Origin: Zhongshania marina
Lineage (GTDB): Bacteria > Pseudomonadota > Gammaproteobacteria > Pseudomonadales > Spongiibacteraceae
Direction of reading: 5' to 3'
DNA length: 64,000 nt
NCBI RefSeq assembly: GCF_002915595.1
Contig: NZ_PQGG01000019.1
Coordinates: 186,001 to 250,000 of the forward strand
The position numbers were made by a program, and so were the translations under genes. Below the pieces are notes generated by a model. That model was not told the origin of the DNA, made no database searches, and was given only the letters and a program-made list of their open reading frames with translations. Shown here piece by piece: positions 1 through 64,000 of this stretch. Numbering within the stretch: the stretch's first letter is position 1; each line of letters opens with the position of its first letter.

Positions 1-113
1 ATATCCCGGCGCAAACTGGCAATTTGCTCCCAGCTACCGGTGCCGGTCCACAACCGCAGCTGCAACATCAGCAATATCGCGAGCAATATAAAAAGCAGGC
101 GGCGGCGAGTCAT
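1..113 (-). CDS. ftsB: Cell division protein FtsB, N-terminal part (runs off the left edge)
   Basis: Only the first 37 codons are in the window. They give MTRRRLLFILLAILLMLQLR followed by LWTGTGSWEQIASLRRD: a short basic cytoplasmic tail, one membrane-spanning helix, then the LW-G-GS motif and the start of a coiled coil. FtsB proteins share this layout (bitopic inner-membrane divisome protein, partner of FtsL and FtsQ). It lies immediately downstream of eno on the same strand, the usual position of ftsB in gammaproteobacteria. Identification rests on these residues and on synteny; the rest of the protein is not visible. Confidence 0.85.
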   Translation of the reverse strand, partial: MTRRRLLFILLAILLMLQLRLWTGTGSWEQIASLRRD

Positions 114-198
114 AGCTCGCCCTGTAAGATGGTCTTATTGTTCATTATTATTCCAGAATTAAATCCTAGAAAGCCCATTTTAAAATACACCCAAAAAC

Positions 199-222
199 AA
201 AGAAGGCGGCCATAGCCGCCTC
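199..222 (-). terminator. Hairpin terminator after eno
   Basis: A GGCGGC/GCCGCC stem (205-210 and 215-220) with a 4-nt loop starts 8 bases past the eno stop codon. On the minus strand it is followed by a T-rich stretch. It would end or attenuate eno transcription before ftsB. The plus strand also has a T-rich flank. Confidence 0.7.
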
Positions 223-227
223 TTTTA

Positions 228-1532
<1,305 letters not shown>

Positions 1533-1544
1533 TCAAAAATAAAA

Positions 1545-2408
<864 letters not shown>

Positions 2409-2431
2409 TTAACTCGCCCAGTTCAACAGTG

Positions 2432-4132
<1,701 letters not shown>

Positions 4133-4195
4133 TCAGTCTAACAGGAAGGCCATATCGAAACAATGAAATTAGGCCTCCGTAGGCCGCCGACTCTC

Positions 4196-4204
4196 TGTTA
4201 TAAT
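4196..4204 (+). promoter_or_regulatory. Extended -10 promoter for suhB
   Basis: TGTTATAAT is a perfect -10 hexamer (4199-4204) with the upstream TG of an extended -10. No good -35 lies 16-18 bp upstream, which extended -10 promoters can tolerate. Transcription would begin near 4211, about 32 nt before the suhB ATG. Confidence 0.6.
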
Positions 4205-4242
4205 GCGCGTCCAATTGCTTGCAACATCAAGGCCTTAGTACT

Positions 4243-5046
4243 ATGCAACCCATGCTGAATATCGCATTGCGCGCCGCCCGTAAAGCCGGCGACCTTATCG
4301 CGCGTGCCACTGAACAACTCGACCGCGTTCAGATCGAAACCAAGGGCGAGAATAATTTTGTTACGGAAATCGACCGCAAAGCTGAGCAGGAGATTATTTA
4401 CCACCTGCAAAAAGCCTATCCAGACCACGGCTTTTTGGGCGAGGAATCTGGCCAAACTGGAAATGCAGATAGCCCCTACCAATGGATTATCGACCCAATT
4501 GACGGCACCACCAACTTCATTCGCGGAATTCCGCACTTCGCCGTATCAATTGCCTGTATGCACCAAGGCCAAATTGAACACGCGGTTATTCTTGACCCCA
4601 TCCGCCGCGAGGAATTCACCGCCAGCCGTGGCCGTGGCGCCCAAGTAAATGGTCGCAGAGTTCGTGTCACCATGAATGCCAGCCTCGAAGGCGCACTCAT
4701 AGGCACCGGCATTCCATTTAAAGCGCGTTGCGAAGAACACATTCCCGCCTATATGCGCAGCCTAGAAGCCATTGCAGGCGAAACCGCCGGCATCCGTCGC
4801 GCTGGTGCTGCATCACTCGATTTAGCCTATGTAGCGGCCGGGCGCCTAGATGGATTTTGGGAAATTGGTTTAAACAAATGGGATATTGCTGCAGGCATAC
4901 TATTAGTACGCGAAGCCGGTGGTTTGGTCAGCGACTTTAAAGGTGGTGGCAACTACTATGAAAGCGGCAACATCGTCGCCGCGAACCCGAAATGCTTGAA
5001 GGGTATTTTGCAGGCGATTCGCCCACATTTAGAAAATATTCGCTAA
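4243..5046 (+). CDS. suhB: Inositol-1-monophosphatase family protein SuhB
   Basis: A magnesium-dependent phosphatase fold that in enterobacteria also acts in the rRNA antitermination complex (family knowledge). Starting at MQPMLNIALRAARKAG gives 267 aa, exactly the E. coli length; an upstream in-frame TTG at 4219 would add eight non-conserved residues. Metal-site motifs are visible: EESG (about residue 67), IDPIDGTTNF (about 84-93) and KWDIAAG (about 215), the last carrying the catalytic Asp. It is convergent with secF, which is next to suhB in pseudomonads too. Confidence 0.95.
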   Translation: MQPMLNIALRAARKAGDLIARATEQLDRVQIETKGENNFVTEIDRKAEQEIIYHLQKAYPDHGFLGEESGQTGNADSPYQWIIDPIDGTTNFIRGIPHFAVSIACMHQGQIEHAVILDPIRREEFTASRGRGAQVNGRRVRVTMNASLEGALIGTGIPFKARCEEHIPAYMRSLEAIAGETAGIRRAGAASLDLAYVAAGRLDGFWEIGLNKWDIAAGILLVREAGGLVSDFKGGGNYYESGNIVAANPKCLKGILQAIRPHLENIR

Positions 5047-5050
5047 TGCG

Positions 5051-5078
5051 TCAGACGCCAGACGTCTGACGTCTGGCG
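5051..5078. repeat. Heptamer repeat locus 1 (four 7-bp units, palindromic)
   Basis: Units are TCAGACG, CCAGACG, TCTGACG and TCTGGCG, exactly 28 bp. The inner part forms a perfect 11-bp inverted repeat (5056-5066 and 5068-5078) around a single base. It starts 5 bp after the suhB stop and ends 9 bp before the secF stop, so it sits between convergent genes and may act as a transcript-end structure. It belongs to the same family as the loci at 31190, 32772, 32886 and 37352. Confidence 0.85.
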
Positions 5079-5087
5079 TAACTCGCC

Positions 5088-6011
5088 CTAGGGCAAATCA
5101 TCAATCTGCGCGCCCTCTTTCTCCACCACGATCAAATCATCCTGACTGATATTCATGGTCACCAATAAGCTGGCCACAATATAGATCGACGAATAAGTAC
5201 CCACACCGATACCAATTAGCAGCGCCAAGGCAAAGCTATGAATCATTTCGCCACCGACAAACGCCAGCGCCAGCAATACCAGCAAGGTTGTGCCCGATGT
5301 CACTAGGGTTCGATCTAGTGTCTCGGTTAGGGAGATATTCACCACTTCTACCGCATCGTGTTTACGCAATTTGCGAAGGTTTTCACGAATACGGTCAGCA
5401 ACAACTATTGAGTCATTAAGCGAGTAACCAATAACAGCGAGGATGGCGGCCAATACGGTGAGATCAAAATCCCAACCCACTACAGCAAACACACCGAGGG
5501 TAATCAGCACGTCATGCCCCAATGCGGCAACGGCACCAATTGAGAATTTAATCTGGAAACGCATGGCGACGTAGATCAGCACCACAACAAGCGCCAATAA
5601 CACCGCCAAACCGCCCTGCTCCCGCAACTCCTCACCAACCTGCGGACCGACAAATTCAATACGACGCAATTCAACCTCGGCCTCAGTACCGGCCTGCAAC
5701 ACAGCGAGAACCTCTTCACCCAATGTTGGGCTCATACCCTGAGGCATTCTCACCAAAACATCGGTATCTGAACCAAAATTCACCACAATGGCACTTTCGT
5801 AGCCAGCCGCGCTTAATTCTTCGCGCACTTGTTCTAGCGGCACAGACTCTTCATAAATAACCTCGATCAGGGTGCCACCGGTAAAATCCAGACCAAAATT
5901 CAGGCCTTTCACCGCTAAAACCGCCACTGACGCAACCATCATCGCGATAGAAATGAACATCGCAATACGACGTCCACCCATGAAGTTAATCATTTTTACA
6001 TTATCAGACAT
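5088..6011 (-). CDS. secF: Protein translocase subunit SecF
   Basis: Inner-membrane partner of SecD that uses the proton gradient to help complete Sec-dependent export. It has a first TM at about residues 15-35, the family signature GLNFGLDFTGGTLIEV (about 36-51), a periplasmic domain, then five TM segments between about 130 and 290 including VIGYSLNDSIVVADRIREN. The 307 aa fit the family. The start lies 9 bp after the secD stop, so the two are translated as a pair. It is convergent with suhB. Confidence 0.96.
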   Translation of the reverse strand: MSDNVKMINFMGGRRIAMFISIAMMVASVAVLAVKGLNFGLDFTGGTLIEVIYEESVPLEQVREELSAAGYESAIVVNFGSDTDVLVRMPQGMSPTLGEEVLAVLQAGTEAEVELRRIEFVGPQVGEELREQGGLAVLLALVVVLIYVAMRFQIKFSIGAVAALGHDVLITLGVFAVVGWDFDLTVLAAILAVIGYSLNDSIVVADRIRENLRKLRKHDAVEVVNISLTETLDRTLVTSGTTLLVLLALAFVGGEMIHSFALALLIGIGVGTYSSIYIVASLLVTMNISQDDLIVVEKEGAQIDDLP

Positions 6012-6020
6012 ACGTTTCCC

Positions 6021-7892
6021 CTAGATCGCCAGCTTATTAATACGACGACCGCCGTAAACGAAATTAACTATCGCGCGGGTGCCCATGATCGCTGTAAACA
6101 TCGACGTTAAAATACCTAGCGACAAGGTCACCGCAAAACCGCGAACAGGGCCAGTGCCTACCGCATACAAAATCACTGCGACTAATAAGGTCGTAATATT
6201 GGAGTCCATGATGGTGACAAACGCCCGCCCATACCCCGCTTCTATTGCATGCTGCACCGACAAGCCGGCTCGCAGCTCCTCACGTATTCGCGAGAAAATA
6301 AGCACGTTGGCATCAACCGCCATACCGACTGTAAGTACAATACCGGCGATACCAGGCAAAGTTAATGTCGCACCTAACAAGGACATACAGGCAGTTAACA
6401 AAATGATGTTTGCACCAAGTGCCACTACCGCAATCACACCAAACACGCGGTAATACACGACCATAAACAGGGCGACCATACCGAGGCCAATCTTAACTGC
6501 GTTAAGCCCCTTTTCAATATTTTCGGCTCCCAATGACGGCCCTACAGTACGCTCTTCAACAAAGTCGATTGGCGCCGCCAAAGCACCCGCACGAAGCAGC
6601 AATGACAGCTCCGCCGCCTCACCAGGCGCATCTAAACCGGTAATACGGAACTGCACCCCCAAGGCGTCTTTAATTGTTGCCAAGCTAATAATTTTCTTCT
6701 CGTCGTAGGGCACCTTAACTGCACGCTCTACACCCTCGACGTCGCGCTCGTAGTGAGTACGGCTTTTACGCTCGATGAAAAGCACCCCAAGACGACGATT
6801 TATATTGTGCCGCGTCATGCGGTGCATCAAGGTACCACCCTGACTATCTAGGGTGATATTTACCTGTGGCATTCCATTTTGATCAAAGCTGGCCTGCGCG
6901 TTAGCGACCCGTTCACCGGTAATTACAACGTCGCGCTCTAGCCAAGCACTGGGCTCACCACGACCAGGATTGCGGAACTCAAACTGCTCACGCTCCGATA
7001 ACGGCGCGTCATATTTCGCTTCTAATCGGAAATCAAGATTAGCGGTTTTACCCAAAATACGTTTGGCTTCGGCGGTGTCTTGAATACCGGGCAGCTCAAC
7101 CACAATACGATTGCGACCTTGACGCTGCACCAAGGGCTCAGACACACCCAATTCGTTTACCCGATTACGCAGGGTCGTCAAATTTTGACTCACCGCGTAG
7201 TCTTCAATTTCTTTGCGCTTCGCTTCGCCGATAATCGCCCGCAAATAGAACGAGTCATCGCCATCGGCAGAATCTAAACGCTCGCCAGTCAACTCGGTAA
7301 ATTCCTTGCGAATCAATCCCAACGCCGTATCGCGCAACTCGGCGCTAGCGAATTTGCCAGAAATAATGCCGTCGTCCAAGCTAACAAAACCGCGAATACG
7401 CTCTTCACGTAGCTTTTTCTTAATACCCGAGCTGTAATGCTCCAAGCGCGTAGCAATCGCAGAGTCAGTATCAACCTCTAGCAAGAAATGCACACCGCCG
7501 CTTAAATCTAGCCCCAACTTCATTGCCTGAGCACCTAAGTTACTGAGCCACGCCGGTGTATTAGAGGCGAGGTTTAAGGCAACCACATAACCGTCACCTA
7601 AGGTGCGCTGCACAATCCGCTGCGCCCGCAATTGCACGTCGGTCTCATAGAGCCGTATCAAACCAGACTTGCCAGTTTCATTCGCCTTCTCGCCAAAATG
7701 CTCAATGCCACCAGCATCTAATGCTGCCGACAGGCGTGTCATCAGCGCTTGATCGATTACCACACCACTGCTTTCGCCGGACACCTGCAATGCGGGATCG
7801 GGGCGGTACAGGTTTGGTACGGCATAAAGCAAACCTATCCCCAGCACCGCAATAATCAGCAGGTTTTTCCAGAGCGGATATTTATTTAGCAT
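6021..7892 (-). CDS. secD: Protein translocase subunit SecD
   Basis: Works with SecF in late protein translocation. The start is placed at MLNKYPLWKN (ATG at 7892, GGTGG ribosome-binding site), giving 623 aa against 615 in E. coli. The longer frame upstream adds 19 residues with no family counterpart. Features: an N-terminal TM, the motif GLDLSGGVHFLLEVD near residue 150, a large periplasmic domain, then a C-terminal bundle with GIVLTVGMAVDANVLIFSRIREE. yajC, queA and tgt, which usually precede secD, are not here; queA-tgt lie 49 kb away in this window. Confidence 0.96.
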   Translation of the reverse strand: MLNKYPLWKNLLIIAVLGIGLLYAVPNLYRPDPALQVSGESSGVVIDQALMTRLSAALDAGGIEHFGEKANETGKSGLIRLYETDVQLRAQRIVQRTLGDGYVVALNLASNTPAWLSNLGAQAMKLGLDLSGGVHFLLEVDTDSAIATRLEHYSSGIKKKLREERIRGFVSLDDGIISGKFASAELRDTALGLIRKEFTELTGERLDSADGDDSFYLRAIIGEAKRKEIEDYAVSQNLTTLRNRVNELGVSEPLVQRQGRNRIVVELPGIQDTAEAKRILGKTANLDFRLEAKYDAPLSEREQFEFRNPGRGEPSAWLERDVVITGERVANAQASFDQNGMPQVNITLDSQGGTLMHRMTRHNINRRLGVLFIERKSRTHYERDVEGVERAVKVPYDEKKIISLATIKDALGVQFRITGLDAPGEAAELSLLLRAGALAAPIDFVEERTVGPSLGAENIEKGLNAVKIGLGMVALFMVVYYRVFGVIAVVALGANIILLTACMSLLGATLTLPGIAGIVLTVGMAVDANVLIFSRIREELRAGLSVQHAIEAGYGRAFVTIMDSNITTLLVAVILYAVGTGPVRGFAVTLSLGILTSMFTAIMGTRAIVNFVYGGRRINKLAI

Positions 7893-7989
7893 TGTATTTC
7901 CACCAAAACCGCCTGTTGCGACGGTATCTATTTGTAAGGAACGCCACAATCGACGTAAATAACAGACGGGACACCCCTGACCCGCCCTT

Positions 7990-8017
7990 GTAAAAGCGCC
8001 GGCATTGGCCGGCGCTC
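7990..8017 (-). terminator. Intrinsic terminator of purL
   Basis: A 9-bp perfect GC-rich stem (AGCGCCGGC, arms 8008-8016 and 7995-8003) with a 4-nt loop is followed on the minus strand by TTTA. It lies 12 bp past the purL stop and separates purL from secD. Confidence 0.8.
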
Positions 8018-8027
8018 TCTGACTCTA

Positions 8028-11000
8028 CTAATCCACCCAAACCCGCGCATTGCGGAATAGGCGCATCCAACCGCTGTCTTCTACTGAATTATCCGCCACC
8101 CATGAGTTTTGCACGGTACGGAAAACCCGCTCGGGATGCGGCATCATTATTGTAACGCGACCATCGGCACTGCTGGCACCCGCTATGCCAAATGGCGAAC
8201 CATTGGGGTTAGCAGGATAGCGCTCGGTCACGTTTAACTGATTATCAATAAATTGCAAAGCCACTTTTCCACTCTGCTGCAAATTCTGCAACTGTGCGGA
8301 ATCGGCGAACTCCGCGCGCCCCTCACCGTGAGCAACTGCTACCGGCAAATGTGAGCCCGCCATACCCGATAATAATATGGAGGGTGATTCTGGGATTTCA
8401 ACCAGAGAAAAACGTGCTTCGAATTGTTCTGAGCGGTTGCGCACAAAACGCGGCCAATGTTCTGCACCTGGAATCAATGAATGCAGATTAGACATCATCT
8501 GGCAGCCATTACACACACCTAGCGAGAAAGTGTCAGTGCGCGCAAAGAAAGCGGCAAATTCATCCCGAGCAAGGCCATTAAACAGAATCGTTTTTGCCCA
8601 GCCCTCACCAGCGCCCAATACATCACCGTAGGAGAAACCGCCACAGGCAGCTAAACCTTTAAAGTCTTGCAGACTAACACGGCCGCTCAAAATATCACTC
8701 ATGTGAACATCAACAGCGGTAAAACCGGCGCGATCAAAAGCCGCCGCCATTTCCATCTGACCATTCACGCCTTGCTCGCGCAGAATAGCCATGCGGGGAC
8801 GCACAGCTAAATTGAGGTATCGCGCAGCAACATCATTTTGCGCATCAAAGCTTAGTGACTGACTCAAACCGGGATCAGCTTCTGTAATCGACTCAAACTC
8901 TTGTTGCGCGCACTCTGGGTTATCACGCAGCGCTTGCATCTGATAGCTCAACTGCTGCCACTTGCGCTGTAAAGCCAAGCGGTCTTCGCGTATTACCTCT
9001 ACGCCACCGTAGCTAATGGAAATATCACTACCGGCAACCGCTCGACCAATCTCATGGACGCAGGCAGACAAACCATTGGCGGCAAACTGTTCCAGCACAA
9101 ACTCGACATCGGCACAGCTAACTTGCAATACCGCGCCCGCCTCTTCGGCGAACAATGCGCCGTGTACCTTGCCTTCAGCGCTCAACTCCACCTCAAGACC
9201 ACAATGCCCTGCAAATGCCATTTCCAATAAAGTAATAGCCAAGCCACCATCTGAGCGATCGTGATAGGCGATAATTTTTTGATCTTCTAAAAGCTGCTGA
9301 ACCGTATTAAAAAAGCCTAGCAGCAAGGCAGGATCATCAATATCCGGCGCAGTATTGCCGACCTGCTGATATACCTGCGCCAAACATGAGCCACCCAAAC
9401 GTTGTTTGCCAGCGCCGAGGTCAACCAACAGCAAGGCGTTCTCAGCCACATCGGCACGTAGCTGTGGCGTTACCGTTTTGCGAACATCAACTACGGGGCT
9501 AAATGCTGAAATAATCAGCGACATCGGCGCCGTAATAGCCTTGTCCTGCTCGCCGTCCTGCCATGTTGTGCGCATCGACATTGAGTCTTTTCCGACGGGA
9601 ATTGTAATCCCCAAGGCTGGACAAAACTCCAAGCCAACAGCTTTAACGGTATCAAATAACTTCTCGTCTTCACCGCCATAACCCGCCGCACACATCCAGT
9701 TTGCAGACAGTTTTATGTCAGATATTTTGGCAATTCGCGTTGCCGCAATATTACTTATCGCTTCCGCCACCGCCATGCGACCAGAGGCTGGGCCATCTAT
9801 TAAGGCCAGCGGCGTTCGCTCCCCCATAGACATGGCTTCGCCGGCATAAGAGTCGTAGCTAACGGTAGTCACCGCGCAGTCCGCCACCGGCACCTGCCAA
9901 GGACCTACCATTTGATCTCGGTGTACTTGCCCAGTGATAGAACGGTCGCCAATGGTGATCAGAAAGTTTTTAGCCGCAATCGTTGGCAAGGCTAATAAGC
10001 GATCAAGCGCTTCATCAATATTAATAGCCGACGGATCAAAACTTGGCAGCACTAAATTTTGACGAGTAATTTCCCTGTGCATTTTTGGCGGTTTGCCAAA
10101 TAACACTGACATTGGCAAATCAACGGGATTATTGTCGAAGTGGGTATCACCTACCCGCAGCCGCTTGTCCGTGGTCGACTCACCAACCACCGCATATGGT
10201 GCGCGCTCGCGAGCACAAATAGCTTCAAATACGGCGAGGTCGTCCGGCGCAATTGCAATAACGTAGCGCTCCTGGGACTCATTGCACCAAATTTCTAGCG
10301 GCGACATTCCCGGCTCGTCATTCGGTACTTTGCGCAAATCAAACTCGCCGCCGCAACCCCCATCTTTCACCAATTCAGGGAAGGCGTTAGACAGACCACC
10401 CGCACCTACATCATGAATAAAAGCAATAGGGTTTTTATCTGCCATCGCCCAGCAGCGGTCGATCACTTCTTGGCAACGACGCTCTATTTCAGGGTTTTGA
10501 CGTTGTACCGAGGCAAAATCCAAGTCCTCAGTAGACGCACCGCTACTCATAGAAGAGGCCGCGCCACCACCCAAACCAATCAACATGGCAGGGCCACCCA
10601 GTGCGACCAGTTTATGACCGGCGGGAAACTCGGTTTTAATTACGTGTTCTTCTTTTATATTGCCGTAACCACCGGCAATCATTATTGGCTTGTGATAGCC
10701 GCGTCGCTCGTCGCCGTTCGCTCCCGGCGCGTTTTCTTCAAAGCTACGGAAGTAACCACACAAATTGGGACGCCCAAACTCGTTATTAAATGCAGCGCCG
10801 CCTATAGGGCCATCCAGCATAATGTCTAAGGCAGACACAATTCGCCCAGGCTTGCCATAATCGGCTTCCCAAGGCTGCTCAAATCCGGGAACCCGCAGGT
10901 TAGATACGCTAAAGCCGCTCAAACCAACCTTAGGTTTTGAGCCGCGCCCGACAGCACCTTCGTCGCGGATTTCACCACCGGAACCCGTACCCGCGCCGGA

Positions 11001-11915
11001 GAAAGGCGAAATTGCGGTTGGGTGATTGTGGGTTTCTACCTTCATCAGCAAGTGAATATCTTCCTGATGATATTGGTATTCAGCAGTATCTGGCGCAGGG
11101 TAAAAACGCCCCGCTCGGTGCCCGCGCACCACGGCTGCATTATCTGAATAAGCACTTAGAACATCTTCGCCACCCAGCTCGTTGGTATTTTTGATCATGC
11201 CGAATAGGGAGTGCGCCTGTGCTTCGCCGTCTATCGTCCAGCTAGCGTTAAAGATTTTATGGCGACAGTGCTCTGAGTTAGCCTGCGCGAACATCATCAA
11301 CTCTACATCACTCGGATTGCGCCCAAGCTGAGTAAAGCTTTCAAGCAAATAGTCGATCTCATCGTCAGCCAGCGCCAAACCGAGCTCACTATTAGCCGCC
11401 ACCAAGGCTTGGCGACCACCGGCAAGCACATCTACCGCCTGCATAGGCTTGGGGCTTTGGCGACTAAACAGCACTTCGGCCTCGGCGGGTTCAGCCAACA
11501 CCGACTCCACCATGCGGTCGTGAATGGCCGCTAATAAAGCAGCGCGTTGATCACCATCAAGCTCGCCGTCAATATCAAAGATATACTGCACGCCGCGCTC
11601 AATTCGCGCGATCATATCCAAGCCGCAGTTATGGGCGATATCACTGGCCTTGCTTGACCAAGGCGAAATAGTGCCTGGTCTAGGCACCACAAAAAACTGC
11701 AGGCCTTTGCTAGCAACAAACTCAGCACGGGGGCCGTAGTGCAGTAGCTGACTTAAGACCGCACTGCGTTCGGGATCAAGATCAACCGCCGTATCGACCA
11801 AGTGAATATATTGCGCGCTAACATCCCGCAAGCTGGGAATTGATGCAGCCAACGCGGCCTTTAATTTTTCTAAACGGAAATCTGAAAGCGCCGGAGCACC
11901 AGGAAGAATAAGCAT
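8028..11915 (-). CDS. purL: Phosphoribosylformylglycinamidine synthase (large single-chain PurL)
   Basis: Fourth step of purine synthesis: FGAR plus glutamine and ATP to FGAM. Starting at [18 protein letters not shown] gives 1295 aa, the E. coli length; an upstream TTG at 11927 has no spaced ribosome-binding site. Domains in order: PurS-like N-terminal region (1-160), linker, two AIRS-type ATP-binding halves (about 220-980; note [19 protein letters not shown]), and a C-terminal class I glutaminase with GVCNGCQMM (catalytic Cys near 1135) and MPHPERVFR. This fused form is the gammaproteobacterial one. It is divergent from mltF. Confidence 0.98.
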
Positions 11916-12056
11916 TCGGGGCGACAACCTCGATCGAATGGATTGAAGCCGGCCATTGTAAAGGATTTACGCGGGAAATTTTATCCCAAATAGTCTTTAT
12001 GGTGCGATCAGCTTCATCCCGATACAATTGAAGCCTTATTCATTGGAGCGTCAAAC

Positions 12057-13517
12057 TTGCCCGCAAGCCACAAAACCCAGAGATTACTAGCTATTTGGCT
12101 GTGTGCGGCATCCGTAATACTTACCGCGAGCCTTCTCGGCGGCTGCAAAAACAATAGCGACAATCTACAAAGAATTCGTGAAGACGGGGTTTTGCGGGTA
12201 CTCACCCGCAACGGTTCAACCACTTATTACGAAATTCAAGGCTCCCCTGCGGGATTTGAGTACCAACTCGCCCTCGCCTTTGCCAATCACCTTAATGTGG
12301 AATTAGAAATGATTCCGGTCGTCGGCCTCGACGAGGTCTTTAGCGGCTTAATGGAAGAGCGCGCCGACTTCGCCGCAGCGGGTCTTAGTATCACACCAGC
12401 TCGCCAAGAAACCTTGTTATTTGGCCCAAGCTACCTCAGCGTAAAGCAGCTATTTATATACAACCGCGACGTAAACCCCAAAATAAGCTCGGCGAAGGAC
12501 TTAATCGGCAAACAAATTCACGTTATTGGCAACAGCGCCCATGTTGAGCAACTTCTAGCCTTACAAAAAGACCACCCAGAATTGCAGTGGATTGAAAGCC
12601 GCGACCTAGAAACCATCGATTTACTTGAGCAGCTCGTTGACGGACAAATCGATGTCACGATTGTGAACTCAACCGAATACTATGCAAACCGCGCCTTTTA
12701 CCCCAGCTTCCGCATTGCTTTCAGCACCGGCAGCCCTCGCAAACTGGCATGGGCAATGACTGCAACACCTAACAATGCCAGCCTGATAAAGGAAATGACA
12801 AACTTTTTCAAAACCTATACTGACAATGGAAAGTTAGCGCGACTGATTGATCGCAATTTCACCTTTAACGAACGCCAGACCTTTGTTAGCACCCAAACAT
12901 TCCTGCAAATGAAGCAAGATCGCCTACCCGACGTAAAGGGCATGATTGAGCAAGTGGCGATAGAATACGACCTAGACTGGCGTTTACTCGCGGCAATTAG
13001 TTATCAGGAGTCGCACTGGGACGCAGACGCACGCTCGCCGACAGGCGTACGCGGAATGATGATGCTGACGAGAGCCACCGCCGAAGAGCTAAATGTAGAG
13101 GACCGTTTAGACCCTCTGCAAAGCCTGCGGGGTGGCGCTCGCTACTATAAAAAATTATATAGCCGTCTGCCTGCGGGAATAGAGCCCCCTGAACGAAGCT
13201 GGTTTGCACTTGCCGCCTACAATATCGGTCTAGGCCACGTAGAAGACGCCCGCATCATTACCCAGAAGCGTGGTGGAAACCCTAATCTGTGGAATGACGT
13301 TCGAGAAAGCCTCCCACTACTACGCCAACAGAAATGGTATAAACCATCGAAATACGGCTACGCTAGAGGCGACGAAGCAGCGCGCTATGTCCGCAATATC
13401 CGCGACTACTATTCGCTATTAACCTGGGACGAGCTCAATCGCTATCGCGTCCCCCCGCCCCGTATTGTGTCAGACTACCTACCGCCAGAACTGAAACGTG
13501 GTTTTGACGCACTCTGA
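12057..13517 (+). CDS. mltF: Membrane-bound lytic murein transglycosylase F
   Basis: Cleaves peptidoglycan glycan strands to anhydro-muropeptides at the outer membrane. The 486-residue product has a lipoprotein signal peptide ending LLGGC (Cys about residue 30), a family 3 periplasmic solute-binding domain (about 40-265) and a C-terminal Slt domain (about 295-455) with ISYQESHWD carrying the catalytic Glu. The start is TTG, chosen because a TTGGAG ribosome-binding site lies 8 bp upstream and no ATG fits before the signal peptide. The order purL/mltF/tadA matches pseudomonads. Confidence 0.94.
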   Translation: MPASHKTQRLLAIWLCAASVILTASLLGGCKNNSDNLQRIREDGVLRVLTRNGSTTYYEIQGSPAGFEYQLALAFANHLNVELEMIPVVGLDEVFSGLMEERADFAAAGLSITPARQETLLFGPSYLSVKQLFIYNRDVNPKISSAKDLIGKQIHVIGNSAHVEQLLALQKDHPELQWIESRDLETIDLLEQLVDGQIDVTIVNSTEYYANRAFYPSFRIAFSTGSPRKLAWAMTATPNNASLIKEMTNFFKTYTDNGKLARLIDRNFTFNERQTFVSTQTFLQMKQDRLPDVKGMIEQVAIEYDLDWRLLAAISYQESHWDADARSPTGVRGMMMLTRATAEELNVEDRLDPLQSLRGGARYYKKLYSRLPAGIEPPERSWFALAAYNIGLGHVEDARIITQKRGGNPNLWNDVRESLPLLRQQKWYKPSKYGYARGDEAARYVRNIRDYYSLLTWDELNRYRVPPPRIVSDYLPPELKRGFDAL

Positions 13518-13540
13518 ACTCTATATTCAACAGACCGAAT

Positions 13541-14032
13541 TTAGGTCGCCAGCTTCGCGCGCTTTTTCTCCTCCCGCCGGCGAGTAAAGAATGCCTGCAC
13601 CACTGTTGCAGACTCCTCTGCCAGCACACCGCCCTGCCAAGCCACTTTGTGATTCATTTGAGCTTGCTCAAATAATTGCAAATGACTACACACTGCCCCC
13701 GCTTTTGGCTCTGCCGCGCCAAAGACCAAACGTGCGAGCCGAGCGTGAATAATAGCACCTGCGCACATAGCACAGGGCTCAACGGTGACATACATTGTGG
13801 CATTAGGAAGTCGATAATTGTCGACTTCCTGCGCAGCTTCACGAAGCGCAACAATTTCGGCATGGGCCGTTGGATCAGACTCGCTTATTGGCTGGTTAAA
13901 GCCCTTTCCAATAAGCACCCCATCACGCACGATAAGCGCTCCCACCGGCACTTCATTGCGCGCATCAGCGTCTAAGGCTAATGCCAGCGCCTGACGCATC
14001 CAGTACTCGTCGTCAAAAGTTTCCAAAGCCAA
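13541..14032 (-). CDS. tadA: tRNA-specific adenosine deaminase TadA
   Basis: Deaminates A34 of tRNA-Arg(ACG) to inosine. The zinc-dependent deaminase motifs are present: TAHAE with His57 and catalytic Glu59, and PCAMC with Cys87 and Cys90. DEYWMRQAL near the start matches the conserved N-terminus, so translation must begin upstream of the internal ATG (13999). No ATG is available there. TTG codons at 14032 or 14026 are the candidates, and the AGGA at 14035-14038 is better spaced for 14026. It is convergent with mltF, 23 bp apart. Confidence 0.95.
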   Translation of the reverse strand: MALETFDDEYWMRQALALALDADARNEVPVGALIVRDGVLIGKGFNQPISESDPTAHAEIVALREAAQEVDNYRLPNATMYVTVEPCAMCAGAIIHARLARLVFGAAEPKAGAVCSHLQLFEQAQMNHKVAWQGGVLAEESATVVQAFFTRRREEKKRAKLAT

Positions 14033-14248
14033 TTCCTATCTTCTATTTCGCTCACCGAAATAATGCACATCAACCAATAACTCGTAGTTGCATGTAATCC
14101 AAGCAGCTATTCTAAGCTATTCGGCTGAGGAGTTTTAAGGAAGATTTTTGCGGCACCAACAAAGAGCATATAAAAATAAGAAGTGTGGAGCGCACAACGA
14201 TAATCGCACAAAGAAAATATGACTAGGAGAAAAGCACTGGTGGGGGAG

Positions 14249-14283
14249 TTTCACCGTGCCCTGCCAAGCAGAACACGGTGAAA
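14249..14283 (-). terminator. Hairpin beyond the 14.3-15.1 kb membrane-protein gene
   Basis: A perfect 10-bp inverted repeat (TTTCACCGTG at 14249-14258 and its complement at 14274-14283) with a 15-nt loop ends 5 bp past the stop. It lacks a following U tract on the minus strand, so it may be a transcript-end structure rather than a classical terminator. The rest of 14033-14248 holds nothing I can name. Confidence 0.4.
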
Positions 14284-14288
14284 AGGAA

Positions 14289-15122
14289 TCAAGCGTGAAC
14301 TAATTTAGACGAACCGACAAAATCCTCTCTTGTCTTGGTCAATGGCTCAGGAATAAACCTAGCCGCTCCATTAACAGCAATTACACAGAGGCCCATTGTC
14401 AGCAAGGTCGCCGCCCAAATCATACCCTGACTGAATTCAGCATCAGACAGATGTAAGGCCACAATAATAGGTGCACCTAATCCGCAATTCGCACCCATCA
14501 TTGTAACGGGGAAGATTGCAAATAAACCTAGCAAACCAAAGGAGCTCGACACGCGCCGCCAGAGTTGAACCGCAAGCACGGTATATAAAATAACTTGTGT
14601 ACCCTCTAAAACGCCGATCACCAAAGGGTAATTCCAAATACGCATTACGTATGGGCCGTAATAGGTATAAACGCCCGTACCGGTCCCAATCATTTCAAAA
14701 ACACAAGACGCGGTAATTTCCGCCAACCAAATCAAAAACAAGGTAGATTTAGTCGCACGACCTTCATATAACATTTTGCCGGCATACAAGCAGGCAGAGG
14801 AATACAGAATCATGTAACCGCTATGAGTCCAATTCGGCTGCACAATTCCGAACGCCGTAAAGTGTGACCACATTGCGCCGGGAAGCCCATTGGCAACGTC
14901 GTAAAACCACAAATCAAAAGCAACGTCATACAAGGGTTCGATATACGCCCCGACACCCGCCGCCAAAACCGCAATGAAATAAAATGGCGTTCGCTGACGT
15001 AAGCCCATACGTACAGCAATAATGAGCATGATAAGAACAATGCCCCAACTCGCCCATGTAAAAACACTTTGCCAAAATAAATCTAGCTCACCGGCCATGA
15101 CCTCTGGAGGTACAAGACTCAT
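14289..15122 (-). CDS. Multi-pass inner-membrane protein, family not recognised
   Basis: 277 aa with seven or eight strongly hydrophobic helices (roughly 17-40, 47-66, 95-115, 125-146, 160-180, 195-215, 228-250) and short loops. No signal peptide, ATP-binding or catalytic motif stands out. Aromatic and acidic residues in the loops (EPLYDVAFDLWFYD near 62-75, NWTHSGY near 97-103) may line a pocket. An AAGGAG ribosome-binding site precedes the ATG. It lies 75 bp downstream of the metal-hydrolase gene on the same strand with no promoter-like sequence seen between, so I infer one operon controlled from the 16.2-kb palindrome. Function unknown. Confidence 0.8.
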   Translation of the reverse strand: MSLVPPEVMAGELDLFWQSVFTWASWGIVLIMLIIAVRMGLRQRTPFYFIAVLAAGVGAYIEPLYDVAFDLWFYDVANGLPGAMWSHFTAFGIVQPNWTHSGYMILYSSACLYAGKMLYEGRATKSTLFLIWLAEITASCVFEMIGTGTGVYTYYGPYVMRIWNYPLVIGVLEGTQVILYTVLAVQLWRRVSSSFGLLGLFAIFPVTMMGANCGLGAPIIVALHLSDAEFSQGMIWAATLLTMGLCVIAVNGAARFIPEPLTKTREDFVGSSKLVHA

Positions 15123-15197
15123 TATTATTCTCCTTATACGCTTTTTAAAATCTATTGGAACGATTTGCGCCGTTTAGAACGACGCAATGTTCAGTCC

Positions 15198-16070
15198 TTA
15201 TGCGGGTATAGTTTCCCGCGCCCGTTCAGCCATCTTATTCAGATCCAAAGTTTCTGAAGCGATAGTCAACACTTCCTCGCAACCTGCAGGTGCTTTGAGG
15301 TTTTTAGGGTTGTACCAAGGCGTACAAGCCCGCAAAATTCTAGGGGTGATGAAAAAGAACATACCGGAGTACGAGCTTAATTTGCGCAACATCGCCTTAG
15401 GCCCACGCTCCATACGACCGGCTTTTTTATCTTCCCGCTGCATATACTCGCTAAGCGGCACAGCAAAACCCAACAAGTGGAAAGTTGCCTTCATTATTCC
15501 ACCGACACGCCCCCAGTAGGTACCGTACAGTGCCTCAACAACATTGAACGCACAGCAGCGGTGTTCGAACTCTTCTGAAAGGTGCCAGCGCCATAGCGAC
15601 AAGGTAATTAAATCAACGTCATTGTCTTTTAAACGCTTATTCGCTTGCACAAGAAAATATGTAGCAAATATAGGACCAGCGGTCTCAAAACCTTCTGCGT
15701 AAAGCATCGCGTGACGCAGGCCGTATTCACGATCAAAACGCTCGTAGTCAGCCCGCAGCTTATCGGTGTACTTATCCATTTCTGGATAGTAACCCAAGCC
15801 TCTCACCATATCGTTAAACGCCATATGGGTTTTAGAGTGATTAGCTTCCTGCTTACAAAATAATTCACAATCTGCGTAGAGGTCTTCTCTATCCTCAGGA
15901 AGCAGTTTCTTAGACTTAGCTAAAGCACGTATTAAATACCCTTCCAACAAAGGAAGACCAATACTCACGGCGTTCCAAAACTGTGCCAGTTCAGGATCCT
16001 TAGGTATCCAATCAATCCTTGCTTTCGAAAAATCACACTCGATTTTGCGCGCTTCTGGTTTAATATTCAT
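15198..16070 (-). CDS. Putative metal-dependent hydrolase, ferritin-like (COG3687/PF10118 type)
   Basis: 290 aa, mostly helical, with two ExxH motifs (Glu75-His78 in KQEANH; Glu167-His170 in SEEFEH) plus acidic residues Glu43 and Glu126/Glu129. This is the pattern of a di-metal ferritin-like centre. It resembles the bacterial family annotated as predicted metal-dependent hydrolase, whose substrates are unknown. No signal peptide, so probably cytoplasmic or peripheral. The ATG has GAGGG 8 bp upstream. A 20-bp palindrome lies 111 bp upstream of the start (16181-16200) and is shared with three neighbouring promoters, implying co-regulation with the TonB receptor and the SnoaL-like protein. Confidence 0.8.
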   Translation of the reverse strand: MNIKPEARKIECDFSKARIDWIPKDPELAQFWNAVSIGLPLLEGYLIRALAKSKKLLPEDREDLYADCELFCKQEANHSKTHMAFNDMVRGLGYYPEMDKYTDKLRADYERFDREYGLRHAMLYAEGFETAGPIFATYFLVQANKRLKDNDVDLITLSLWRWHLSEEFEHRCCAFNVVEALYGTYWGRVGGIMKATFHLLGFAVPLSEYMQREDKKAGRMERGPKAMLRKLSSYSGMFFFITPRILRACTPWYNPKNLKAPAGCEEVLTIASETLDLNKMAERARETIPA

Positions 16071-16180
16071 TGCCCTGCCCTCTATTTCGACCCCTATGCA
16101 TTAGTCTTAGGTACGGAGTCTGATTGCACTTACTGCGTGGTCGACAAACGTCTTCGGCCTCTTGATTGTATTCAAACACA

Positions 16181-16200
16181 TATTGACCTACAGGTCAATA
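16181..16200. promoter_or_regulatory. Palindromic operator A, upstream of the metal-hydrolase operon
   Basis: TATTGACCTACAGGTCAATA has perfect 9-bp arms around a 2-bp centre. On the minus strand TTGACC, 17 bp and TTGAAT form a plausible -35/-10 pair, so a bound repressor would block the promoter. Sites B, C and D have the same length and arm spacing. The size and symmetry suit a dimeric TetR-type repressor; that assignment is inference. Confidence 0.8.
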
Positions 16201-16642
16201 TAAGAAACTCAAAATACCGCTCGGTACATGAATCGCTAAATGCTTGATATTCAACACCAAAAACACCGCCCCAACCCTCAATTTAACTATATTGACAATA
16301 TTAACAATAAATACTCATATTTAGTATCAATACAAAATTAAAGAGCGCTTTGCACGAGCCGGAATTTTATTCTCTGGCAAGAAATAATCGAACGAACCGC
16401 AGCGCGGCGGAGATCACGCACTTGTGCGTGCGACCAACAGGAATCGTAAATGAGCGAGTTTTACGCATAAAGGAACGATTGAGTAGATCCTGTCCTTTAT
16501 GCCCAGTGGGTATTTATGCCCTGTGGGTACGCTAGCGAATCGAGCGCTTTGGCTACAATTTTGCCCACAATAAGCGATATACACGACGCTGGCAGAGGAT
16601 GAAATAAAATTGCGCAAAGATCGCTTGAAGCAATTTCCTGGA

Positions 16643-16669
16643 CAAAAAAAAGCCCAGCACAAGCTGGGC
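16643..16669 (-). terminator. Intrinsic terminator of the SnoaL-like gene
   Basis: GCCCAGC (16652-16658) and GCTGGGC (16663-16669) form a 7-bp stem with a 4-nt loop. On the minus strand it is followed by a run of eight T. It lies 27 bp past the stop of the gene at 16696-17442. Confidence 0.9.
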
Positions 16670-16695
16670 AAACTGCTCATAGAGCACCTAGTCAA

Positions 16696-17442
16696 TTACT
16701 TTTTCTTCCAGAACTTATTTGGTGCTGGAAGTACGCCCAACTGGATGGCCACGTCACGGAAATTCCAATACGTATACTCTCTAACAACCTTGCGGTCCTT
16801 ATAGCAATGGAAAGTCATGCCGCGCGTGTGTGTTGTCTTTCCTGTAGCAGGTAAACCCAAGAAATCGACATAGTGCTCAGACTTCCATACCCACTGCATA
16901 ACGCCCCACTCATCATAAGAATGATCAGCGCCCTCTAGCGTATCTTTTGTCCACATATCCCATTCAGCAGGCTGATATTGAGGGGGCATTTGCAAACGTA
17001 ACTGAGCGGTTCTATCACCCGCCAAACCGCCATCGTAACGAACCACATCAAAGTAATGTTTACCTACATTTGAATCTTTGTTAAACGGTAAAAACGCGTT
17101 ATACAATTCTTCTTTATCAGTAATAGTTTGGAACAGAGTGATATCTTCAAAAACGAAATCATCTGCATAGTAATGAATAATTCCGGCAGCCCCCTCATTG
17201 AAGAATGTATCAATCCAATCCTCACCGGTGGACATACCCATACGCCCCTTACCTTTAAACCCCTTAACGGAGTCATCCGCCTCTGCAGCCGAGGACATAC
17301 CAAACGCAACAGAAGGAGCCACACCGCCAACCATAATGGCCGCACCGGCCTTCTTAAGGAATGAACGGCGACCAGCCTTTTCACTCTCTTCTTTCGCTTG
17401 CTCCGCGAGCTTATGACCTTCTTCTAAATATCCAAGATGCAT
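16696..17442 (-). CDS. Tat-exported SnoaL-like (NTF2-fold) protein
   Basis: 248 aa. The N-terminus has an unusually long 24-residue lead, then a twin-arginine motif GRRSFLKKAG (Arg25-Arg26) and a hydrophobic stretch ending around residue 53, so it is probably exported folded to the periplasm. The remainder (about 70-240) resembles SnoaL-like/steroid isomerase-type NTF2 folds: a helical start (DWIDTFFNEGAAGIIHYYADDFVFED) and alternating strands. Substrate unknown; such folds bind small hydrophobic molecules. A GAGGT ribosome-binding site precedes the ATG, and palindrome B lies 40 bp upstream, linking it to the 16-19 kb regulon. A strong terminator follows. Confidence 0.72.
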   Translation of the reverse strand: MHLGYLEEGHKLAEQAKEESEKAGRRSFLKKAGAAIMVGGVAPSVAFGMSSAAEADDSVKGFKGKGRMGMSTGEDWIDTFFNEGAAGIIHYYADDFVFEDITLFQTITDKEELYNAFLPFNKDSNVGKHYFDVVRYDGGLAGDRTAQLRLQMPPQYQPAEWDMWTKDTLEGADHSYDEWGVMQWVWKSEHYVDFLGLPATGKTTHTRGMTFHCYKDRKVVREYTYWNFRDVAIQLGVLPAPNKFWKKK

Positions 17443-17481
17443 GTTTTTTACCTCAATTAATATCTTATGGTTATATATCTA

Positions 17482-17501
17482 TATTGACCTTAAAATCAAT
17501 A
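17482..17501. promoter_or_regulatory. Palindromic operator B, upstream of the SnoaL-like gene
   Basis: TATTGACCTTAAAATCAATA keeps the left arm of site A exactly; the right arm has two changes. On the minus strand TTGATT, 18 bp and TATAAC give a good promoter overlapping the palindrome. It lies 40 bp before the start codon. Confidence 0.78.
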
Positions 17502-17624
17502 CCAATAATCCACCAATAAAAGGCCGCTGTCAAATGAAGATAGATTGCTAATTCAGATAAATATACGTAAATATTTAAGCGCTTGAAATATCTTTAAATT
17601 TGCTTTCAATTGCCTGCACTAAAT

Positions 17625-17656
17625 ACAAAAAAGGCGACAAGCAAAAGCTTGTCGCC
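17625..17656 (-). terminator. Strong intrinsic terminator after the pseudogene
   Basis: A perfect 10-bp stem (GGCGACAAGC at 17633-17642 and its complement at 17647-17656) with a 4-nt loop is followed by TTTTTT on the minus strand. It begins 24 bp past the pseudogene stop, so it was probably the original end of the secreted-protein transcription unit. Confidence 0.9.
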
Positions 17657-17680
17657 CTGTAACACTAACAACCTAAACTC

Positions 17681-17844
17681 TTACAAATCCAAAGGCTGAG
17701 TTAAAAGTGGTATTCCTGGAACGACAGAATTACCACCCGAGCCATTAAGGGCCTGAGTCAAGATCGTCCCCCCCCCATGAAAAAGTCTATAATTCCAGCA
17801 GGGTTTTCAAGCAACACAACAAAAAAACCAAATCCCCTATAAAA
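17681..17844 (-). pseudogene. Broken paralogue of the secreted Gly-rich protein, frameshifted in a poly-C9 run
   Basis: Read on the minus strand, 17844-17776 encodes a segment containing VVLLENPAGIIDFFM and glycines. From 17767 a different frame encodes TILTQALNGSGGNSVVPGIP and LLTQPLDL, then TAA. The two frames would join if the nine-C run at 17768-17776 had one more base. The pieces match the C-terminus of the intact neighbour (NPAGLLDFLTSGG ... VPRIPLVNQPL). An in-frame TGA at 17845-17847 and the absence of a start show that the N-terminus is also lost. It is a decayed tandem duplicate; a sequencing slip in the homopolymer could explain the frameshift but not the missing N-terminus. Confidence 0.75.
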
Positions 17845-17925
17845 TCAGAAATACAGGCATTTAAGACACACCAACCAACATTAGCTAGCTCAGAATACCC
17901 CAAGCTAGCCAACACAAAACATCTC

Positions 17926-18417
17926 TTACAACGGCTGATTTACCAAGGGGATGCGTGGTACCAGCGATATATCAGGCATAAGCAGCACACCCCCACTTGT
18001 TAGAAAGTCAAGTAGCCCAGCTGGATTACTAAACAAAACCTCTGTTAAAGGAATAACATCAAAAGCTACGGGAAGCGCCAGGTGCTGAACTGGACGTATA
18101 AGTGACTCAGGGTTTCCAGAAATTGGCCCCACCAAACCGCCAACCTGCCCAAGACCCGCCAAAGTTTTCTCAATAGGCAAATCAATTGCCGTCAAACTCA
18201 TAGGCAACTCACCCAAAACAAATGGCAAAAAGGTACCCAAAACCGGCAAACCGCCAACCAACGGAAGGGAGCCGCCACCACCTAAACCACCCGTTGAAGG
18301 AAGACCACCACCCAGTAAACCGCCAATAATAGGCAAATCTTGGGCACTAGCCATACCAACCATGCCACTCAAAATAGCTGACGCAGCCAATCTCGTTAAC
18401 ATTTTATTTTTCTTCAT
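17926..18417 (-). CDS. Small secreted glycine/leucine-rich protein, unknown function
   Basis: 163 aa from the ATG at 18417, chosen because GGAG lies 8 bp upstream; an in-frame GTG at 18426 overlaps that site. A clear signal peptide ends MASAQ (about residue 26). The mature part is low-complexity at first (repeated GGL and GGG between 30 and 60) and then carries alternating hydrophobic segments rich in L, P and V. It lacks cysteines and recognisable catalytic motifs. A structural, surface or lipid-binding role is possible but not shown. It is divergent from the TonB receptor, carries its own palindrome C 45 bp upstream, and is followed by a broken copy of itself. Confidence 0.72.
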   Translation of the reverse strand: MKKNKMLTRLAASAILSGMVGMASAQDLPIIGGLLGGGLPSTGGLGGGGSLPLVGGLPVLGTFLPFVLGELPMSLTAIDLPIEKTLAGLGQVGGLVGPISGNPESLIRPVQHLALPVAFDVIPLTEVLFSNPAGLLDFLTSGGVLLMPDISLVPRIPLVNQPL

Positions 18418-18461
18418 AACAACCACTCCAAAAATTTGATTACCAATTCAGTCTACCCACC

Positions 18462-18481
18462 AACTGACCTACAAGTCAATA
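18462..18481. promoter_or_regulatory. Palindromic operator C, upstream of the secreted-protein gene
   Basis: AACTGACCTACAAGTCAATA differs from site A at three positions and keeps the 20-bp length. On the minus strand TTGACT, 18 bp and TAGACT form a possible promoter over the site. The start codon is 45 bp downstream. Confidence 0.72.
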
Positions 18482-18696
18482 ACGAATAATATTTGTTGCG
18501 AATAACTGGTAATAATTGTGACCCTGTTCGCACCACACCGCTATCTAAGTACCACTCAATAGTAATTTCAAGACGGAAAATTTAAGTCATTACACAAAAT
18601 AAACACCCAACCCACTGATAAATAAAGAGTTAAAATAAATCCCTCTTATTTCTTCATAAAATATGGAACTTACTCTTTTGATTTGACACACCCTGC

Positions 18697-18716
18697 TATT
18701 GACTCTAAGATCAATA
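18697..18716. promoter_or_regulatory. Palindromic operator D, upstream of the TonB receptor
   Basis: TATTGACTCTAAGATCAATA differs from site A at four positions, one of them in the 2-bp centre. It contains TTGACT, a possible -35, on the plus strand, but no convincing -10 follows. It lies 120 bp before the receptor ATG. Confidence 0.7.
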
Positions 18717-18778
18717 AATGCTCTCATTGAATCGGTGTCTACCGCATGTCAGAAGGCATACACAGGAGTAATGCAACT

Positions 18779-18832
18779 ATGCAGAATTCTTGTATTTACT
18801 ATATAACAACCTCATTAAGCGGGGATTTTTAA
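18779..18832 (+). CDS. Possible 17-residue leader peptide before the TonB receptor
   Basis: ATG at 18779 has AGGAG 10 bp upstream and reads MQNSCIYYITTSLSGDF, stopping 3 bp before the receptor ATG. Such spacing could couple translation of the two frames; the receptor's own ribosome-binding site (GGGGA) is about 11 bp from its start. This may simply be chance in AT-rich leader DNA. Confidence 0.3.
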   Translation: MQNSCIYYITTSLSGDF

Positions 18833-18835
18833 GCA

Positions 18836-21136
18836 ATGAAAAACAACTACATAATAACGTTGTTATCGACGTTACCCTTTGTTCTAGGGGGAATGGCGTA
18901 CGCGCAAGACGACATTACCCCTACTAATAAATCAAAAAGGAGCAGTAACCAACTTGAGGAGGTTGTAGTTACGGCCCGTAAAAAAACGGAAAATTTGCAA
19001 GATATTTCTGCAAGTTTGACCGCACATACAGGCGCAGCCCTAGACGCTATGGGTGTTGCCGACATCAAGGATTTAATGAATGTAACACCCGCCCTAACCG
19101 TTACGGAGATGGCGGCATATAGCTTAATATTCATTCGTGGTGTAGGCTCCGACTCATTTCAGGGGCCAATAGACTCAAGTGTCGCAACATATCTAGATGG
19201 CTTATATATAACACTGACATCGAACCAAGCCCAATCTTTAGGTAATGTGCAATCAGTTACAGTGCTAAAAGGCCCCCAAGGTACTCTCTATGGTCGTAAT
19301 GCGGTAGGTGGTGCGATTGTAGTCGAAACAAAGAAACCCAGCTTTGAAGAAGTACAAGCAAACATCACCGTTGAAGGCGGGAATTACAACCTTCTAAAAG
19401 GTAAAGTTCATTTATCTGGCCCTGTAGGTGATAATTTCGCTTTAGGTATTTCCGGACTGTACACAAACCGGGAAACGTATATGATTTATACGCCCGACCC
19501 ATCGCAAAAGCACTTAGATTACGATGATCGCGGCGTTAAATTTGAAGCTCGCTTAGCCCCAACCGACTGGCTTGAAGTAAACGCAAGCCATTATAAGATC
19601 CGCCATAGTTCTGGCGACTCTGCCCCGTTAACCAACGACACCCCCTCGCCCCTGTTCGCATCAGTAATCACTGGGAATCCCGACCCCTGGGAAACTGGCG
19701 TAGGAATAGAAGTTTTTACAGAGATGGAGTCTCAGGCATCCAAGCTTGAATTTGATATTACAAATCAGTATTTCAATACCAAGGCGATTTTCGGACACTC
19801 AGAAGCCACGAGCGGCGTTTACTGGGATTACGATATGGCCTATGAAAAATTACTGATCATCGAGGCGATCCCAAATACATCTGACACCGACTCCATCGAC
19901 ATCTCGTTCACCAGCTCTGACTGGGGACCATCGTGGTTAAGCTGGATTGCCGGTATCTATATTGAAGACACTTACAAAGATCAAACAACACCGATTTACG
20001 TTGATGCCCTAACACTAGGCCAACAGCTTATCGGACTCGACCCTAACCTCCTTAACGGTTTAGTTGAGTCGTTAGGGTTGGGAGCGCTTGGGCTTACTGG
20101 GCTGCCAGAAAATCCTGTTCACCTTTTACTATATGGAGGTGTAGATACCGACGCAAAAGCAGCTTTTGCTGAATTTGACATAGATATTACCGATTACCTA
20201 TCTATTAAGTTTGGTGGTCGTTACTCTGACGAAACCCGAGTAATTCCGACTTCTACAGTAGACGCGCGAATTCAAAACCTACCAATCCTAGGCACCACCG
20301 ATTGGGTAAGGGCATTTGATTATGAGGAAGATAGCGCCACGTGGACTGACTTCACCCCCAGCTTTGGTATCGACTTCGACTTATCTGATGATGCTATGGT
20401 CTACTACAGTTACACCACAGCATTTAAGAGCGGTAACTTCAACGGACTTAACATCAATGCACCCCCATCTAGAATTGAGCCTGAAGAAGCAGAGTCACAT
20501 GAGGTTGGTATCAAGTCAGATTGGCTAGATGGTAGCCTTCGATTAAACGCTGCCCTGTTTTCCACCACAGTTGAAAATGGCCACGCTCAGATCCTATCGC
20601 TTACAAGCGGCGGTGTAACTCGCCTAGAAAATGCGGCGGAATACACCATCGATGGTGCCGAACTAGAAATGACCTACAACACTCCGATTGACGGATTAGT
20701 AGTGACTTTCTCTGGCACTTGGCTTGATGGCTCATATGACGACTATGAATGTACTAACTTCGATCCAGATACAGGGCTAGAAGCTACTTATGACTGCTCA
20801 GGGAACACCACTATTCGAACTGCCGACTTCTCCGGTGTAGTGGATGTGAGCTATCGCTTTGATATAGGCCGTCTTGAGAATGAACTTGGTTTAGGTGCTT
20901 ACCACAACTCTGGTTTCTGGTTCGACCCAACCAATAACGTTCCTGAAGAAGCGTACACGAAAATTAACGCAAGATTTAGCGTTCGGGACACCAAAACGAA
21001 CATGAAGCTATATGGTTGGGGCTCAAACCTTACCAATGAAGTTAGCCACATGCAGCGTTTCCGCCAAGACTTTGGTATTGGTGAGTCTTACGCTCGCCCA
21101 CGGATGTGGGGTGTAGGTCTTGAATGGGAATACTAA
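18836..21136 (+). CDS. TonB-dependent outer-membrane receptor
   Basis: 766 aa with a signal peptide ending AYAQ (about residue 24), a TonB box EEVVVTA at 41-47, a plug domain (about 50-165; FIRGVGSD, VTVLKGPQGTLYGRNAVGGAIVVETKKP) and a long beta-barrel closing on WGVGLEWEY. It belongs to the broad class used by marine and aromatic/steroid-degrading proteobacteria to import large or hydrophobic ligands. Sequence alone does not give the ligand, and no Fur box was seen. Palindrome D upstream groups it with the hydrolase, SnoaL-like and secreted-protein genes. A strong terminator follows. Confidence 0.92.
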   Translation: MKNNYIITLLSTLPFVLGGMAYAQDDITPTNKSKRSSNQLEEVVVTARKKTENLQDISASLTAHTGAALDAMGVADIKDLMNVTPALTVTEMAAYSLIFIRGVGSDSFQGPIDSSVATYLDGLYITLTSNQAQSLGNVQSVTVLKGPQGTLYGRNAVGGAIVVETKKPSFEEVQANITVEGGNYNLLKGKVHLSGPVGDNFALGISGLYTNRETYMIYTPDPSQKHLDYDDRGVKFEARLAPTDWLEVNASHYKIRHSSGDSAPLTNDTPSPLFASVITGNPDPWETGVGIEVFTEMESQASKLEFDITNQYFNTKAIFGHSEATSGVYWDYDMAYEKLLIIEAIPNTSDTDSIDISFTSSDWGPSWLSWIAGIYIEDTYKDQTTPIYVDALTLGQQLIGLDPNLLNGLVESLGLGALGLTGLPENPVHLLLYGGVDTDAKAAFAEFDIDITDYLSIKFGGRYSDETRVIPTSTVDARIQNLPILGTTDWVRAFDYEEDSATWTDFTPSFGIDFDLSDDAMVYYSYTTAFKSGNFNGLNINAPPSRIEPEEAESHEVGIKSDWLDGSLRLNAALFSTTVENGHAQILSLTSGGVTRLENAAEYTIDGAELEMTYNTPIDGLVVTFSGTWLDGSYDDYECTNFDPDTGLEATYDCSGNTTIRTADFSGVVDVSYRFDIGRLENELGLGAYHNSGFWFDPTNNVPEEAYTKINARFSVRDTKTNMKLYGWGSNLTNEVSHMQRFRQDFGIGESYARPRMWGVGLEWEY

Positions 21137-21163
21137 TTTCATATACTTAAATTAATATTTTTT

Positions 21164-21188
21164 GCCCGCAATAGCGGGCTTTTTTTTG
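21164..21188 (+). terminator. Intrinsic terminator of the TonB receptor gene
   Basis: GCCCGC (21164-21169), loop AATA, GCGGGC (21174-21179), then eight T. It lies 27 bp past the stop. Confidence 0.92.
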
Positions 21189-21352
21189 CCCAACTCTTCT
21201 AGGCATTTCGACAATTTAAAAACAAGTTACATCATTTATTAGTGTCTATTACTGATCACAAAAGACGACCTACTAACTTAGGCACCCAACTGCCAAAAAT
21301 GGGATGCTCCAAAAATATCAGTATTAACAAAAAACCCGAAAACCATAGATAG

Positions 21353-22081
21353 CTACTTTCTAATCGCAAAGTGCAATTCGCTATTGTTGCTAGAGTCGAA
21401 ATAAATAAGCTCACCACCACTACGTTCTACCACAAAGGCGATCATCGCCATCACATTTGTTTCGTCATAGACATAGATATGGTGATGGCCGTCGGCGTCT
21501 TCAAAAGCCTGGAGGATATCTGCCTCCGTGTGATTATCGTAAACCTCATGGTTTTCAGTATTGAGGTATACATCGCGGTACTCATCCAAGGTATAAGCCC
21601 AGCGGTCATTCACATACTTATCAATTAATACTTCTGACGGGGTAAGCGCCCTTTTCCTGTCATAAGTATATTTCTTATTCGGAATAATCGTGTACACAAT
21701 GCCACCAGGCCTTAACACCCTTAAATAATCCATTAGAGCCGCAATTGGATTTGAGGAATGCTCCAGCGAATGAGATGAAAAGACGGTATCTACACTAGCG
21801 GATGCTAGGCTAGCCAATGGTGGTTCGTTCGCGCCGAACACAATATCAACATCGACAAACCCTTCCTTGCGCTTGTGATAGCCGAAATAGCCTATTTTTT
21901 CCAAGGCATTCTTGGTCTGCTCTTTTGTTCCCACATCTGCATATCTAATCGAGGTAGCCTTTGGAAGAACCGCTGGCGCCGACAAGGCACCAATCTCTAT
22001 ACACTCCCCCCTACACAGCTTCGCAATGGTTTTATTTGGCTGCACTCGAATACCAAGTAAACCACGTAAGCACTTTTTCAT
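21353..22081 (-). CDS. SAM-dependent methyltransferase (class I, Methyltransf_11-like)
   Basis: 242 aa. The Rossmann-type core is visible: motif I region GECIEIGALSAPAV (about 25-38), an acidic strand VDVDIVFGANEPP (about 75-87), motif IV-like SVDTVFSSHSLEHSSNP (about 96-112) and the post-II loop LRVLRPGGIVYTIIPNKKY (about 120-138). No membrane segments or signal. The substrate is not predictable; a similar arrangement is common in methyltransferases of polysaccharide and natural-product clusters. AGAGGA precedes the ATG. It is convergent with the TonB receptor and has no obvious operon partner. Confidence 0.82.
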   Translation of the reverse strand: MKKCLRGLLGIRVQPNKTIAKLCRGECIEIGALSAPAVLPKATSIRYADVGTKEQTKNALEKIGYFGYHKRKEGFVDVDIVFGANEPPLASLASASVDTVFSSHSLEHSSNPIAALMDYLRVLRPGGIVYTIIPNKKYTYDRKRALTPSEVLIDKYVNDRWAYTLDEYRDVYLNTENHEVYDNHTEADILQAFEDADGHHHIYVYDETNVMAMIAFVVERSGGELIYFDSSNNSELHFAIRK

Positions 22082-22763
22082 TTCTATCCTCTGCCTTCAA
22101 TAAATACAGGAATCAATTTCTTAGGAACGCGAGTAGATCTTTTACGTCGCCAACAAGTACTGGGCGAATCTACTGCCGCCCTGAATGGGCTAGAAAAACT
22201 CAATTACTAGTGCTGACTATTTTACAGCATTTATCCCTTATAACCCGAAGAGGTTTCAATCGTTTTCGCCGACAATAGCAAAGCGCTTGGAACACATACA
22301 GAGCTGGCCATCTTTGCGAAATATCACTGTTCCGAGTACAAAACATGACTCGTTCATCGATTGTGAGCAGGAAGGCTTCATCAATATGCCACTGGCTACC
22401 CCAATACACCCAGCAGCGCCTCCTACAACTTCAATGCATCCGGCAATCAGCAGAGCAAGCCTAGCAAATAGAGCCCCGTCTCGACGCTATCGTCGATAGA
22501 TCCCAGTTCATCAATAATGCCTTGCTCGACAGAGTCCGCAGGGATTGATCTTCCTGCGCGCTGCTCTAATGTTGTCGGAGACCTTAAGTGACACACTGCG
22601 ATGCCCATCACTAAGGGGGATAGTGTGTTTCAGTAACACCCTTTCGCAAATATGAGCGGCGCTGGTGCTGATTGCCCAGTATCTTGATACTCATAAAAAA
22701 AACGCTCACAGCACGAAGTGCTGCGAGCGTCAATGCTGAGCCATTAAAAGCCTGATTTGCGGC
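22082..22763. other. Intergenic region, 682 bp, probably degraded coding sequence
   Basis: Beyond a clear terminator at 22694-22730 there is no supportable gene. On the minus strand 22409-22200 one frame reads YWGSQWHIDEAFLLTIDE, vaguely like the start of an IS6-type catalytic domain. An overlapping frame encodes a hydrophobic Gly/Ala/Ile stretch without a start codon. Both are short and interrupted, so I treat this as decayed DNA of unknown origin. Confidence 0.4.
22694..22730 (-). terminator. Intrinsic terminator of the first lipoprotein gene
   Basis: A 13-bp stem with one mismatch (22702-22714 with 22718-22730) and a 3-nt loop is followed by eight T on the minus strand. It lies 34 bp past the stop of the gene at 22764. 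Confidence 0.9.
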
Positions 22764-23861
22764 TTACCTGACGGACATCGCCATCTTCATAAATCGGCGA
22801 CTGTATTCTCGGGCAACCCGCTCATAAACGACTGGGTCAACCTCAACACCCAACTGCTCAATATCAATCGTCGATGTACCGCTTGATCCTGCAAGGGCGG
22901 ACAGCATATTAAGCGTATTGGCGAGACCTTCACCGATCTTCGAACCCGTCGACTGTATATCGTGAATGCGCACGTAAGCCTGCTCGGCTGCGATCAGAGG
23001 CTTCCGAGTAACAACCCGTGGGGTTTTACCCTTCGGCATACACTCGGTCTTACCAAACCGCTCCCAGCAATCCAGTTGCGCAGCAGGCATGAAATTAATA
23101 TCACCGGTCACCATCATGCGGGTGTCGTGAGAAACCTCCGCCGTATCGTCACGGGTAAACATGGATTTCCTGCCCTTATCGCCCTCCGAGGATGCGAAAG
23201 CCACAACGAAATGCATCGCAACACCGGTGGCCTGCTTGGCATTCACTGCGCCGGTCAACAACTGATCCGAACTGTTTCCCTTAGCGGCTTTAAACGCCGA
23301 CATCAAGCCGCCAGCCACACCAACAAAACGATTGTCCCAGACCGAATACCCAGACGGAGCAAACACCGCGTACTCACTTTTGTTGTAATCCCATTCATGA
23401 GGCGAGGGCTTACCGTTTGCCTGCAGCTCTCGATATTGCGCATTGTCCTGACCACTGATGACGTTATAGCCCGCCTCTACCAGAGCCTGTTTGGCATCTT
23501 GACAGATCACCGAGGTAAGGCGCTCAAGGGTGCTGTCATCAACCCCTTCCAGCACCATCTCTGAACTCACCTTCGCTTCTACACGAGTTTTGTCAGCACT
23601 TTCCCGGTAAAGTGCACCCGCCTGAGTAGAGGCGCCAGCGCGGGTTTTCTTGCCAAAAGCCACATTACAGCTGGTGATCATTACATTGCCACCACGCGGA
23701 AGCGTCGTACCATTTTCAAGTGCAACATACTCTGCCGCAACAGAGGCGGGATCAGTGCTCAGGCTAAGCGCTTCCTGCTTTTTAGGTGGCTGACTGCCAC
23801 AGGCCACCAGCATTCCAGTCAAAACCAGCGCGCCGGACACCAAAGTCGTCTTATTCATCAT
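22764..23861 (-). CDS. Lipoprotein, family not recognised
   Basis: 365 aa from the ATG at 23861, which has AAAGG 6 bp upstream. The signal peptide ends in lipobox LVAC with Cys21, so it should be lipidated. The mature chain has scattered cysteines (CNVAF, VICQDAK, LDCWERF, TECMP) that could form disulphides. It also has a Gly/Ser/Ala-rich segment (VGVAGGLMSAFKAAKGNSSD, about 180-200) and another near the C-terminus (ALAGSSGTSTID). I do not recognise the fold. It is on the same strand as, and about 450 bp from, a second lipoprotein-like gene, and ends at a strong terminator. Confidence 0.75.
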   Translation of the reverse strand: MMNKTTLVSGALVLTGMLVACGSQPPKKQEALSLSTDPASVAAEYVALENGTTLPRGGNVMITSCNVAFGKKTRAGASTQAGALYRESADKTRVEAKVSSEMVLEGVDDSTLERLTSVICQDAKQALVEAGYNVISGQDNAQYRELQANGKPSPHEWDYNKSEYAVFAPSGYSVWDNRFVGVAGGLMSAFKAAKGNSSDQLLTGAVNAKQATGVAMHFVVAFASSEGDKGRKSMFTRDDTAEVSHDTRMMVTGDINFMPAAQLDCWERFGKTECMPKGKTPRVVTRKPLIAAEQAYVRIHDIQSTGSKIGEGLANTLNMLSALAGSSGTSTIDIEQLGVEVDPVVYERVAREYSRRFMKMAMSVR

Positions 23862-24306
23862 CAAGTACCTTTCAATTCAGTTAACAAAGCAAGAGGAAGT
23901 CGCCCCAGAAAAACATCGAAGGCTACAAGAGGACACTATAAAGTCAGGGACAAACCCGTTCTCCCCCCAATGCAGGGGGGGTAGGTAGCTACATTGCTTT
24001 TGAACTTAAGAAGTAAGGTATGTAGTTACTGCGAGCTTGCCGTATTACTGCACTCGCACTTGGAGGCAGCGCGTCAACTCTCAACATACCTGCTTACAAA
24101 TAAGAACGCCTGCTTCCATGCAGCCCCTGCTCCACGCAAGAGAGAGTCAGACAACAGAAATGCGCACGATTTACAAGGTTTGCAACTCTTTGCCCTCCTT
24201 CAATAAAAAGTACTGCGACGCAGCAACTCGTCCGCCGCCTCCGCAGCCACGACCTCAATTGCACGTAGACTGAGACCGAGCACGCGGTTCACATAACGCT
24301 AAAGAA
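23862..24306. other. Intergenic region, 445 bp, no gene seen
   Basis: It lies between two minus-strand lipoprotein genes. A C6/G7 inverted run (23963-23968 with 23975-23981) could form a small hairpin in the leader of the downstream gene. Short plus-strand frames lack ribosome-binding sites and domains. Confidence 0.5.
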
Positions 24307-25131
24307 TCAGGGTTCGAGCGGATCATTGGCCAGCAGCAAGGCAGCCGCTGCCCCCACAAAGGCGACATGCTGCTTGTCACCTACCGGCATCATCAGGCTG
24401 ACCAAACCATCGCCACTGCGATCTACCTGCACCAGCGGCTTACCGCCACGACTAATTTCATAGCTAACGGTATAAGGTGAGCGGCCAATATTGGATGACT
24501 GGCTACCGGCCACCTCATATTTAACGCCGTCAATAATCAGATAGCCCTGCATGGGTGCCGCCTCGCCACCACCCAAATCCAGCTGCCACTGTGGCCATTG
24601 CTTGTCTGCGCCGCGGGCTTTGCAGTTGAAGGTCGATGAATATGCTACCTGCTCAGACACTGAGAAACCGTTAGTGCCATCACCACGAGTCAACCCCGTT
24701 TTCTGGTCTTCAATGTAGCGATGCTGGCGACAACGAAGATCTGCCAAGGCGCCGGACGGCCCCAGAAGACGAAACTGCAATTCGGACTCATTGTCCTTGG
24801 CTACGGTACCGCTCTCCAATCTGTGTCCTTTGGCATCGTCGCTGCCCACCGATATCTGAACATCGGATGACGTGGTCACAGGCAAAGAACTCCAGACAGA
24901 CTGCGCGGCAACATCCCCAGTAAAGGGGCCTACGGTCAGCGGCTGCTTGCGTATTCGCGCCCAGCTACCCGTTCCCGTTACCGAATAGCGTTCCACGTCC
25001 TTATCAATCCAATCCAATGGCTCAAGGGCCTTCTGTTGGGTGACAGCACAGCCGGTGACCACGACAGCCACCACAAAACACAGCTAAGCAGAGACGTACT
25101 TGCAATGACGATTATGCTTAAGGGATAGCAT
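24307..25131 (-). pseudogene. Lipoprotein gene with an in-frame amber codon in its signal peptide
   Basis: An ATG at 25131 with AGAGG upstream reads MLSLKHNRHCKYVSA, then TAG (25084-25086), then continues in the same frame LCFVVAVVVTGCAVTQQ and onward for a further 250 residues without a stop. The parts together make a normal lipoprotein signal: basic n-region, hydrophobic core, TGC lipobox. The nonsense codon therefore splits the signal peptide. Translation from the GTG at 25074 would give 255 aa with almost no n-region. The body (strand-rich, GEAAPMQGYLIIDGVKYEV) is intact and unrecognised. It is either a recent pseudogene, a gene using the internal GTG, or one read by suppression. Confidence 0.65.
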
Positions 25132-25703
25132 ATGAAGCCTCTCAATCAGGTAAAAGCCGCTACTATGCACTGGAAACCGTTCATCGCCAATCCATTAAAC
25201 GCAGTGAATACGGTATGCTCATTACCCACTGGCGAAACGGTCGCTCGCGAAATCCCTCGTCGACCAGCAAGGCAGCACTCTCCGCCATACGCTAGGCACC
25301 ACTGCTGAGACGGAAACCCCGCTAGCTGAATGCGACAATATCTCAGTGTGGCAGCTATCAAATCGTGCCCGCAGGAAGCCATGTTCTAGGCGCACGCATC
25401 AGGTACACCTCAAGCCCTTGGTCGACACACCCTGCACCGCTAGATGCGTCTTGAACGACGGGTGGTATTCGTCTACAAATTAATAAAGGATAGTGTGCGC
25501 CGCGCGATGGTGCACATACGGCTGTGCAGAGACAACTCGGTGTTTCCCTGCAGACCGGCAATGGCAACATGGTCGCATCCCTGCGAAGTTATCCGCAGGC
25601 TCAGCTTAACAAGTCGAGCGGGTTACCCTGTAACCTCATCTAGCAGTCACGCATAGAGCCTGCCGTTACCAAAACAGCGCAGGAAAATGCCTGCTAGTTT
25701 CTG
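25132..25703. other. Intergenic region, 572 bp, no supported gene
   Basis: Several short frames on both strands (up to about 78 codons) lack ribosome-binding sites, domains or consistent codon use. The stretch sits at the right border of the 14-25.7 kb accessory block, directly after guaA, where insertion or decay debris would be expected. I cannot name its source. Confidence 0.5.
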
Positions 25704-27287
25704 TCACTCCCACTCAATAGTCGCAGGTGGTTTGCTGCTCACGTCATAGGCAACACGCGATACCTGCTTGATCTCGTTGATGATGCGATTAGACACCGTT
25801 TCTAAGAGTTCATATGGCAGGTGCGCCCACCGAGCCGTCATAAAGTCGATGGTCTCTACTGCGCGCAGGGCGATTACGTATTCGTAGCGGCGGGCATCCC
25901 CTACTACACCAACAGATTTTACTGGCAGAAAAACGGCAAATGCCTGACTGGTTTTGTGGTACCAATCGGCGCGGTGCAATTCTTCCAAAAATATTGCATC
26001 GGCTTCGCGAAGAATGTCGGCGTATTCCTTTTTAACTTCGCCTAAAATCCGCACGCCCAAGCCTGGCCCAGGGAATGGATGGCGGTACACCATGTCGTAG
26101 GGCAGCCCGAGCTCAAGACCAATGCGACGCACTTCGTCTTTAAACAGTTCGCGAAGCGGCTCAACCAATTCCATTGCCATGTCGTCTGGTAAACCGCCAA
26201 CGTTATGGTGAGATTTGATCACATGCGCTTTGCCGGTTTTAGACGCAGCAGACTCAATTACATCGGGATAAATCGTGCCCTGCGCTAGAAAGTTTACGTC
26301 TTTTAATTTAGTGGCTTCTTGATCAAAAATTTCTATAAAAGTATTGCCGATTAATTTCCGTTTTTTCTCTGGATCTGCTTCGCCAGCTAACTTGCTTAAA
26401 AAAGCCTCTTCGGCATCGGCGCGAATAACTTTCACACCCATATTTTTAGCGAACATGTCCATCACTTGATCGCCTTCATTTTTGCGCAGAAGGCCATTAT
26501 CGACAAACACACAGGTCAATTGCGCGCCTATTGCTTTGTGCAACAGTGCGGCCACTACCGAGCTATCGACACCACCAGACAAACCAAGCAGCACTTTTTG
26601 ATCACCAACTTGGGCGCGCACTTTCTCTACCGCATCTTCAACAATATTTGCCGGTGTCCACAGTGCTTCGCAAGCACATAATTTCAATACAAAGTGCTCG
26701 AATATACGCTGCCCTTGAAGGGTATGGGTTACCTCTGGGTGGAACTGCACTCCGTAGAACTGCTTCTCCTCACACTGCATCGCTGCAATTGGGCAAGATG
26801 GTGTAGAGGCCAAGACCTCAAAGCCTTCGGGTAGGCGAATAACCTTGTCACCATGACTCATCCATACGTCCAGCAAGGCTTTACCGTCTTTGCTATCAAT
26901 GTGGTCGGCAATATCTGCCGTTAAAGCGCCGCTGGTTTCCAGCTTAATTTGCGCGTAACCAAACTCATGGACTGGCGATCCTTCTACTTTACCGCCCATC
27001 TGTTCGGCCATTGTTTGCATGCCGTAACAAATACCTAGCACAGGCACACCAAACTCAAATACTTTTTGGGGTGCGCGTGGCGATCCCTCTTGGGTTACTG
27101 ACTCAGGACCACCCGCCAAGATAAAACCTGAGGGTTTAAACTCCTCGATGTCTGCATCATCGATATCGAAGGCGCGAATTTCACAGTACACCCCAATCTC
27201 GCGAATACGACGAGCAATGAGCTGTGTATATTGCGAGCCAAAATCTAGGATCAATATTCGATGAGCGTGGATATCAGGGATGGACAC
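25704..27287 (-). CDS. guaA: GMP synthase (glutamine-hydrolysing)
   Basis: Converts XMP to GMP. Translation is placed at the GTG at 27287 ([18 protein letters not shown]), which has GAGAG about 7 bp upstream and gives 527 aa against 525 in E. coli. The frame extends eight codons further without support. Domains: class I glutaminase (about 8-200; [11 protein letters not shown] with the nucleophile Cys, QFHPEVTHT), ATP pyrophosphatase ([11 protein letters not shown] near 237), and a C-terminal dimerisation domain ending PPATIEWE. It lies downstream of guaB with a hairpin between them. Confidence 0.98.
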
Positions 27288-27338
27288 AGCAATTCTCTCA
27301 ACAGGGTTCACAACAGATGTGAACGTAAATAAAACAGC

Positions 27339-27361
27339 AAACCCGCTGCGATAGCGGGTTT
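27339..27361 (-). terminator. Hairpin between guaB and guaA
   Basis: A 9-bp perfect stem (AAACCCGCT and complement) with a 5-nt loop is followed on the minus strand by TTTGCTGTTTT. It lies 30 bp past the guaB stop and 52 bp before guaA. It may partially terminate, setting the guaB to guaA transcript ratio. Confidence 0.7.
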
Positions 27362-27390
27362 GTTAATTCGACACAAATACCACCCGCCTA

Positions 27391-28857
27391 CTAGGTCGGG
27401 TAGTTTGGCGCTTCCTTAGTGATGCTTACATCATGGACATGACTTTCATTCATCCCCGCAGAAGTCACCCGTACAAACTGCGGTACACTGCGCATGGTTT
27501 CCATATCAATACTGCCGGTATAACCCATTGCCGAACGCAATCCACCCATTAACTGGTGAACGATGGCAGACAAAGGCCCCTTGTAGGCAACGCGGCCCTC
27601 AATACCTTCTGGCACCAATTTTTCTGCGCCGTCGTCAGCGCTTTGGAAATAGCGATCACTGGAACCTTGGGTTTTAGTCATCGCGCCGAGTGACCCCATG
27701 CCGCGATAAGACTTGTAAGTTCGGCCTTGAAACAACTCAACTTCACCGGGTGCCTCTTCGGTACCAGCGAACATTGAACCCATCATAATCGAGCTTGCAC
27801 CGGCAACCACGGCCTTAGACAAATCACCAGAGAAACGAATACCACCGTCAGCAATCAAGGGCACGCCCGTGCCTTTTAAGGCCTCTGCTACATTGGCAAT
27901 AGCACTAATTTGTGGAACGCCAACGCCCGTCACGATTCGAGTGGTACATATAGAACCGGGACCAATACCCACTTTTACCGCATCTGCACCCGCTTCAATC
28001 AAGGCCAAGGCCGCAGCACCAGTGGCTATATTGCCGCCAATCACATCGACTTGTGGATAACGTTCTTTAATCCAACGTACACGATTCAGCACATTCATTG
28101 AATGGCCATGCGCGGTGTCTACTACCAACACGTCTACACCGGCAGCAACCAGCGCAGCCACACGGTCATCGGTGTCGGCACTGGTGCCAACCGATGCACC
28201 CACCCGCAATTGACCAGAGCTGTCTTTACACGCAAACGGATAGGTTTGGGCATTATTCATGTCTTTAACGGTAATCATACCGGTAAGTTCAAAATCGTCG
28301 TTGACTACCAGTACTTTCTCAATACGGTGCCGGTGCAGCAGCTCACGTGCCACCGCCATATCAACGCCTTCTTTGACAGTCACAAGCTTGTCTTTCGGTG
28401 TCATCATGCTAGACACCGTCACGTCTAATTCTTCTTGAAAACGCACATCACGACTGGTGACAATACCTACCAAATTCCCTTTATCTAAAACCGGCACACC
28501 AGAAATTTTGTGGCGGCGACGCAGTTCAAATAGCTCACTCAAAGGTGCGCTAGCTTCAATAGTGATAGGGTCTTTAACAATACCGCTTTCATGCTTTTTA
28601 ACAGCGCGCACTTCTTGAGCTTGCTGCTCAATCGTCATGCTTTTATGAATAATCCCGATGCCACCTTCCTGCGCCAAGGCAATAGCCAATGCGCTTTCTG
28701 TGACGGTGTCCATCGCAGCTGAAACTAGGGGAATATTCAACGATATATTGCGTGTCAGCTGGGTTTTTAGGCTGACGTCTTTCGCGGTAACTTCAGAGTA
28801 ACCAGGGAGTAGAAGTACATCATCAAAGGTGAGAGCTTCTTGGGCAATGCGTAACAT
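27391..28857 (-). CDS. guaB: IMP dehydrogenase
   Basis: Oxidises IMP to XMP with NAD, the committed step to guanine nucleotides. At 488 aa it equals the E. coli length. It starts [20 protein letters not shown]. Two CBS domains occupy about 95-205 ([31 protein letters not shown]). The catalytic loop [18 protein letters not shown] carries the active-site Cys near residue 305, and the flap region [13 protein letters not shown] lies near 415. It heads the guaB-guaA unit and is divergent from xseA, so its promoter lies in 28858-28950. Confidence 0.98.
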
Positions 28858-28951
28858 ATTTTGATTCCGGTGCCTGTGGCTAGAATCCTCGCAATTTTAA
28901 TTGATGGGCGCCCTTGAGTAAACCGATTCTTAGCGACCAAATCCCATATAT

Positions 28952-28960
28952 TGGTATAAT
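28952..28960 (+). promoter_or_regulatory. Extended -10 promoter positioned to start the xseA mRNA at its ATG
   Basis: TGGTATAAT is a perfect extended -10 (hexamer 28955-28960). A start 7 nt downstream falls on 28967, the A of the xseA ATG, which would make a leaderless mRNA. No good -35 is seen, consistent with an extended -10 promoter. Confidence 0.6.
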
Positions 28961-28966
28961 GCGCCG

Positions 28967-30310
28967 ATGACTACACAAGAACCGCCACAAACACTCAGTG
29001 TCAGCCAATTAAACGGTTTGGCTAAACAACTATTAGAAGATTGCTTTTCGCAAGTAAACGTCAGCGGCGAGCTATCTACCCTATCTCGCCCCAGCTCTGG
29101 CCACTGGTATTTCACCCTCAAAGATGAACGCGCCCAAATTCGCTGCGCCTTCTTTAAGGGCCGCAATACGCGGGTCAACTTCTCTCCTGAACCGGGTCAG
29201 CAAGTTAATGTTCGCGGCAAAGTCAGCTTGTACGAAGGACGTGGCGATTATCAATTAATCGTCGACAGTATGCAGCCCGCTGGGGCCGGTGCACTCGCCC
29301 TAGCCTTTGAACAACTAAAACAAGAGCTTATGGCCGCAGGCTGGTTTGACGCCAGCAACAAAAAACCGATACCGGACACAATCCGGCACATTGCCGTAAT
29401 AACCTCCCCCACTGGCGCCGCAATACACGACATCCTTTCCGTGCTTAAACGCCGCTGGCCGAGCATGCAAATTAGCGTTTTACCGGTATTGGTACAGGGC
29501 GAGCAGGCAGCACAGCAAATCGCCAAGGCAGTGCTACAGGCAAATATTTGGCACAGCCAAGGGCGCAAAGACTTTGATGTTATTTTAGTGTCTCGCGGTG
29601 GCGGATCCCTTGAAGACCTTTGGCCTTTTAACGAACGCATCGTCGCGGAAGCAATATACAACTCTGCACTGCCGGTCGTCAGCGCCGTCGGTCACGAGGT
29701 GGATTTTAGCATTAGCGACTTTGTTGCCGACGTTCGCGCCGCCACGCCCTCAGCCGCCGCAGAGCTACTTAGTCCGGACCAAAGTGAACTGGTATCGCAA
29801 CTAAACTTGCTCAAAGGTCGACTTGCCAATAGCCAGCGTCGTCGAATCCGCCTTTGGCAGGAACAGCTCTTATCACTATCACGGCGCGTGCGTGACCCGC
29901 GCAGCCAATTGCGAGAGCAAAGCCAGCAATTAGACGATTTAGAAATACGCTTACAAAGACAGTGGCAGCAAGCCCAGCGCCAACGTAAGCAGCGCCTAGT
30001 ATCTGCCAACCAGCAACTTGCGCTACTCAACCCAGAACGCCAGTTAAAAACGAAACAAAAGGAATTGAGCGCCCTGCGGGAAAGAATGCAATACGCGATT
30101 AAACAGCAGTTGCAGCGGCCGCGAATCGCACTAAAAAACATGGAACAACAACTTAGAGCCCTAGGACCTGAGCAAACACTCAACCGAGGCTACGCTATTA
30201 TCAGCAATGACAGCGGCGCGATTGTCCGAGATGCGAGTGTATTAAAAAACGGGGAGTCACTACACGCCAAATTTAATCGCGGAAGTGCTGAGCTTATCGT
30301 TAAGAAATAG
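28967..30310 (+). CDS. xseA: Exodeoxyribonuclease VII large subunit
   Basis: Large subunit of the single-strand-specific nuclease that works with XseB in mismatch and other repair. 447 aa against 456 in E. coli. Domains: N-terminal OB-fold (about 10-100; VSGELSTLSRPSSGHWYFTL), catalytic core (about 130-310; ITSPTGAAIHDIL, VSRGGGSLEDLWPFNE, SAVGHEVDFSISDFVAD), then a long coiled coil of Gln/Arg/Leu (about 270-400) and the end NRGYAII. The ATG lacks a ribosome-binding site, because the -10 box sits directly upstream. xseB is not in the window. Confidence 0.96.
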   Translation: MTTQEPPQTLSVSQLNGLAKQLLEDCFSQVNVSGELSTLSRPSSGHWYFTLKDERAQIRCAFFKGRNTRVNFSPEPGQQVNVRGKVSLYEGRGDYQLIVDSMQPAGAGALALAFEQLKQELMAAGWFDASNKKPIPDTIRHIAVITSPTGAAIHDILSVLKRRWPSMQISVLPVLVQGEQAAQQIAKAVLQANIWHSQGRKDFDVILVSRGGGSLEDLWPFNERIVAEAIYNSALPVVSAVGHEVDFSISDFVADVRAATPSAAAELLSPDQSELVSQLNLLKGRLANSQRRRIRLWQEQLLSLSRRVRDPRSQLREQSQQLDDLEIRLQRQWQQAQRQRKQRLVSANQQLALLNPERQLKTKQKELSALRERMQYAIKQQLQRPRIALKNMEQQLRALGPEQTLNRGYAIISNDSGAIVRDASVLKNGESLHAKFNRGSAELIVKK

Positions 30311-30450
30311 CCAAGCAGGTAGATATAGCGACAACAGAAAAGTTTGCTAAACGCGATTCTTATTTTGCCAATAAAAAATCTATATAGAGGCCTTATCAAT
30401 ATGACGCCAAAAAACAGGCGCCATACTAATATTAGCTCTGCCGTAAAAAC

Positions 30451-31104
30451 TTAATAACTTTCTGGCAGCTTTCGCTTTATAACAATATGACGGCCGTCGA
30501 CATCAATATATTCACCGATGGTGAGATCTTTCAAAATTCGGGCAACCATCTCCCGCGACGAACCAACCCGATCTGCAATTTCTTGCTGCGTCAGCTTTTC
30601 ATCAATACGCATACTGCCGTCTTCTTCCGCTGGCTGCGCCAAGCTTGTTAGCACCTTCACCACACGGCCGTACACATCTTGCAGCGCCAAGCTTTTGACG
30701 TCATTGGTCAATTTACGGATTCGACGGGTAAGGTTTTTATTCAGAATACGGGTAATATTCGGATGCAGGTCTAAAATCGCCTTGAAATCTTCTTTATAAA
30801 TAATGCGAACTTTACTGACTTCCATCGCCCGCACCGACGCGGAACGCTTATCGTCATCAAGCAGCGCGAGCTCACCAAAGTAGTCGCCATACTCAAGAAT
30901 ATTCAAGACAAAGTCTTTACCACCTTTATCACTGCAATAGACCTTAACGCGACCAGACTCCACCACATAAAGCGAATCGGCAACATCGCCTTCGTGTATT
31001 AGCACGGTGTTTTTTGCAAACTCCCGCACCACACTGGTGTCACGTAAAAGTTGAATTTCTTCCGGCATCAGACCGTCAAATAAATCGACGTTTTCGATAC
31101 TCAT
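30451..31104 (-). CDS. Crp/Fnr-family transcriptional regulator
   Basis: 217 aa from the ATG at 31104, which has GGGGA 8 bp upstream; in-frame TTG/ATG codons further up add eight residues without support. N-terminal cyclic-nucleotide-type beta-roll (about 5-120; VLIHEGDVADSLYVVESGRV, YGDYFGELALLDDDKRSASV), a long dimer helix, then a winged helix (about 160-212) with recognition helix SSREMVARILKDL. It lacks the N-terminal cysteine cluster of oxygen-sensing FNR, so it probably binds a nucleotide or another effector. It is a single gene between convergent xseA and the lysS 3' end. Its targets are not evident. Confidence 0.88.
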   Translation of the reverse strand: MSIENVDLFDGLMPEEIQLLRDTSVVREFAKNTVLIHEGDVADSLYVVESGRVKVYCSDKGGKDFVLNILEYGDYFGELALLDDDKRSASVRAMEVSKVRIIYKEDFKAILDLHPNITRILNKNLTRRIRKLTNDVKSLALQDVYGRVVKVLTSLAQPAEEDGSMRIDEKLTQQEIADRVGSSREMVARILKDLTIGEYIDVDGRHIVIKRKLPESY

Positions 31105-31189
31105 TTCCACATTCCCCATGGGCGACAAAATGTGGAGAGACTATAGCATAGTTGCGTAAGTAGCTGTCTAGGAAGGATTTGGCTAGATG

Positions 31190-31252
31190 TCAGAAGTCGG
31201 ATGTCGGACGCGTGCAATAAGGTTCTTCACACATCCGACGTCAGACGTCCGC
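31190..31252. repeat. Heptamer repeat locus 2 (three units, loop, three inverted units)
   Basis: TCAGAAG, TCGGATG and TCGGACG at 31190-31210 face CATCCGA, CGTCAGA and CGTCCGC at 31232-31252 across a 21-nt loop, so the transcript can fold into a long imperfect hairpin. It lies 8 bp past the lysS stop codon (31261), placing it in the lysS 3' end. Confidence 0.82.
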
Positions 31253-31260
31253 CCCCTGAG

Positions 31261-32757
31261 TTACTCAGGCCTCATATGGGGGAATAACAACACATCACGA
31301 ATTGACGGTGCGTCAGTGAACAACATTACCAAGCGATCGATACCGATACCCTCACCAGCTGTTGGCGGCAATCCGTATTCTAGCGCTGCGATATAATCAG
31401 CGTCGTAGTGCATTGCTTCGTCGTCGCCGCCTTCTTTTTCCGCAACCTGCGCCATAAAGCGCTCTGCCTGATCTTCAGGATCATTTAATTCCGAGAAGCC
31501 GTTTGCCAGCTCGCGACCACCGACAAAAAATTCAAAACGGTCGGTGACAAAGGGGTTATCGTCACTGCGGCGCGCCAGCGGCGAAACTTCAGTTGGGTAT
31601 TCGGTAATAAACGTCGGCTGATCCAATTTATGCTCAACCGTTTCTTCAAAAATTTCGATCTGAATTTTACCTAGACCCCAGCTGTCTTTTACATCGACAC
31701 CCAGCTTTTTCGCAATAGCGGTAGCTTGTGTCATATCAGACAGCTGTTCCGCCGTAATATCAGGGTTGTATTGCAAAACTGAATCAAACACCGACAAACG
31801 GGTAAAGGGCTTACCAAAATCGTATTCACTACCCTGATAATTAATGGTGGTAGTACCCAGCACTTCCTGCGCAGTATTGCGCAACATCGCTTCGGTTAAA
31901 TCCATCAAGTCTTTGTAATCGGCGTAGGCTTGGTAGAATTCAATCATCGTGAACTCTGGGTTGTGACGTGTCGACAAACCTTCGTTGCGGAAGTTACGGT
32001 TAATTTCAAATACGCGCTCAATACCGCCGACAACCAAGCGCTTTAAATATAGCTCTGGCGCGATCCGTAAATACATATCCATACTTAGTGCGTTGTGATG
32101 TGTCACAAAGGGGCGCGCGCTGGCACCACCAGGAATCACCTGCATCATCGGTGTTTCCACTTCGACAAAATCGCGCTGCTGCAAAAAATTACGAATTGAG
32201 CTAATCATTTTGGAGCGAATCGCAAATGTGCGTCGTGAGGACTCATTCATGATGAGATCAACATAGCGCTGACGATAGCGAATCTCTTGGTCTTGCAGGC
32301 CGTGGAATTTATCAGGCAGCGGACGTAAAGATTTAGTCAGCAATGAGGTCTCTTTCATATAAACATAGAGATCGCCCTTGCCAGATTTATGCACGGGGCC
32401 GGTGGCTGAAATAATGTCGCCGATATCCCAGGTTTTAATTTCGTCGGCCAACTCTTCTGGAAATTGCTTTTTATCGACGTAAACCTGAATGCGCCCAGTC
32501 ATGTCTTGCAACACCATGAACGGCCCGCGTTTGGCCATGATACGTCCAGCTATACTGGCTTGGCGATCTAAAGCCTCTAACTCTTCCTTGTCCTTATCGC
32601 CCAGCTCAGCCTGCAAACGGTCGGCATAATCCTCACGACGAAAATGATTTGGGAAGGCATTGCGTTTCTCGCGAATAGCCGACAATTTTGCGCGGCGCTC
32701 GGCAATAAGACGATTCTCTTCCTGAATTTGCTCTACTTCGTTGTGATTCTCAGACAT
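31261..32757 (-). CDS. lysS: Lysyl-tRNA synthetase (class II)
   Basis: Charges tRNA-Lys. 498 aa, close to E. coli LysS (505). An N-terminal anticodon-binding OB-fold (about 60-170; [21 protein letters not shown]) precedes a class II catalytic domain with motif 2 ([20 protein letters not shown] near 260-280) and motif 3 ([13 protein letters not shown] near 475). It follows prfB on the same strand, the standard prfB-lysS order, with 163 bp between them that hold two heptamer repeat loci. A third heptamer locus lies just past its stop. Confidence 0.97.
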
Positions 32758-32771
32758 TTTAAGTTCCTGGG

Positions 32772-32799
32772 TCAGGCGTCGGAAGTTTGACGCCGGACG
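32772..32799. repeat. Heptamer repeat locus 3 (four units)
   Basis: TCAGGCG, TCGGAAG, TTTGACG and CCGGACG run end to end for exactly 28 bp. The second half is roughly the inverse of the first. It lies 14 bp before the lysS start codon, in its 5' leader. Confidence 0.75.
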
Positions 32800-32885
32800 T
32801 ATTAAAAGCAGCGCGCTGCTTATTGGTATTTGAAAACTAAGACACCGATCTCAGTGCCGCACTTAACACTTGTACGAATTTTCCG

Positions 32886-32913
32886 TCAGGCGCCAGACTT
32901 CCGACACCCGACT
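32886..32913. repeat. Heptamer repeat locus 4 (four units)
   Basis: TCAGGCG, CCAGACT, TCCGACA and CCCGACT run end to end for exactly 28 bp, 7 bp past the prfB stop. With locus 3 it brackets the 86-bp core of the prfB-lysS spacer. Confidence 0.78.
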
Positions 32914-32920
32914 TGGCCGG

Positions 32921-34019
32921 CTAAAGGCCAAATTTTAGACTTGCTTCAATAAATAAATCTAAATCGCCATCCAATACCGCGCCACAGTTGCTGGTTTGCA
33001 CATTGGTTCGCAAATCTTTTATGCGCTGATCGTCCAGCACATAAGATCGAATCTGACTGCCCCAGCCAATATCTGACTTGCTGTCTTCCAACTCTTGCGC
33101 GGCACTATTACGCTTTTGCATTTCCAATTCGTAGAGTTTTGCCTTTAGCATTTTCCACGCGCTGTCGCGGTTCTGATGTTGCGAGCGCTGGTTTTGACAC
33201 TGCACCACAATATTTGTGGGTACGTGGGTTAAGCGCACCGCCGAATCGGTTTTGTTGATGTGCTGACCACCCGCTCCGCTGGCGCGATAGGTGTCGGTAC
33301 GCACATCAGCGGGATTTATATCTATTTCAATATCGTCATCAATTTCTGGTGAGATAAACACCGAACAAAATGAGGTATGACGACGATTGCCAGAGTCGAA
33401 AGGCGACTTGCGCACTAGGCGGTGAACGCCGGTTTCTGTACGCAACCAGCCAAAGGCGTATTCACCTTGAATATGAAGGGTCGCACTTTTAATGCCCGCC
33501 ACTTCTCCATCTGACAATTCAACTAACTCTGCTTTAAAGCCGCGACTTTCACACCAGCGCAAGTACATGCGCAAGACCATATTCGCCCAATCTTGGGCTT
33601 CAGTGCCGCCGGAACCTGATTGGATATCTAAATAGCAATTATTGGGGTCCATTTCACCAGAGAACATACGGCGAAATTCTAAAGTTGCCAGCGACGCCTC
33701 TAAACGGTCAACGTCTACCTGCATACCGCTTATGGTATCGTCGTCACCCTCTTCTACCGCCATATCGAGCAGTTCGCTGCAGTCCGCAACCCCGCTGTCT
33801 AACTCGTCAATGGTCTCGACCACCGCTTCTAAGGACGCCCGCTCCCGACCCAACTCCTGGGCCCGCTTTGGATCATCCCAAACCTTTGGATCGCCAAGTT
33901 CAAGCTCTACCTCTGTTAAGCGCTCTTTCTTGTTGGCGTAGTCAAAGGTACCCCCGAAGCACGTCGGTTCTGTCGCTCATGCTTTTGAGGGATTGGCGTA
34001 TGGCGTTTACTTCTAACAT
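32921..34019 (-). CDS. prfB: Peptide chain release factor 2, programmed +1 frameshift
   Basis: RF2 releases peptides at UGA and UAA. Translation begins at ATG 34019 ([20 protein letters not shown]), runs 25 codons to CTT, meets TGA at 33942-33944, and continues in the +1 frame from GAC at 33943 for 340 codons. The total of 365 aa equals E. coli RF2. The slippery CTT TGA C is preceded by a Shine-Dalgarno-like CGGGGG at the usual spacing, so low RF2 promotes frameshifting and autoregulates. Visible motifs: [11 protein letters not shown] (about 155) and [15 protein letters not shown] (about 250; the GGQ hydrolysis motif). It lies between recJ and lysS. No frame-independent start downstream is needed. 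Confidence 0.98.
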
Positions 34020-34140
34020 TAAGCAATATCCGGTCAGAGGTGGAAAAGGCGGGCATTTTACCTGATGCGAGGCACTGAGCAAAGCGTAGTCAATAAATGC
34101 TAGTAGCCTAGCAAATTACGGAAAATGCTTACTTTCTGCC

Positions 34141-35904
34141 CTAATCTGTCAGTGCCTGAATATGATCGACCAATAATTGCACCGACAAGCGCTCTCTAAA
34201 TAAATTGCTATCGAGTTTATATATTAGCTTGACCTGCTCTGCCTGCGGATTGGGCCACTGGGCAGTGTCGATATTAAAGGCGATAGCGTCGATGATGTGC
34301 TGACCTGCATCTCCAGCCGCCGAGATTGGCGCCAGTACCATTTTCAAATGGCGCTCACCCACAATTCGCTGCTGAACCAAGCGAAAGCAACCATGAAATT
34401 TGGGCTCAGGAAAATTCTGCCCCCACGGCCCCGCGCTACGCAGCAACTCTGCGTGTTCAATAGAGAAATCCTCGGGCTGTAGCTCACCGTCACTATGAAC
34501 CGCCGCCGTTAACTGCTCCTCAGTCGTTAATTCCGCGACAATGGCATCGAAGGCGTCGACAAAACGCGGGTAATCAGCCTTGGCCAAACTCAGACCAGCG
34601 GCCATTGCGTGACCACCAAATTTATTTAATAAACCGGGATGGCGTTTAGCTAATAGGTCGAGGGCATCCCGTAAATGCAGGCCCGGAATCGAGCGCGCGG
34701 AGCCTTTCATTTCGTTATCATCCGCGTCGGCAAAGGCAATAACTGGGCGGTAGTATCGATCTTTAATCCGCGATGCCAATATGCCTACCACACCCTGATG
34801 CCAGGTCGGGTCGTATAGGCAAATACCATTGGGAATATTGCTCGCGTCCAATTGCAAATGCGCTAAGACCCGCATCGCATCATCTTTCATGCTCTGCTCA
34901 ATGGCGCGACGCTCGCGATTTAAATCGTCAAGCTCTGCCGCTAAATTCAGCGCCACGTCTTCGTCGTCGGTCAGCAAACAGCGAATACCTAAGCTTATAT
35001 CGCCTAAACGACCCGCAGCATTCAAACGTGGGCCAATCGCAAAACCCATATCTGCCGCTACCAAGCGACTGGCATCTTTACCCGCAACGCGGAGCAAGGC
35101 CTTAATACCGGGACGGCACCGACCGGCGCGAATCCGTCTTAACCCTTGCGTCACCAGCACTCTATTTGTCTGCTCAAGCGGTACCACATCGGCCACGGTA
35201 CCCAGTGCAACCAAATCTAATAGCTCCGCCAGATTAGCCTCGGGGCGCGCGTCAGAAAACCAAGCCCGCGCGCGCAACTCCGTGCGCAGAGCTAACAGCA
35301 CGTAAAACATTACGCCGACGCCGGCGAGGGATTTTGCAGGAAACGAGCAACCATATTGATTGGGATTAACGATCGCAGCGGCGTCTGGCAAGGCATCACC
35401 GGGCAAATGGTGATCGGTGACTAAAACGGGAATACCGAGCTTAGCCGCTGCCGCCACCCCCTCGATACTGGAAATGCCGTTGTCTACCGTGACTATTAAA
35501 TCTGGCTGACGCTCGGCCGCCACCGCCACAATCTCTGGTGTTAGACCGTAACCAAATTCAAAACGGTTAGGCACAAGATAATCAACATGCGCCGCGCCTA
35601 AAGCCCGCAGACCCAAAAGTCCAACACAGGTACTGGTCGCGCCATCGCAGTCAAAATCACCCACGATCAATAAGCGCTTCTGCGTTTGAATGGCATCGGC
35701 GAGTAACGTGCTAGCCTCTGCCAAGCCCTTCATTTCAGGCTTGGGAAGCTGCTCTAAACCAGTTTCAATTTCGCTGTCGCTGAGCACCCCGCGGGCGCCA
35801 TATAACTTTTGCAACAATGGAGGAACCGCCGCAGAAAATGCTGTGGCGGCGGGTTTACGCAATATTATTTTAGGAAAATCAGTCACCGACTCAGGCGCGG
35901 ACAT
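34141..35904 (-). CDS. recJ: Single-stranded-DNA-specific exonuclease RecJ
   Basis: 5'-3' single-strand exonuclease in RecF recombination, base-excision and mismatch repair. Start at MSAPESVTDFPKIILRKP (ATG 35904) gives 587 aa; E. coli has 577. DHH-family motifs: IVGDFDCDGATSTCVG (about 75-90), VDNGISS (about 138), VTDHHLPGD (about 160), and the DHHA1 region KFGGHAMAAGLSL (about 425) followed by an OB-fold. The start overlaps the thrC 3' end by 14 bp, implying coupled translation in the hom-thrC-recJ unit. A longer in-frame N-terminus inside thrC is not conserved. Confidence 0.96.
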   Translation of the reverse strand: MSAPESVTDFPKIILRKPAATAFSAAVPPLLQKLYGARGVLSDSEIETGLEQLPKPEMKGLAEASTLLADAIQTQKRLLIVGDFDCDGATSTCVGLLGLRALGAAHVDYLVPNRFEFGYGLTPEIVAVAAERQPDLIVTVDNGISSIEGVAAAAKLGIPVLVTDHHLPGDALPDAAAIVNPNQYGCSFPAKSLAGVGVMFYVLLALRTELRARAWFSDARPEANLAELLDLVALGTVADVVPLEQTNRVLVTQGLRRIRAGRCRPGIKALLRVAGKDASRLVAADMGFAIGPRLNAAGRLGDISLGIRCLLTDDEDVALNLAAELDDLNRERRAIEQSMKDDAMRVLAHLQLDASNIPNGICLYDPTWHQGVVGILASRIKDRYYRPVIAFADADDNEMKGSARSIPGLHLRDALDLLAKRHPGLLNKFGGHAMAAGLSLAKADYPRFVDAFDAIVAELTTEEQLTAAVHSDGELQPEDFSIEHAELLRSAGPWGQNFPEPKFHGCFRLVQQRIVGERHLKMVLAPISAAGDAGQHIIDAIAFNIDTAQWPNPQAEQVKLIYKLDSNLFRERLSVQLLVDHIQALTD

Positions 35905-37288
35905 TTGCAGCGATAAACGCGTGAACATCCCCAATTTTATTGTCGACGACTTCGTAGCGCTCATCCAAATCAAAGAGATCGCTCATGTGATGGGGCAGTG
36001 CCGGCGCTGTTGGGTAACCCGCTTTCATAACCGCATCAGGGAACTTCGCAGGGTGCGCCGTTGCCAAGGTGATCATTGGCGTATTGTCGTCGCGGCGGCA
36101 TTCACGTGCCGCCTTCACCCCAATGGCTGAATGCGGGTCGAGCAGGTATTCGCTGGCATCATATACCGACGCGATAGTCTCAACGGTTGCCGCATCATCA
36201 ACGCTGTAGCTATCAAACAAGCCACGCACTTTTGCAAACGCACTGTCAGGAATAGAAACCGTTTCCGTATTCATTCGCTCCATTAAGTCAGCAATTGCTG
36301 CGCCGTCACGGTCAAAACAGTCAAACAACATGCGCTCAAAATTACTCGATACAACAATATCCATGCTTGGAGACAGGGTGTGTTGCAACTCGTGCTTCTC
36401 GAATTTATTGCCACTGATAAAGCGGTGCAGAATATCATTCTGATTGGTCGCCACTACCAACTGATCTATTGACAAGCCCATGCGCTTAGCTAAATAACCT
36501 GCATAAATATCGCCGAAATTACCCGTCGGCACCGAGAAGCTCACAGAGCGATTTGGCGCGCCAACTGCGTAGGCGGCATAAAAATAATACACAATCTGCG
36601 CCATAATCCGCGCCCAGTTAATGGAGTTAACCGCCACCAACTGACGCCCTTCCGGCAAGAAACTCTGATCTGCAAAACTGGCTTTTACCATCGCTTGGCA
36701 GTGATCAAAATGACCGCGTAAGGCGATATTGTGAATATTGTCGCCGACAACGGTGGTCATCTGCCGACGCTGCACCTCAGATACACGCTGATAAGGGTGC
36801 AGAATAAAAATATCGATATTGCTGCAACGCTTACAACCTTGAATGGCCGCAGAGCCTGTATCACCAGAGGTCGCCCCCATGATGACGACTTTCTGCTGAC
36901 GGCGTTCTAATACGTAGTCTAATAAACGCCCCAACATTTGAAGAGCAAAATCTTTAAACGCCAAGGTCGGCCCTTGGAACAACTCCAACACCCACTCATT
37001 GCGATCTAGCTGTACCAAAGGCGCAATTGCAGGGTGACGAAAATCCACATAGGTATCATCGATAATCGCTTTTAAATCTTCGTCTGGAATACAACCGCCG
37101 ATAAAGGGCTGAATAATTTGGAAAGCCAAATCGGTATACGACAGCGACGACCACGCGGCAATCTGTTCTTTACTGTATTCGGGTAAGGTTTCAGGCACAT
37201 ACAAGCCGCCGTCTGGCGCCAAGCCAGTGAGCAAAACATCTTCAAAATTCAGGGCGGGCGCTTTGCCACGGGTGCTTATGTATTTCAC
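35891..37288 (-). CDS. thrC: Threonine synthase
   Basis: PLP enzyme converting O-phosphohomoserine to threonine. The start is taken as GTG 37288 (KYISTRGKAPALNFEDVLLTGL), giving 465 aa as in pseudomonads. The open frame continues 52 codons upstream, but that stretch is the translated heptamer array (for example HPTSDIRRPTSD), not conserved protein. The PLP-lysine motif LAFKDFALQM lies near residue 115 and SGDTGSAAIQG near 145. It follows hom on the same strand and overlaps recJ. No strong ribosome-binding site precedes the GTG; expression may depend on hom. Confidence 0.94.
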   Translation of the reverse strand: MKYISTRGKAPALNFEDVLLTGLAPDGGLYVPETLPEYSKEQIAAWSSLSYTDLAFQIIQPFIGGCIPDEDLKAIIDDTYVDFRHPAIAPLVQLDRNEWVLELFQGPTLAFKDFALQMLGRLLDYVLERRQQKVVIMGATSGDTGSAAIQGCKRCSNIDIFILHPYQRVSEVQRRQMTTVVGDNIHNIALRGHFDHCQAMVKASFADQSFLPEGRQLVAVNSINWARIMAQIVYYFYAAYAVGAPNRSVSFSVPTGNFGDIYAGYLAKRMGLSIDQLVVATNQNDILHRFISGNKFEKHELQHTLSPSMDIVVSSNFERMLFDCFDRDGAAIADLMERMNTETVSIPDSAFAKVRGLFDSYSVDDAATVETIASVYDASEYLLDPHSAIGVKAARECRRDDNTPMITLATAHPAKFPDAVMKAGYPTAPALPHHMSDLFDLDERYEVVDNKIGDVHAFIAANVRA

Positions 37289-37351
37289 GTAATTGTACTC
37301 ATCGCTAATTGTTGTTTCAGTGCGCTCTTCAACACTAACGCACGTGCAAAG

Positions 37352-37421
37352 TCCAAAGTCGGACGTCGGACGTCGGATGTCGGATGTCGGATGTCGGACG
37401 CCCGACTTCAGACATCCGACC
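37352..37421. repeat. Heptamer repeat locus 5 (ten consecutive 7-bp units)
   Basis: Ten units with no spacer: TCCAAAG, TCGGACG twice, TCGGATG three times, TCGGACG, CCCGACT, TCAGACA, TCCGACC. The last three are inverted relative to the rest, so the array can fold on itself. It begins 3 bp past the hom stop codon and fills half of the hom-thrC spacer. It is the longest copy in the window. Confidence 0.9.
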
Positions 37422-37424
37422 AAA

Positions 37425-38732
37425 TCAACCTGCCAACGACTCAACGCGAATCCGCGTCACTTCACCGACTATGCTCTCTAGCCCTTCAATCTGAGTGACC
37501 GCTGCAGAAAGTTTTGCCTCTACAGTGCGGTTGGTCAGAATAATCATGGGCACTAAGTTGGCACCGTCGGCGGGTTCTTTCTGAATCAAGGCTTCGATAC
37601 TGATGCCCCCATCACTTAAAATTTGCGCCACCTTGGACAGCACACCAGGCTTATCCACCGCAGCCATACGTAGGTAGTAGGCTGTTTCCACCGCATCAAT
37701 AGGTAGCACAGGGTGTGCACTCAAAGATTCGGTTTGGAAGGACAAATACGGAACCCGGTTGCTAGGCTGTGCACTCAAGGTACGCGCCACGTCAATTATG
37801 TCGGCCACAACTGCAGATGCCGTTGGCTCGCCGCCCGCCCCTGCGCCGTAATAAAGTGTTGGCCCAACCGCATCAGACTGCACTAATACCGCGTTCATCA
37901 CGCCGTTTACATTGGCAATCAAGCGTTTCTCAGGAATCAATGTTGGGTGAACCCGCAGCTCAATACCGTCGCTAGTGTCGCGGGCAATACCGAGGTGTTT
38001 AATACGGTAACCAAGCTCTTCGGCGTAAATCACGTCTTCCTGGGCGATACGGCTAATGCCCTCGGTAAATACCTTGTCGAACTGCAGGGGAATACCAAAA
38101 GCCAAAGACGCCAAAATAACCAATTTGTGGGCGGCATCTATACCTTCAACATCAAACGTCGGATCCGCTTCAGCGTAACCAAGCGCCTGCGCTTCTGCCA
38201 AGACATCGGCAAAATCGCGGCCTTTCTCGCGCATTTCAGACAGAATGAAGTTGCCGGTGCCGTTGATAATACCCGCCAGCCACTGAATTTTGTTACCAGC
38301 CAAACCTTCCCGCAGTGCTTTAATTATCGGGATGCCACCAGCTACCGCAGCCTCAAACGCAACCGTTACGCCCTTCTCGGTCGCCGCCGCAAAAATCTCG
38401 TTACCGTGCTCTGCAATCAAGGCCTTGTTTGCCGTAACAACGTGCTTGCCATTAGCAATCGCACGCAGCACCAATTCTTTGGCGACGGTGGTGCCGCCAA
38501 TCAGCTCAACCAGAATATCGATTTCAGGATTATCCGCCACCGCAAACACATCGCGTTCTACGGCCACATTGCCAATATCGCAATTTGGATTATCGCGACG
38601 CATACCAACCTGCGTCACCACAATATCTGCGCCCACCCGTGCCGCAATCTCTGCCGCATTACGCGTCAATACCGCAAATGTGCCGCCGCCGACGGTTCCT
38701 AAACCACATATTCCTACTTTAACCGAATCCAC
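37425..38732 (-). CDS. hom: Homoserine dehydrogenase
   Basis: Reduces aspartate semialdehyde to homoserine for threonine and methionine. 435 aa, the single-function form. N-terminal NAD(P) motif GICGLGTVGGG (about 7-17), catalytic region GIINGTGNFILSEM (about 168-181) and AEADPTFDVEGIDAAHKL (about 200-217), and a C-terminal ACT domain (about 350-430; KPGVLSKVAQILSDGGISIEALI) for threonine feedback. The start is GTG with a strong AAGGAG 6 bp upstream. In pseudomonads dsbC is the adjacent gene; here about 10 kb of accessory genes separates them. Confidence 0.97.
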   Translation of the reverse strand: MDSVKVGICGLGTVGGGTFAVLTRNAAEIAARVGADIVVTQVGMRRDNPNCDIGNVAVERDVFAVADNPEIDILVELIGGTTVAKELVLRAIANGKHVVTANKALIAEHGNEIFAAATEKGVTVAFEAAVAGGIPIIKALREGLAGNKIQWLAGIINGTGNFILSEMREKGRDFADVLAEAQALGYAEADPTFDVEGIDAAHKLVILASLAFGIPLQFDKVFTEGISRIAQEDVIYAEELGYRIKHLGIARDTSDGIELRVHPTLIPEKRLIANVNGVMNAVLVQSDAVGPTLYYGAGAGGEPTASAVVADIIDVARTLSAQPSNRVPYLSFQTESLSAHPVLPIDAVETAYYLRMAAVDKPGVLSKVAQILSDGGISIEALIQKEPADGANLVPMIILTNRTVEAKLSAAVTQIEGLESIVGEVTRIRVESLAG

Positions 38733-39079
38733 CGCTGCTCCTTAAACGTCAGGTAAACCACTGGGCGCGTCGCTCGTGCTCCTCACGTCAATTAATACGT
38801 AGAGCACGAGAGTATTTTGTACCCGAAAGGGGTGCATTTTAGTCAAGCTGGGGCATTAAGGCTATGGGCTGTAGAGAATCAGCGACGTTTATTCTCACTC
38901 AAAGCCGTGTTAGAGGACACAAAGCGAAATACACAAGACCCATTAAGCCCTGAACTCCCAAGCAAAAAGCAAAGCTGCTTTCGCCACTATATAAATGAGA
39001 TTGATTTGCATTTAGATTATTAACAAATATAATAGCCGCTTACCTCCCCCCCCGCACCTTATTTATGCAGCGAGATGAT
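38733..39079. other. Divergent intergenic region, 347 bp
   Basis: It lies between hom and the siderophore receptor. It holds an inverted repeat CTCGTGCTC/GAGCACGAG (38773-38781 and 38802-38810, 20-nt loop) 41 bp upstream of hom, possibly an operator or leader hairpin, and the Fur box and promoter of the receptor at 38993-39033. Confidence 0.6.
38993..39033 (+). promoter_or_regulatory. Fur box overlapping the receptor promoter
   Basis: A 21-bp A/T-rich imperfect palindrome at 38993-39013 begins AAATGAGATTGA and ends TTTGCATTT, with symmetric AAATG/CATTT ends as in Fur boxes. It covers the -35 (TTGCAT, 39006-39011), which is 16 bp from a perfect TATAAT (39028-39033). Fe-Fur binding would block transcription when iron is plentiful. 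Confidence 0.65.
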
Positions 39080-41167
39080 ATGACTAACACCCTCCACCCC
39101 TTTAGCGCCGCAGTCGCCCTGCTGTCCGTTGGCATCGCTAGTTCTGCACTTGCTCAAACTGAGAGCAAGCAGATCAACACTGCAAAACCAAACAGGTCCA
39201 CCGTTGAATATGTTCATGTTTATGGCGAACAAGGCCGAACCAATACCGCCACCAATCTTGATCTCACTATCTTCGAGACGCCGCAAACCGTCACCGCCGT
39301 TTCGCGCTCACAGATGAACGATTTCATGCTGGACAAAGCGAATGACGTTCTGGACTACACCCCTGGCGTCACCGTAGAAGAAGTCGAAACCCATCGCACT
39401 TATTACACCGCGCGAGGTTTCGATATTGTCAATTTTCAGTATGATGGCGTCGGCACTCCGTTTGCCTTTGGTCTAGTGCAAGGCCAAACAGATACCGCTA
39501 TTTACGAAAAAATTGAAGTAGTTAAAGGCGCTGCAGGTTTAATCACCGGCTTGGCCAACCCATCCGCTACCATCAACTTCGTTCGCAAGCGCCCGACTGA
39601 AGATCTGCGGGCCAGCGCTAGAGCCTCGGTAAATGAATGGAATGGTTACCGTCTAGACGGTGACATCTCGGGAAGTTTCAGTGACGGCATTCGCGGACGC
39701 CTCGTCGTGGCTACCGAAGACACCGAGTCTTACCTCGACCGCCTAGAAGACAGTACCAATTTATTTTACGGCGTACTTGAGTTTGATCTCTCTGATAAAA
39801 CCCAACTCACCATCGGCCACAGCTACGATCTAAATGCCGCCGACGGCATTTTGTGGGGCGCCCTACCGCTCATCTACTCTGACGGCCGCGCTACTGATTA
39901 CGATGTGTCTACTAGCAGTGCGCCTGACTGGTCATTCCGAGACACCGAGCAAAATCAGAGTTTTCTAGAACTAAAACACCGGCTCAATGACATGTGGACC
40001 CTGAACGCGGTGTACACCCGTTCGGATATCGATATTAAGGCGGATTTATTTTATGTAGATGGCACACCAATGCCGGATGAATCGGGACTTGGCGCTTACA
40101 CTGGCCGCTATTTGAACGGTGCAACACGAGATATCATCGACGTGTTTGCAAGCGGCTATGTCAGCGTGGCAGGACGTGAACATCAAGTTGTGGTGGGCTA
40201 TAACCAAGCTGATGTAGAAATTACCGGCGCAGGTTTCGCCAACTTCACCACCGGCTACCCAACGCTAGGTTCAGACTGGGCACAGGGTAACTCTCCCCGC
40301 CCTGATTTCGTAGATTCAAGCGGCGACAGCGAGGTCGAGCAAGACCATCGCTCATTCTATGCAGCAGCTCGGATCAGTTTTAGCGATCAACTCTCGGGCC
40401 TTATTGGTGCCCGCAAGGCAGACTATAAACAAAGCGGTATCAGCTACGGCGCATCGGCGGAACAAGAAGCCAATAAGACCGTACCTTATTACGGCCTCAC
40501 CTACCAAATCACCGACTCCCTAATGGCCTATGGCAGTTCGTCTGAAGTGTTTTCGCCACAAGTCTTTGTCGATTCGCAATTAAAACCACTCGGCGCAATC
40601 GAGGGCAAAAGTGCAGAGCTAGGCTTCAAAATGTCATTTAACAACGAGCTCGCAATTCTTACCGTAGCCGTCTTTCAATCAGAAATTGATAATTACGGCG
40701 TATTCATCGGAAACGATACGGATAGCGGTGTCGCCACTTACGACCCCAGAACCCAAGAAAGCGACGGCTATGAGATTGAAATATCAGGTCAGCTCAGTGC
40801 CGGTTTAAATATCAGTGCCGGCTATACCAAAGTTGATATTCAAGATGCTAATGGTGAAAAGGTTCCCTATATTCCCGAGCAAATGATAAAGGCCTCTGCC
40901 TCGTATCAAATTCCGAACCTTCCTAAATTAAAAGTTGGCGGCGTTCTTAAATGGCAAGACGACATCGCCACGGCTGCGGCGAACGCTAAACAGTCAAGCT
41001 ACGCACTTCTCGACCTTCTTGTAAGCTACCAAATAAACGAAAATCTTAGTGCCGCGATCAATATTGATAATATTAGCGATGAAAAATATTACAACAGCCT
41101 CTACTGGGATCAGGCCTATTTCGGCGCCCCGCGTAATGTCAGTCTTTCGGTGAACTGGGAGTTATGA
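39080..41167 (+). CDS. TonB-dependent siderophore receptor (FhuE/FpvA class)
   Basis: 695 aa from the ATG at 39080 (an in-frame ATG at 39065 lacks a ribosome-binding site). The signal peptide ends SSALAQ, followed by a plug domain (about 45-165; IFETPQTVTAVSRSQMND, VLDYTPGVTVEEVETHRT, YTARGFDIVNFQYDGVGTP, IEVVKGAAGLITGLANPSA) and a barrel ending in a C-terminal aromatic pattern (VSLSVNWEL). The plug motifs are those of ferric hydroxamate/catecholate receptors such as FhuE. No N-terminal signalling (STN) domain. A Fur box covers its promoter and a PepSY reductase-like gene follows, so iron uptake is well supported; the exact siderophore is not. Confidence 0.9.
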   Translation: MTNTLHPFSAAVALLSVGIASSALAQTESKQINTAKPNRSTVEYVHVYGEQGRTNTATNLDLTIFETPQTVTAVSRSQMNDFMLDKANDVLDYTPGVTVEEVETHRTYYTARGFDIVNFQYDGVGTPFAFGLVQGQTDTAIYEKIEVVKGAAGLITGLANPSATINFVRKRPTEDLRASARASVNEWNGYRLDGDISGSFSDGIRGRLVVATEDTESYLDRLEDSTNLFYGVLEFDLSDKTQLTIGHSYDLNAADGILWGALPLIYSDGRATDYDVSTSSAPDWSFRDTEQNQSFLELKHRLNDMWTLNAVYTRSDIDIKADLFYVDGTPMPDESGLGAYTGRYLNGATRDIIDVFASGYVSVAGREHQVVVGYNQADVEITGAGFANFTTGYPTLGSDWAQGNSPRPDFVDSSGDSEVEQDHRSFYAAARISFSDQLSGLIGARKADYKQSGISYGASAEQEANKTVPYYGLTYQITDSLMAYGSSSEVFSPQVFVDSQLKPLGAIEGKSAELGFKMSFNNELAILTVAVFQSEIDNYGVFIGNDTDSGVATYDPRTQESDGYEIEISGQLSAGLNISAGYTKVDIQDANGEKVPYIPEQMIKASASYQIPNLPKLKVGGVLKWQDDIATAAANAKQSSYALLDLLVSYQINENLSAAINIDNISDEKYYNSLYWDQAYFGAPRNVSLSVNWEL

Positions 41168-41220
41168 GCACTAAGCCTTCCCGTTGCTTGCGCCAGCAAA
41201 TACTCGGGGAGCACTTTTTG

Positions 41221-41258
41221 ATGCAGAGGCTATTTAATTAGCCTCTGCATTATTTTGA
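41221..41258 (+). terminator. Hairpin after the siderophore receptor
   Basis: A perfect 12-bp stem (41221-41232 and 41239-41250) with a 6-nt loop is followed by TATTTT. It lies between receptor and PepSY genes, so it may reduce rather than stop read-through. Confidence 0.6.
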
Positions 41259-41297
41259 CGTCATTAATTTTCAGACTGAGCAAGCGGAATCAGATTC

Positions 41298-42596
41298 ATG
41301 CGCGCATTATTTACCATTCTTCACCGCTATCTTGGTTTAAGCATTGCGGTGTTTTTAATTATTACCGGGCTTACCGGAGCAATTATCTCTTGGGATCACG
41401 AACTGGATGAATTCCTTAATCCACATCTTTTAAAAACCTCGAGCCTCGGCACACCGCAAAGCGCCACCGCACTGGCGTACAAGGTTGAAAAGCAGTTTCC
41501 AGAGATACAAGTCACCTACTACGAAACCGCAACAGAGCCCGGTCACAGTTACTATTACTGGGTTGAACCGCGAGTCAATCCAGAAAATGGCGACTTGTAC
41601 AAACCCAATTTTAATCAGGTTTACGTAGACCCAATTAGCGGCGACATTTTAGGTAAGCGTGAGTGGGGCGCGGTTTGGCCGATCAGCAGCGAAAATTTTA
41701 TTTCTTTTCTCTATAAGCTACATTTCAGTTTGCACATTCCCGAATTTAAGGACATTCACTGGGGCGTGCTACTGCTCGGCGTTATCGCATTAATGTGGAC
41801 CATCGACTGCTTTATCGGTTTTTATTTAACCCTGCCTCGCCGCCGTCAAACACGAAAATCAAACTCGCCTCACAGCAAACGCAAGCGATCCTATTGGCAG
41901 CGCTGGAAGCCAGCATGGCAAATTCGTCGCAATGCTGGCAACTACAAATTTAATTTCGATTTACACCGCGCCTTTGGCTTGTGGACTTGGGTATTATTGT
42001 TTGTCATCGCCTTTACCGGATTTTCGCTAAACCTTTATAGAGAAGTATTTTTCCCCTTGATGACCTTGGTCTCGGACGTTAGCCCTACACCTATCGACAG
42101 CCGCACCCCTACCCCACACCATCAACCCATAGAAGCAAATTTCGGTTTTGAAAAGGCTATCGCATTAGGAGCCGAGCAAGCCCGGCAACGCAACTGGAAA
42201 TCCCCCGTCGGCAGCCTCTGGTACGCGAGAGAATTCGGCATTTATCGCTTAGAATTTTTTAGCGCAGAGGAAGGTCACGGTGCCGGCGGTGTCGGCCACA
42301 ACGCCGTGTATATCGATGCCCAAACCGGCGAGCACCTAGGTGACTGGCAGCCTTGGCAAGGCAGCACCGCCGACTTATTTGTGCAAGCACAATTCCCACT
42401 GCATTCTGGCAGAATTCTCGGCCTGCCCGGTCGTATTCTAATTTCTATTATGGGCGTAGTAGTCGCCATACTAAGTGTCACGGGAATCATTATTTGGTGG
42501 CGCAAAAGACAAGCCCGAATCTTCGCCCGAAAGCAGCAATCGCAATATCTGCCTAGTGAGCTGTCCGCAAAGATTGCGAACACCAGCGCACCTTAA
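41298..42596 (+). CDS. PepSY-associated TM protein (putative siderophore-iron reductase)
   Basis: 432 aa with an N-terminal TM (LHRYLGLSIAVFLIITGLTGAIIS), a periplasmic PepSY-like region, a central TM (about 150-175), a basic cytoplasmic loop (about 180-215), another TM (about 225-250) and a C-terminal TM (about 375-400) ending in WWRKRQAR. Conserved His in the helices (LHRYLG, LHFSLHIPEFKDIHWG, DLHRAFGLW, PLHSGRILG) fit haem- or metal-linked reductases such as FpvG/FsrB-like proteins. It lies 130 bp behind the siderophore receptor on the same strand, as in many iron-uptake loci. Reductase activity is inferred. Confidence 0.82.
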   Translation: MRALFTILHRYLGLSIAVFLIITGLTGAIISWDHELDEFLNPHLLKTSSLGTPQSATALAYKVEKQFPEIQVTYYETATEPGHSYYYWVEPRVNPENGDLYKPNFNQVYVDPISGDILGKREWGAVWPISSENFISFLYKLHFSLHIPEFKDIHWGVLLLGVIALMWTIDCFIGFYLTLPRRRQTRKSNSPHSKRKRSYWQRWKPAWQIRRNAGNYKFNFDLHRAFGLWTWVLLFVIAFTGFSLNLYREVFFPLMTLVSDVSPTPIDSRTPTPHHQPIEANFGFEKAIALGAEQARQRNWKSPVGSLWYAREFGIYRLEFFSAEEGHGAGGVGHNAVYIDAQTGEHLGDWQPWQGSTADLFVQAQFPLHSGRILGLPGRILISIMGVVVAILSVTGIIIWWRKRQARIFARKQQSQYLPSELSAKIANTSAP

Positions 42597-42644
42597 TAAG
42601 TAGGCTTCATATAAACGCCATAGTTTTACTAGGTTTTAAAAACA

Positions 42645-42687
42645 AAAAGGCCCCGTGTTTGGTGTACGCAAACCCAGGGCTTTTTTA
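42645..42687. terminator. Bidirectional terminator between PepSY and nitronate monooxygenase genes
   Basis: An imperfect hairpin (GGCCCcgtGTTTG facing CAAACccaGGGC) is flanked by A5 on one side and T6 on the other, so it can terminate both convergent transcripts. Confidence 0.8.
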
Positions 42688-42719
42688 AGTGCCAGTATTC
42701 TAAAGCTGATTACTGAAAT

Positions 42720-43706
<987 letters not shown>

Positions 43707-43731
43707 CTACATCCTATTATCTGTTGGTAAC

Positions 43732-44970
43732 TCAGATGCGCTCAATGATAATTGCAGGCGCCATACCGCCAGCAGCACACATGGTAACCAAACCACGCTT
43801 GAGGCCGCGACGCTCTAGCTCGTCCAATACGGTACCGATCAAGATTGCGCCGGTCGCACCGATAGGATGACCCAGTGCCATTGCACCGCCGTTGACGTTT
43901 ACTTTGTCACGATCCAACTTTAGGTCACGGATATATTTCTCGGCAACAACGGCGAAGGCCTCGTTGATTTCGAACAGGTCGATATCGTCAACGGTTAAAC
44001 CGGCTTTTTTCAGAACTTTTAAGGTCGCTGGAACTGGAGCATTCAACATCAGGGTTGGTGAGTCGCCCATATTTGCCATAGCAACAATTTTAGCGCGGGG
44101 TTTAAGACCATTTGCCTGAGCGTACTCGGGTGACGTCAGCAGAATCGCGGCGGCGCCGTCAACAACACCAGACGAGTTGCCACCGTGGTGAACATGGCTG
44201 ATTTTTAGATCAGGATAAACTTTGTTTACTAGGCCAGCGTAAGTGGTACCGGCCTCGTCCAGCGGGTAATAAGCCAACTCAGCGAAAGCGGGTTTCAGCT
44301 GTGACAAGCCTTCTAGCGTCGTGCCGGGACGTGGGAACTCTTCTTTATCTAAAGCAAGCGTGCCGTCAGCGCGATACACGGGCACCAAGCTCTTGTCGAA
44401 GTGGCCATTTTCAATTGCATGGGCGGCGCGTTGCTGACTTGTTAAGGCAAGCTTATCAAGATCTTCACGACTAATCCCTTCTAATGTTGCAATCGCATCA
44501 CCGCAAACACCTTGATGTGGCTGAGGGTGCGCTTCACGCAACACCATATTACCGTTATCTAGGAACATAGACGGATCATTTCCGTTTTGCCCGTAGTTAG
44601 ACATCATCTCGGTGCCGCCAGCAATAACCACGTCTTCCATGCCAGACATAATGGAAGAAGCAGCCAAGTTAACTACCGTAATACCTGAGCCACAGAAGCG
44701 GTCTAAGGTGACAGCACTGCTTTTAACGTCGTAGCCGGCAGTCAATGCAGCCATACGACCTAGGTCACCAGACTGTTCACCACGCTGTGAACTAGTGCCC
44801 CAAATAATATCGTCAACGTCAGCAGTGTTTAATTTATTGCGCTCGGCCAGTGCTTTTAACACGGTCGCGCCCAACTGATGTGGGTGAATACCGGCCAGCG
44901 AACCCTTCCCTACTTTACCAATACCACGTGGTGTACGGCAGGCATCAATAATCCATGCTTCTTTCATCAT
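43732..44970 (-). CDS. Acetyl-CoA C-acyltransferase (thiolase)
   Basis: Cleaves 3-ketoacyl-CoA with CoA, the last step of beta-oxidation. About 412 aa from the ATG at 44970, with GAGG upstream; the adjacent ATG at 44967 is equally possible, and the longer frame is unsupported. Catalytic residues: nucleophile Cys in LDRFCGSGITVVN (about 90), NEAFAVVAEKY (about 340), His in GGAMALGHPIGATGA (about 370) and Cys in VTMCAAGGMAPA (about 400). It is fifth in the six-gene acyl-CoA operon. A degradative role fits better than acetoacetyl-CoA synthesis given the dehydrogenase and hydratases upstream. Confidence 0.93.
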   Translation of the reverse strand: MMKEAWIIDACRTPRGIGKVGKGSLAGIHPHQLGATVLKALAERNKLNTADVDDIIWGTSSQRGEQSGDLGRMAALTAGYDVKSSAVTLDRFCGSGITVVNLAASSIMSGMEDVVIAGGTEMMSNYGQNGNDPSMFLDNGNMVLREAHPQPHQGVCGDAIATLEGISREDLDKLALTSQQRAAHAIENGHFDKSLVPVYRADGTLALDKEEFPRPGTTLEGLSQLKPAFAELAYYPLDEAGTTYAGLVNKVYPDLKISHVHHGGNSSGVVDGAAAILLTSPEYAQANGLKPRAKIVAMANMGDSPTLMLNAPVPATLKVLKKAGLTVDDIDLFEINEAFAVVAEKYIRDLKLDRDKVNVNGGAMALGHPIGATGAILIGTVLDELERRGLKRGLVTMCAAGGMAPAIIIERI

Positions 44971-44999
44971 CTTGTCCTCGTTATGAGCCCTGCGGGCGA

Positions 45000-45764
45000 T
45001 TAACAACCTTTCCAGTTTGGAGCGCGTTTTTCAGCAAATGCCGTTGCACCTTCGATGGCATCTTTACTACTAAATACTGGATCAACTAATTTGGCTTGCT
45101 CTGGGAACATTTCGTCTTGCTGCCAATCTTGCGAATTGATTACAACCTGCTTGCTGGCAATAACAGCCAACGGGCCATTTGCCGCGATACTGCGAGCAAA
45201 GGCCTTAGCGCCTTCAAGTGCACTGCCCGCCTCGACAACTTTGTTGACCAAGCCCAAATCATAGGCGCGTTGGGCGGTAATAAAGTCGCCGGTCAGCGCC
45301 ATTTCCATAGCGATACGAGAAGGAATTTGACGTGGTAAGCGCATCAAGCCACCTGCAGCCGCAGCCAAACCGCGCTTAGCTTCAGGGATACCGAATTTCG
45401 CATTATCAGCAACCACAATCAGGTCACAGCAAATTGCCAATTCAAAACCACCCGCCAAAGCAAAACCTTCAACCGCAGCGATTAATGGTTTCTTAGGCGG
45501 CTGTTCGCACAATCCTGCAAAGCCACGGCCTTTAACAATCGGCATTTCGCCAGAAACAAAGGCTTTTAAATCCATGCCTGCGCAAAAGGTATTATCTGCG
45601 CCGGTTAAAATAGCTGCGCGAATATCGTTATTGCTATCCAACTCCTCCATTGCCGCCGCGATGCCCTTGGCTACCGCTAAGTTCACTGAGTTTTTTGCTT
45701 TTGGGCGGTTGATAGTGACAATCATCACGCCGTCTTCAACACTAACTAATACTTCATCGCTCAT
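45000..45764 (-). CDS. Enoyl-CoA hydratase/isomerase family protein (crotonase)
   Basis: 254 aa. Crotonase core: FCAGMDLKAFVSG (oxyanion-hole region, about 60-72), GFALAGGFELAICCDLIV (about 100-117) and FGIPEAKRGLAAAAGG (about 124-139). Glutamates corresponding to both catalytic residues of classical enoyl-CoA hydratases (E in GGFELA and in IPEAKRG) are present, so hydratase activity is likely. AGAGGA precedes the ATG. It is fourth in the operon. The chain has a short C-terminus (KRAPNWKGC) typical of short-chain crotonases. Confidence 0.92.
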   Translation of the reverse strand: MSDEVLVSVEDGVMIVTINRPKAKNSVNLAVAKGIAAAMEELDSNNDIRAAILTGADNTFCAGMDLKAFVSGEMPIVKGRGFAGLCEQPPKKPLIAAVEGFALAGGFELAICCDLIVVADNAKFGIPEAKRGLAAAAGGLMRLPRQIPSRIAMEMALTGDFITAQRAYDLGLVNKVVEAGSALEGAKAFARSIAANGPLAVIASKQVVINSQDWQQDEMFPEQAKLVDPVFSSKDAIEGATAFAEKRAPNWKGC

Positions 45765-45821
45765 CGATTTATCCTCTGTTCGGCGTTCTACGCCCTTATC
45801 ACTCTAATTTGAAAGTACGCA

Positions 45822-46604
45822 CTACTCGCCGCGAAATACCGCTGGTCGCTTTTCAAAAAATGCCTGCATCGCCTCTTTTGCATCAGCGGTATCTACGCAC
45901 ACTTTTTGCGCTTTAGCTTCAATCGCTACCGCTTCCTCGTAACTGGTATCCGCTACTTGGCGCAGTATTTTTTTCATTTCTCGTAGTGCTACAGGGGCGC
46001 GAAGTGCAAGTGCCTCTGCCCATATTTTTGCGGCGTCCATCACCTGTTCTGCCGGTACCAGCTTATTGGCAATGCCAAGCGACAAACACACATCTGCACT
46101 TAAACGACCACCCTCTGCCATAAGTTGATAGCAGCGCTGGTAGCCTAAGTGACGCAGTAATTGCCAGCTGGCACCACCATCAGGCACCAAACCGACATTG
46201 CTGAAGGCCATAATCAAACTTCCCGAATCGGCCATGACAATCAAATCGCAGCGCATGGCAATGGCCGCACCGACGCCCGCCACAATACCTGGCACAGCGG
46301 CAATCACAGTTTTATCCATATCACCAAGCAGACGAAGAATTGGGCCGTATTCATCTAAAATTTGGTCTTCTACCGTTTGATCTGGCAGTAAACCTTCGGC
46401 AAGATCAGCTCCCGAGGAAAAACCTCGGCCATTGGCTCCTAGCACTAACACACGAATAGCCGTGTCAGCATTGGCGTCTCTCAGCGCGCTCAACAGCTCA
46501 TCACGCATTTCGCGGTTTACAGAATTCAATGACTCCGGCCGGTTGAGACGTATCTCCGCCACCATGCCGTCTTTGCTATATTCTAAGGTTTGATAAGTAG
46601 ACAT
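45822..46604 (-). CDS. PaaG-like enoyl-CoA isomerase (crotonase superfamily)
   Basis: 260 aa. The catalytic glutamates of hydratases are absent: the first position is Ala (GVGAAIAMRCD) and the second lies in MAFSNVGLVPDGGAS. That stretch closely resembles the PaaG/enoyl-CoA isomerase signature, where the Asp in PDGG is catalytic. It more likely moves a double bond (delta-3 to delta-2) or isomerises a ring intermediate than hydrates. TGGAGC precedes the ATG. It is third in the operon, with a second crotonase next to it. Confidence 0.88.
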   Translation of the reverse strand: MSTYQTLEYSKDGMVAEIRLNRPESLNSVNREMRDELLSALRDANADTAIRVLVLGANGRGFSSGADLAEGLLPDQTVEDQILDEYGPILRLLGDMDKTVIAAVPGIVAGVGAAIAMRCDLIVMADSGSLIMAFSNVGLVPDGGASWQLLRHLGYQRCYQLMAEGGRLSADVCLSLGIANKLVPAEQVMDAAKIWAEALALRAPVALREMKKILRQVADTSYEEAVAIEAKAQKVCVDTADAKEAMQAFFEKRPAVFRGE

Positions 46605-46626
46605 AAGCGCTCCAGCTAAAATCTGT

Positions 46627-46654
46627 TGTGGCCACTTAAAAACAAGTGGCCACA
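46627..46654 (-). terminator. Intra-operon hairpin between SDR and PaaG-like genes
   Basis: A perfect 11-bp stem (TGTGGCCACTT at 46627-46637 and its complement at 46644-46654) with a 6-nt loop. Only a weak T run follows on the minus strand, so partial termination or mRNA stabilisation is more likely than a full stop. Confidence 0.5.
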
Positions 46655-46676
46655 GTTTGTTCAGCTAAACGTCTTA

Positions 46677-47450
46677 TTAACGAGGCTGCATACGAATAGC
46701 ACCATCCAAACGGATAGATTCGCCATTCATATATTCGTTCTCAGCAATCATCACCGACAGGTGAGCAATTTCTTCTGGGCGGCCAAGACGCTGCGGGTTA
46801 ACAACACTGTTTTCCAGTGACTTGTAAGCCGCTTCTGGTAGGGTTTCAAACAATGGCGTGTGAATCAGACCAGGTACGATGGTGTTAACGCGAATACCGT
46901 AAGACGCCAAATCACGTGCCATCGGCAACGTCATCCCAACCACACCACCTTTAGAGGCACTGTAAGCGACCTGACCAACCTGACCTTCGTAGGCAGCAAC
47001 AGAAGCCGTGTTAATAATAACGCCGCGCGCGTTTGCACCGTCGTAAGGCTCGTTCTTCGCCATTTGCTCAGCAACAAGACGAGCAACGTTGAAGGTACCA
47101 ATCAAATTTACATTGATAACAGTTTTGTAAGCGTCTAGTGGGAATGCGCCGTTTTTACTCAAGGTCTTAACAGCATTACCAATACCAGCATAGTTATTAC
47201 AAATATGGATAGCACCAAACTTGGCCATAACTTCAGCGATTGCCGTTGCCACTGAGTCTTCATCTGCAACGTTTACATTGTGGAAGCTAACTTTGTCAGC
47301 ACCCAGCTCAGCAACAATGGCGTTGCCGCGATCTGCATTCATATCGAAGATAGCAACCTTGCCACCTTTAGCGACATAAGCGCGCACAGTGCCTTCACCT
47401 AGACCTGAAGCACCGCCAGTAACAACTGCTACTTTACCGTTAATATCCAT
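46677..47450 (-). CDS. SDR-type 3-hydroxyacyl-CoA dehydrogenase (HSD10-like)
   Basis: 257 aa. Rossmann motif TGGASGLGEG (about 11-20), NYAG at about 91-94, catalytic Ser in INTASVAAYEGQVGQVAYSA and YSASK Tyr/Lys (about 161-165). The run from NVNLIGTFNVARLVAEQMA to the terminal RLDGAIRMQPR closely follows type 2 3-hydroxyacyl-CoA dehydrogenase (HSD17B10), which acts on 2-methyl-3-hydroxybutyryl-CoA, straight-chain hydroxyacyl-CoAs and some steroids. It occupies the dehydrogenase step in this operon, with no FadB-type enzyme present. AGGAG precedes the ATG. Confidence 0.92.
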   Translation of the reverse strand: MDINGKVAVVTGGASGLGEGTVRAYVAKGGKVAIFDMNADRGNAIVAELGADKVSFHNVNVADEDSVATAIAEVMAKFGAIHICNNYAGIGNAVKTLSKNGAFPLDAYKTVINVNLIGTFNVARLVAEQMAKNEPYDGANARGVIINTASVAAYEGQVGQVAYSASKGGVVGMTLPMARDLASYGIRVNTIVPGLIHTPLFETLPEAAYKSLENSVVNPQRLGRPEEIAHLSVMIAENEYMNGESIRLDGAIRMQPR

Positions 47451-47486
47451 ACGTTTTCTCCTGTTTAGTTTTGGTTGAGAGTGTAA

Positions 47487-48632
47487 TTAACGCTTTTCAA
47501 AAATTGAACGCGCGATGATTTCCTTCATAATTTCTGAGGTTCCAGCCAAAATTCGACTGATACGCGCATTGGCATACAAATTACAAATTTCATATTCCTG
47601 CATATAACCAGCACCGCCATGAAGCTGAACACCTTCATCGACCATACGACCTTCGAGCTCAGAACAATATAGTTTAGCCTGAGATGCAGAAGTTGCCGTT
47701 AATTTGCCCTGATTATGTTGCGCAACACACTGATCGATAAATGCCTGCGCCACGTCAATTTCGGTGCGCATATTTGCCATTTTAAAACGGGTGTTTTGCT
47801 GTTCAGAAAGCGCCTTGCCAAATGCCTTGCGATCTTCTACAAACTCTTTAGTGAGGTCAAAAGCGCACTGCGCCGCCGCTAAAGAGATACAGGCTGTAAT
47901 CAGGCGCTCTTCCGCCAAGCCCTGCATCAGATGGTGCATACCGCGACCAACTTCACCCAAGACGTTCGCCTTGGGGATTTTTACATCATTAAAAAAGAGC
48001 TCCGCAGTATCCTGAGCCTTTAAACCAAGCTTGTCTAAGTTGCGACCCCGCTCAAAACCTTCCATCCCCTCTTCGACAATGAACAAGGTCATTTCACGGG
48101 GCTTTTCAGGATTAGATTTCGCCGCCACTATCACCGCGTTCGCGAGAATACCGTTGGAGATATATACCTTAGAGCCATTCAACACCCAGTGATCGCCCTT
48201 GTCCTCTGCGCGGCTCTTCATACCGGCAAGATCAGATCCGGCATCGGGCTCGGTCATTGCAATCGCGAGGATGCACTCACCAGAAACGCATTTGGGGATA
48301 AAACGCTGTTGCTGCTCGGCATTACCAAAATGCTTCAAGTAAGGCGCTACCAAACGACTGTGCAAAGTATGGAACAAGCCCACTTCGCCGTAGCGACCGT
48401 CTTCTTCAATCATAATTTGCTGATAGCGGAAGTCTTCGAGATCCAGACCGCCCAATTCTTCAGATGCCCAGGTCAACAAATAGCCCTGCTCACCCATTTT
48501 GAGGAAGATATCGCGGGGCACTATACCGGCTTTGCGCCACTCTTCTCTATGCGGCACAACTTCCTGCTCCAAAAATCGCCGATAAGCATCGCGGAACTGT
48601 TGCTGATCTTCTGTAAAACACTCTCTTAGCAT
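47487..48632 (-). CDS. Acyl-CoA dehydrogenase
   Basis: 381 aa flavoprotein for the first, alpha-beta dehydrogenation step. Family landmarks: AIAMTEPDAGSDLAGMKSRAE (about 122-142), NGSKVYISNGILAN (about 152-165), helical C-terminal domain with the FAD/dimer segment, and the closing block QLHGGAGYMQEYEICNLYANAR followed by ILAGTSEIMKEIIAR. Chain-length or branch preference cannot be read from sequence alone. It heads the six-gene acyl-CoA operon; the ribosome-binding site (GTGGGT) is weak and the promoter presumably lies in 48633-48838, where no obvious operator was seen. Confidence 0.92.
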   Translation of the reverse strand: MLRECFTEDQQQFRDAYRRFLEQEVVPHREEWRKAGIVPRDIFLKMGEQGYLLTWASEELGGLDLEDFRYQQIMIEEDGRYGEVGLFHTLHSRLVAPYLKHFGNAEQQQRFIPKCVSGECILAIAMTEPDAGSDLAGMKSRAEDKGDHWVLNGSKVYISNGILANAVIVAAKSNPEKPREMTLFIVEEGMEGFERGRNLDKLGLKAQDTAELFFNDVKIPKANVLGEVGRGMHHLMQGLAEERLITACISLAAAQCAFDLTKEFVEDRKAFGKALSEQQNTRFKMANMRTEIDVAQAFIDQCVAQHNQGKLTATSASQAKLYCSELEGRMVDEGVQLHGGAGYMQEYEICNLYANARISRILAGTSEIMKEIIARSIFEKR

Positions 48633-48837
48633 TCAAACACCCACTAGACAAAACCGTACACAATATAAGCAATACCTTGTGCATCGCCTGCGTTAAAAAT
48701 TCGGGAGTCATTCTTAAACAGAGTAAGCAGGTGGAGCCATGCCGATAGGCAACAAAAAAAATGACATTTGGTTACACTACGCGGCCACACTGCCAGTTAA
48801 TTGATCAACAAATTCGCAGCTTGCAAGAAAATACAGA

Positions 48838-48863
48838 CGAAAAAAAGGGGCTTTACGCCCCTT
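48838..48863 (-). terminator. Intrinsic terminator of dsbC
   Basis: AAGGGGC (48845-48851), loop TTTAC, GCCCCTT (48857-48863). On the minus strand it runs into a T-rich tract. It lies 26 bp past the dsbC stop. Confidence 0.88.
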
Positions 48864-48889
48864 CTACTCAACTTCTATGCAATCACAAA

Positions 48890-49642
48890 TTAGTTCAGCA
48901 CCATCACACCTAGCTGAGCTGCGGTCTTATAGCCTGGAATCATGCTGCCGTCTTCCAAGACAATCGCTGGCGTGCCAGTCACACCCATTTGCGCACCTAG
49001 TTGGTATTCAGCAGCAATTGGGTTGGCGCATTTCTTAGGCTCCACCGTCGATCCCGACTTCAGAGAGTTCATCGCCGCTATTGGATCATCAGCACACCAA
49101 GCCGATACCATTTTATCGTAGGTTGGCGTTCCTAATCCTGCGCGGGGATAAGCTAAATAACGCACTTCAATACCCATCGCATTTAGCTGCGGGACTTCTT
49201 CGTGCAGCTTGCGGCAATAGCCACAGTCAACATCGGTAAAGACATAAATAGCTCCCTTAGCTTTGCCTTTGGGGCTAAAAATAATCATATCTTCACGTTT
49301 AATATCCGTAAGCAGCTCCTTACGCACCGGCTTAAGTTTTTTCTCCGCCACACTTTCTATTCCGGCGGCGCTGATTTCGAACATATCACCAGCGATAAAA
49401 TAACGACCATCGGCGCTAGCATAAACGGTTGGGCCATTCTGCATCGTAACTAAATACAGCCCCGCCACGCCGCTTGGTTCAACTTGGGTAATAACAATAT
49501 CGGGACGCGTTGCTTTAAACGCCGCACGAATCGCCGTGTCGGCCGCTTTATCAACGACTAGCGACGCCATTGCCTGTCCGGATGGAAGCAACACAGCGCT
49601 AAAGGCCAGTATCACAAGTACCCGACGCAATATAACTCTCAT
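48890..49642 (-). CDS. dsbC: Thiol:disulphide interchange protein DsbC
   Basis: Periplasmic disulphide isomerase kept reduced by DsbD. Start at ATG 49642 (MRVILRRVLVILAFSAVLL) gives 250 aa with a signal peptide cleaved after AMA (about residue 26); a longer frame lacks a better ribosome-binding site. An N-terminal dimerisation domain (about 30-85) is followed by a thioredoxin-fold domain with the active site CGYC in FTDVDCGYCRKLH (about 140-152) and the cis-Pro loop GVTGTPAIV (about 220). A second cysteine pair (WCADD and KKCAN) matches the structural disulphide of DsbC. Confidence 0.95.
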   Translation of the reverse strand: MRVILRRVLVILAFSAVLLPSGQAMASLVVDKAADTAIRAAFKATRPDIVITQVEPSGVAGLYLVTMQNGPTVYASADGRYFIAGDMFEISAAGIESVAEKKLKPVRKELLTDIKREDMIIFSPKGKAKGAIYVFTDVDCGYCRKLHEEVPQLNAMGIEVRYLAYPRAGLGTPTYDKMVSAWCADDPIAAMNSLKSGSTVEPKKCANPIAAEYQLGAQMGVTGTPAIVLEDGSMIPGYKTAAQLGVMVLN

Positions 49643-49961
49643 GTAATTATTCAAACAACTTCTCCAAATTCCGCTAACAACATCGATCATCTTAGGAGCG
49701 ATTTTGTCACAACAAGTTTCATCGACTCCAGCCTTCTCCGCAATTTATCAACGCAAACAGGCCACCGTACAAAAACCGTCACTGCACAGGCCCAAAGTAT
49801 GCGATGAAAATTCCCCCATGGCACCCGCTTTTAGGCCAGAAACTTAACTAATGTCCAGTAATACTCAATGTACAGCGGTTTAGCGGCTCACTAAACTCAA
49901 TTTAGCCTACCCACAAACAAAAAAGGCAGCCAATGGCTGCCTTTTTAAATACTTAAAAAAC
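49643..49961. other. Intergenic region, 319 bp
   Basis: It lies between rplS and dsbC, both on the minus strand. It contains the rplS terminator (49919-49946); the remainder should hold the dsbC promoter, but no convincing hexamer pair was found. Confidence 0.5.
49919..49946 (-). terminator. Intrinsic terminator of the rpsP-rimM-trmD-rplS operon
   Basis: GGCAGCC (49925-49931), loop AAT, GGCTGCC (49935-49941), flanked by A and T runs on both sides. On the minus strand six T follow. It lies 16 bp past the rplS stop. Confidence 0.92.
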
Positions 49962-50324
49962 TTAGGCTTTTGCGCCCAGTTTCTCTTTGATACGTGCTGC
50001 ACGACCGCTCAGCTCACGCAAGTAGTAAAGCTTAGCTTGGCGAACGTCGCCGCGACGCTTAACTTGGATGCTATCAATCAGCGGGCTGTAGGTTTGGAAA
50101 GTACGCTCTACACCTACACCGTGAGAAATTTTACGTACGGTAAAGGCAGAGTTCAGGGCACGGTTACGAATGCCAATTACAACACCTTCAAAAGCCTGAA
50201 GACGCTCACGAGCACCCTCTTTAACTTTTACCTGAACGACAACGGTGTCACCGGGGCTGAATTCCGGCAGCTCTTTGGTGGCCTGCTCTGCTTCCAGTTC
50301 GGCAATAATTTTGTTGGTGCTCAT
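49962..50324 (-). CDS. rplS: 50S ribosomal protein L19
   Basis: 120 aa of the L19 family, located at the 30S-50S interface. Characteristic [10 protein letters not shown] start, [16 protein letters not shown] (about 22-37), [15 protein letters not shown] (about 40-54), and the C-terminal [17 protein letters not shown]. An AGGAG ribosome-binding site precedes the ATG. It is the last gene of the rpsP-rimM-trmD-rplS operon, 48 bp after trmD. Confidence 0.98.
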
Positions 50325-50372
50325 GGCATGCTCCTAAATTCGAAAGTTTATAGCTTCACAGCTAGATGTCAG

Positions 50373-51113
50373 TTAATCGTTGTGCTCGCGGATAAATTCT
50401 GCCAGCAATGTATTTTGTTCGTCGCTCAGCTCTACTTTTTGCAGTAAATCTCTGCGTCGTAACCAAGTTCGGCCTAGCGACTGCTTAAGCCGCCAACGCC
50501 GTATTACTTCGTGATTGCCACTTAACAACACGTCTGGCACTGCCCTACCTCGGTAATGCTCAGGCCGCGTGTAATGCGGACAATCTAACAATCCTTCGGC
50601 AAATGAGTCCTGCTCTGCCGACAAATGGTGCCCCAACACACCCGGTAACAATCGACTTAATCCGTCGATCATCACCATCGCAGCTAGCTCACCACCGCTA
50701 AGCACATAATCACCTATCGACCATTCTTCATCGACTTCGGCTTCTATTAAGCGCTCATCTACACCTTCGTACCGCCCCGCCAATAACACCAGCGACGGCC
50801 TTTGTGCTAATTCAAGCAAACCCTCTTGGTCTAGCGGCCTACCCTGCGGCGACAAATAAATAACCGTCGCCCCTGGTGCCACTGATGCCTTCGCGGCTTG
50901 AATTGCCTGCTCCAGCGGGGCTGTTTTCATCACCATTCCTGGGCCACCGCCATAAGGTCGGTCATCCACTGTCTGGTGACGATCCGTGGTGTAATCTCGC
51001 GGATTACAGCACTGTATTTTCAGCAAACCATTTTGAACTGCGCGACCAGTTACACCGTAGTCGCTTACCGCAGCGAACATTTCGGGAAACAGACTCACCA
51101 CCGATATGTCCAA
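50373..51113 (-). CDS. trmD: tRNA (guanine-37-N1)-methyltransferase
   Basis: Methylates G37 of tRNAs to prevent +1 frameshifting. 246 aa with the SPOUT knot: [20 protein letters not shown] at the N-terminus, [18 protein letters not shown] (about 50-67), [11 protein letters not shown] (about 86-96), [13 protein letters not shown] (about 112-124) and the knot loop [18 protein letters not shown] (about 128-145). The start is TTG, supported by AAAGGAG nine bases upstream and by alignment of the N-terminus. It is third gene of the operon, 25 bp after rimM. Confidence 0.97.
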
Positions 51114-51138
51114 AACGCTGTCTCCTTTGCCCTTTTAA

Positions 51139-51684
51139 CTAGAACTCAGGATCCCAGTCCACCAATATCATCCCAGTCTCTAGGTTGATATCTTTTACAA
51201 ACTGCTCTGGCACATAAGGAATCAAGCGCTCCTTATCGTCCAAGCTTCCCGCGCACTTACGCACCACGAGAACATCATTCGAACCAGTTTCTAGGAGGTG
51301 GCTTACCTCACCAAGCAAAACCGGCTCTGCCGATGAGTACAGCGTGGCTACCTTTAAACCCGTCAGCTGATGCCAATAAAACTCATCGCTTTCTAATTTA
51401 GGTAACTGCGCTTCTGCAACCGACAACTCCAAGCCGCAGTAGCCCGCCGCCACATCGCGATCATCAACACCTTTAAGGTGAGCGATGATACCTTTGCCAT
51501 GTGCTCGGCACTCATCAAACTCTGCACGCTGCCACTTTCCCGACTTGCAAAAGTAAACATCGCTGTAATCAAAGAAATTACTAATGGGATCGGTAAAAGA
51601 GTGTATCTTCACCCATCCCTTTACCCCGTACACCGCTGAAATCTTAGCGATTACGACCCGATTTTCCGGGGTAAATGCCGTCAT
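51139..51684 (-). CDS. rimM: 16S rRNA processing protein RimM
   Basis: 181-aa 30S maturation factor that binds S19 and helps assemble the 3' domain of the small subunit. It has the RimM N-terminal beta-barrel (VVIAKISAVYGVKGWVKIHSFTDP, about 9-32) and a PRC-barrel C-terminal half (EFYWHQLTGLKV near 100 and IPYVPEQFVKDINLETGMILVDW at the end). Its ATG directly abuts the rpsP stop codon (TAA then ATG), implying coupled translation. Confidence 0.96.
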   Translation of the reverse strand: MTAFTPENRVVIAKISAVYGVKGWVKIHSFTDPISNFFDYSDVYFCKSGKWQRAEFDECRAHGKGIIAHLKGVDDRDVAAGYCGLELSVAEAQLPKLESDEFYWHQLTGLKVATLYSSAEPVLLGEVSHLLETGSNDVLVVRKCAGSLDDKERLIPYVPEQFVKDINLETGMILVDWDPEF

Positions 51685-51936
51685 TTAAGCGGCAGCAGCT
51701 GCTGATTCTTTAAGCAACTTTGCAACGCGATCAGACAACTGAGCGCCTTGAGCAACCCAATGATCAACGCGTGCATTGTCTACGCGTAGACGCTCTTCGT
51801 TACCGCGAGCTACTGGGTTAAAGAAACCAACGCGCTCAATAAAACGACCATCACGTGAAGTGCGGCTGTCAGTAACTGTCAGATGATAAAATGGGCGCTT
51901 TTTAGAGCCGCCACGTGCCAAACGAATAGTGACCAT
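51685..51936 (-). CDS. rpsP: 30S ribosomal protein S16
   Basis: 83 aa from the ATG at 51936 ([19 protein letters not shown]), one residue longer than E. coli S16. An in-frame ATG at 51957 would add seven non-conserved residues. The family core is evident ([14 protein letters not shown] about 28-41, [10 protein letters not shown] near the end). First gene of the rpsP operon. Its leader contains two TATAAT elements. Confidence 0.97.
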
Positions 51937-51999
51937 TCTTGTTTCATTTCCTAGCATTTGGGCAGGGTTTCACGCCTGCTTATCGAAAAATTCGAAGCG

Positions 52000-52035
52000 A
52001 TTATACGGCCGAAGCCATAAAGGCGCGGAATTATA
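52000..52035 (-). promoter_or_regulatory. Tandem -10 elements of the rpsP operon
   Basis: Minus-strand TATAAT occurs at 52005-52000 and again at 52035-52030, 30 bp apart. Neither has a good -35. Two start sites would be reasonable for a ribosomal-protein operon. Confidence 0.5.
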
Positions 52036-52195
52036 AGGGAAAACGATGATATATGAAACACTTAGCGCAGTTTTTCTTTGTGCCGTAGCGATGCCGACAA
52101 GCACCGCAACTTAAACCATAAAAGCCACACGCAGAACAGCTTTATCTTTTATTATTTTTCAATAGCTTAACGCGGCAACTTAAAGTTAAACCAGT

Positions 52196-52230
52196 CATCC
52201 AGATACCGCGCTCGACTCGGTATCTGGATG
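52196..52230 (-). terminator. Long hairpin after ffh
   Basis: A perfect 13-bp stem (CATCCAGATACCG at 52196-52208 and its complement at 52218-52230) with a 9-nt loop lies 14 bp past the ffh stop. No clean U tract follows, so it may need Rho or serve as a 3' end stabiliser. Confidence 0.55.
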
Positions 52231-52243
52231 GCTGAGCAGAAGA

Positions 52244-53617
52244 TTACATCCCAGGGAAGCGGCCACCACCAGGCGGCATCATTCCACCCATGCCGCGCAT
52301 CATATTTGTCATGCCACCTTTCTGCCCCATTTTCTTCATCATTTTCGCCATTTGCTTATGTTGTTTAAGCAGGCGGTTCAAATCCTGAATATCAGTACCA
52401 GAACCAAGGGTAATCCGACGTTTACGCGAACCATTTAGTAAATCAGGGTTGCGGCGCTCCGCCGGCGTCATGGAGTTAATAATGGCCTCCATGCGGGTGA
52501 ACATTTTATTGTCCATTTGGCTTTGGGCCATTTGCGCCATATTGCCCATGCCCGGCAATTTATCCAGCAAGCCCTTCATGCCGCCCATATTTTGCATTTG
52601 CTGCAATTGGTCACGAAGGTCTTCTAGGTCAAACTTTTTACCCTTTTTAAGCTTCTTGGCCAGCTTTTCAGCCTTGTCCTTATCGAGCTTGGATTCCGCC
52701 TCGTCGATAAGCGACAAAATATCGCCCATACCCAAAATACGCGATGCGATCCGATCTGGATAAAAGGGATCAAGTGCGTCGGCTTTCTCACCCACACCAA
52801 TAAATTTAATCGGCTTGCCGGTGATATGGCGCACCGACAGTGCGGCACCGCCACGGCTGTCCGCGTCAGCCTTGGTCAAGATCACGCCGGTTAATGGCAG
52901 TGCCTCACCAAAGGCCTTGGCGGTGTTCGCCGCGTCTTGGCCGGTCATGGCATCGACAACAAACAAGGTCTCTATCGGCTTAATGGCAGCATGTAGATCT
53001 TTAATTTCGGTCATCATATCGGTGTCGATATGCAAGCGACCGGCGGTATCGACAATAACAACGTCGTAAAAACGCAGTTTCGCCTCAGCGATGGCGGCAT
53101 TGGCAATATCTACTGGTTTTTGGTCGATGTTACTGGGGAAGAAACCCGCACCGATGTCTTTCGCCAAGGTCTCGAGCTGCTTGATCGCCGCAGGGCGATA
53201 GATATCCGCACTGACAACCAAGACTTTCTTTTTGTGCTTTTCTTGTAAAAACTTTGCCAACTTACCCACCGAGGTGGTTTTACCAGCACCCTGCAAACCT
53301 GCCATCAGCATTACCGCTGGTGGCTGGGTGGCTAAATTCAAGGTTTCGTTTTGGCTACCCATGATCCGCTCCAGCTCCTGCTGGACGATCTTGATAAACA
53401 TCTGCCCTGGACTCAGGCTCTTACTGACCTCCTGTCCCACCGCACGCGCCTTTACTGCATCGACAAAATCTTTAACAACCGGCAAGGCGACGTCGGCTTC
53501 AAGTAAGGCCATACGCACGTCGCGCATTGCGTCGGCAATATTGTCTTCACTCAACCGCGCCTGACCAGTGACATGGCGCAAGGTCTGCGAAAGGCGTTCG
53601 GTTAAATTCTCAAACAT
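52244..53617 (-). CDS. ffh: Signal recognition particle protein Ffh (SRP54)
   Basis: GTPase that with 4.5S RNA targets nascent membrane proteins to FtsY/SecYEG. 457 aa. N and G domains (1-295): P-loop GLQGAGKTTSVGKL (about 104-117), DTAGRLHIDTDM (about 190-201), LTKADADSRGGAALS (about 247-261). The methionine-rich M domain (about 325-457) has GSGTDIQDLNRLLKQ and a Met/Gly tail ending PPGGGRFPGM, binding signal peptides and RNA. It is divergent from ypjD, the neighbour conserved in E. coli. Confidence 0.98.
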   Translation of the reverse strand: MFENLTERLSQTLRHVTGQARLSEDNIADAMRDVRMALLEADVALPVVKDFVDAVKARAVGQEVSKSLSPGQMFIKIVQQELERIMGSQNETLNLATQPPAVMLMAGLQGAGKTTSVGKLAKFLQEKHKKKVLVVSADIYRPAAIKQLETLAKDIGAGFFPSNIDQKPVDIANAAIAEAKLRFYDVVIVDTAGRLHIDTDMMTEIKDLHAAIKPIETLFVVDAMTGQDAANTAKAFGEALPLTGVILTKADADSRGGAALSVRHITGKPIKFIGVGEKADALDPFYPDRIASRILGMGDILSLIDEAESKLDKDKAEKLAKKLKKGKKFDLEDLRDQLQQMQNMGGMKGLLDKLPGMGNMAQMAQSQMDNKMFTRMEAIINSMTPAERRNPDLLNGSRKRRITLGSGTDIQDLNRLLKQHKQMAKMMKKMGQKGGMTNMMRGMGGMMPPGGGRFPGM

Positions 53618-53819
53618 GCTTAAACTCTCTAAAATCTAAGGGTGATTTTATTGAAAGCACGGTTCAAGTCGACATACTGTCGTGAACCCGCTTACAATCT
53701 GGTCGCTGTGCAGCACTACATTGCTATGCCGAACAAAAATTATGCCGCAGTATAACCGAGTCATCAGGCAGACCCAACGCTCAGTACACACAATACGGAT
53801 ATAACGGCCACACTTACCA

Positions 53820-54617
53820 ATGAATTTATACAGCAGCATTGCCGCCATCATCTTTTATGCCATCGCCACCGGCATACAATACCGTGCGCTGAATCGCACC
53901 TTAAACCAAAGCAGCCTGATTATTGGCTTAGCTGCCGTGTTGTGCCACGCCATAGCGGCTATCACGGCAATCCACACCGCCGACGGAATGGACCTTGGGG
54001 TAGTTCAGGTCTTGTCGCTTATCACATGGCTAATCTGCTTAATTACAGTCAGTGCCAGTTTGCGCCGCCCCCTGCACAATTTACTTATTCCTTTATACCC
54101 ACTGGCGGCCATCAGCCTAATTGCAGAATTATTGATACCCGAGCGCCAACAACTATTGCAACACCAGCCGCTGGGTGTGCTGTGCCATATATTACTATCC
54201 ATCCTCGCCTACAGCGTACTCACCATTGCCGCCACACAAGCGATGGTCCTTGCCCTGCAAGACCGCATGCTGCGCGACCACCATTTAAAAGGCCTACCGA
54301 GCATTCTTCCGCCGCTGCAAACAATGGAAGCCATGCTTTTTGAATTAATTTGGGCGGGATTCATTCTTTTAACCATGGCCATTGTTACCGGCGGCATCTA
54401 TGTTGATGACATGCTGGCCCAGCACCTGCTACATAAAACCGTGTTTTCGGTACTTTCGTGGATTTTATTGGCGATTTTACTCTGCGGCCGTATTGCTCTT
54501 GGCTGGCGCGGTAAAGTCGCGATTCGCTGGACGCTGTGGGCCTTCGCCTGCCTGCTCCTCGGCTACCTCGGCACCAAAATTGCGCTATCAATCATCATTC
54601 ATATCACCGCTACTTGA
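53820..54617 (+). CDS. ypjD: Inner-membrane protein of the CcsA/YpjD family
   Basis: 265 aa, about eight TM helices, no long soluble domain. Segments such as LGVLCHILLSILAYSVLTIAATQAMVLALQ (about 120-150) and MLFELIWAGFILLTMAIVTGGIYVDD (about 175-200) match the cytochrome c assembly-type family that includes E. coli YpjD. It carries conserved His (LCHAI near 41, LCHIL near 125), but a haem-handling role is not established for this subgroup. Its position next to ffh and before a CorC-type gene is the conserved one. No good ribosome-binding site is visible before the ATG. Confidence 0.88.
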   Translation: MNLYSSIAAIIFYAIATGIQYRALNRTLNQSSLIIGLAAVLCHAIAAITAIHTADGMDLGVVQVLSLITWLICLITVSASLRRPLHNLLIPLYPLAAISLIAELLIPERQQLLQHQPLGVLCHILLSILAYSVLTIAATQAMVLALQDRMLRDHHLKGLPSILPPLQTMEAMLFELIWAGFILLTMAIVTGGIYVDDMLAQHLLHKTVFSVLSWILLAILLCGRIALGWRGKVAIRWTLWAFACLLLGYLGTKIALSIIIHITAT

Positions 54618-54691
54618 TATTACGCTTGTCGCGCCCGACTTTTTTGGTCAAGATTGGCGCTTATTTTGGTAACTAAGGAGTTTTTGGCTTT

Positions 54692-55960
54692 TTGAACGAG
54701 GCACCGCTGGGTCTTCTTTTTGGCATTTTAGCTGCATTAATCGTCCTGTCCGGTTTCTTTTCCGGTTCAGAAACTGGAATGATGTCTCTCAATCGATATC
54801 GCCTCCGCCACCGCGCCAAGTCTGGCCATCGCGGCGCCAAACGCGCATCGAAACTACTGGAAGAGCCAGACAGCTTGATCAGCACCATCCTGATCGGCAA
54901 TAACTTAGTCAACAACCTTGCCGCCACCATTGCCGCCCTTGTCGCAATACGCCTCTATGGCGAAAACGCCACTCTGCCCGCTGCAGTTTTACTGACACTG
55001 GTGTTCTTGATTTTCGCTGAGATCATTCCCAAAACCATCGCCGCTTATAAATCAGAAACCGTGGCCTACGCCGCCAGCCATATATTGCTGCCACTGAAAA
55101 AACTGCTCTTTCCGGCTATCTGGCTGGTCAGCCATATCACCCATTTTGTACTGCGCCTGACCGGCATTGAAAAAAATGATGGTTCAGAGCACATCGGCCT
55201 AGACGAGCTGCGCACCATCGTTGGCGAAGCCGGCCATTTAATCCCCAAACACCACAAGGGGATGTTAATGAACATCCTCGATCTCGAACAAATTACGGTG
55301 GATGACATAATGATTCCCCGCAACGAGGTCTTTGGTATTGATATTGATGCCGACACCGACATTATTATTCGCAAATTACGCGATGCGGAATTCACCCGCA
55401 TTCCCGTTTATCAAAACGACATCGACAATATCGTCGGCATTCTTCACCAGCGCGACATTATTAATAGCGTAGATGAACAGGGCCGCGTTCAGCGGGACGC
55501 CTTGCTACAAGCCATTAGAGACCCCTACTTCATCCCAGAGGGCACACCGCTAAACACCCAGCTCTTCAATTTTCAAAAGCAAAAGCGCCGGCTTGGGGTG
55601 GTGGTTGACGAGTACGGCGTCATGCAGGGAATTGTGACACTGGAAGATTTGCTCGAAGAGATTGTTGGCGAATTCACCTCCAACCTCAGCACCGACACCG
55701 ATGACATTGTTCACCAAGCTGACGGAACCTACCTGGTCGACGGCACCACTACGATCCGCGACATCAATAAAAGCATGAAATGGGATCTACCCACCGACGG
55801 GCCAAAAACCCTGAATGGCCTGCTGCTAGAAAAGCTGGAGTCATTTCCGGAGGGCTCTGTCGGCTTGACGATTGATCGTTACTATTTTGAAATTCTGGAA
55901 ATGAAAGGCAACTTAATTCAATCCGTTCGCGCGTATAGCAAGGGCAAAGGCCGGCGCTAA
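54692..55960 (+). CDS. yfjD: HlyC/CorC (CNNM) family protein YfjD
   Basis: 422 aa. N-terminal CNNM membrane domain with about four TMs (LSGFFSGSETGMMSLNRYRL near 20-40; SLISTILIGNNLVNNLAATI near 67-86; FAEIIPKTIAAYKSE near 108-122), a CBS pair (about 195-325; DIMIPRNEVFGID, FTRIPVYQNDIDNIVGIL) and a CorC/HlyC C-terminal domain (about 340-420). The family is linked to magnesium/cobalt transport; the activity is inferred. The start is TTG at 54692, with AAGGAG 11 bp upstream, because no ATG fits before the first TM. It follows ypjD by 74 bp. Confidence 0.92.
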   Translation: MNEAPLGLLFGILAALIVLSGFFSGSETGMMSLNRYRLRHRAKSGHRGAKRASKLLEEPDSLISTILIGNNLVNNLAATIAALVAIRLYGENATLPAAVLLTLVFLIFAEIIPKTIAAYKSETVAYAASHILLPLKKLLFPAIWLVSHITHFVLRLTGIEKNDGSEHIGLDELRTIVGEAGHLIPKHHKGMLMNILDLEQITVDDIMIPRNEVFGIDIDADTDIIIRKLRDAEFTRIPVYQNDIDNIVGILHQRDIINSVDEQGRVQRDALLQAIRDPYFIPEGTPLNTQLFNFQKQKRRLGVVVDEYGVMQGIVTLEDLLEEIVGEFTSNLSTDTDDIVHQADGTYLVDGTTTIRDINKSMKWDLPTDGPKTLNGLLLEKLESFPEGSVGLTIDRYYFEILEMKGNLIQSVRAYSKGKGRR

Positions 55961-55978
55961 TACGCCGGTCAATATTCT

Positions 55979-56173
55979 CTAGCCCAAATCACCATAGCGG
56001 CTACGGCAGCGCTGATTTGCCAATATAATCACCTCGCGCTTGCGCTCATTATTCATTTCAGACCAGTCGCCAATTTCTTGCAAACTGCGGTAACAGCCCG
56101 TGCAGATATCTTGATCATCTAAGGCACAAACCGATACACAGGGCGAGGCGACAGGCTTTTCTTTGAGCGTCAT
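55979..56173 (-). CDS. DUF1289 family Cys-rich protein
   Basis: 64 aa with four cysteines (SPCVSVC at 10-16 and ICTGC at 23-27) followed by the R-EI-W pattern (YRSLQEIGDWSEM) and RKREVIILANQR, diagnostic of PF06945. Probably binds a metal or Fe-S cluster; function unknown. The start ATG overlaps the stop of the gamma carbonic anhydrase gene by four bases (ATGA), so the two are translationally coupled. Confidence 0.9.
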   Translation of the reverse strand: MTLKEKPVASPCVSVCALDDQDICTGCYRSLQEIGDWSEMNNERKREVIILANQRCRSRYGDLG

Positions 56174-56700
56174 GGCATATCCTGCGGTTTAAGCTCAGCC
56201 GCAAAACGGTGGCCGTTCTCAACATAATGCGCCGCTGACAACATCAGTCCCTCTTGCTCTTCAGGACTTAAAGTTCGGCGAATCTCCGCCGGAGAACCTA
56301 GCACCATAGAGCCATCTGGAATCACCATTCCCTCGGTTACCAAGGCATTTGCGCCAATCAAGCAGCCTTTACCAATTTGGGCACCATTGAGCACAACCGC
56401 ATTAATGCCGATAAGACTGCCCTGACCAATCGTGCAGCCATGCAGCATAACTTTATGCCCAACAGTGACATCTTCACCAATATGCATAGGGAAGCCCGCG
56501 TCGGTGTGCAGTACCGAACCGTCTTGAATATTGCTGCGCGCGCCAATCACAATGTCATCGACATCGCCGCGAATCACCACGTTAAACCACACACTTACAT
56601 CTTCTTTTAAAACTACCGAGCCAATAACAGTCGCATTCTCAGCGATAAAATGACCCTGCCCTTCCACTTGCACTCGACGCTCGCCTAATTGGTACAGCAT
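56170..56700 (-). CDS. Gamma carbonic anhydrase family protein
   Basis: 176 aa from the ATG at 56700, which has GGAGG 8 bp upstream; the GTG at 56715 overlaps that site. Left-handed beta-helix hexapeptide repeats (IGSVVLKEDVSVWFNVVIRG, IGARSNIQDGSVLHTDAG, IGINAVVLNGAQIGKGCLIG). The three zinc-ligand histidines are present at 65 (VLHTDAG), 82 (TVGHKV) and 87 (MLHGC). Related to E. coli YrdA; catalytic activity in this subgroup is uncertain. Forms an operon with the DUF1289 gene. Confidence 0.9.
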   Translation of the reverse strand: MLYQLGERRVQVEGQGHFIAENATVIGSVVLKEDVSVWFNVVIRGDVDDIVIGARSNIQDGSVLHTDAGFPMHIGEDVTVGHKVMLHGCTIGQGSLIGINAVVLNGAQIGKGCLIGANALVTEGMVIPDGSMVLGSPAEIRRTLSPEEQEGLMLSAAHYVENGHRFAAELKPQDMP

Positions 56701-56729
56701 ATCTTTCGCCTCCACACGGACATAACAAA

Positions 56730-59219
<2,490 letters not shown>

Positions 59220-59337
59220 AATGTCTGCTTTCATTCGAAAGGGCGCAAGATTAGCGGAAAAACCCAAAGGACTCCACCAGAGTAGATCATTCTATAACCA
59301 GCTTTAGGCAGTTTATTAAATAAAACCCCGTCGTCGA

Positions 59338-59365
59338 TTGACCCCACGAAAAAGCTTGTTATAAT
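59338..59365 (+). promoter_or_regulatory. Promoter of tRNA-Leu
   Basis: TTGACC (59338-59343), 16-bp spacer, TATAAT (59360-59365). Transcription would start near 59372, ten bases before the mature tRNA. Confidence 0.85.
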
Positions 59366-59381
59366 CGCGCCCCACTTACAT

Positions 59382-59468
59382 GCCAGTGTGGTGAAATTGG
59401 TAGACACGCTAGATTCAAAATCTGGTTCCTTTGCGGGAGTGGCGGTTCGAGTCCGCCCACTGGTACCA
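59382..59468 (+). tRNA. tRNA-Leu (anticodon CAA)
   Basis: 87 nt with encoded CCA. Seven-bp acceptor stem GCCAGTG/CACTGGT (G-U at position 1-72), anticodon stem CTAGA/TCTGG with loop TTCAAAA and anticodon CAA, a long class II variable arm (TTCCTTTGCGGGA region) and T-arm GGCGG-TTCGAGT-CCGCC. It reads UUG codons. Strong sigma-70 promoter directly upstream. Confidence 0.96.
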
Positions 59469-59629
59469 TGTAAGCTAATCAAGTCAGCAGTCCTCGCAAG
59501 TCCCCTCTAAAATTACAATCTCTGCTAAATTAAAATTACTAATCTGCTCCAGTATCGCTTTTCTTTCCATAAGAGCCACCGCCCTTTACACTCTTGCGCA
59601 ATTCAATAACGCCATGAGGCATTTTGCTG

Positions 59630-60238
59630 ATGTCAGTCAGTGATCAACAGCGTCAACAATTGCGTCGCATTAGCACCCAGCTAAGCGAAATCCTTGATAG
59701 CAGCCAGACCTTAGGCGGCAGCGATGGGGAGCTTGCCGAAATTGAAGCTGCATTGTCCACGTTGAATAGCAAAATGACGGCATTGCGTGATCGCAAATTA
59801 CTGGAGTTTTACAACCCTGATTTTGCCGGTGACTTCCGCAATATTCTTCCCTGCAGCCCTATCAGTGGTTACTTCAATCCTATTGCGCCGGATTTACGCA
59901 TCTGGCAAGAGCAGGATCGCGTATACGCAGAGGGCTGCTTTGGGAAAATTCACGAAGGTCCGCCAGACTGTGTACACGGTGGTATTATCAGCGCGGTCTA
60001 TGATCAGGTTCTGGCCTTTGCAGCATTAGCGAATAAGCTACCCAGCTTAACTGCCAGCCTGACGGTGAAATATCGCAAACCGACACCATTGCTAAAGCCA
60101 GTACGCTTCACCACATGGTTAGAAAAGCGCAAGGATCGCCACATCATCATTCATGGCGAATGCCACAGTGGTGATATGCTACTAAGCAGCGCAGAAGGCC
60201 TTTTTATTATGTATAAGAAGAACAGCACGGGAAATTAA
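59630..60238 (+). CDS. PaaI/hotdog-fold thioesterase family protein
   Basis: 202 aa from the ATG at 59630 (GAGG lies 11 bp upstream; an in-frame TTG at 59624 is closer at 5 bp, so the start is uncertain). An N-terminal coiled-coil-prone helix (about 5-55) precedes a 4HBT-type hotdog domain (about 75-195) with HEGPPDCVHGGIISAVYDQ (about 108-126), the typical active-site HGG motif, and LTASLTVKYRKPTPLLKP (about 140-157). Probably cleaves acyl-CoA thioesters. It ends 13 bp before a TonB receptor gene on the same strand. Confidence 0.85.
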   Translation: MSVSDQQRQQLRRISTQLSEILDSSQTLGGSDGELAEIEAALSTLNSKMTALRDRKLLEFYNPDFAGDFRNILPCSPISGYFNPIAPDLRIWQEQDRVYAEGCFGKIHEGPPDCVHGGIISAVYDQVLAFAALANKLPSLTASLTVKYRKPTPLLKPVRFTTWLEKRKDRHIIIHGECHSGDMLLSSAEGLFIMYKKNSTGN

Positions 60239-60251
60239 GGAATAGCAAAAC

Positions 60252-62297
60252 ATGATGACAAAATACGCTACCCCGCTGGCATTAGGCATTAGCCTCGCAT
60301 CTGGCTTAGCACTGGCGGCTGAGAATTCACCGACAACACCGGAAACCGTTGCGGTCACGGCAGACCGCATTGAAAAACAAATCAATGAACAAAGCTTGGC
60401 GCTCACTATCATCAGCCAAGAAGATATTGAAAGCATAGGTCACACCCATATCAGCCAAGCACTGAATCAAGTGCCGGGCGTAACAATTAGCCGCGGCAAC
60501 GGCCAAGAAAGCCTTACGGCCATGCGCTCTGGCGTTCTTACAGGCACCGGCAGCTGTGGCGCCTTTTACTTTGCCGAAGACGGCATCCCGCTCCGCGCAC
60601 CAGGCTTTTGCAATGTAAATCAGCTATTTGACGTCAACGCTGAGCAAGCTGCCCGCATAGAAGTGATTCGCGGCCCAGGAACAGCAGTTCACGGAACGAA
60701 CGCTTTAAATGGCGTCATCAATGTAATTAGCCAAGCCCCCGCTGCCGAGGCCGAAACCCACCTTTCCCTTGAGGCCGGCCCAGACAAATACGGCCGCGTA
60801 AAAGCCAGCCATAGCGATACCAATGGCAAACACGGTTACCGCATTAGCCTGCAAGGCAGTCATGACGACGGGTATAAAGACGAATCTGGCTATGATCAGC
60901 AAAAAATGAATTTGCGCCATGACTATCGCGGCGAGACATGGACTATTCAATCTATGCTGGCGGCGAGTAATCTTAACCAAGAAACCGCCGGCTATATTTT
61001 AGGTAAAGACGCCTACAAAGATGAAAGCCGTAAGCGAGAAAACCCAAATCCTGAGGCCTTTAGGAACAGCAGCAGCGCCCGCTATTACAGCCGCTTTGAG
61101 CGCGAGGGTGAACGGGACAGTCGCTTCATCGTTACACCATATTTGCGCTACACCGAGATGGAATTTCTGCAACATTTTTTACCTGGCACACCGCTTGAAG
61201 AAAACGGTGAACGCACAGCAGGTCTACAAAGCGCCTTTTATCAGAACTACAGCGAGAACGTCACGCTCTATAACGGTTTTGATATGGAGGCAACCAAAGC
61301 CTATTTAAAACAGTCACAGAACCAAGCCAGCTTTGCGTCTTTTCCAACTGGCCAGCACTACGATTATGAAGTAGACGCCTTATACGGCGCATGGTTTATC
61401 GGTGGTGACTGGCAAGCGACTAGCAGCACCAAAATTAATTTTGGCGGCCGCTACGATATTCAGTTCTATGACTACGACAATCTTATGATCGACGGCAACT
61501 CGGCTGCTGACGGTAGCCCCTGCCCGTCTGGCACTTGTCGTTACGCACGCCCAGCGGATGATAAAGAACGCTTCCGTAATAGCTCTTTTAATCTTGGCGT
61601 GATTCAAAGCTTAAGCGAACACACCGATATTGTTGCCAATGCCGCTCACGGCTTTCGAGCGCCGCAGGCCGCCGAGCTGTATCGCTTGCAAGCCCAGCAA
61701 CTCAATGCTGATCTTGAGGAAGAATCACTAAACAGTGTCGAAATTGGTCTGCGTGGCAGCTGGGACACTTTCCAATATCGTATATCCACTTACTGGATGC
61801 ACAAAAACGACGTCATTATTCAAGATAGTAATCGCAGCAACGCCAACGGCGGCAAGACAATTGATCGCGGCCTAGAAGCCAACTTCAGCTGGCATATAAC
61901 GCCAAGTTTAATGTGGCAGCTGCAAGCCAGCTATAGCAAACATCAATACGACAACGACGCCTTAACCGCGAAGGGAAATGAGATTGATACCGCGCCACGG
62001 CAACTCGCGGCAACTTTGATTCGCTGGTCGCCTTTTACCAACACCCGTATTGAGCTAGAAATTCAACACCAAGGTGAATACTTCCTTGAAGAAGACAATC
62101 TACACCGCTATCCAGGCCACACCCTCAGCAACCTGCGCTGGCGTCAACAGTACGGCGAACAGTTATATTCGGTGCTTAGAATCAACAATCTTAGTGATAT
62201 TGATTATGCCGAACGGGCAGACTACGCCTTCGGCGACTACCGCTACTTTGTTGGCGAGCCGCGTGCGGTTTACCTAGAGCTCGGACTGGACTTTTAA
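60252..62297 (+). CDS. TonB-dependent receptor (BtuB/CirA-like)
   Basis: 681 aa with a signal peptide ending LALAAE (about residue 23), TonB box region ETVAVTADRIE (about 31-41), plug domain (about 45-160; HTHISQALNQVPGVTISRGNGQES, EDGIPLRAPGFCNVNQLFDVN, RIEVIRGPGTAVHGTNALNGVINVIS) and a barrel ending AVYLELGLDF. An unusual cysteine pair lies in the plug (SGCGA-type GSCGAFYF and GFCNVN), with another in a barrel loop (PCPSGTCR). AAGGA precedes the ATG. No Fur box seen; it probably shares a transcript with the thioesterase gene. Ligand unknown. Confidence 0.9.
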   Translation: MMTKYATPLALGISLASGLALAAENSPTTPETVAVTADRIEKQINEQSLALTIISQEDIESIGHTHISQALNQVPGVTISRGNGQESLTAMRSGVLTGTGSCGAFYFAEDGIPLRAPGFCNVNQLFDVNAEQAARIEVIRGPGTAVHGTNALNGVINVISQAPAAEAETHLSLEAGPDKYGRVKASHSDTNGKHGYRISLQGSHDDGYKDESGYDQQKMNLRHDYRGETWTIQSMLAASNLNQETAGYILGKDAYKDESRKRENPNPEAFRNSSSARYYSRFEREGERDSRFIVTPYLRYTEMEFLQHFLPGTPLEENGERTAGLQSAFYQNYSENVTLYNGFDMEATKAYLKQSQNQASFASFPTGQHYDYEVDALYGAWFIGGDWQATSSTKINFGGRYDIQFYDYDNLMIDGNSAADGSPCPSGTCRYARPADDKERFRNSSFNLGVIQSLSEHTDIVANAAHGFRAPQAAELYRLQAQQLNADLEEESLNSVEIGLRGSWDTFQYRISTYWMHKNDVIIQDSNRSNANGGKTIDRGLEANFSWHITPSLMWQLQASYSKHQYDNDALTAKGNEIDTAPRQLAATLIRWSPFTNTRIELEIQHQGEYFLEEDNLHRYPGHTLSNLRWRQQYGEQLYSVLRINNLSDIDYAERADYAFGDYRYFVGEPRAVYLELGLDF

Positions 62298-62434
62298 GAG
62301 GGGCGGAATTTTAAAATTTCGCGCCTAATTAGCTGTGTTTGTGTGACGACGTTCACAGCTGCGCCAAACACTTATACAGCCGCTGAGCAAACTCGTTATA
62401 TTTAAACCACATTCAATGATATTAGGTCACTGCA

Positions 62435-62719
62435 ATGGGTTTCATAAAAATACTAACGGTCACCTCAGCGCTGATTATCAGCCACAGTGCTCTCGCCGAT
62501 CCCAAGCACGACACCAAGAGCCACTCACTTATAGCCATGTGGTCATCTTGGATTAAGGATCTCAAACCAAAAGCAGAGAGCAGCGCGTGGCCAGAACTAC
62601 CAAAAATCAGCACGCGCTTTCATATTGAAACTCAAGCAAGCCAATTTAAACTACGCAAGGGCGATAAAATGGTTCTCACCATCAGCCCTGTAGGTATGTC
62701 ACTGAATTCGCGCTTTTAA
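62435..62719 (+). CDS. Small exported protein, unknown function
   Basis: 94 aa. A signal peptide (MGFIKILTVTSALIISHSALA, cleavage near residue 22) precedes a short basic mature chain (about 72 aa, many Lys/His/Ser) with no cysteine and no recognised domain. AGGT lies about 9 bp upstream of the ATG. It is convergent with trpS, 5 bp apart, and 137 bp beyond the TonB receptor, so it could share that transcript. Support is a plausible signal peptide and start only. Confidence 0.6.
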   Translation: MGFIKILTVTSALIISHSALADPKHDTKSHSLIAMWSSWIKDLKPKAESSAWPELPKISTRFHIETQASQFKLRKGDKMVLTISPVGMSLNSRF

Positions 62720-62724
62720 GCCTT

Positions 62725-63729
62725 TTATTGAAAAGCAGCTAAACCAACTGCCTTGCGCACTTTTGCCAACATCGGCGCAGCCTGTGCCCTAGCCTTTTCT
62801 GCACCTTTTTTAAGCTCAGCCTCTAAAAACTCGCCATCGGCTAAAATCGCCTCATAACGCTCACGCGCGGGAGCAAGCTGTGTATTAATTAATTCAAACA
62901 AATCCTTTTTCGCCTGGCCCCAAGCAATACCATCGGCAAATTTTTGACGCATTCCCACTGCCTCTGCAGGTGTAGCAAAGGCCTTCCAAATTTCAAATAC
63001 CGTCGAGCTATCTGGATCTTTGGGCTCGCCTGGCTCTAGCAAATTCGTTTTAACCTTATTAATGTGCTTTTGCAGTTTCTTTTCTGGCAAAAAAAGCGGG
63101 ATAGTATTGCCGTAGCTTTTGCTCATTTTGCGGCCATCTAAACCACTCAACACCGCTACATCGTCAACAACCGCCTCCGGAAGAATAAAGGTGTCACCGT
63201 ACAAATGATTAAAGCGCTGGGCCATGTCGCGGGCCATTTCAATGTGTTGAATCTGATCTCGACCCACCGGCACTTTGCTGGCATTAAACATTAAAATATC
63301 TGCCGCCATTAAAATCGGGTAGCTGAACAAGCCCATCGTTACGCCAAAATCTGGGTCATCGCCGTTTTCCTCATTGGCTTGTACCGCCGCTTTGTAGGCG
63401 TGGGAGCGATTCATTAATCCCTTTGCGCACACACAGGTAAGAATCCAGCTCAGCTCGGTAATCTCGGGAACGTCTGACTGCCGATAAAAAGTCGTCGAGT
63501 CGGTATCTAGCCCCAAGGCCAGCCACGTCGCTGCGATTTCTCGGCTAGATTGATGAACCTTTGCAGGTTCATGGCTTTTGATAAGAGCGTGATAATCAGC
63601 AAGAAAGAAAAATGCATCAAACTCGCCGCGCTGGCTTTCTGCAATAGCAGGACGAATTGCGCCAACGTAATTTCCTAAATGCGGCGTTCCGGTGGTCGTA
63701 ATGCCGGTAAGTACCCGCTGCTTAGCCAT
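62725..63729 (-). CDS. trpS: Tryptophanyl-tRNA synthetase
   Basis: Class I synthetase charging tRNA-Trp. Start at [14 protein letters not shown] (ATG 63729, AGGA 7 bp upstream) gives 334 aa, the E. coli length. Class I signatures: [12 protein letters not shown] (HIGH-like, about 11-22) and [10 protein letters not shown] (KMSKS, about 196-205). The N-terminal extension of the frame ([12 protein letters not shown]) contains the ribosome-binding site and is not coding. Convergent with the small exported protein; the next gene upstream is the probable glycosyltransferase. Confidence 0.97.
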
Positions 63730-63841
63730 AGTCTTTTCCTGTTCGATTTTGAGGCGGCCTTGCAATTAGCCGCTGCTCTGAATAAAGGCGCTTATGATAC
63801 TGGCTCGCCACTGCGGTGTCAGTAATCCCTGCACCCAGAAG

Positions 63842-64000
63842 CTATCCTAATAAATCGTCAAATATCTGCTGATAGCGCGGCGCCAAGTGCTGCCAACTTA
63901 AGGTGCTCACATCTACTGACGCTAAGTTACCCTGCTCTTTTTTAATCAATAGATTTTGTAGTTGTGCTCTACAGGCGCTAGCCTCTAACTGCACATCATC
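63842..64000 (-). CDS. C-terminal fragment, probable glycosyltransferase (runs off the right edge)
   Basis: The last 52 codons are visible, from the window edge to TAG at 63842. The residues include ACRAQLQNLLIKKEQGN and finish LSWQHLAPRYQQIFDDLLG. The W-H-LAPRYQQIFDDLL ending resembles the closing helix of GT4 (group 1) glycosyltransferases, where a W..... Y segment folds back on the N-terminal domain. The fragment is too short to be certain; the open frame and its composition support a real gene. Confidence 0.5.
   Translation of the reverse strand, partial: DDVQLEASACRAQLQNLLIKKEQGNLASVDVSTLSWQHLAPRYQQIFDDLLG

Follow-up and report, generated by a model that had tools for sequence, protein, structure and literature searches.

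Four palindromes beside putative uptake and oxidation genes of Zhongshania marina: probable operators of a LuxR/HapR-like TetR regulator

Genes and palindromes of the locus

The window, that is, the whole stretch of 64,000 nucleotides that was analysed, comes from the 4.13-Mb genome of Z. marina (G000, hereafter the own genome). Five of its genes are considered here. On the minus strand, 15198..16070 encodes a 290-aa PF10118 protein annotated as 'predicted metal-dependent hydrolase' and, behind it, 14289..15122 encodes a conserved polytopic membrane protein of 277 aa. The same strand carries the genes of a 248-aa SnoaL/NTF2-fold protein with a predicted Tat signal (16696..17442) and of a secreted-looking Gly/Pro/Leu-rich protein of 166 aa (17926..18426, with a GTG at 18426 and a likelier ATG start at 18417). 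The plus-strand gene 18836..21136 encodes a TonB-dependent outer-membrane receptor of 766 aa.

The PF10118 protein is a clear member of its Pfam family (1.2e-41, 143.5 bits for a cut-off of 33.2). The earlier note took it for a metal hydrolase; a ferritin-like di-metal oxygenase or oxidase is more likely, as suggested by the residues that are invariant in 11 sequences (E43, E75xxH78, E126, E129, E167xxH170), by an all-helical model (pLDDT 83.6) and by a weak fold match. Foldseek gave no match at E 0.001 or better with this model, and its top matches (best E 0.054) were mostly R2, R2lox, stearoyl-ACP desaturase, ADO and CmlI; the sequence search of the PDB gave nothing. The SnoaL protein is related to the TIGR02096 ketosteroid-isomerase-related proteins (68.6 bits, below the cut-off of 97.1) and found one weak polyketide-cyclase match in the PDB by sequence (E 0.011). 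The membrane protein matched no Pfam or NCBIfam model, and its structure model (pLDDT 58) was too poor for a structure search. The family search assigned no family to the Gly-rich protein, which has relatives in other genomes, one of them (L228) with an operator 40 bp upstream.

The earlier note had described four 20-bp palindromes, one of them perfect, each before a different gene. A scan of the window with the palindrome pattern TATTGACCTNNAGGTCAATA recovered all four, and the gene coordinates bear out their positions. Site A (16181-16200) is the perfect palindrome TATTGACCTACAGGTCAATA, with 0 mismatches, and lies 110 bp 5' of the PF10118 gene (start 16070), at the head of the PF10118-membrane protein operon. 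Site B (17482-17501, 2 mismatches) lies 39 bp 5' of the Tat/SnoaL gene (start 17442), site C (18462-18481, 3 mismatches) 35 bp 5' of the Gly-rich gene and site D (18697-18716, 3 mismatches) 119 bp 5' of the TonB receptor gene (start 18836).

Such repetition was thought not to be due to chance, and the counts agree: 0.03 sites with at most 3 mismatches are expected in the window for 4 observed, and none of 100 shuffles of the window gave 4 sites. The motif is also rare genome-wide, the comparison with random or coding DNA being that provided by the window shuffles. The whole genome has 6 sites with at most 3 mismatches, including the 4 of this window, and a reversed-pattern control has 3 matches. 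If sites were spread as densely as the two outside this locus, finding four in one given 2.5-kb stretch would have a P of about 1e-13, a value without correction for how many stretches there are.

An overlap with -35/-10 pairs had been proposed for A, B and C. The promoter consensus scan places a pair at 18479-18450 over C, whereas the promoter-like site near B (17533-17505) lies directly upstream of it. It gave no match at A, where a TTGACC-17-TTGAAT pair that begins within the operator can be seen by eye. The -10 of a further promoter-like site (18683-18711) falls within D. Promoter overlap is hence plausible but weak, the predictions being near chance level (15 promoter-like sites in the region for 13.7 expected).

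Conservation of the sites before orthologous genes

The upstream regions of relatives were scored with a matrix built from the four own sites alone. Its orthologue groups leave out G000, the source of the matrix, as well as G017 and G003, which have near-identical PF10118 or membrane-protein genes. The scoring also leaves out a TonB fragment split by a contig break (G005:C41), two TonB paralogues without fetched loci and a membrane-protein relative of 35% identity (G016:C20), which was included in the consensus-site comparison.

In agreement with the conservation predicted by the earlier note, 18 of 19 orthologue upstream regions in related species reach at least 18 bits, and none of 23 PF10118 and TonB paralogues exceeds 9 bits. 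A site precedes all six PF10118 orthologues (18.2-28.2 bits) and six of the seven TonB orthologues (18.2-23.7 bits; 11.3 in G015). It is absent upstream of the three PF10118 paralogues (all at most 6.0 bits) and the 20 TonB paralogues (all at most 8.7 bits). Wide identity gaps part these groups (65 versus 40% for PF10118, 65 versus 36% for TonB). Outside G000 and G017, the six SnoaL relatives of 69-90% identity all have an upstream site (19.3-26.6 bits) and the four second copies of 64-67% identity have none (8.8-12.0 bits), a dividing line that is narrow and was drawn after the upstream regions had been viewed. Paralogues give the cleaner comparison, since a general control with 137 genes (4.4 bits at the median, 21.7 at the 90th percentile) was contaminated, its loci having been picked for holding sites.

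A degenerate consensus built from the pooled sites of the own genome and its relatives gives the same picture. A site is found within 600 bp 5' of the PF10118 gene in all nine closer relatives (65-100% identity, own gene included; six with 0 mismatches and three with 1), the one of G001 being located at -550 and common to the TonB gene, and within the same distance upstream of none of the three paralogues of 40% identity. Several relatives' sites sit between divergent genes and were counted for both. Before the PF10118 gene, the operator is kept across relatives, with variable inner bases, while the flank further upstream diverges. Membrane-protein copies directly behind PF10118 have no site of their own. 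Where the gene is separate from PF10118, it has its own site in G001 (23.2 bits) and G011 (22.8 bits) and a weaker one in G016 (17.4 bits) and G015 (14.7 bits); the copy of G012 has none (7.6 bits) and follows a HapR-like gene. From their rarity, and from their presence before orthologues and absence before paralogues, the four palindromes are therefore very likely to be operators of one regulatory family.

Candidate regulators of the LuxR/HapR type

A relative of Vibrio LuxR/HapR very probably binds the palindromes. As given in PMC3323551, the Vibrio box is a 20-bp inverted repeat, TATTGATAAA-TTTATCAATA; the own operator has the same length and the same 12 arm bases (TATTGA...TCAATA). The inner part differs, being YYT..ARR here and TAAATTTA in the Vibrio box. 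For V. harveyi LuxR, A8 is listed among the five most damaging positions (PMC2628434), and this base is C or T in the operators described here. Compared with the 20-22 bp dyad of the TATTGATAAATTTATCAATA-like operator, the length and 12 arm bases likewise appear to match and the core, A8 included, to differ.

The earlier note had suggested a TetR-type repressor encoded elsewhere. Two divergent TetR proteins of the LuxR/HapR/SmcR type, HapR-B (C12:2321-2935) and HapR-A (C19:97161-97790), are encoded outside the window, and one of them or both probably act as the regulator; repression is the part of that suggestion that we infer. HapR-A is 47-87% identical to eight other aligned proteins, HapR-B among them. 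In G011, the genes of two TetR proteins adjoin sites; the best NCBIfam match of both proteins is the LuxR/HapR/OpaR model NF040929 (89.3 and 93.0 bits), the next-best family scoring 46.9 and 45.4 bits. With this model, two proteins of the own genome reach 96.3 and 84 bits and the next one 37.8. All these proteins (84-96 bits) miss its equivalog cut-off of 350 bits. Since NF040929 also matches at E 0.001 in 11 of 14 control genomes, it is the score, and not a mere match, that supports the family. With the regulator as query, the first 18 of the 19 PDB chains found by sequence are LuxR, SmcR, OpaR or HapR (95.9-110 bits), followed by YvdT (51.5). TetR_N (PF00440) lies above its cut-off of 24 bits in the three relatives' proteins scanned (48.8, 32.0 and 34.3 bits).

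The regulator is present in 10 of 18 genomes of the genus, hereafter carriers, and the target genes follow it. All 10 carriers and none of the 8 non-carriers have the membrane-protein gene; the counts are 9 and 0 for the TonB receptor (65-100% identity), 8 and 0 for PF10118, and 8 and 0 for SnoaL (E <= 1e-20). Membrane-protein relatives (E <= 1e-20) are 50% identical in G016 and 74-97% in the other nine carriers. TonB paralogues of 32-36% identity occur in both carrier and non-carrier genomes. Carriers have on average 8.6 sites per genome versus 2.9 in non-carriers, with overlapping ranges (3-13 and 0-8), and the Fisher and rank tests of co-occurrence ignore phylogeny. G002 lacks both regulators, yet has three good sites; recent loss would explain this, given that its pathway looks decayed, and another binder is possible. 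Some genomes of other genera have 6-10 sites with at most 3 mismatches (G037 10, G053 7, G027 6), one of the sites of G027 having 1 mismatch; no HapR-like regulator occurs in G027. According to database records, several genomes of the bacteria studied here come from oil samples.

In five of the 10 carriers (G001, G011, G012, G015, G016), no more than about 6 kb separate regulator genes from target genes. A search for the same site in the regulator's own promoter, as the earlier note had recommended, was positive for two of 20 regulator genes (600 bp upstream, own-site matrix), one of these sites being 582 bp away, and negative for the other 18, so that simple autorepression is not general. Among distant HapR-like genes of the order (15 of 390 genomes), 14 of 15 have no upstream site (at most 7.7 bits) and one has a weak one (14.6). 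Among the papers listed by literature searches, judged mostly by the openings of their abstracts, none describes a HapR-type regulator or this regulon in Zhongshania or Spongiibacter.

Wider regulon and proposed control

Regarded by the earlier note as a local regulon of five genes, the set is larger. Conserved sites also precede catabolic and lipid genes clustered far from this locus (contig C19 in the own genome). The own-genome sites of this cluster are weak, departing from the degenerate consensus at 2-3 positions, and its coding DNA also contains sites with 3 mismatches. An aldehyde dehydrogenase/epoxide hydrolase has a site in seven genomes, the own one included. Genes of carboxylase, acyl-CoA dehydrogenase and enoyl-CoA hydratase belong to the related catabolic cluster, and the regulon of relatives takes in other acyl-CoA or lipid genes. 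The cluster also encodes a FadR/YsiA-like TetR protein, matching PF08359, and an AraC regulator. Furthermore, a soluble di-iron monooxygenase operon (PF02332/MmoB/reductase) has a site 47 bp upstream in G001 only, and an AtuA operon (AtuA 3e-157) has one at its 5' end in G011 only. Among the loci examined, AtuA was also seen in G002 and the monooxygenase in G001 alone; neither was seen in the annotated stretches of the own genome. The system recalls two kinds of pathway, that of acyclic terpene utilisation (Atu) and those of soluble di-iron alkene/phenol monooxygenases, of which the operons with AtuA in G011 and with the monooxygenase in G001 start at sites; unlike them, the window holds the PF10118 protein instead. 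An Atu pathway would also have a geranyl-CoA-type carboxylase under the same control, to which the carboxylase genes of the cluster may correspond.

Given the presence of AtuA, the monooxygenase and the epoxide hydrolase, the best reading is a system for the de-repressible uptake and oxidation of an alkene- or isoprenoid-like compound, in which both substrate and repression are inferred. Steroid catabolism of the KstR type, first considered because of the TIGR02096 relationship, was displaced as leading reading, the two HapR-like proteins matching the KstR model at just 19-21 bits. An apparently far stronger conservation of a carboxyltransferase gene than of its neighbours proved to be an artefact of comparison with different genomes.

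We consider it likely that the palindromes are operators of a ligand-released TetR regulator related to LuxR/HapR/SmcR, encoded elsewhere and controlling a scattered uptake and oxidation regulon. A dimer of HapR-B and/or HapR-A would bind TATTGAyytNNarrTCAATA, whose outer TTGACY may double as the -35 element; alternatively, the operator may cover the -10/start region. In either arrangement, binding should repress. Entry of a hydrophobic ligand into the pocket, perhaps a hydrocarbon of the alkene or isoprenoid type or a lipid derived from one, would free the regulator. Release would turn on the TonB receptor, the Gly-rich protein, the Tat-exported SnoaL protein and the putative ferritin-like di-metal enzyme with its membrane partner, together with genes at other loci for oxidation, epoxides/aldehydes, branched acyl-CoA and lipid storage.

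Two known types of regulators stand close to such a scheme. FadR/YsiA-type and PsrA-type proteins are ligand-released TetR repressors of lipid catabolism; they share with the present system local palindromic operators over uptake or acyl-CoA promoters and a regulator near its targets, whereas the candidate regulators score best as LuxR/HapR-like. With Vibrio LuxR, HapR, SmcR and OpaR, master quorum-sensing regulators of the TetR superfamily, they share a similar N-terminal arm and helix-turn-helix, and scattered targets are common to both. Unlike in Vibrio, most carriers have two paralogues, the proteins score below the family's equivalog cut-off, the targets look like uptake or catabolic genes and the regulator is often encoded near them.

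A chance origin, or a dispersed palindromic repeat that happens to fall between genes, is hardly credible: the motif is short and has a few matches in other genera, but the own genome holds just two more sites with at most 3 mismatches, and sites are kept specifically before orthologues, not paralogues, with variable inner bases and diverged flanks. That the LuxR/HapR-like protein activates these promoters is rather unlikely. Vibrio LuxR activates as well as represses, according to PMC2628434, but the operators here overlap predicted -35/-10 or start regions, a layout favouring repression, although these predictions are near chance.

Real operators could also be bound by the FadR/YsiA-like TetR or the AraC-type protein of the catabolic cluster, which we find unlikely. 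The genes of both lie inside the C19-type cluster near some sites; in G011 their distance to the SnoaL gene is just 12 and 20 kb or so, and G002, which lacks a HapR-like gene, keeps good sites as well as the AraC gene. However, HapR-like genes are nearer to the TonB, SnoaL and PF10118 genes, and the sites are still there in G009, which has no AraC gene at the usual position. AraC proteins bind direct repeats and TetR dimers palindromes; a perfect 20-bp palindrome fits a TetR dimer better. Moreover, motif length and arms are those of the LuxR/HapR box (PMC3323551). It is quite improbable that the HapR-like proteins are cell-density regulators here too, with the uptake genes as quorum-controlled output as in Vibrio. 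Family resemblance and a similar operator speak for this, but the regulator genes adjoin catabolic and uptake targets, the usual layout of ligand-responsive local regulators, and the proteins fall far short of the equivalog cut-off.

With ligand-released control by a LuxR/HapR relative as the favoured reading, a palindrome, a regulator family and orphan genes are joined into one testable regulon. A regulator and an operator of the LuxR/HapR type, familiar chiefly from quorum sensing in Vibrio, appear here to serve catabolic control, which could help to identify the ligand of such regulators and to find out what PF10118 proteins do. We know of no established natural small-molecule class for Vibrio LuxR/HapR. 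Tentatively, and with considerable doubt, the LuxR/HapR branch may include a ligand-responsive hydrocarbon or isoprenoid sensor that controls uptake and oxidation in marine oil-associated bacteria and has kept the arms of the Vibrio box. If so, the small molecules to which the branch naturally responds may be hydrophobic lipids or hydrocarbons, and a catabolic repressor would have been recruited for quorum control at a later stage.

Probable operators and the genes behind them

The four 20-bp palindromes claimed by the earlier note (sites A to D, 16181..18716) are present in the window exactly as it gave them. At three mismatches or fewer, 0.03 sites are expected in the window and none of 100 shuffles of it reached four. 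The genome-wide scan proposed in the same note found six sites at this threshold in the 4.13 Mb (46 contigs) of Z. marina (G000; other G numbers denote the genomes compared), four of them within the 2.5-kb stretch; a reversed-pattern control gave three.

Site A is located upstream of a PF10118 gene followed by the gene of a membrane protein without family, site B upstream of the gene of a SnoaL/NTF2-fold protein that is related to TIGR02096 and predicted to have a Tat signal, site C upstream of the gene of a secreted-looking Gly-rich protein and site D upstream of a TonB-dependent receptor gene. The PF10118 protein had been read as a metal hydrolase. It is more probably a ferritin-like di-metal enzyme: there are invariant glutamates and two ExxH motifs (11 sequences), and the structure model is all-helical (pLDDT 83.6), with weak fold matches (none significant singly, best E 0.054) of which the best are mostly ribonucleotide reductase R2, stearoyl-ACP desaturase, R2-like ligand-binding oxidase, aldehyde-deformylating oxygenase and CmlI. 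Adjoining the intact Gly-rich gene, the minus strand carries a remnant (window:17680-17800) of the C-terminal part of a second one. It resembles the form of G005, G009 and G016, and its two parts, on either side of eight consecutive C, are not in the same frame.

Conservation and co-occurrence in the genus

As for conservation in relatives, which the earlier note had suggested checking, the sites are kept before orthologues and missing before paralogues. The four Z. marina sites alone, with their reverse complements, were turned into a matrix, and this was applied to the upstream 600 bp of orthologous genes from other species of the genus set (18 genomes). It detects a site for all six PF10118 orthologues (18.2-28.2 bits), all six SnoaL orthologues (19.3-26.6 bits) and six of the seven TonB orthologues (18.2-23.7 bits; 11.3 in G015). 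Some sites count twice: the TonB gene of G001 shares one with the Gly-rich/PF10118 gene set, and another, in G011, lies between divergent SnoaL and membrane-protein genes. In the control regions, the 600 bp upstream of paralogues, the same matrix found no site for three PF10118 paralogues (maximum 6.0 bits), 20 TonB paralogues (8.7) or four SnoaL copies of 64-67% identity (12.0). The membrane-protein gene has no site of its own behind the PF10118 gene; where the two are apart, in G001 and G011, a site precedes it (23.2 and 22.8 bits). Its upstream sites are weaker in G016 and G015, and in G012 it has none and is located behind a HapR-like gene. In the PF10118 promoters of G000, G003, G005 and G009, the 20-bp site is kept while the upstream flank looks unrelated by eye. 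The operator of G011 and G016 gives TTGACT-17-TATATT, and binding would therefore cover the -35 and the spacer.

Of the 18 genomes, 10 have HapR-like genes (E <= 1e-15) and are called carriers below. Relatives of the membrane protein are found in 10/10 carriers (at 50% identity in G016), of the TonB receptor (65% identity or more) in 9/10, of PF10118 in 8/10 and of SnoaL in 8/10 (the 64-67% type in G003), versus 0/8 others in each case (Fisher p 2e-5 to 1e-3, a test that ignores phylogeny). Furthermore, carriers have on average 8.6 sites (3-13) at two mismatches or fewer to a degenerate consensus built from Z. marina and relatives' sites, versus 2.9 (0-8) in non-carriers (p = 0.002). G002 does not fit this pattern: it lacks HapR but has eight sites. 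An intact operator there precedes a truncated PF10118 gene (L081:10100-10381), of which a match of 64 residues is left, 100% identical to G016, and the acyl-CoA ligase is split over two ORFs, as if regulator and pathway were disappearing jointly. At three mismatches or fewer, genomes outside the genus commonly have a few sites, with more in G037 (10), G053 (7) and G027 (6), all from other genera of the same order. G027 has one site with a single mismatch and no HapR-like gene at E <= 1e-25.

A candidate regulator of the LuxR/HapR type

In G011, two TetR proteins are encoded next to sites. Their best NCBIfam model is NF040929 (LuxR/HapR/OpaR), at 89.3 and 93.0 bits, below its equivalog cut-off of 350; the runner-up models reach 46.9 and 45.4 bits. 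Z. marina encodes two such proteins, named HapR-A (C19:97161-97790) and HapR-B (C12:2321-2935); the two top scores in this genome are 96.3 and 84 bits, and the next TetR reaches 37.8. Since NF040929 at E 0.001 also matches in 11 of 14 control genomes, it is the score that counts and not the match as such. Moreover, with a profile of seven HapR-like proteins of the genus, the first 18 PDB chains are LuxR, SmcR, OpaR or HapR (95.9-110 bits), followed by YvdT (51.5). A tree of 20 genus and four outside proteins supports clades A and B, one G012 copy falling outside both. G009 has good sites yet only a B copy, which makes HapR-B the better candidate. These data support a TetR-type dimer on promoter-overlapping operators.

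The Vibrio master-regulator box, printed as TATTGATAAA-TTTATCAATA (PMC3323551), has the same length as the sites described here and identical six-base arms. In the 21-bp V. harveyi LuxR site, G5, A6, A8, T15 and A17 are the positions where changes do most damage (PMC2628434). If numbering starts at the first T, as in our own alignment, four of these five fall within the common arms, whereas A8 lies outside and is C or T here. Elsewhere in Z. marina, a site before a 353-aa gene (L227:5238-5257) has two mismatches to the printed box versus five to the palindrome of site A.

Proposed wider regulon and function

On contig C19, with families assigned via relatives, the HapR-A gene adjoins lipid-synthesis genes (PlsC-HAD, wax-ester synthase/DGAT, lipase). 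Its neighborhood encodes an aldehyde dehydrogenase, an epoxide hydrolase, an AraC regulator, a thiolase, a FadB-like protein, an acyl-CoA ligase, a FadR-like TetR, an enoyl-CoA hydratase, an SDR and a biotin-dependent carboxylase/acyl-CoA dehydrogenase operon. Weak sites precede the aldehyde dehydrogenase gene (two mismatches to the degenerate consensus) and the lipid operon (three) and occur in the SDR/carboxylase divergent promoter (three). A three-mismatch site also lies inside the FadB-like gene; hence matches this weak also arise by chance. The aldehyde dehydrogenase gene has an upstream site (two mismatches or fewer) in G003, G005, G009, G011, G016 and G017 too. A site of G001 lies 47 bp from the start of an operon for a soluble di-iron monooxygenase, which encodes two PF02332 subunits, an MmoB-type coupling protein and a reductase, and in G011 an enoyl-CoA hydratase and AtuA operon has one at its 5' end. 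Behind molybdopterin-binding and 2Fe-2S subunit genes (L226:7566-10954), G000, G017 and G012 share a conserved site and then the gene of X203, a small secreted-looking protein without family. Genes of a COX3-like protein and a small partner lie near TonB/HapR genes in G015 (L228:9005-9887) and G012 (L078:12085-12965).

Taken together, these genes point to an alkene or an isoprenoid-like compound as the probable substrate. We propose the following mechanism, in which ligand, substrate and order of steps are inferred: repression at the operators would be relieved by a hydrophobic ligand, and the compound, imported via the TonB receptor, would be oxidized by the di-metal enzymes. The product would then pass through epoxide/aldehyde steps to branched acyl-CoA catabolism, and surplus would be stored as lipid.

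Among the literature matches listed, no description of such a regulon in Zhongshania or Spongiibacter was found. A TetR regulon as such is of an already known kind. What is new is that five orphan genes are linked together and that a LuxR/HapR-type regulator and its box apparently control uptake and catabolism.
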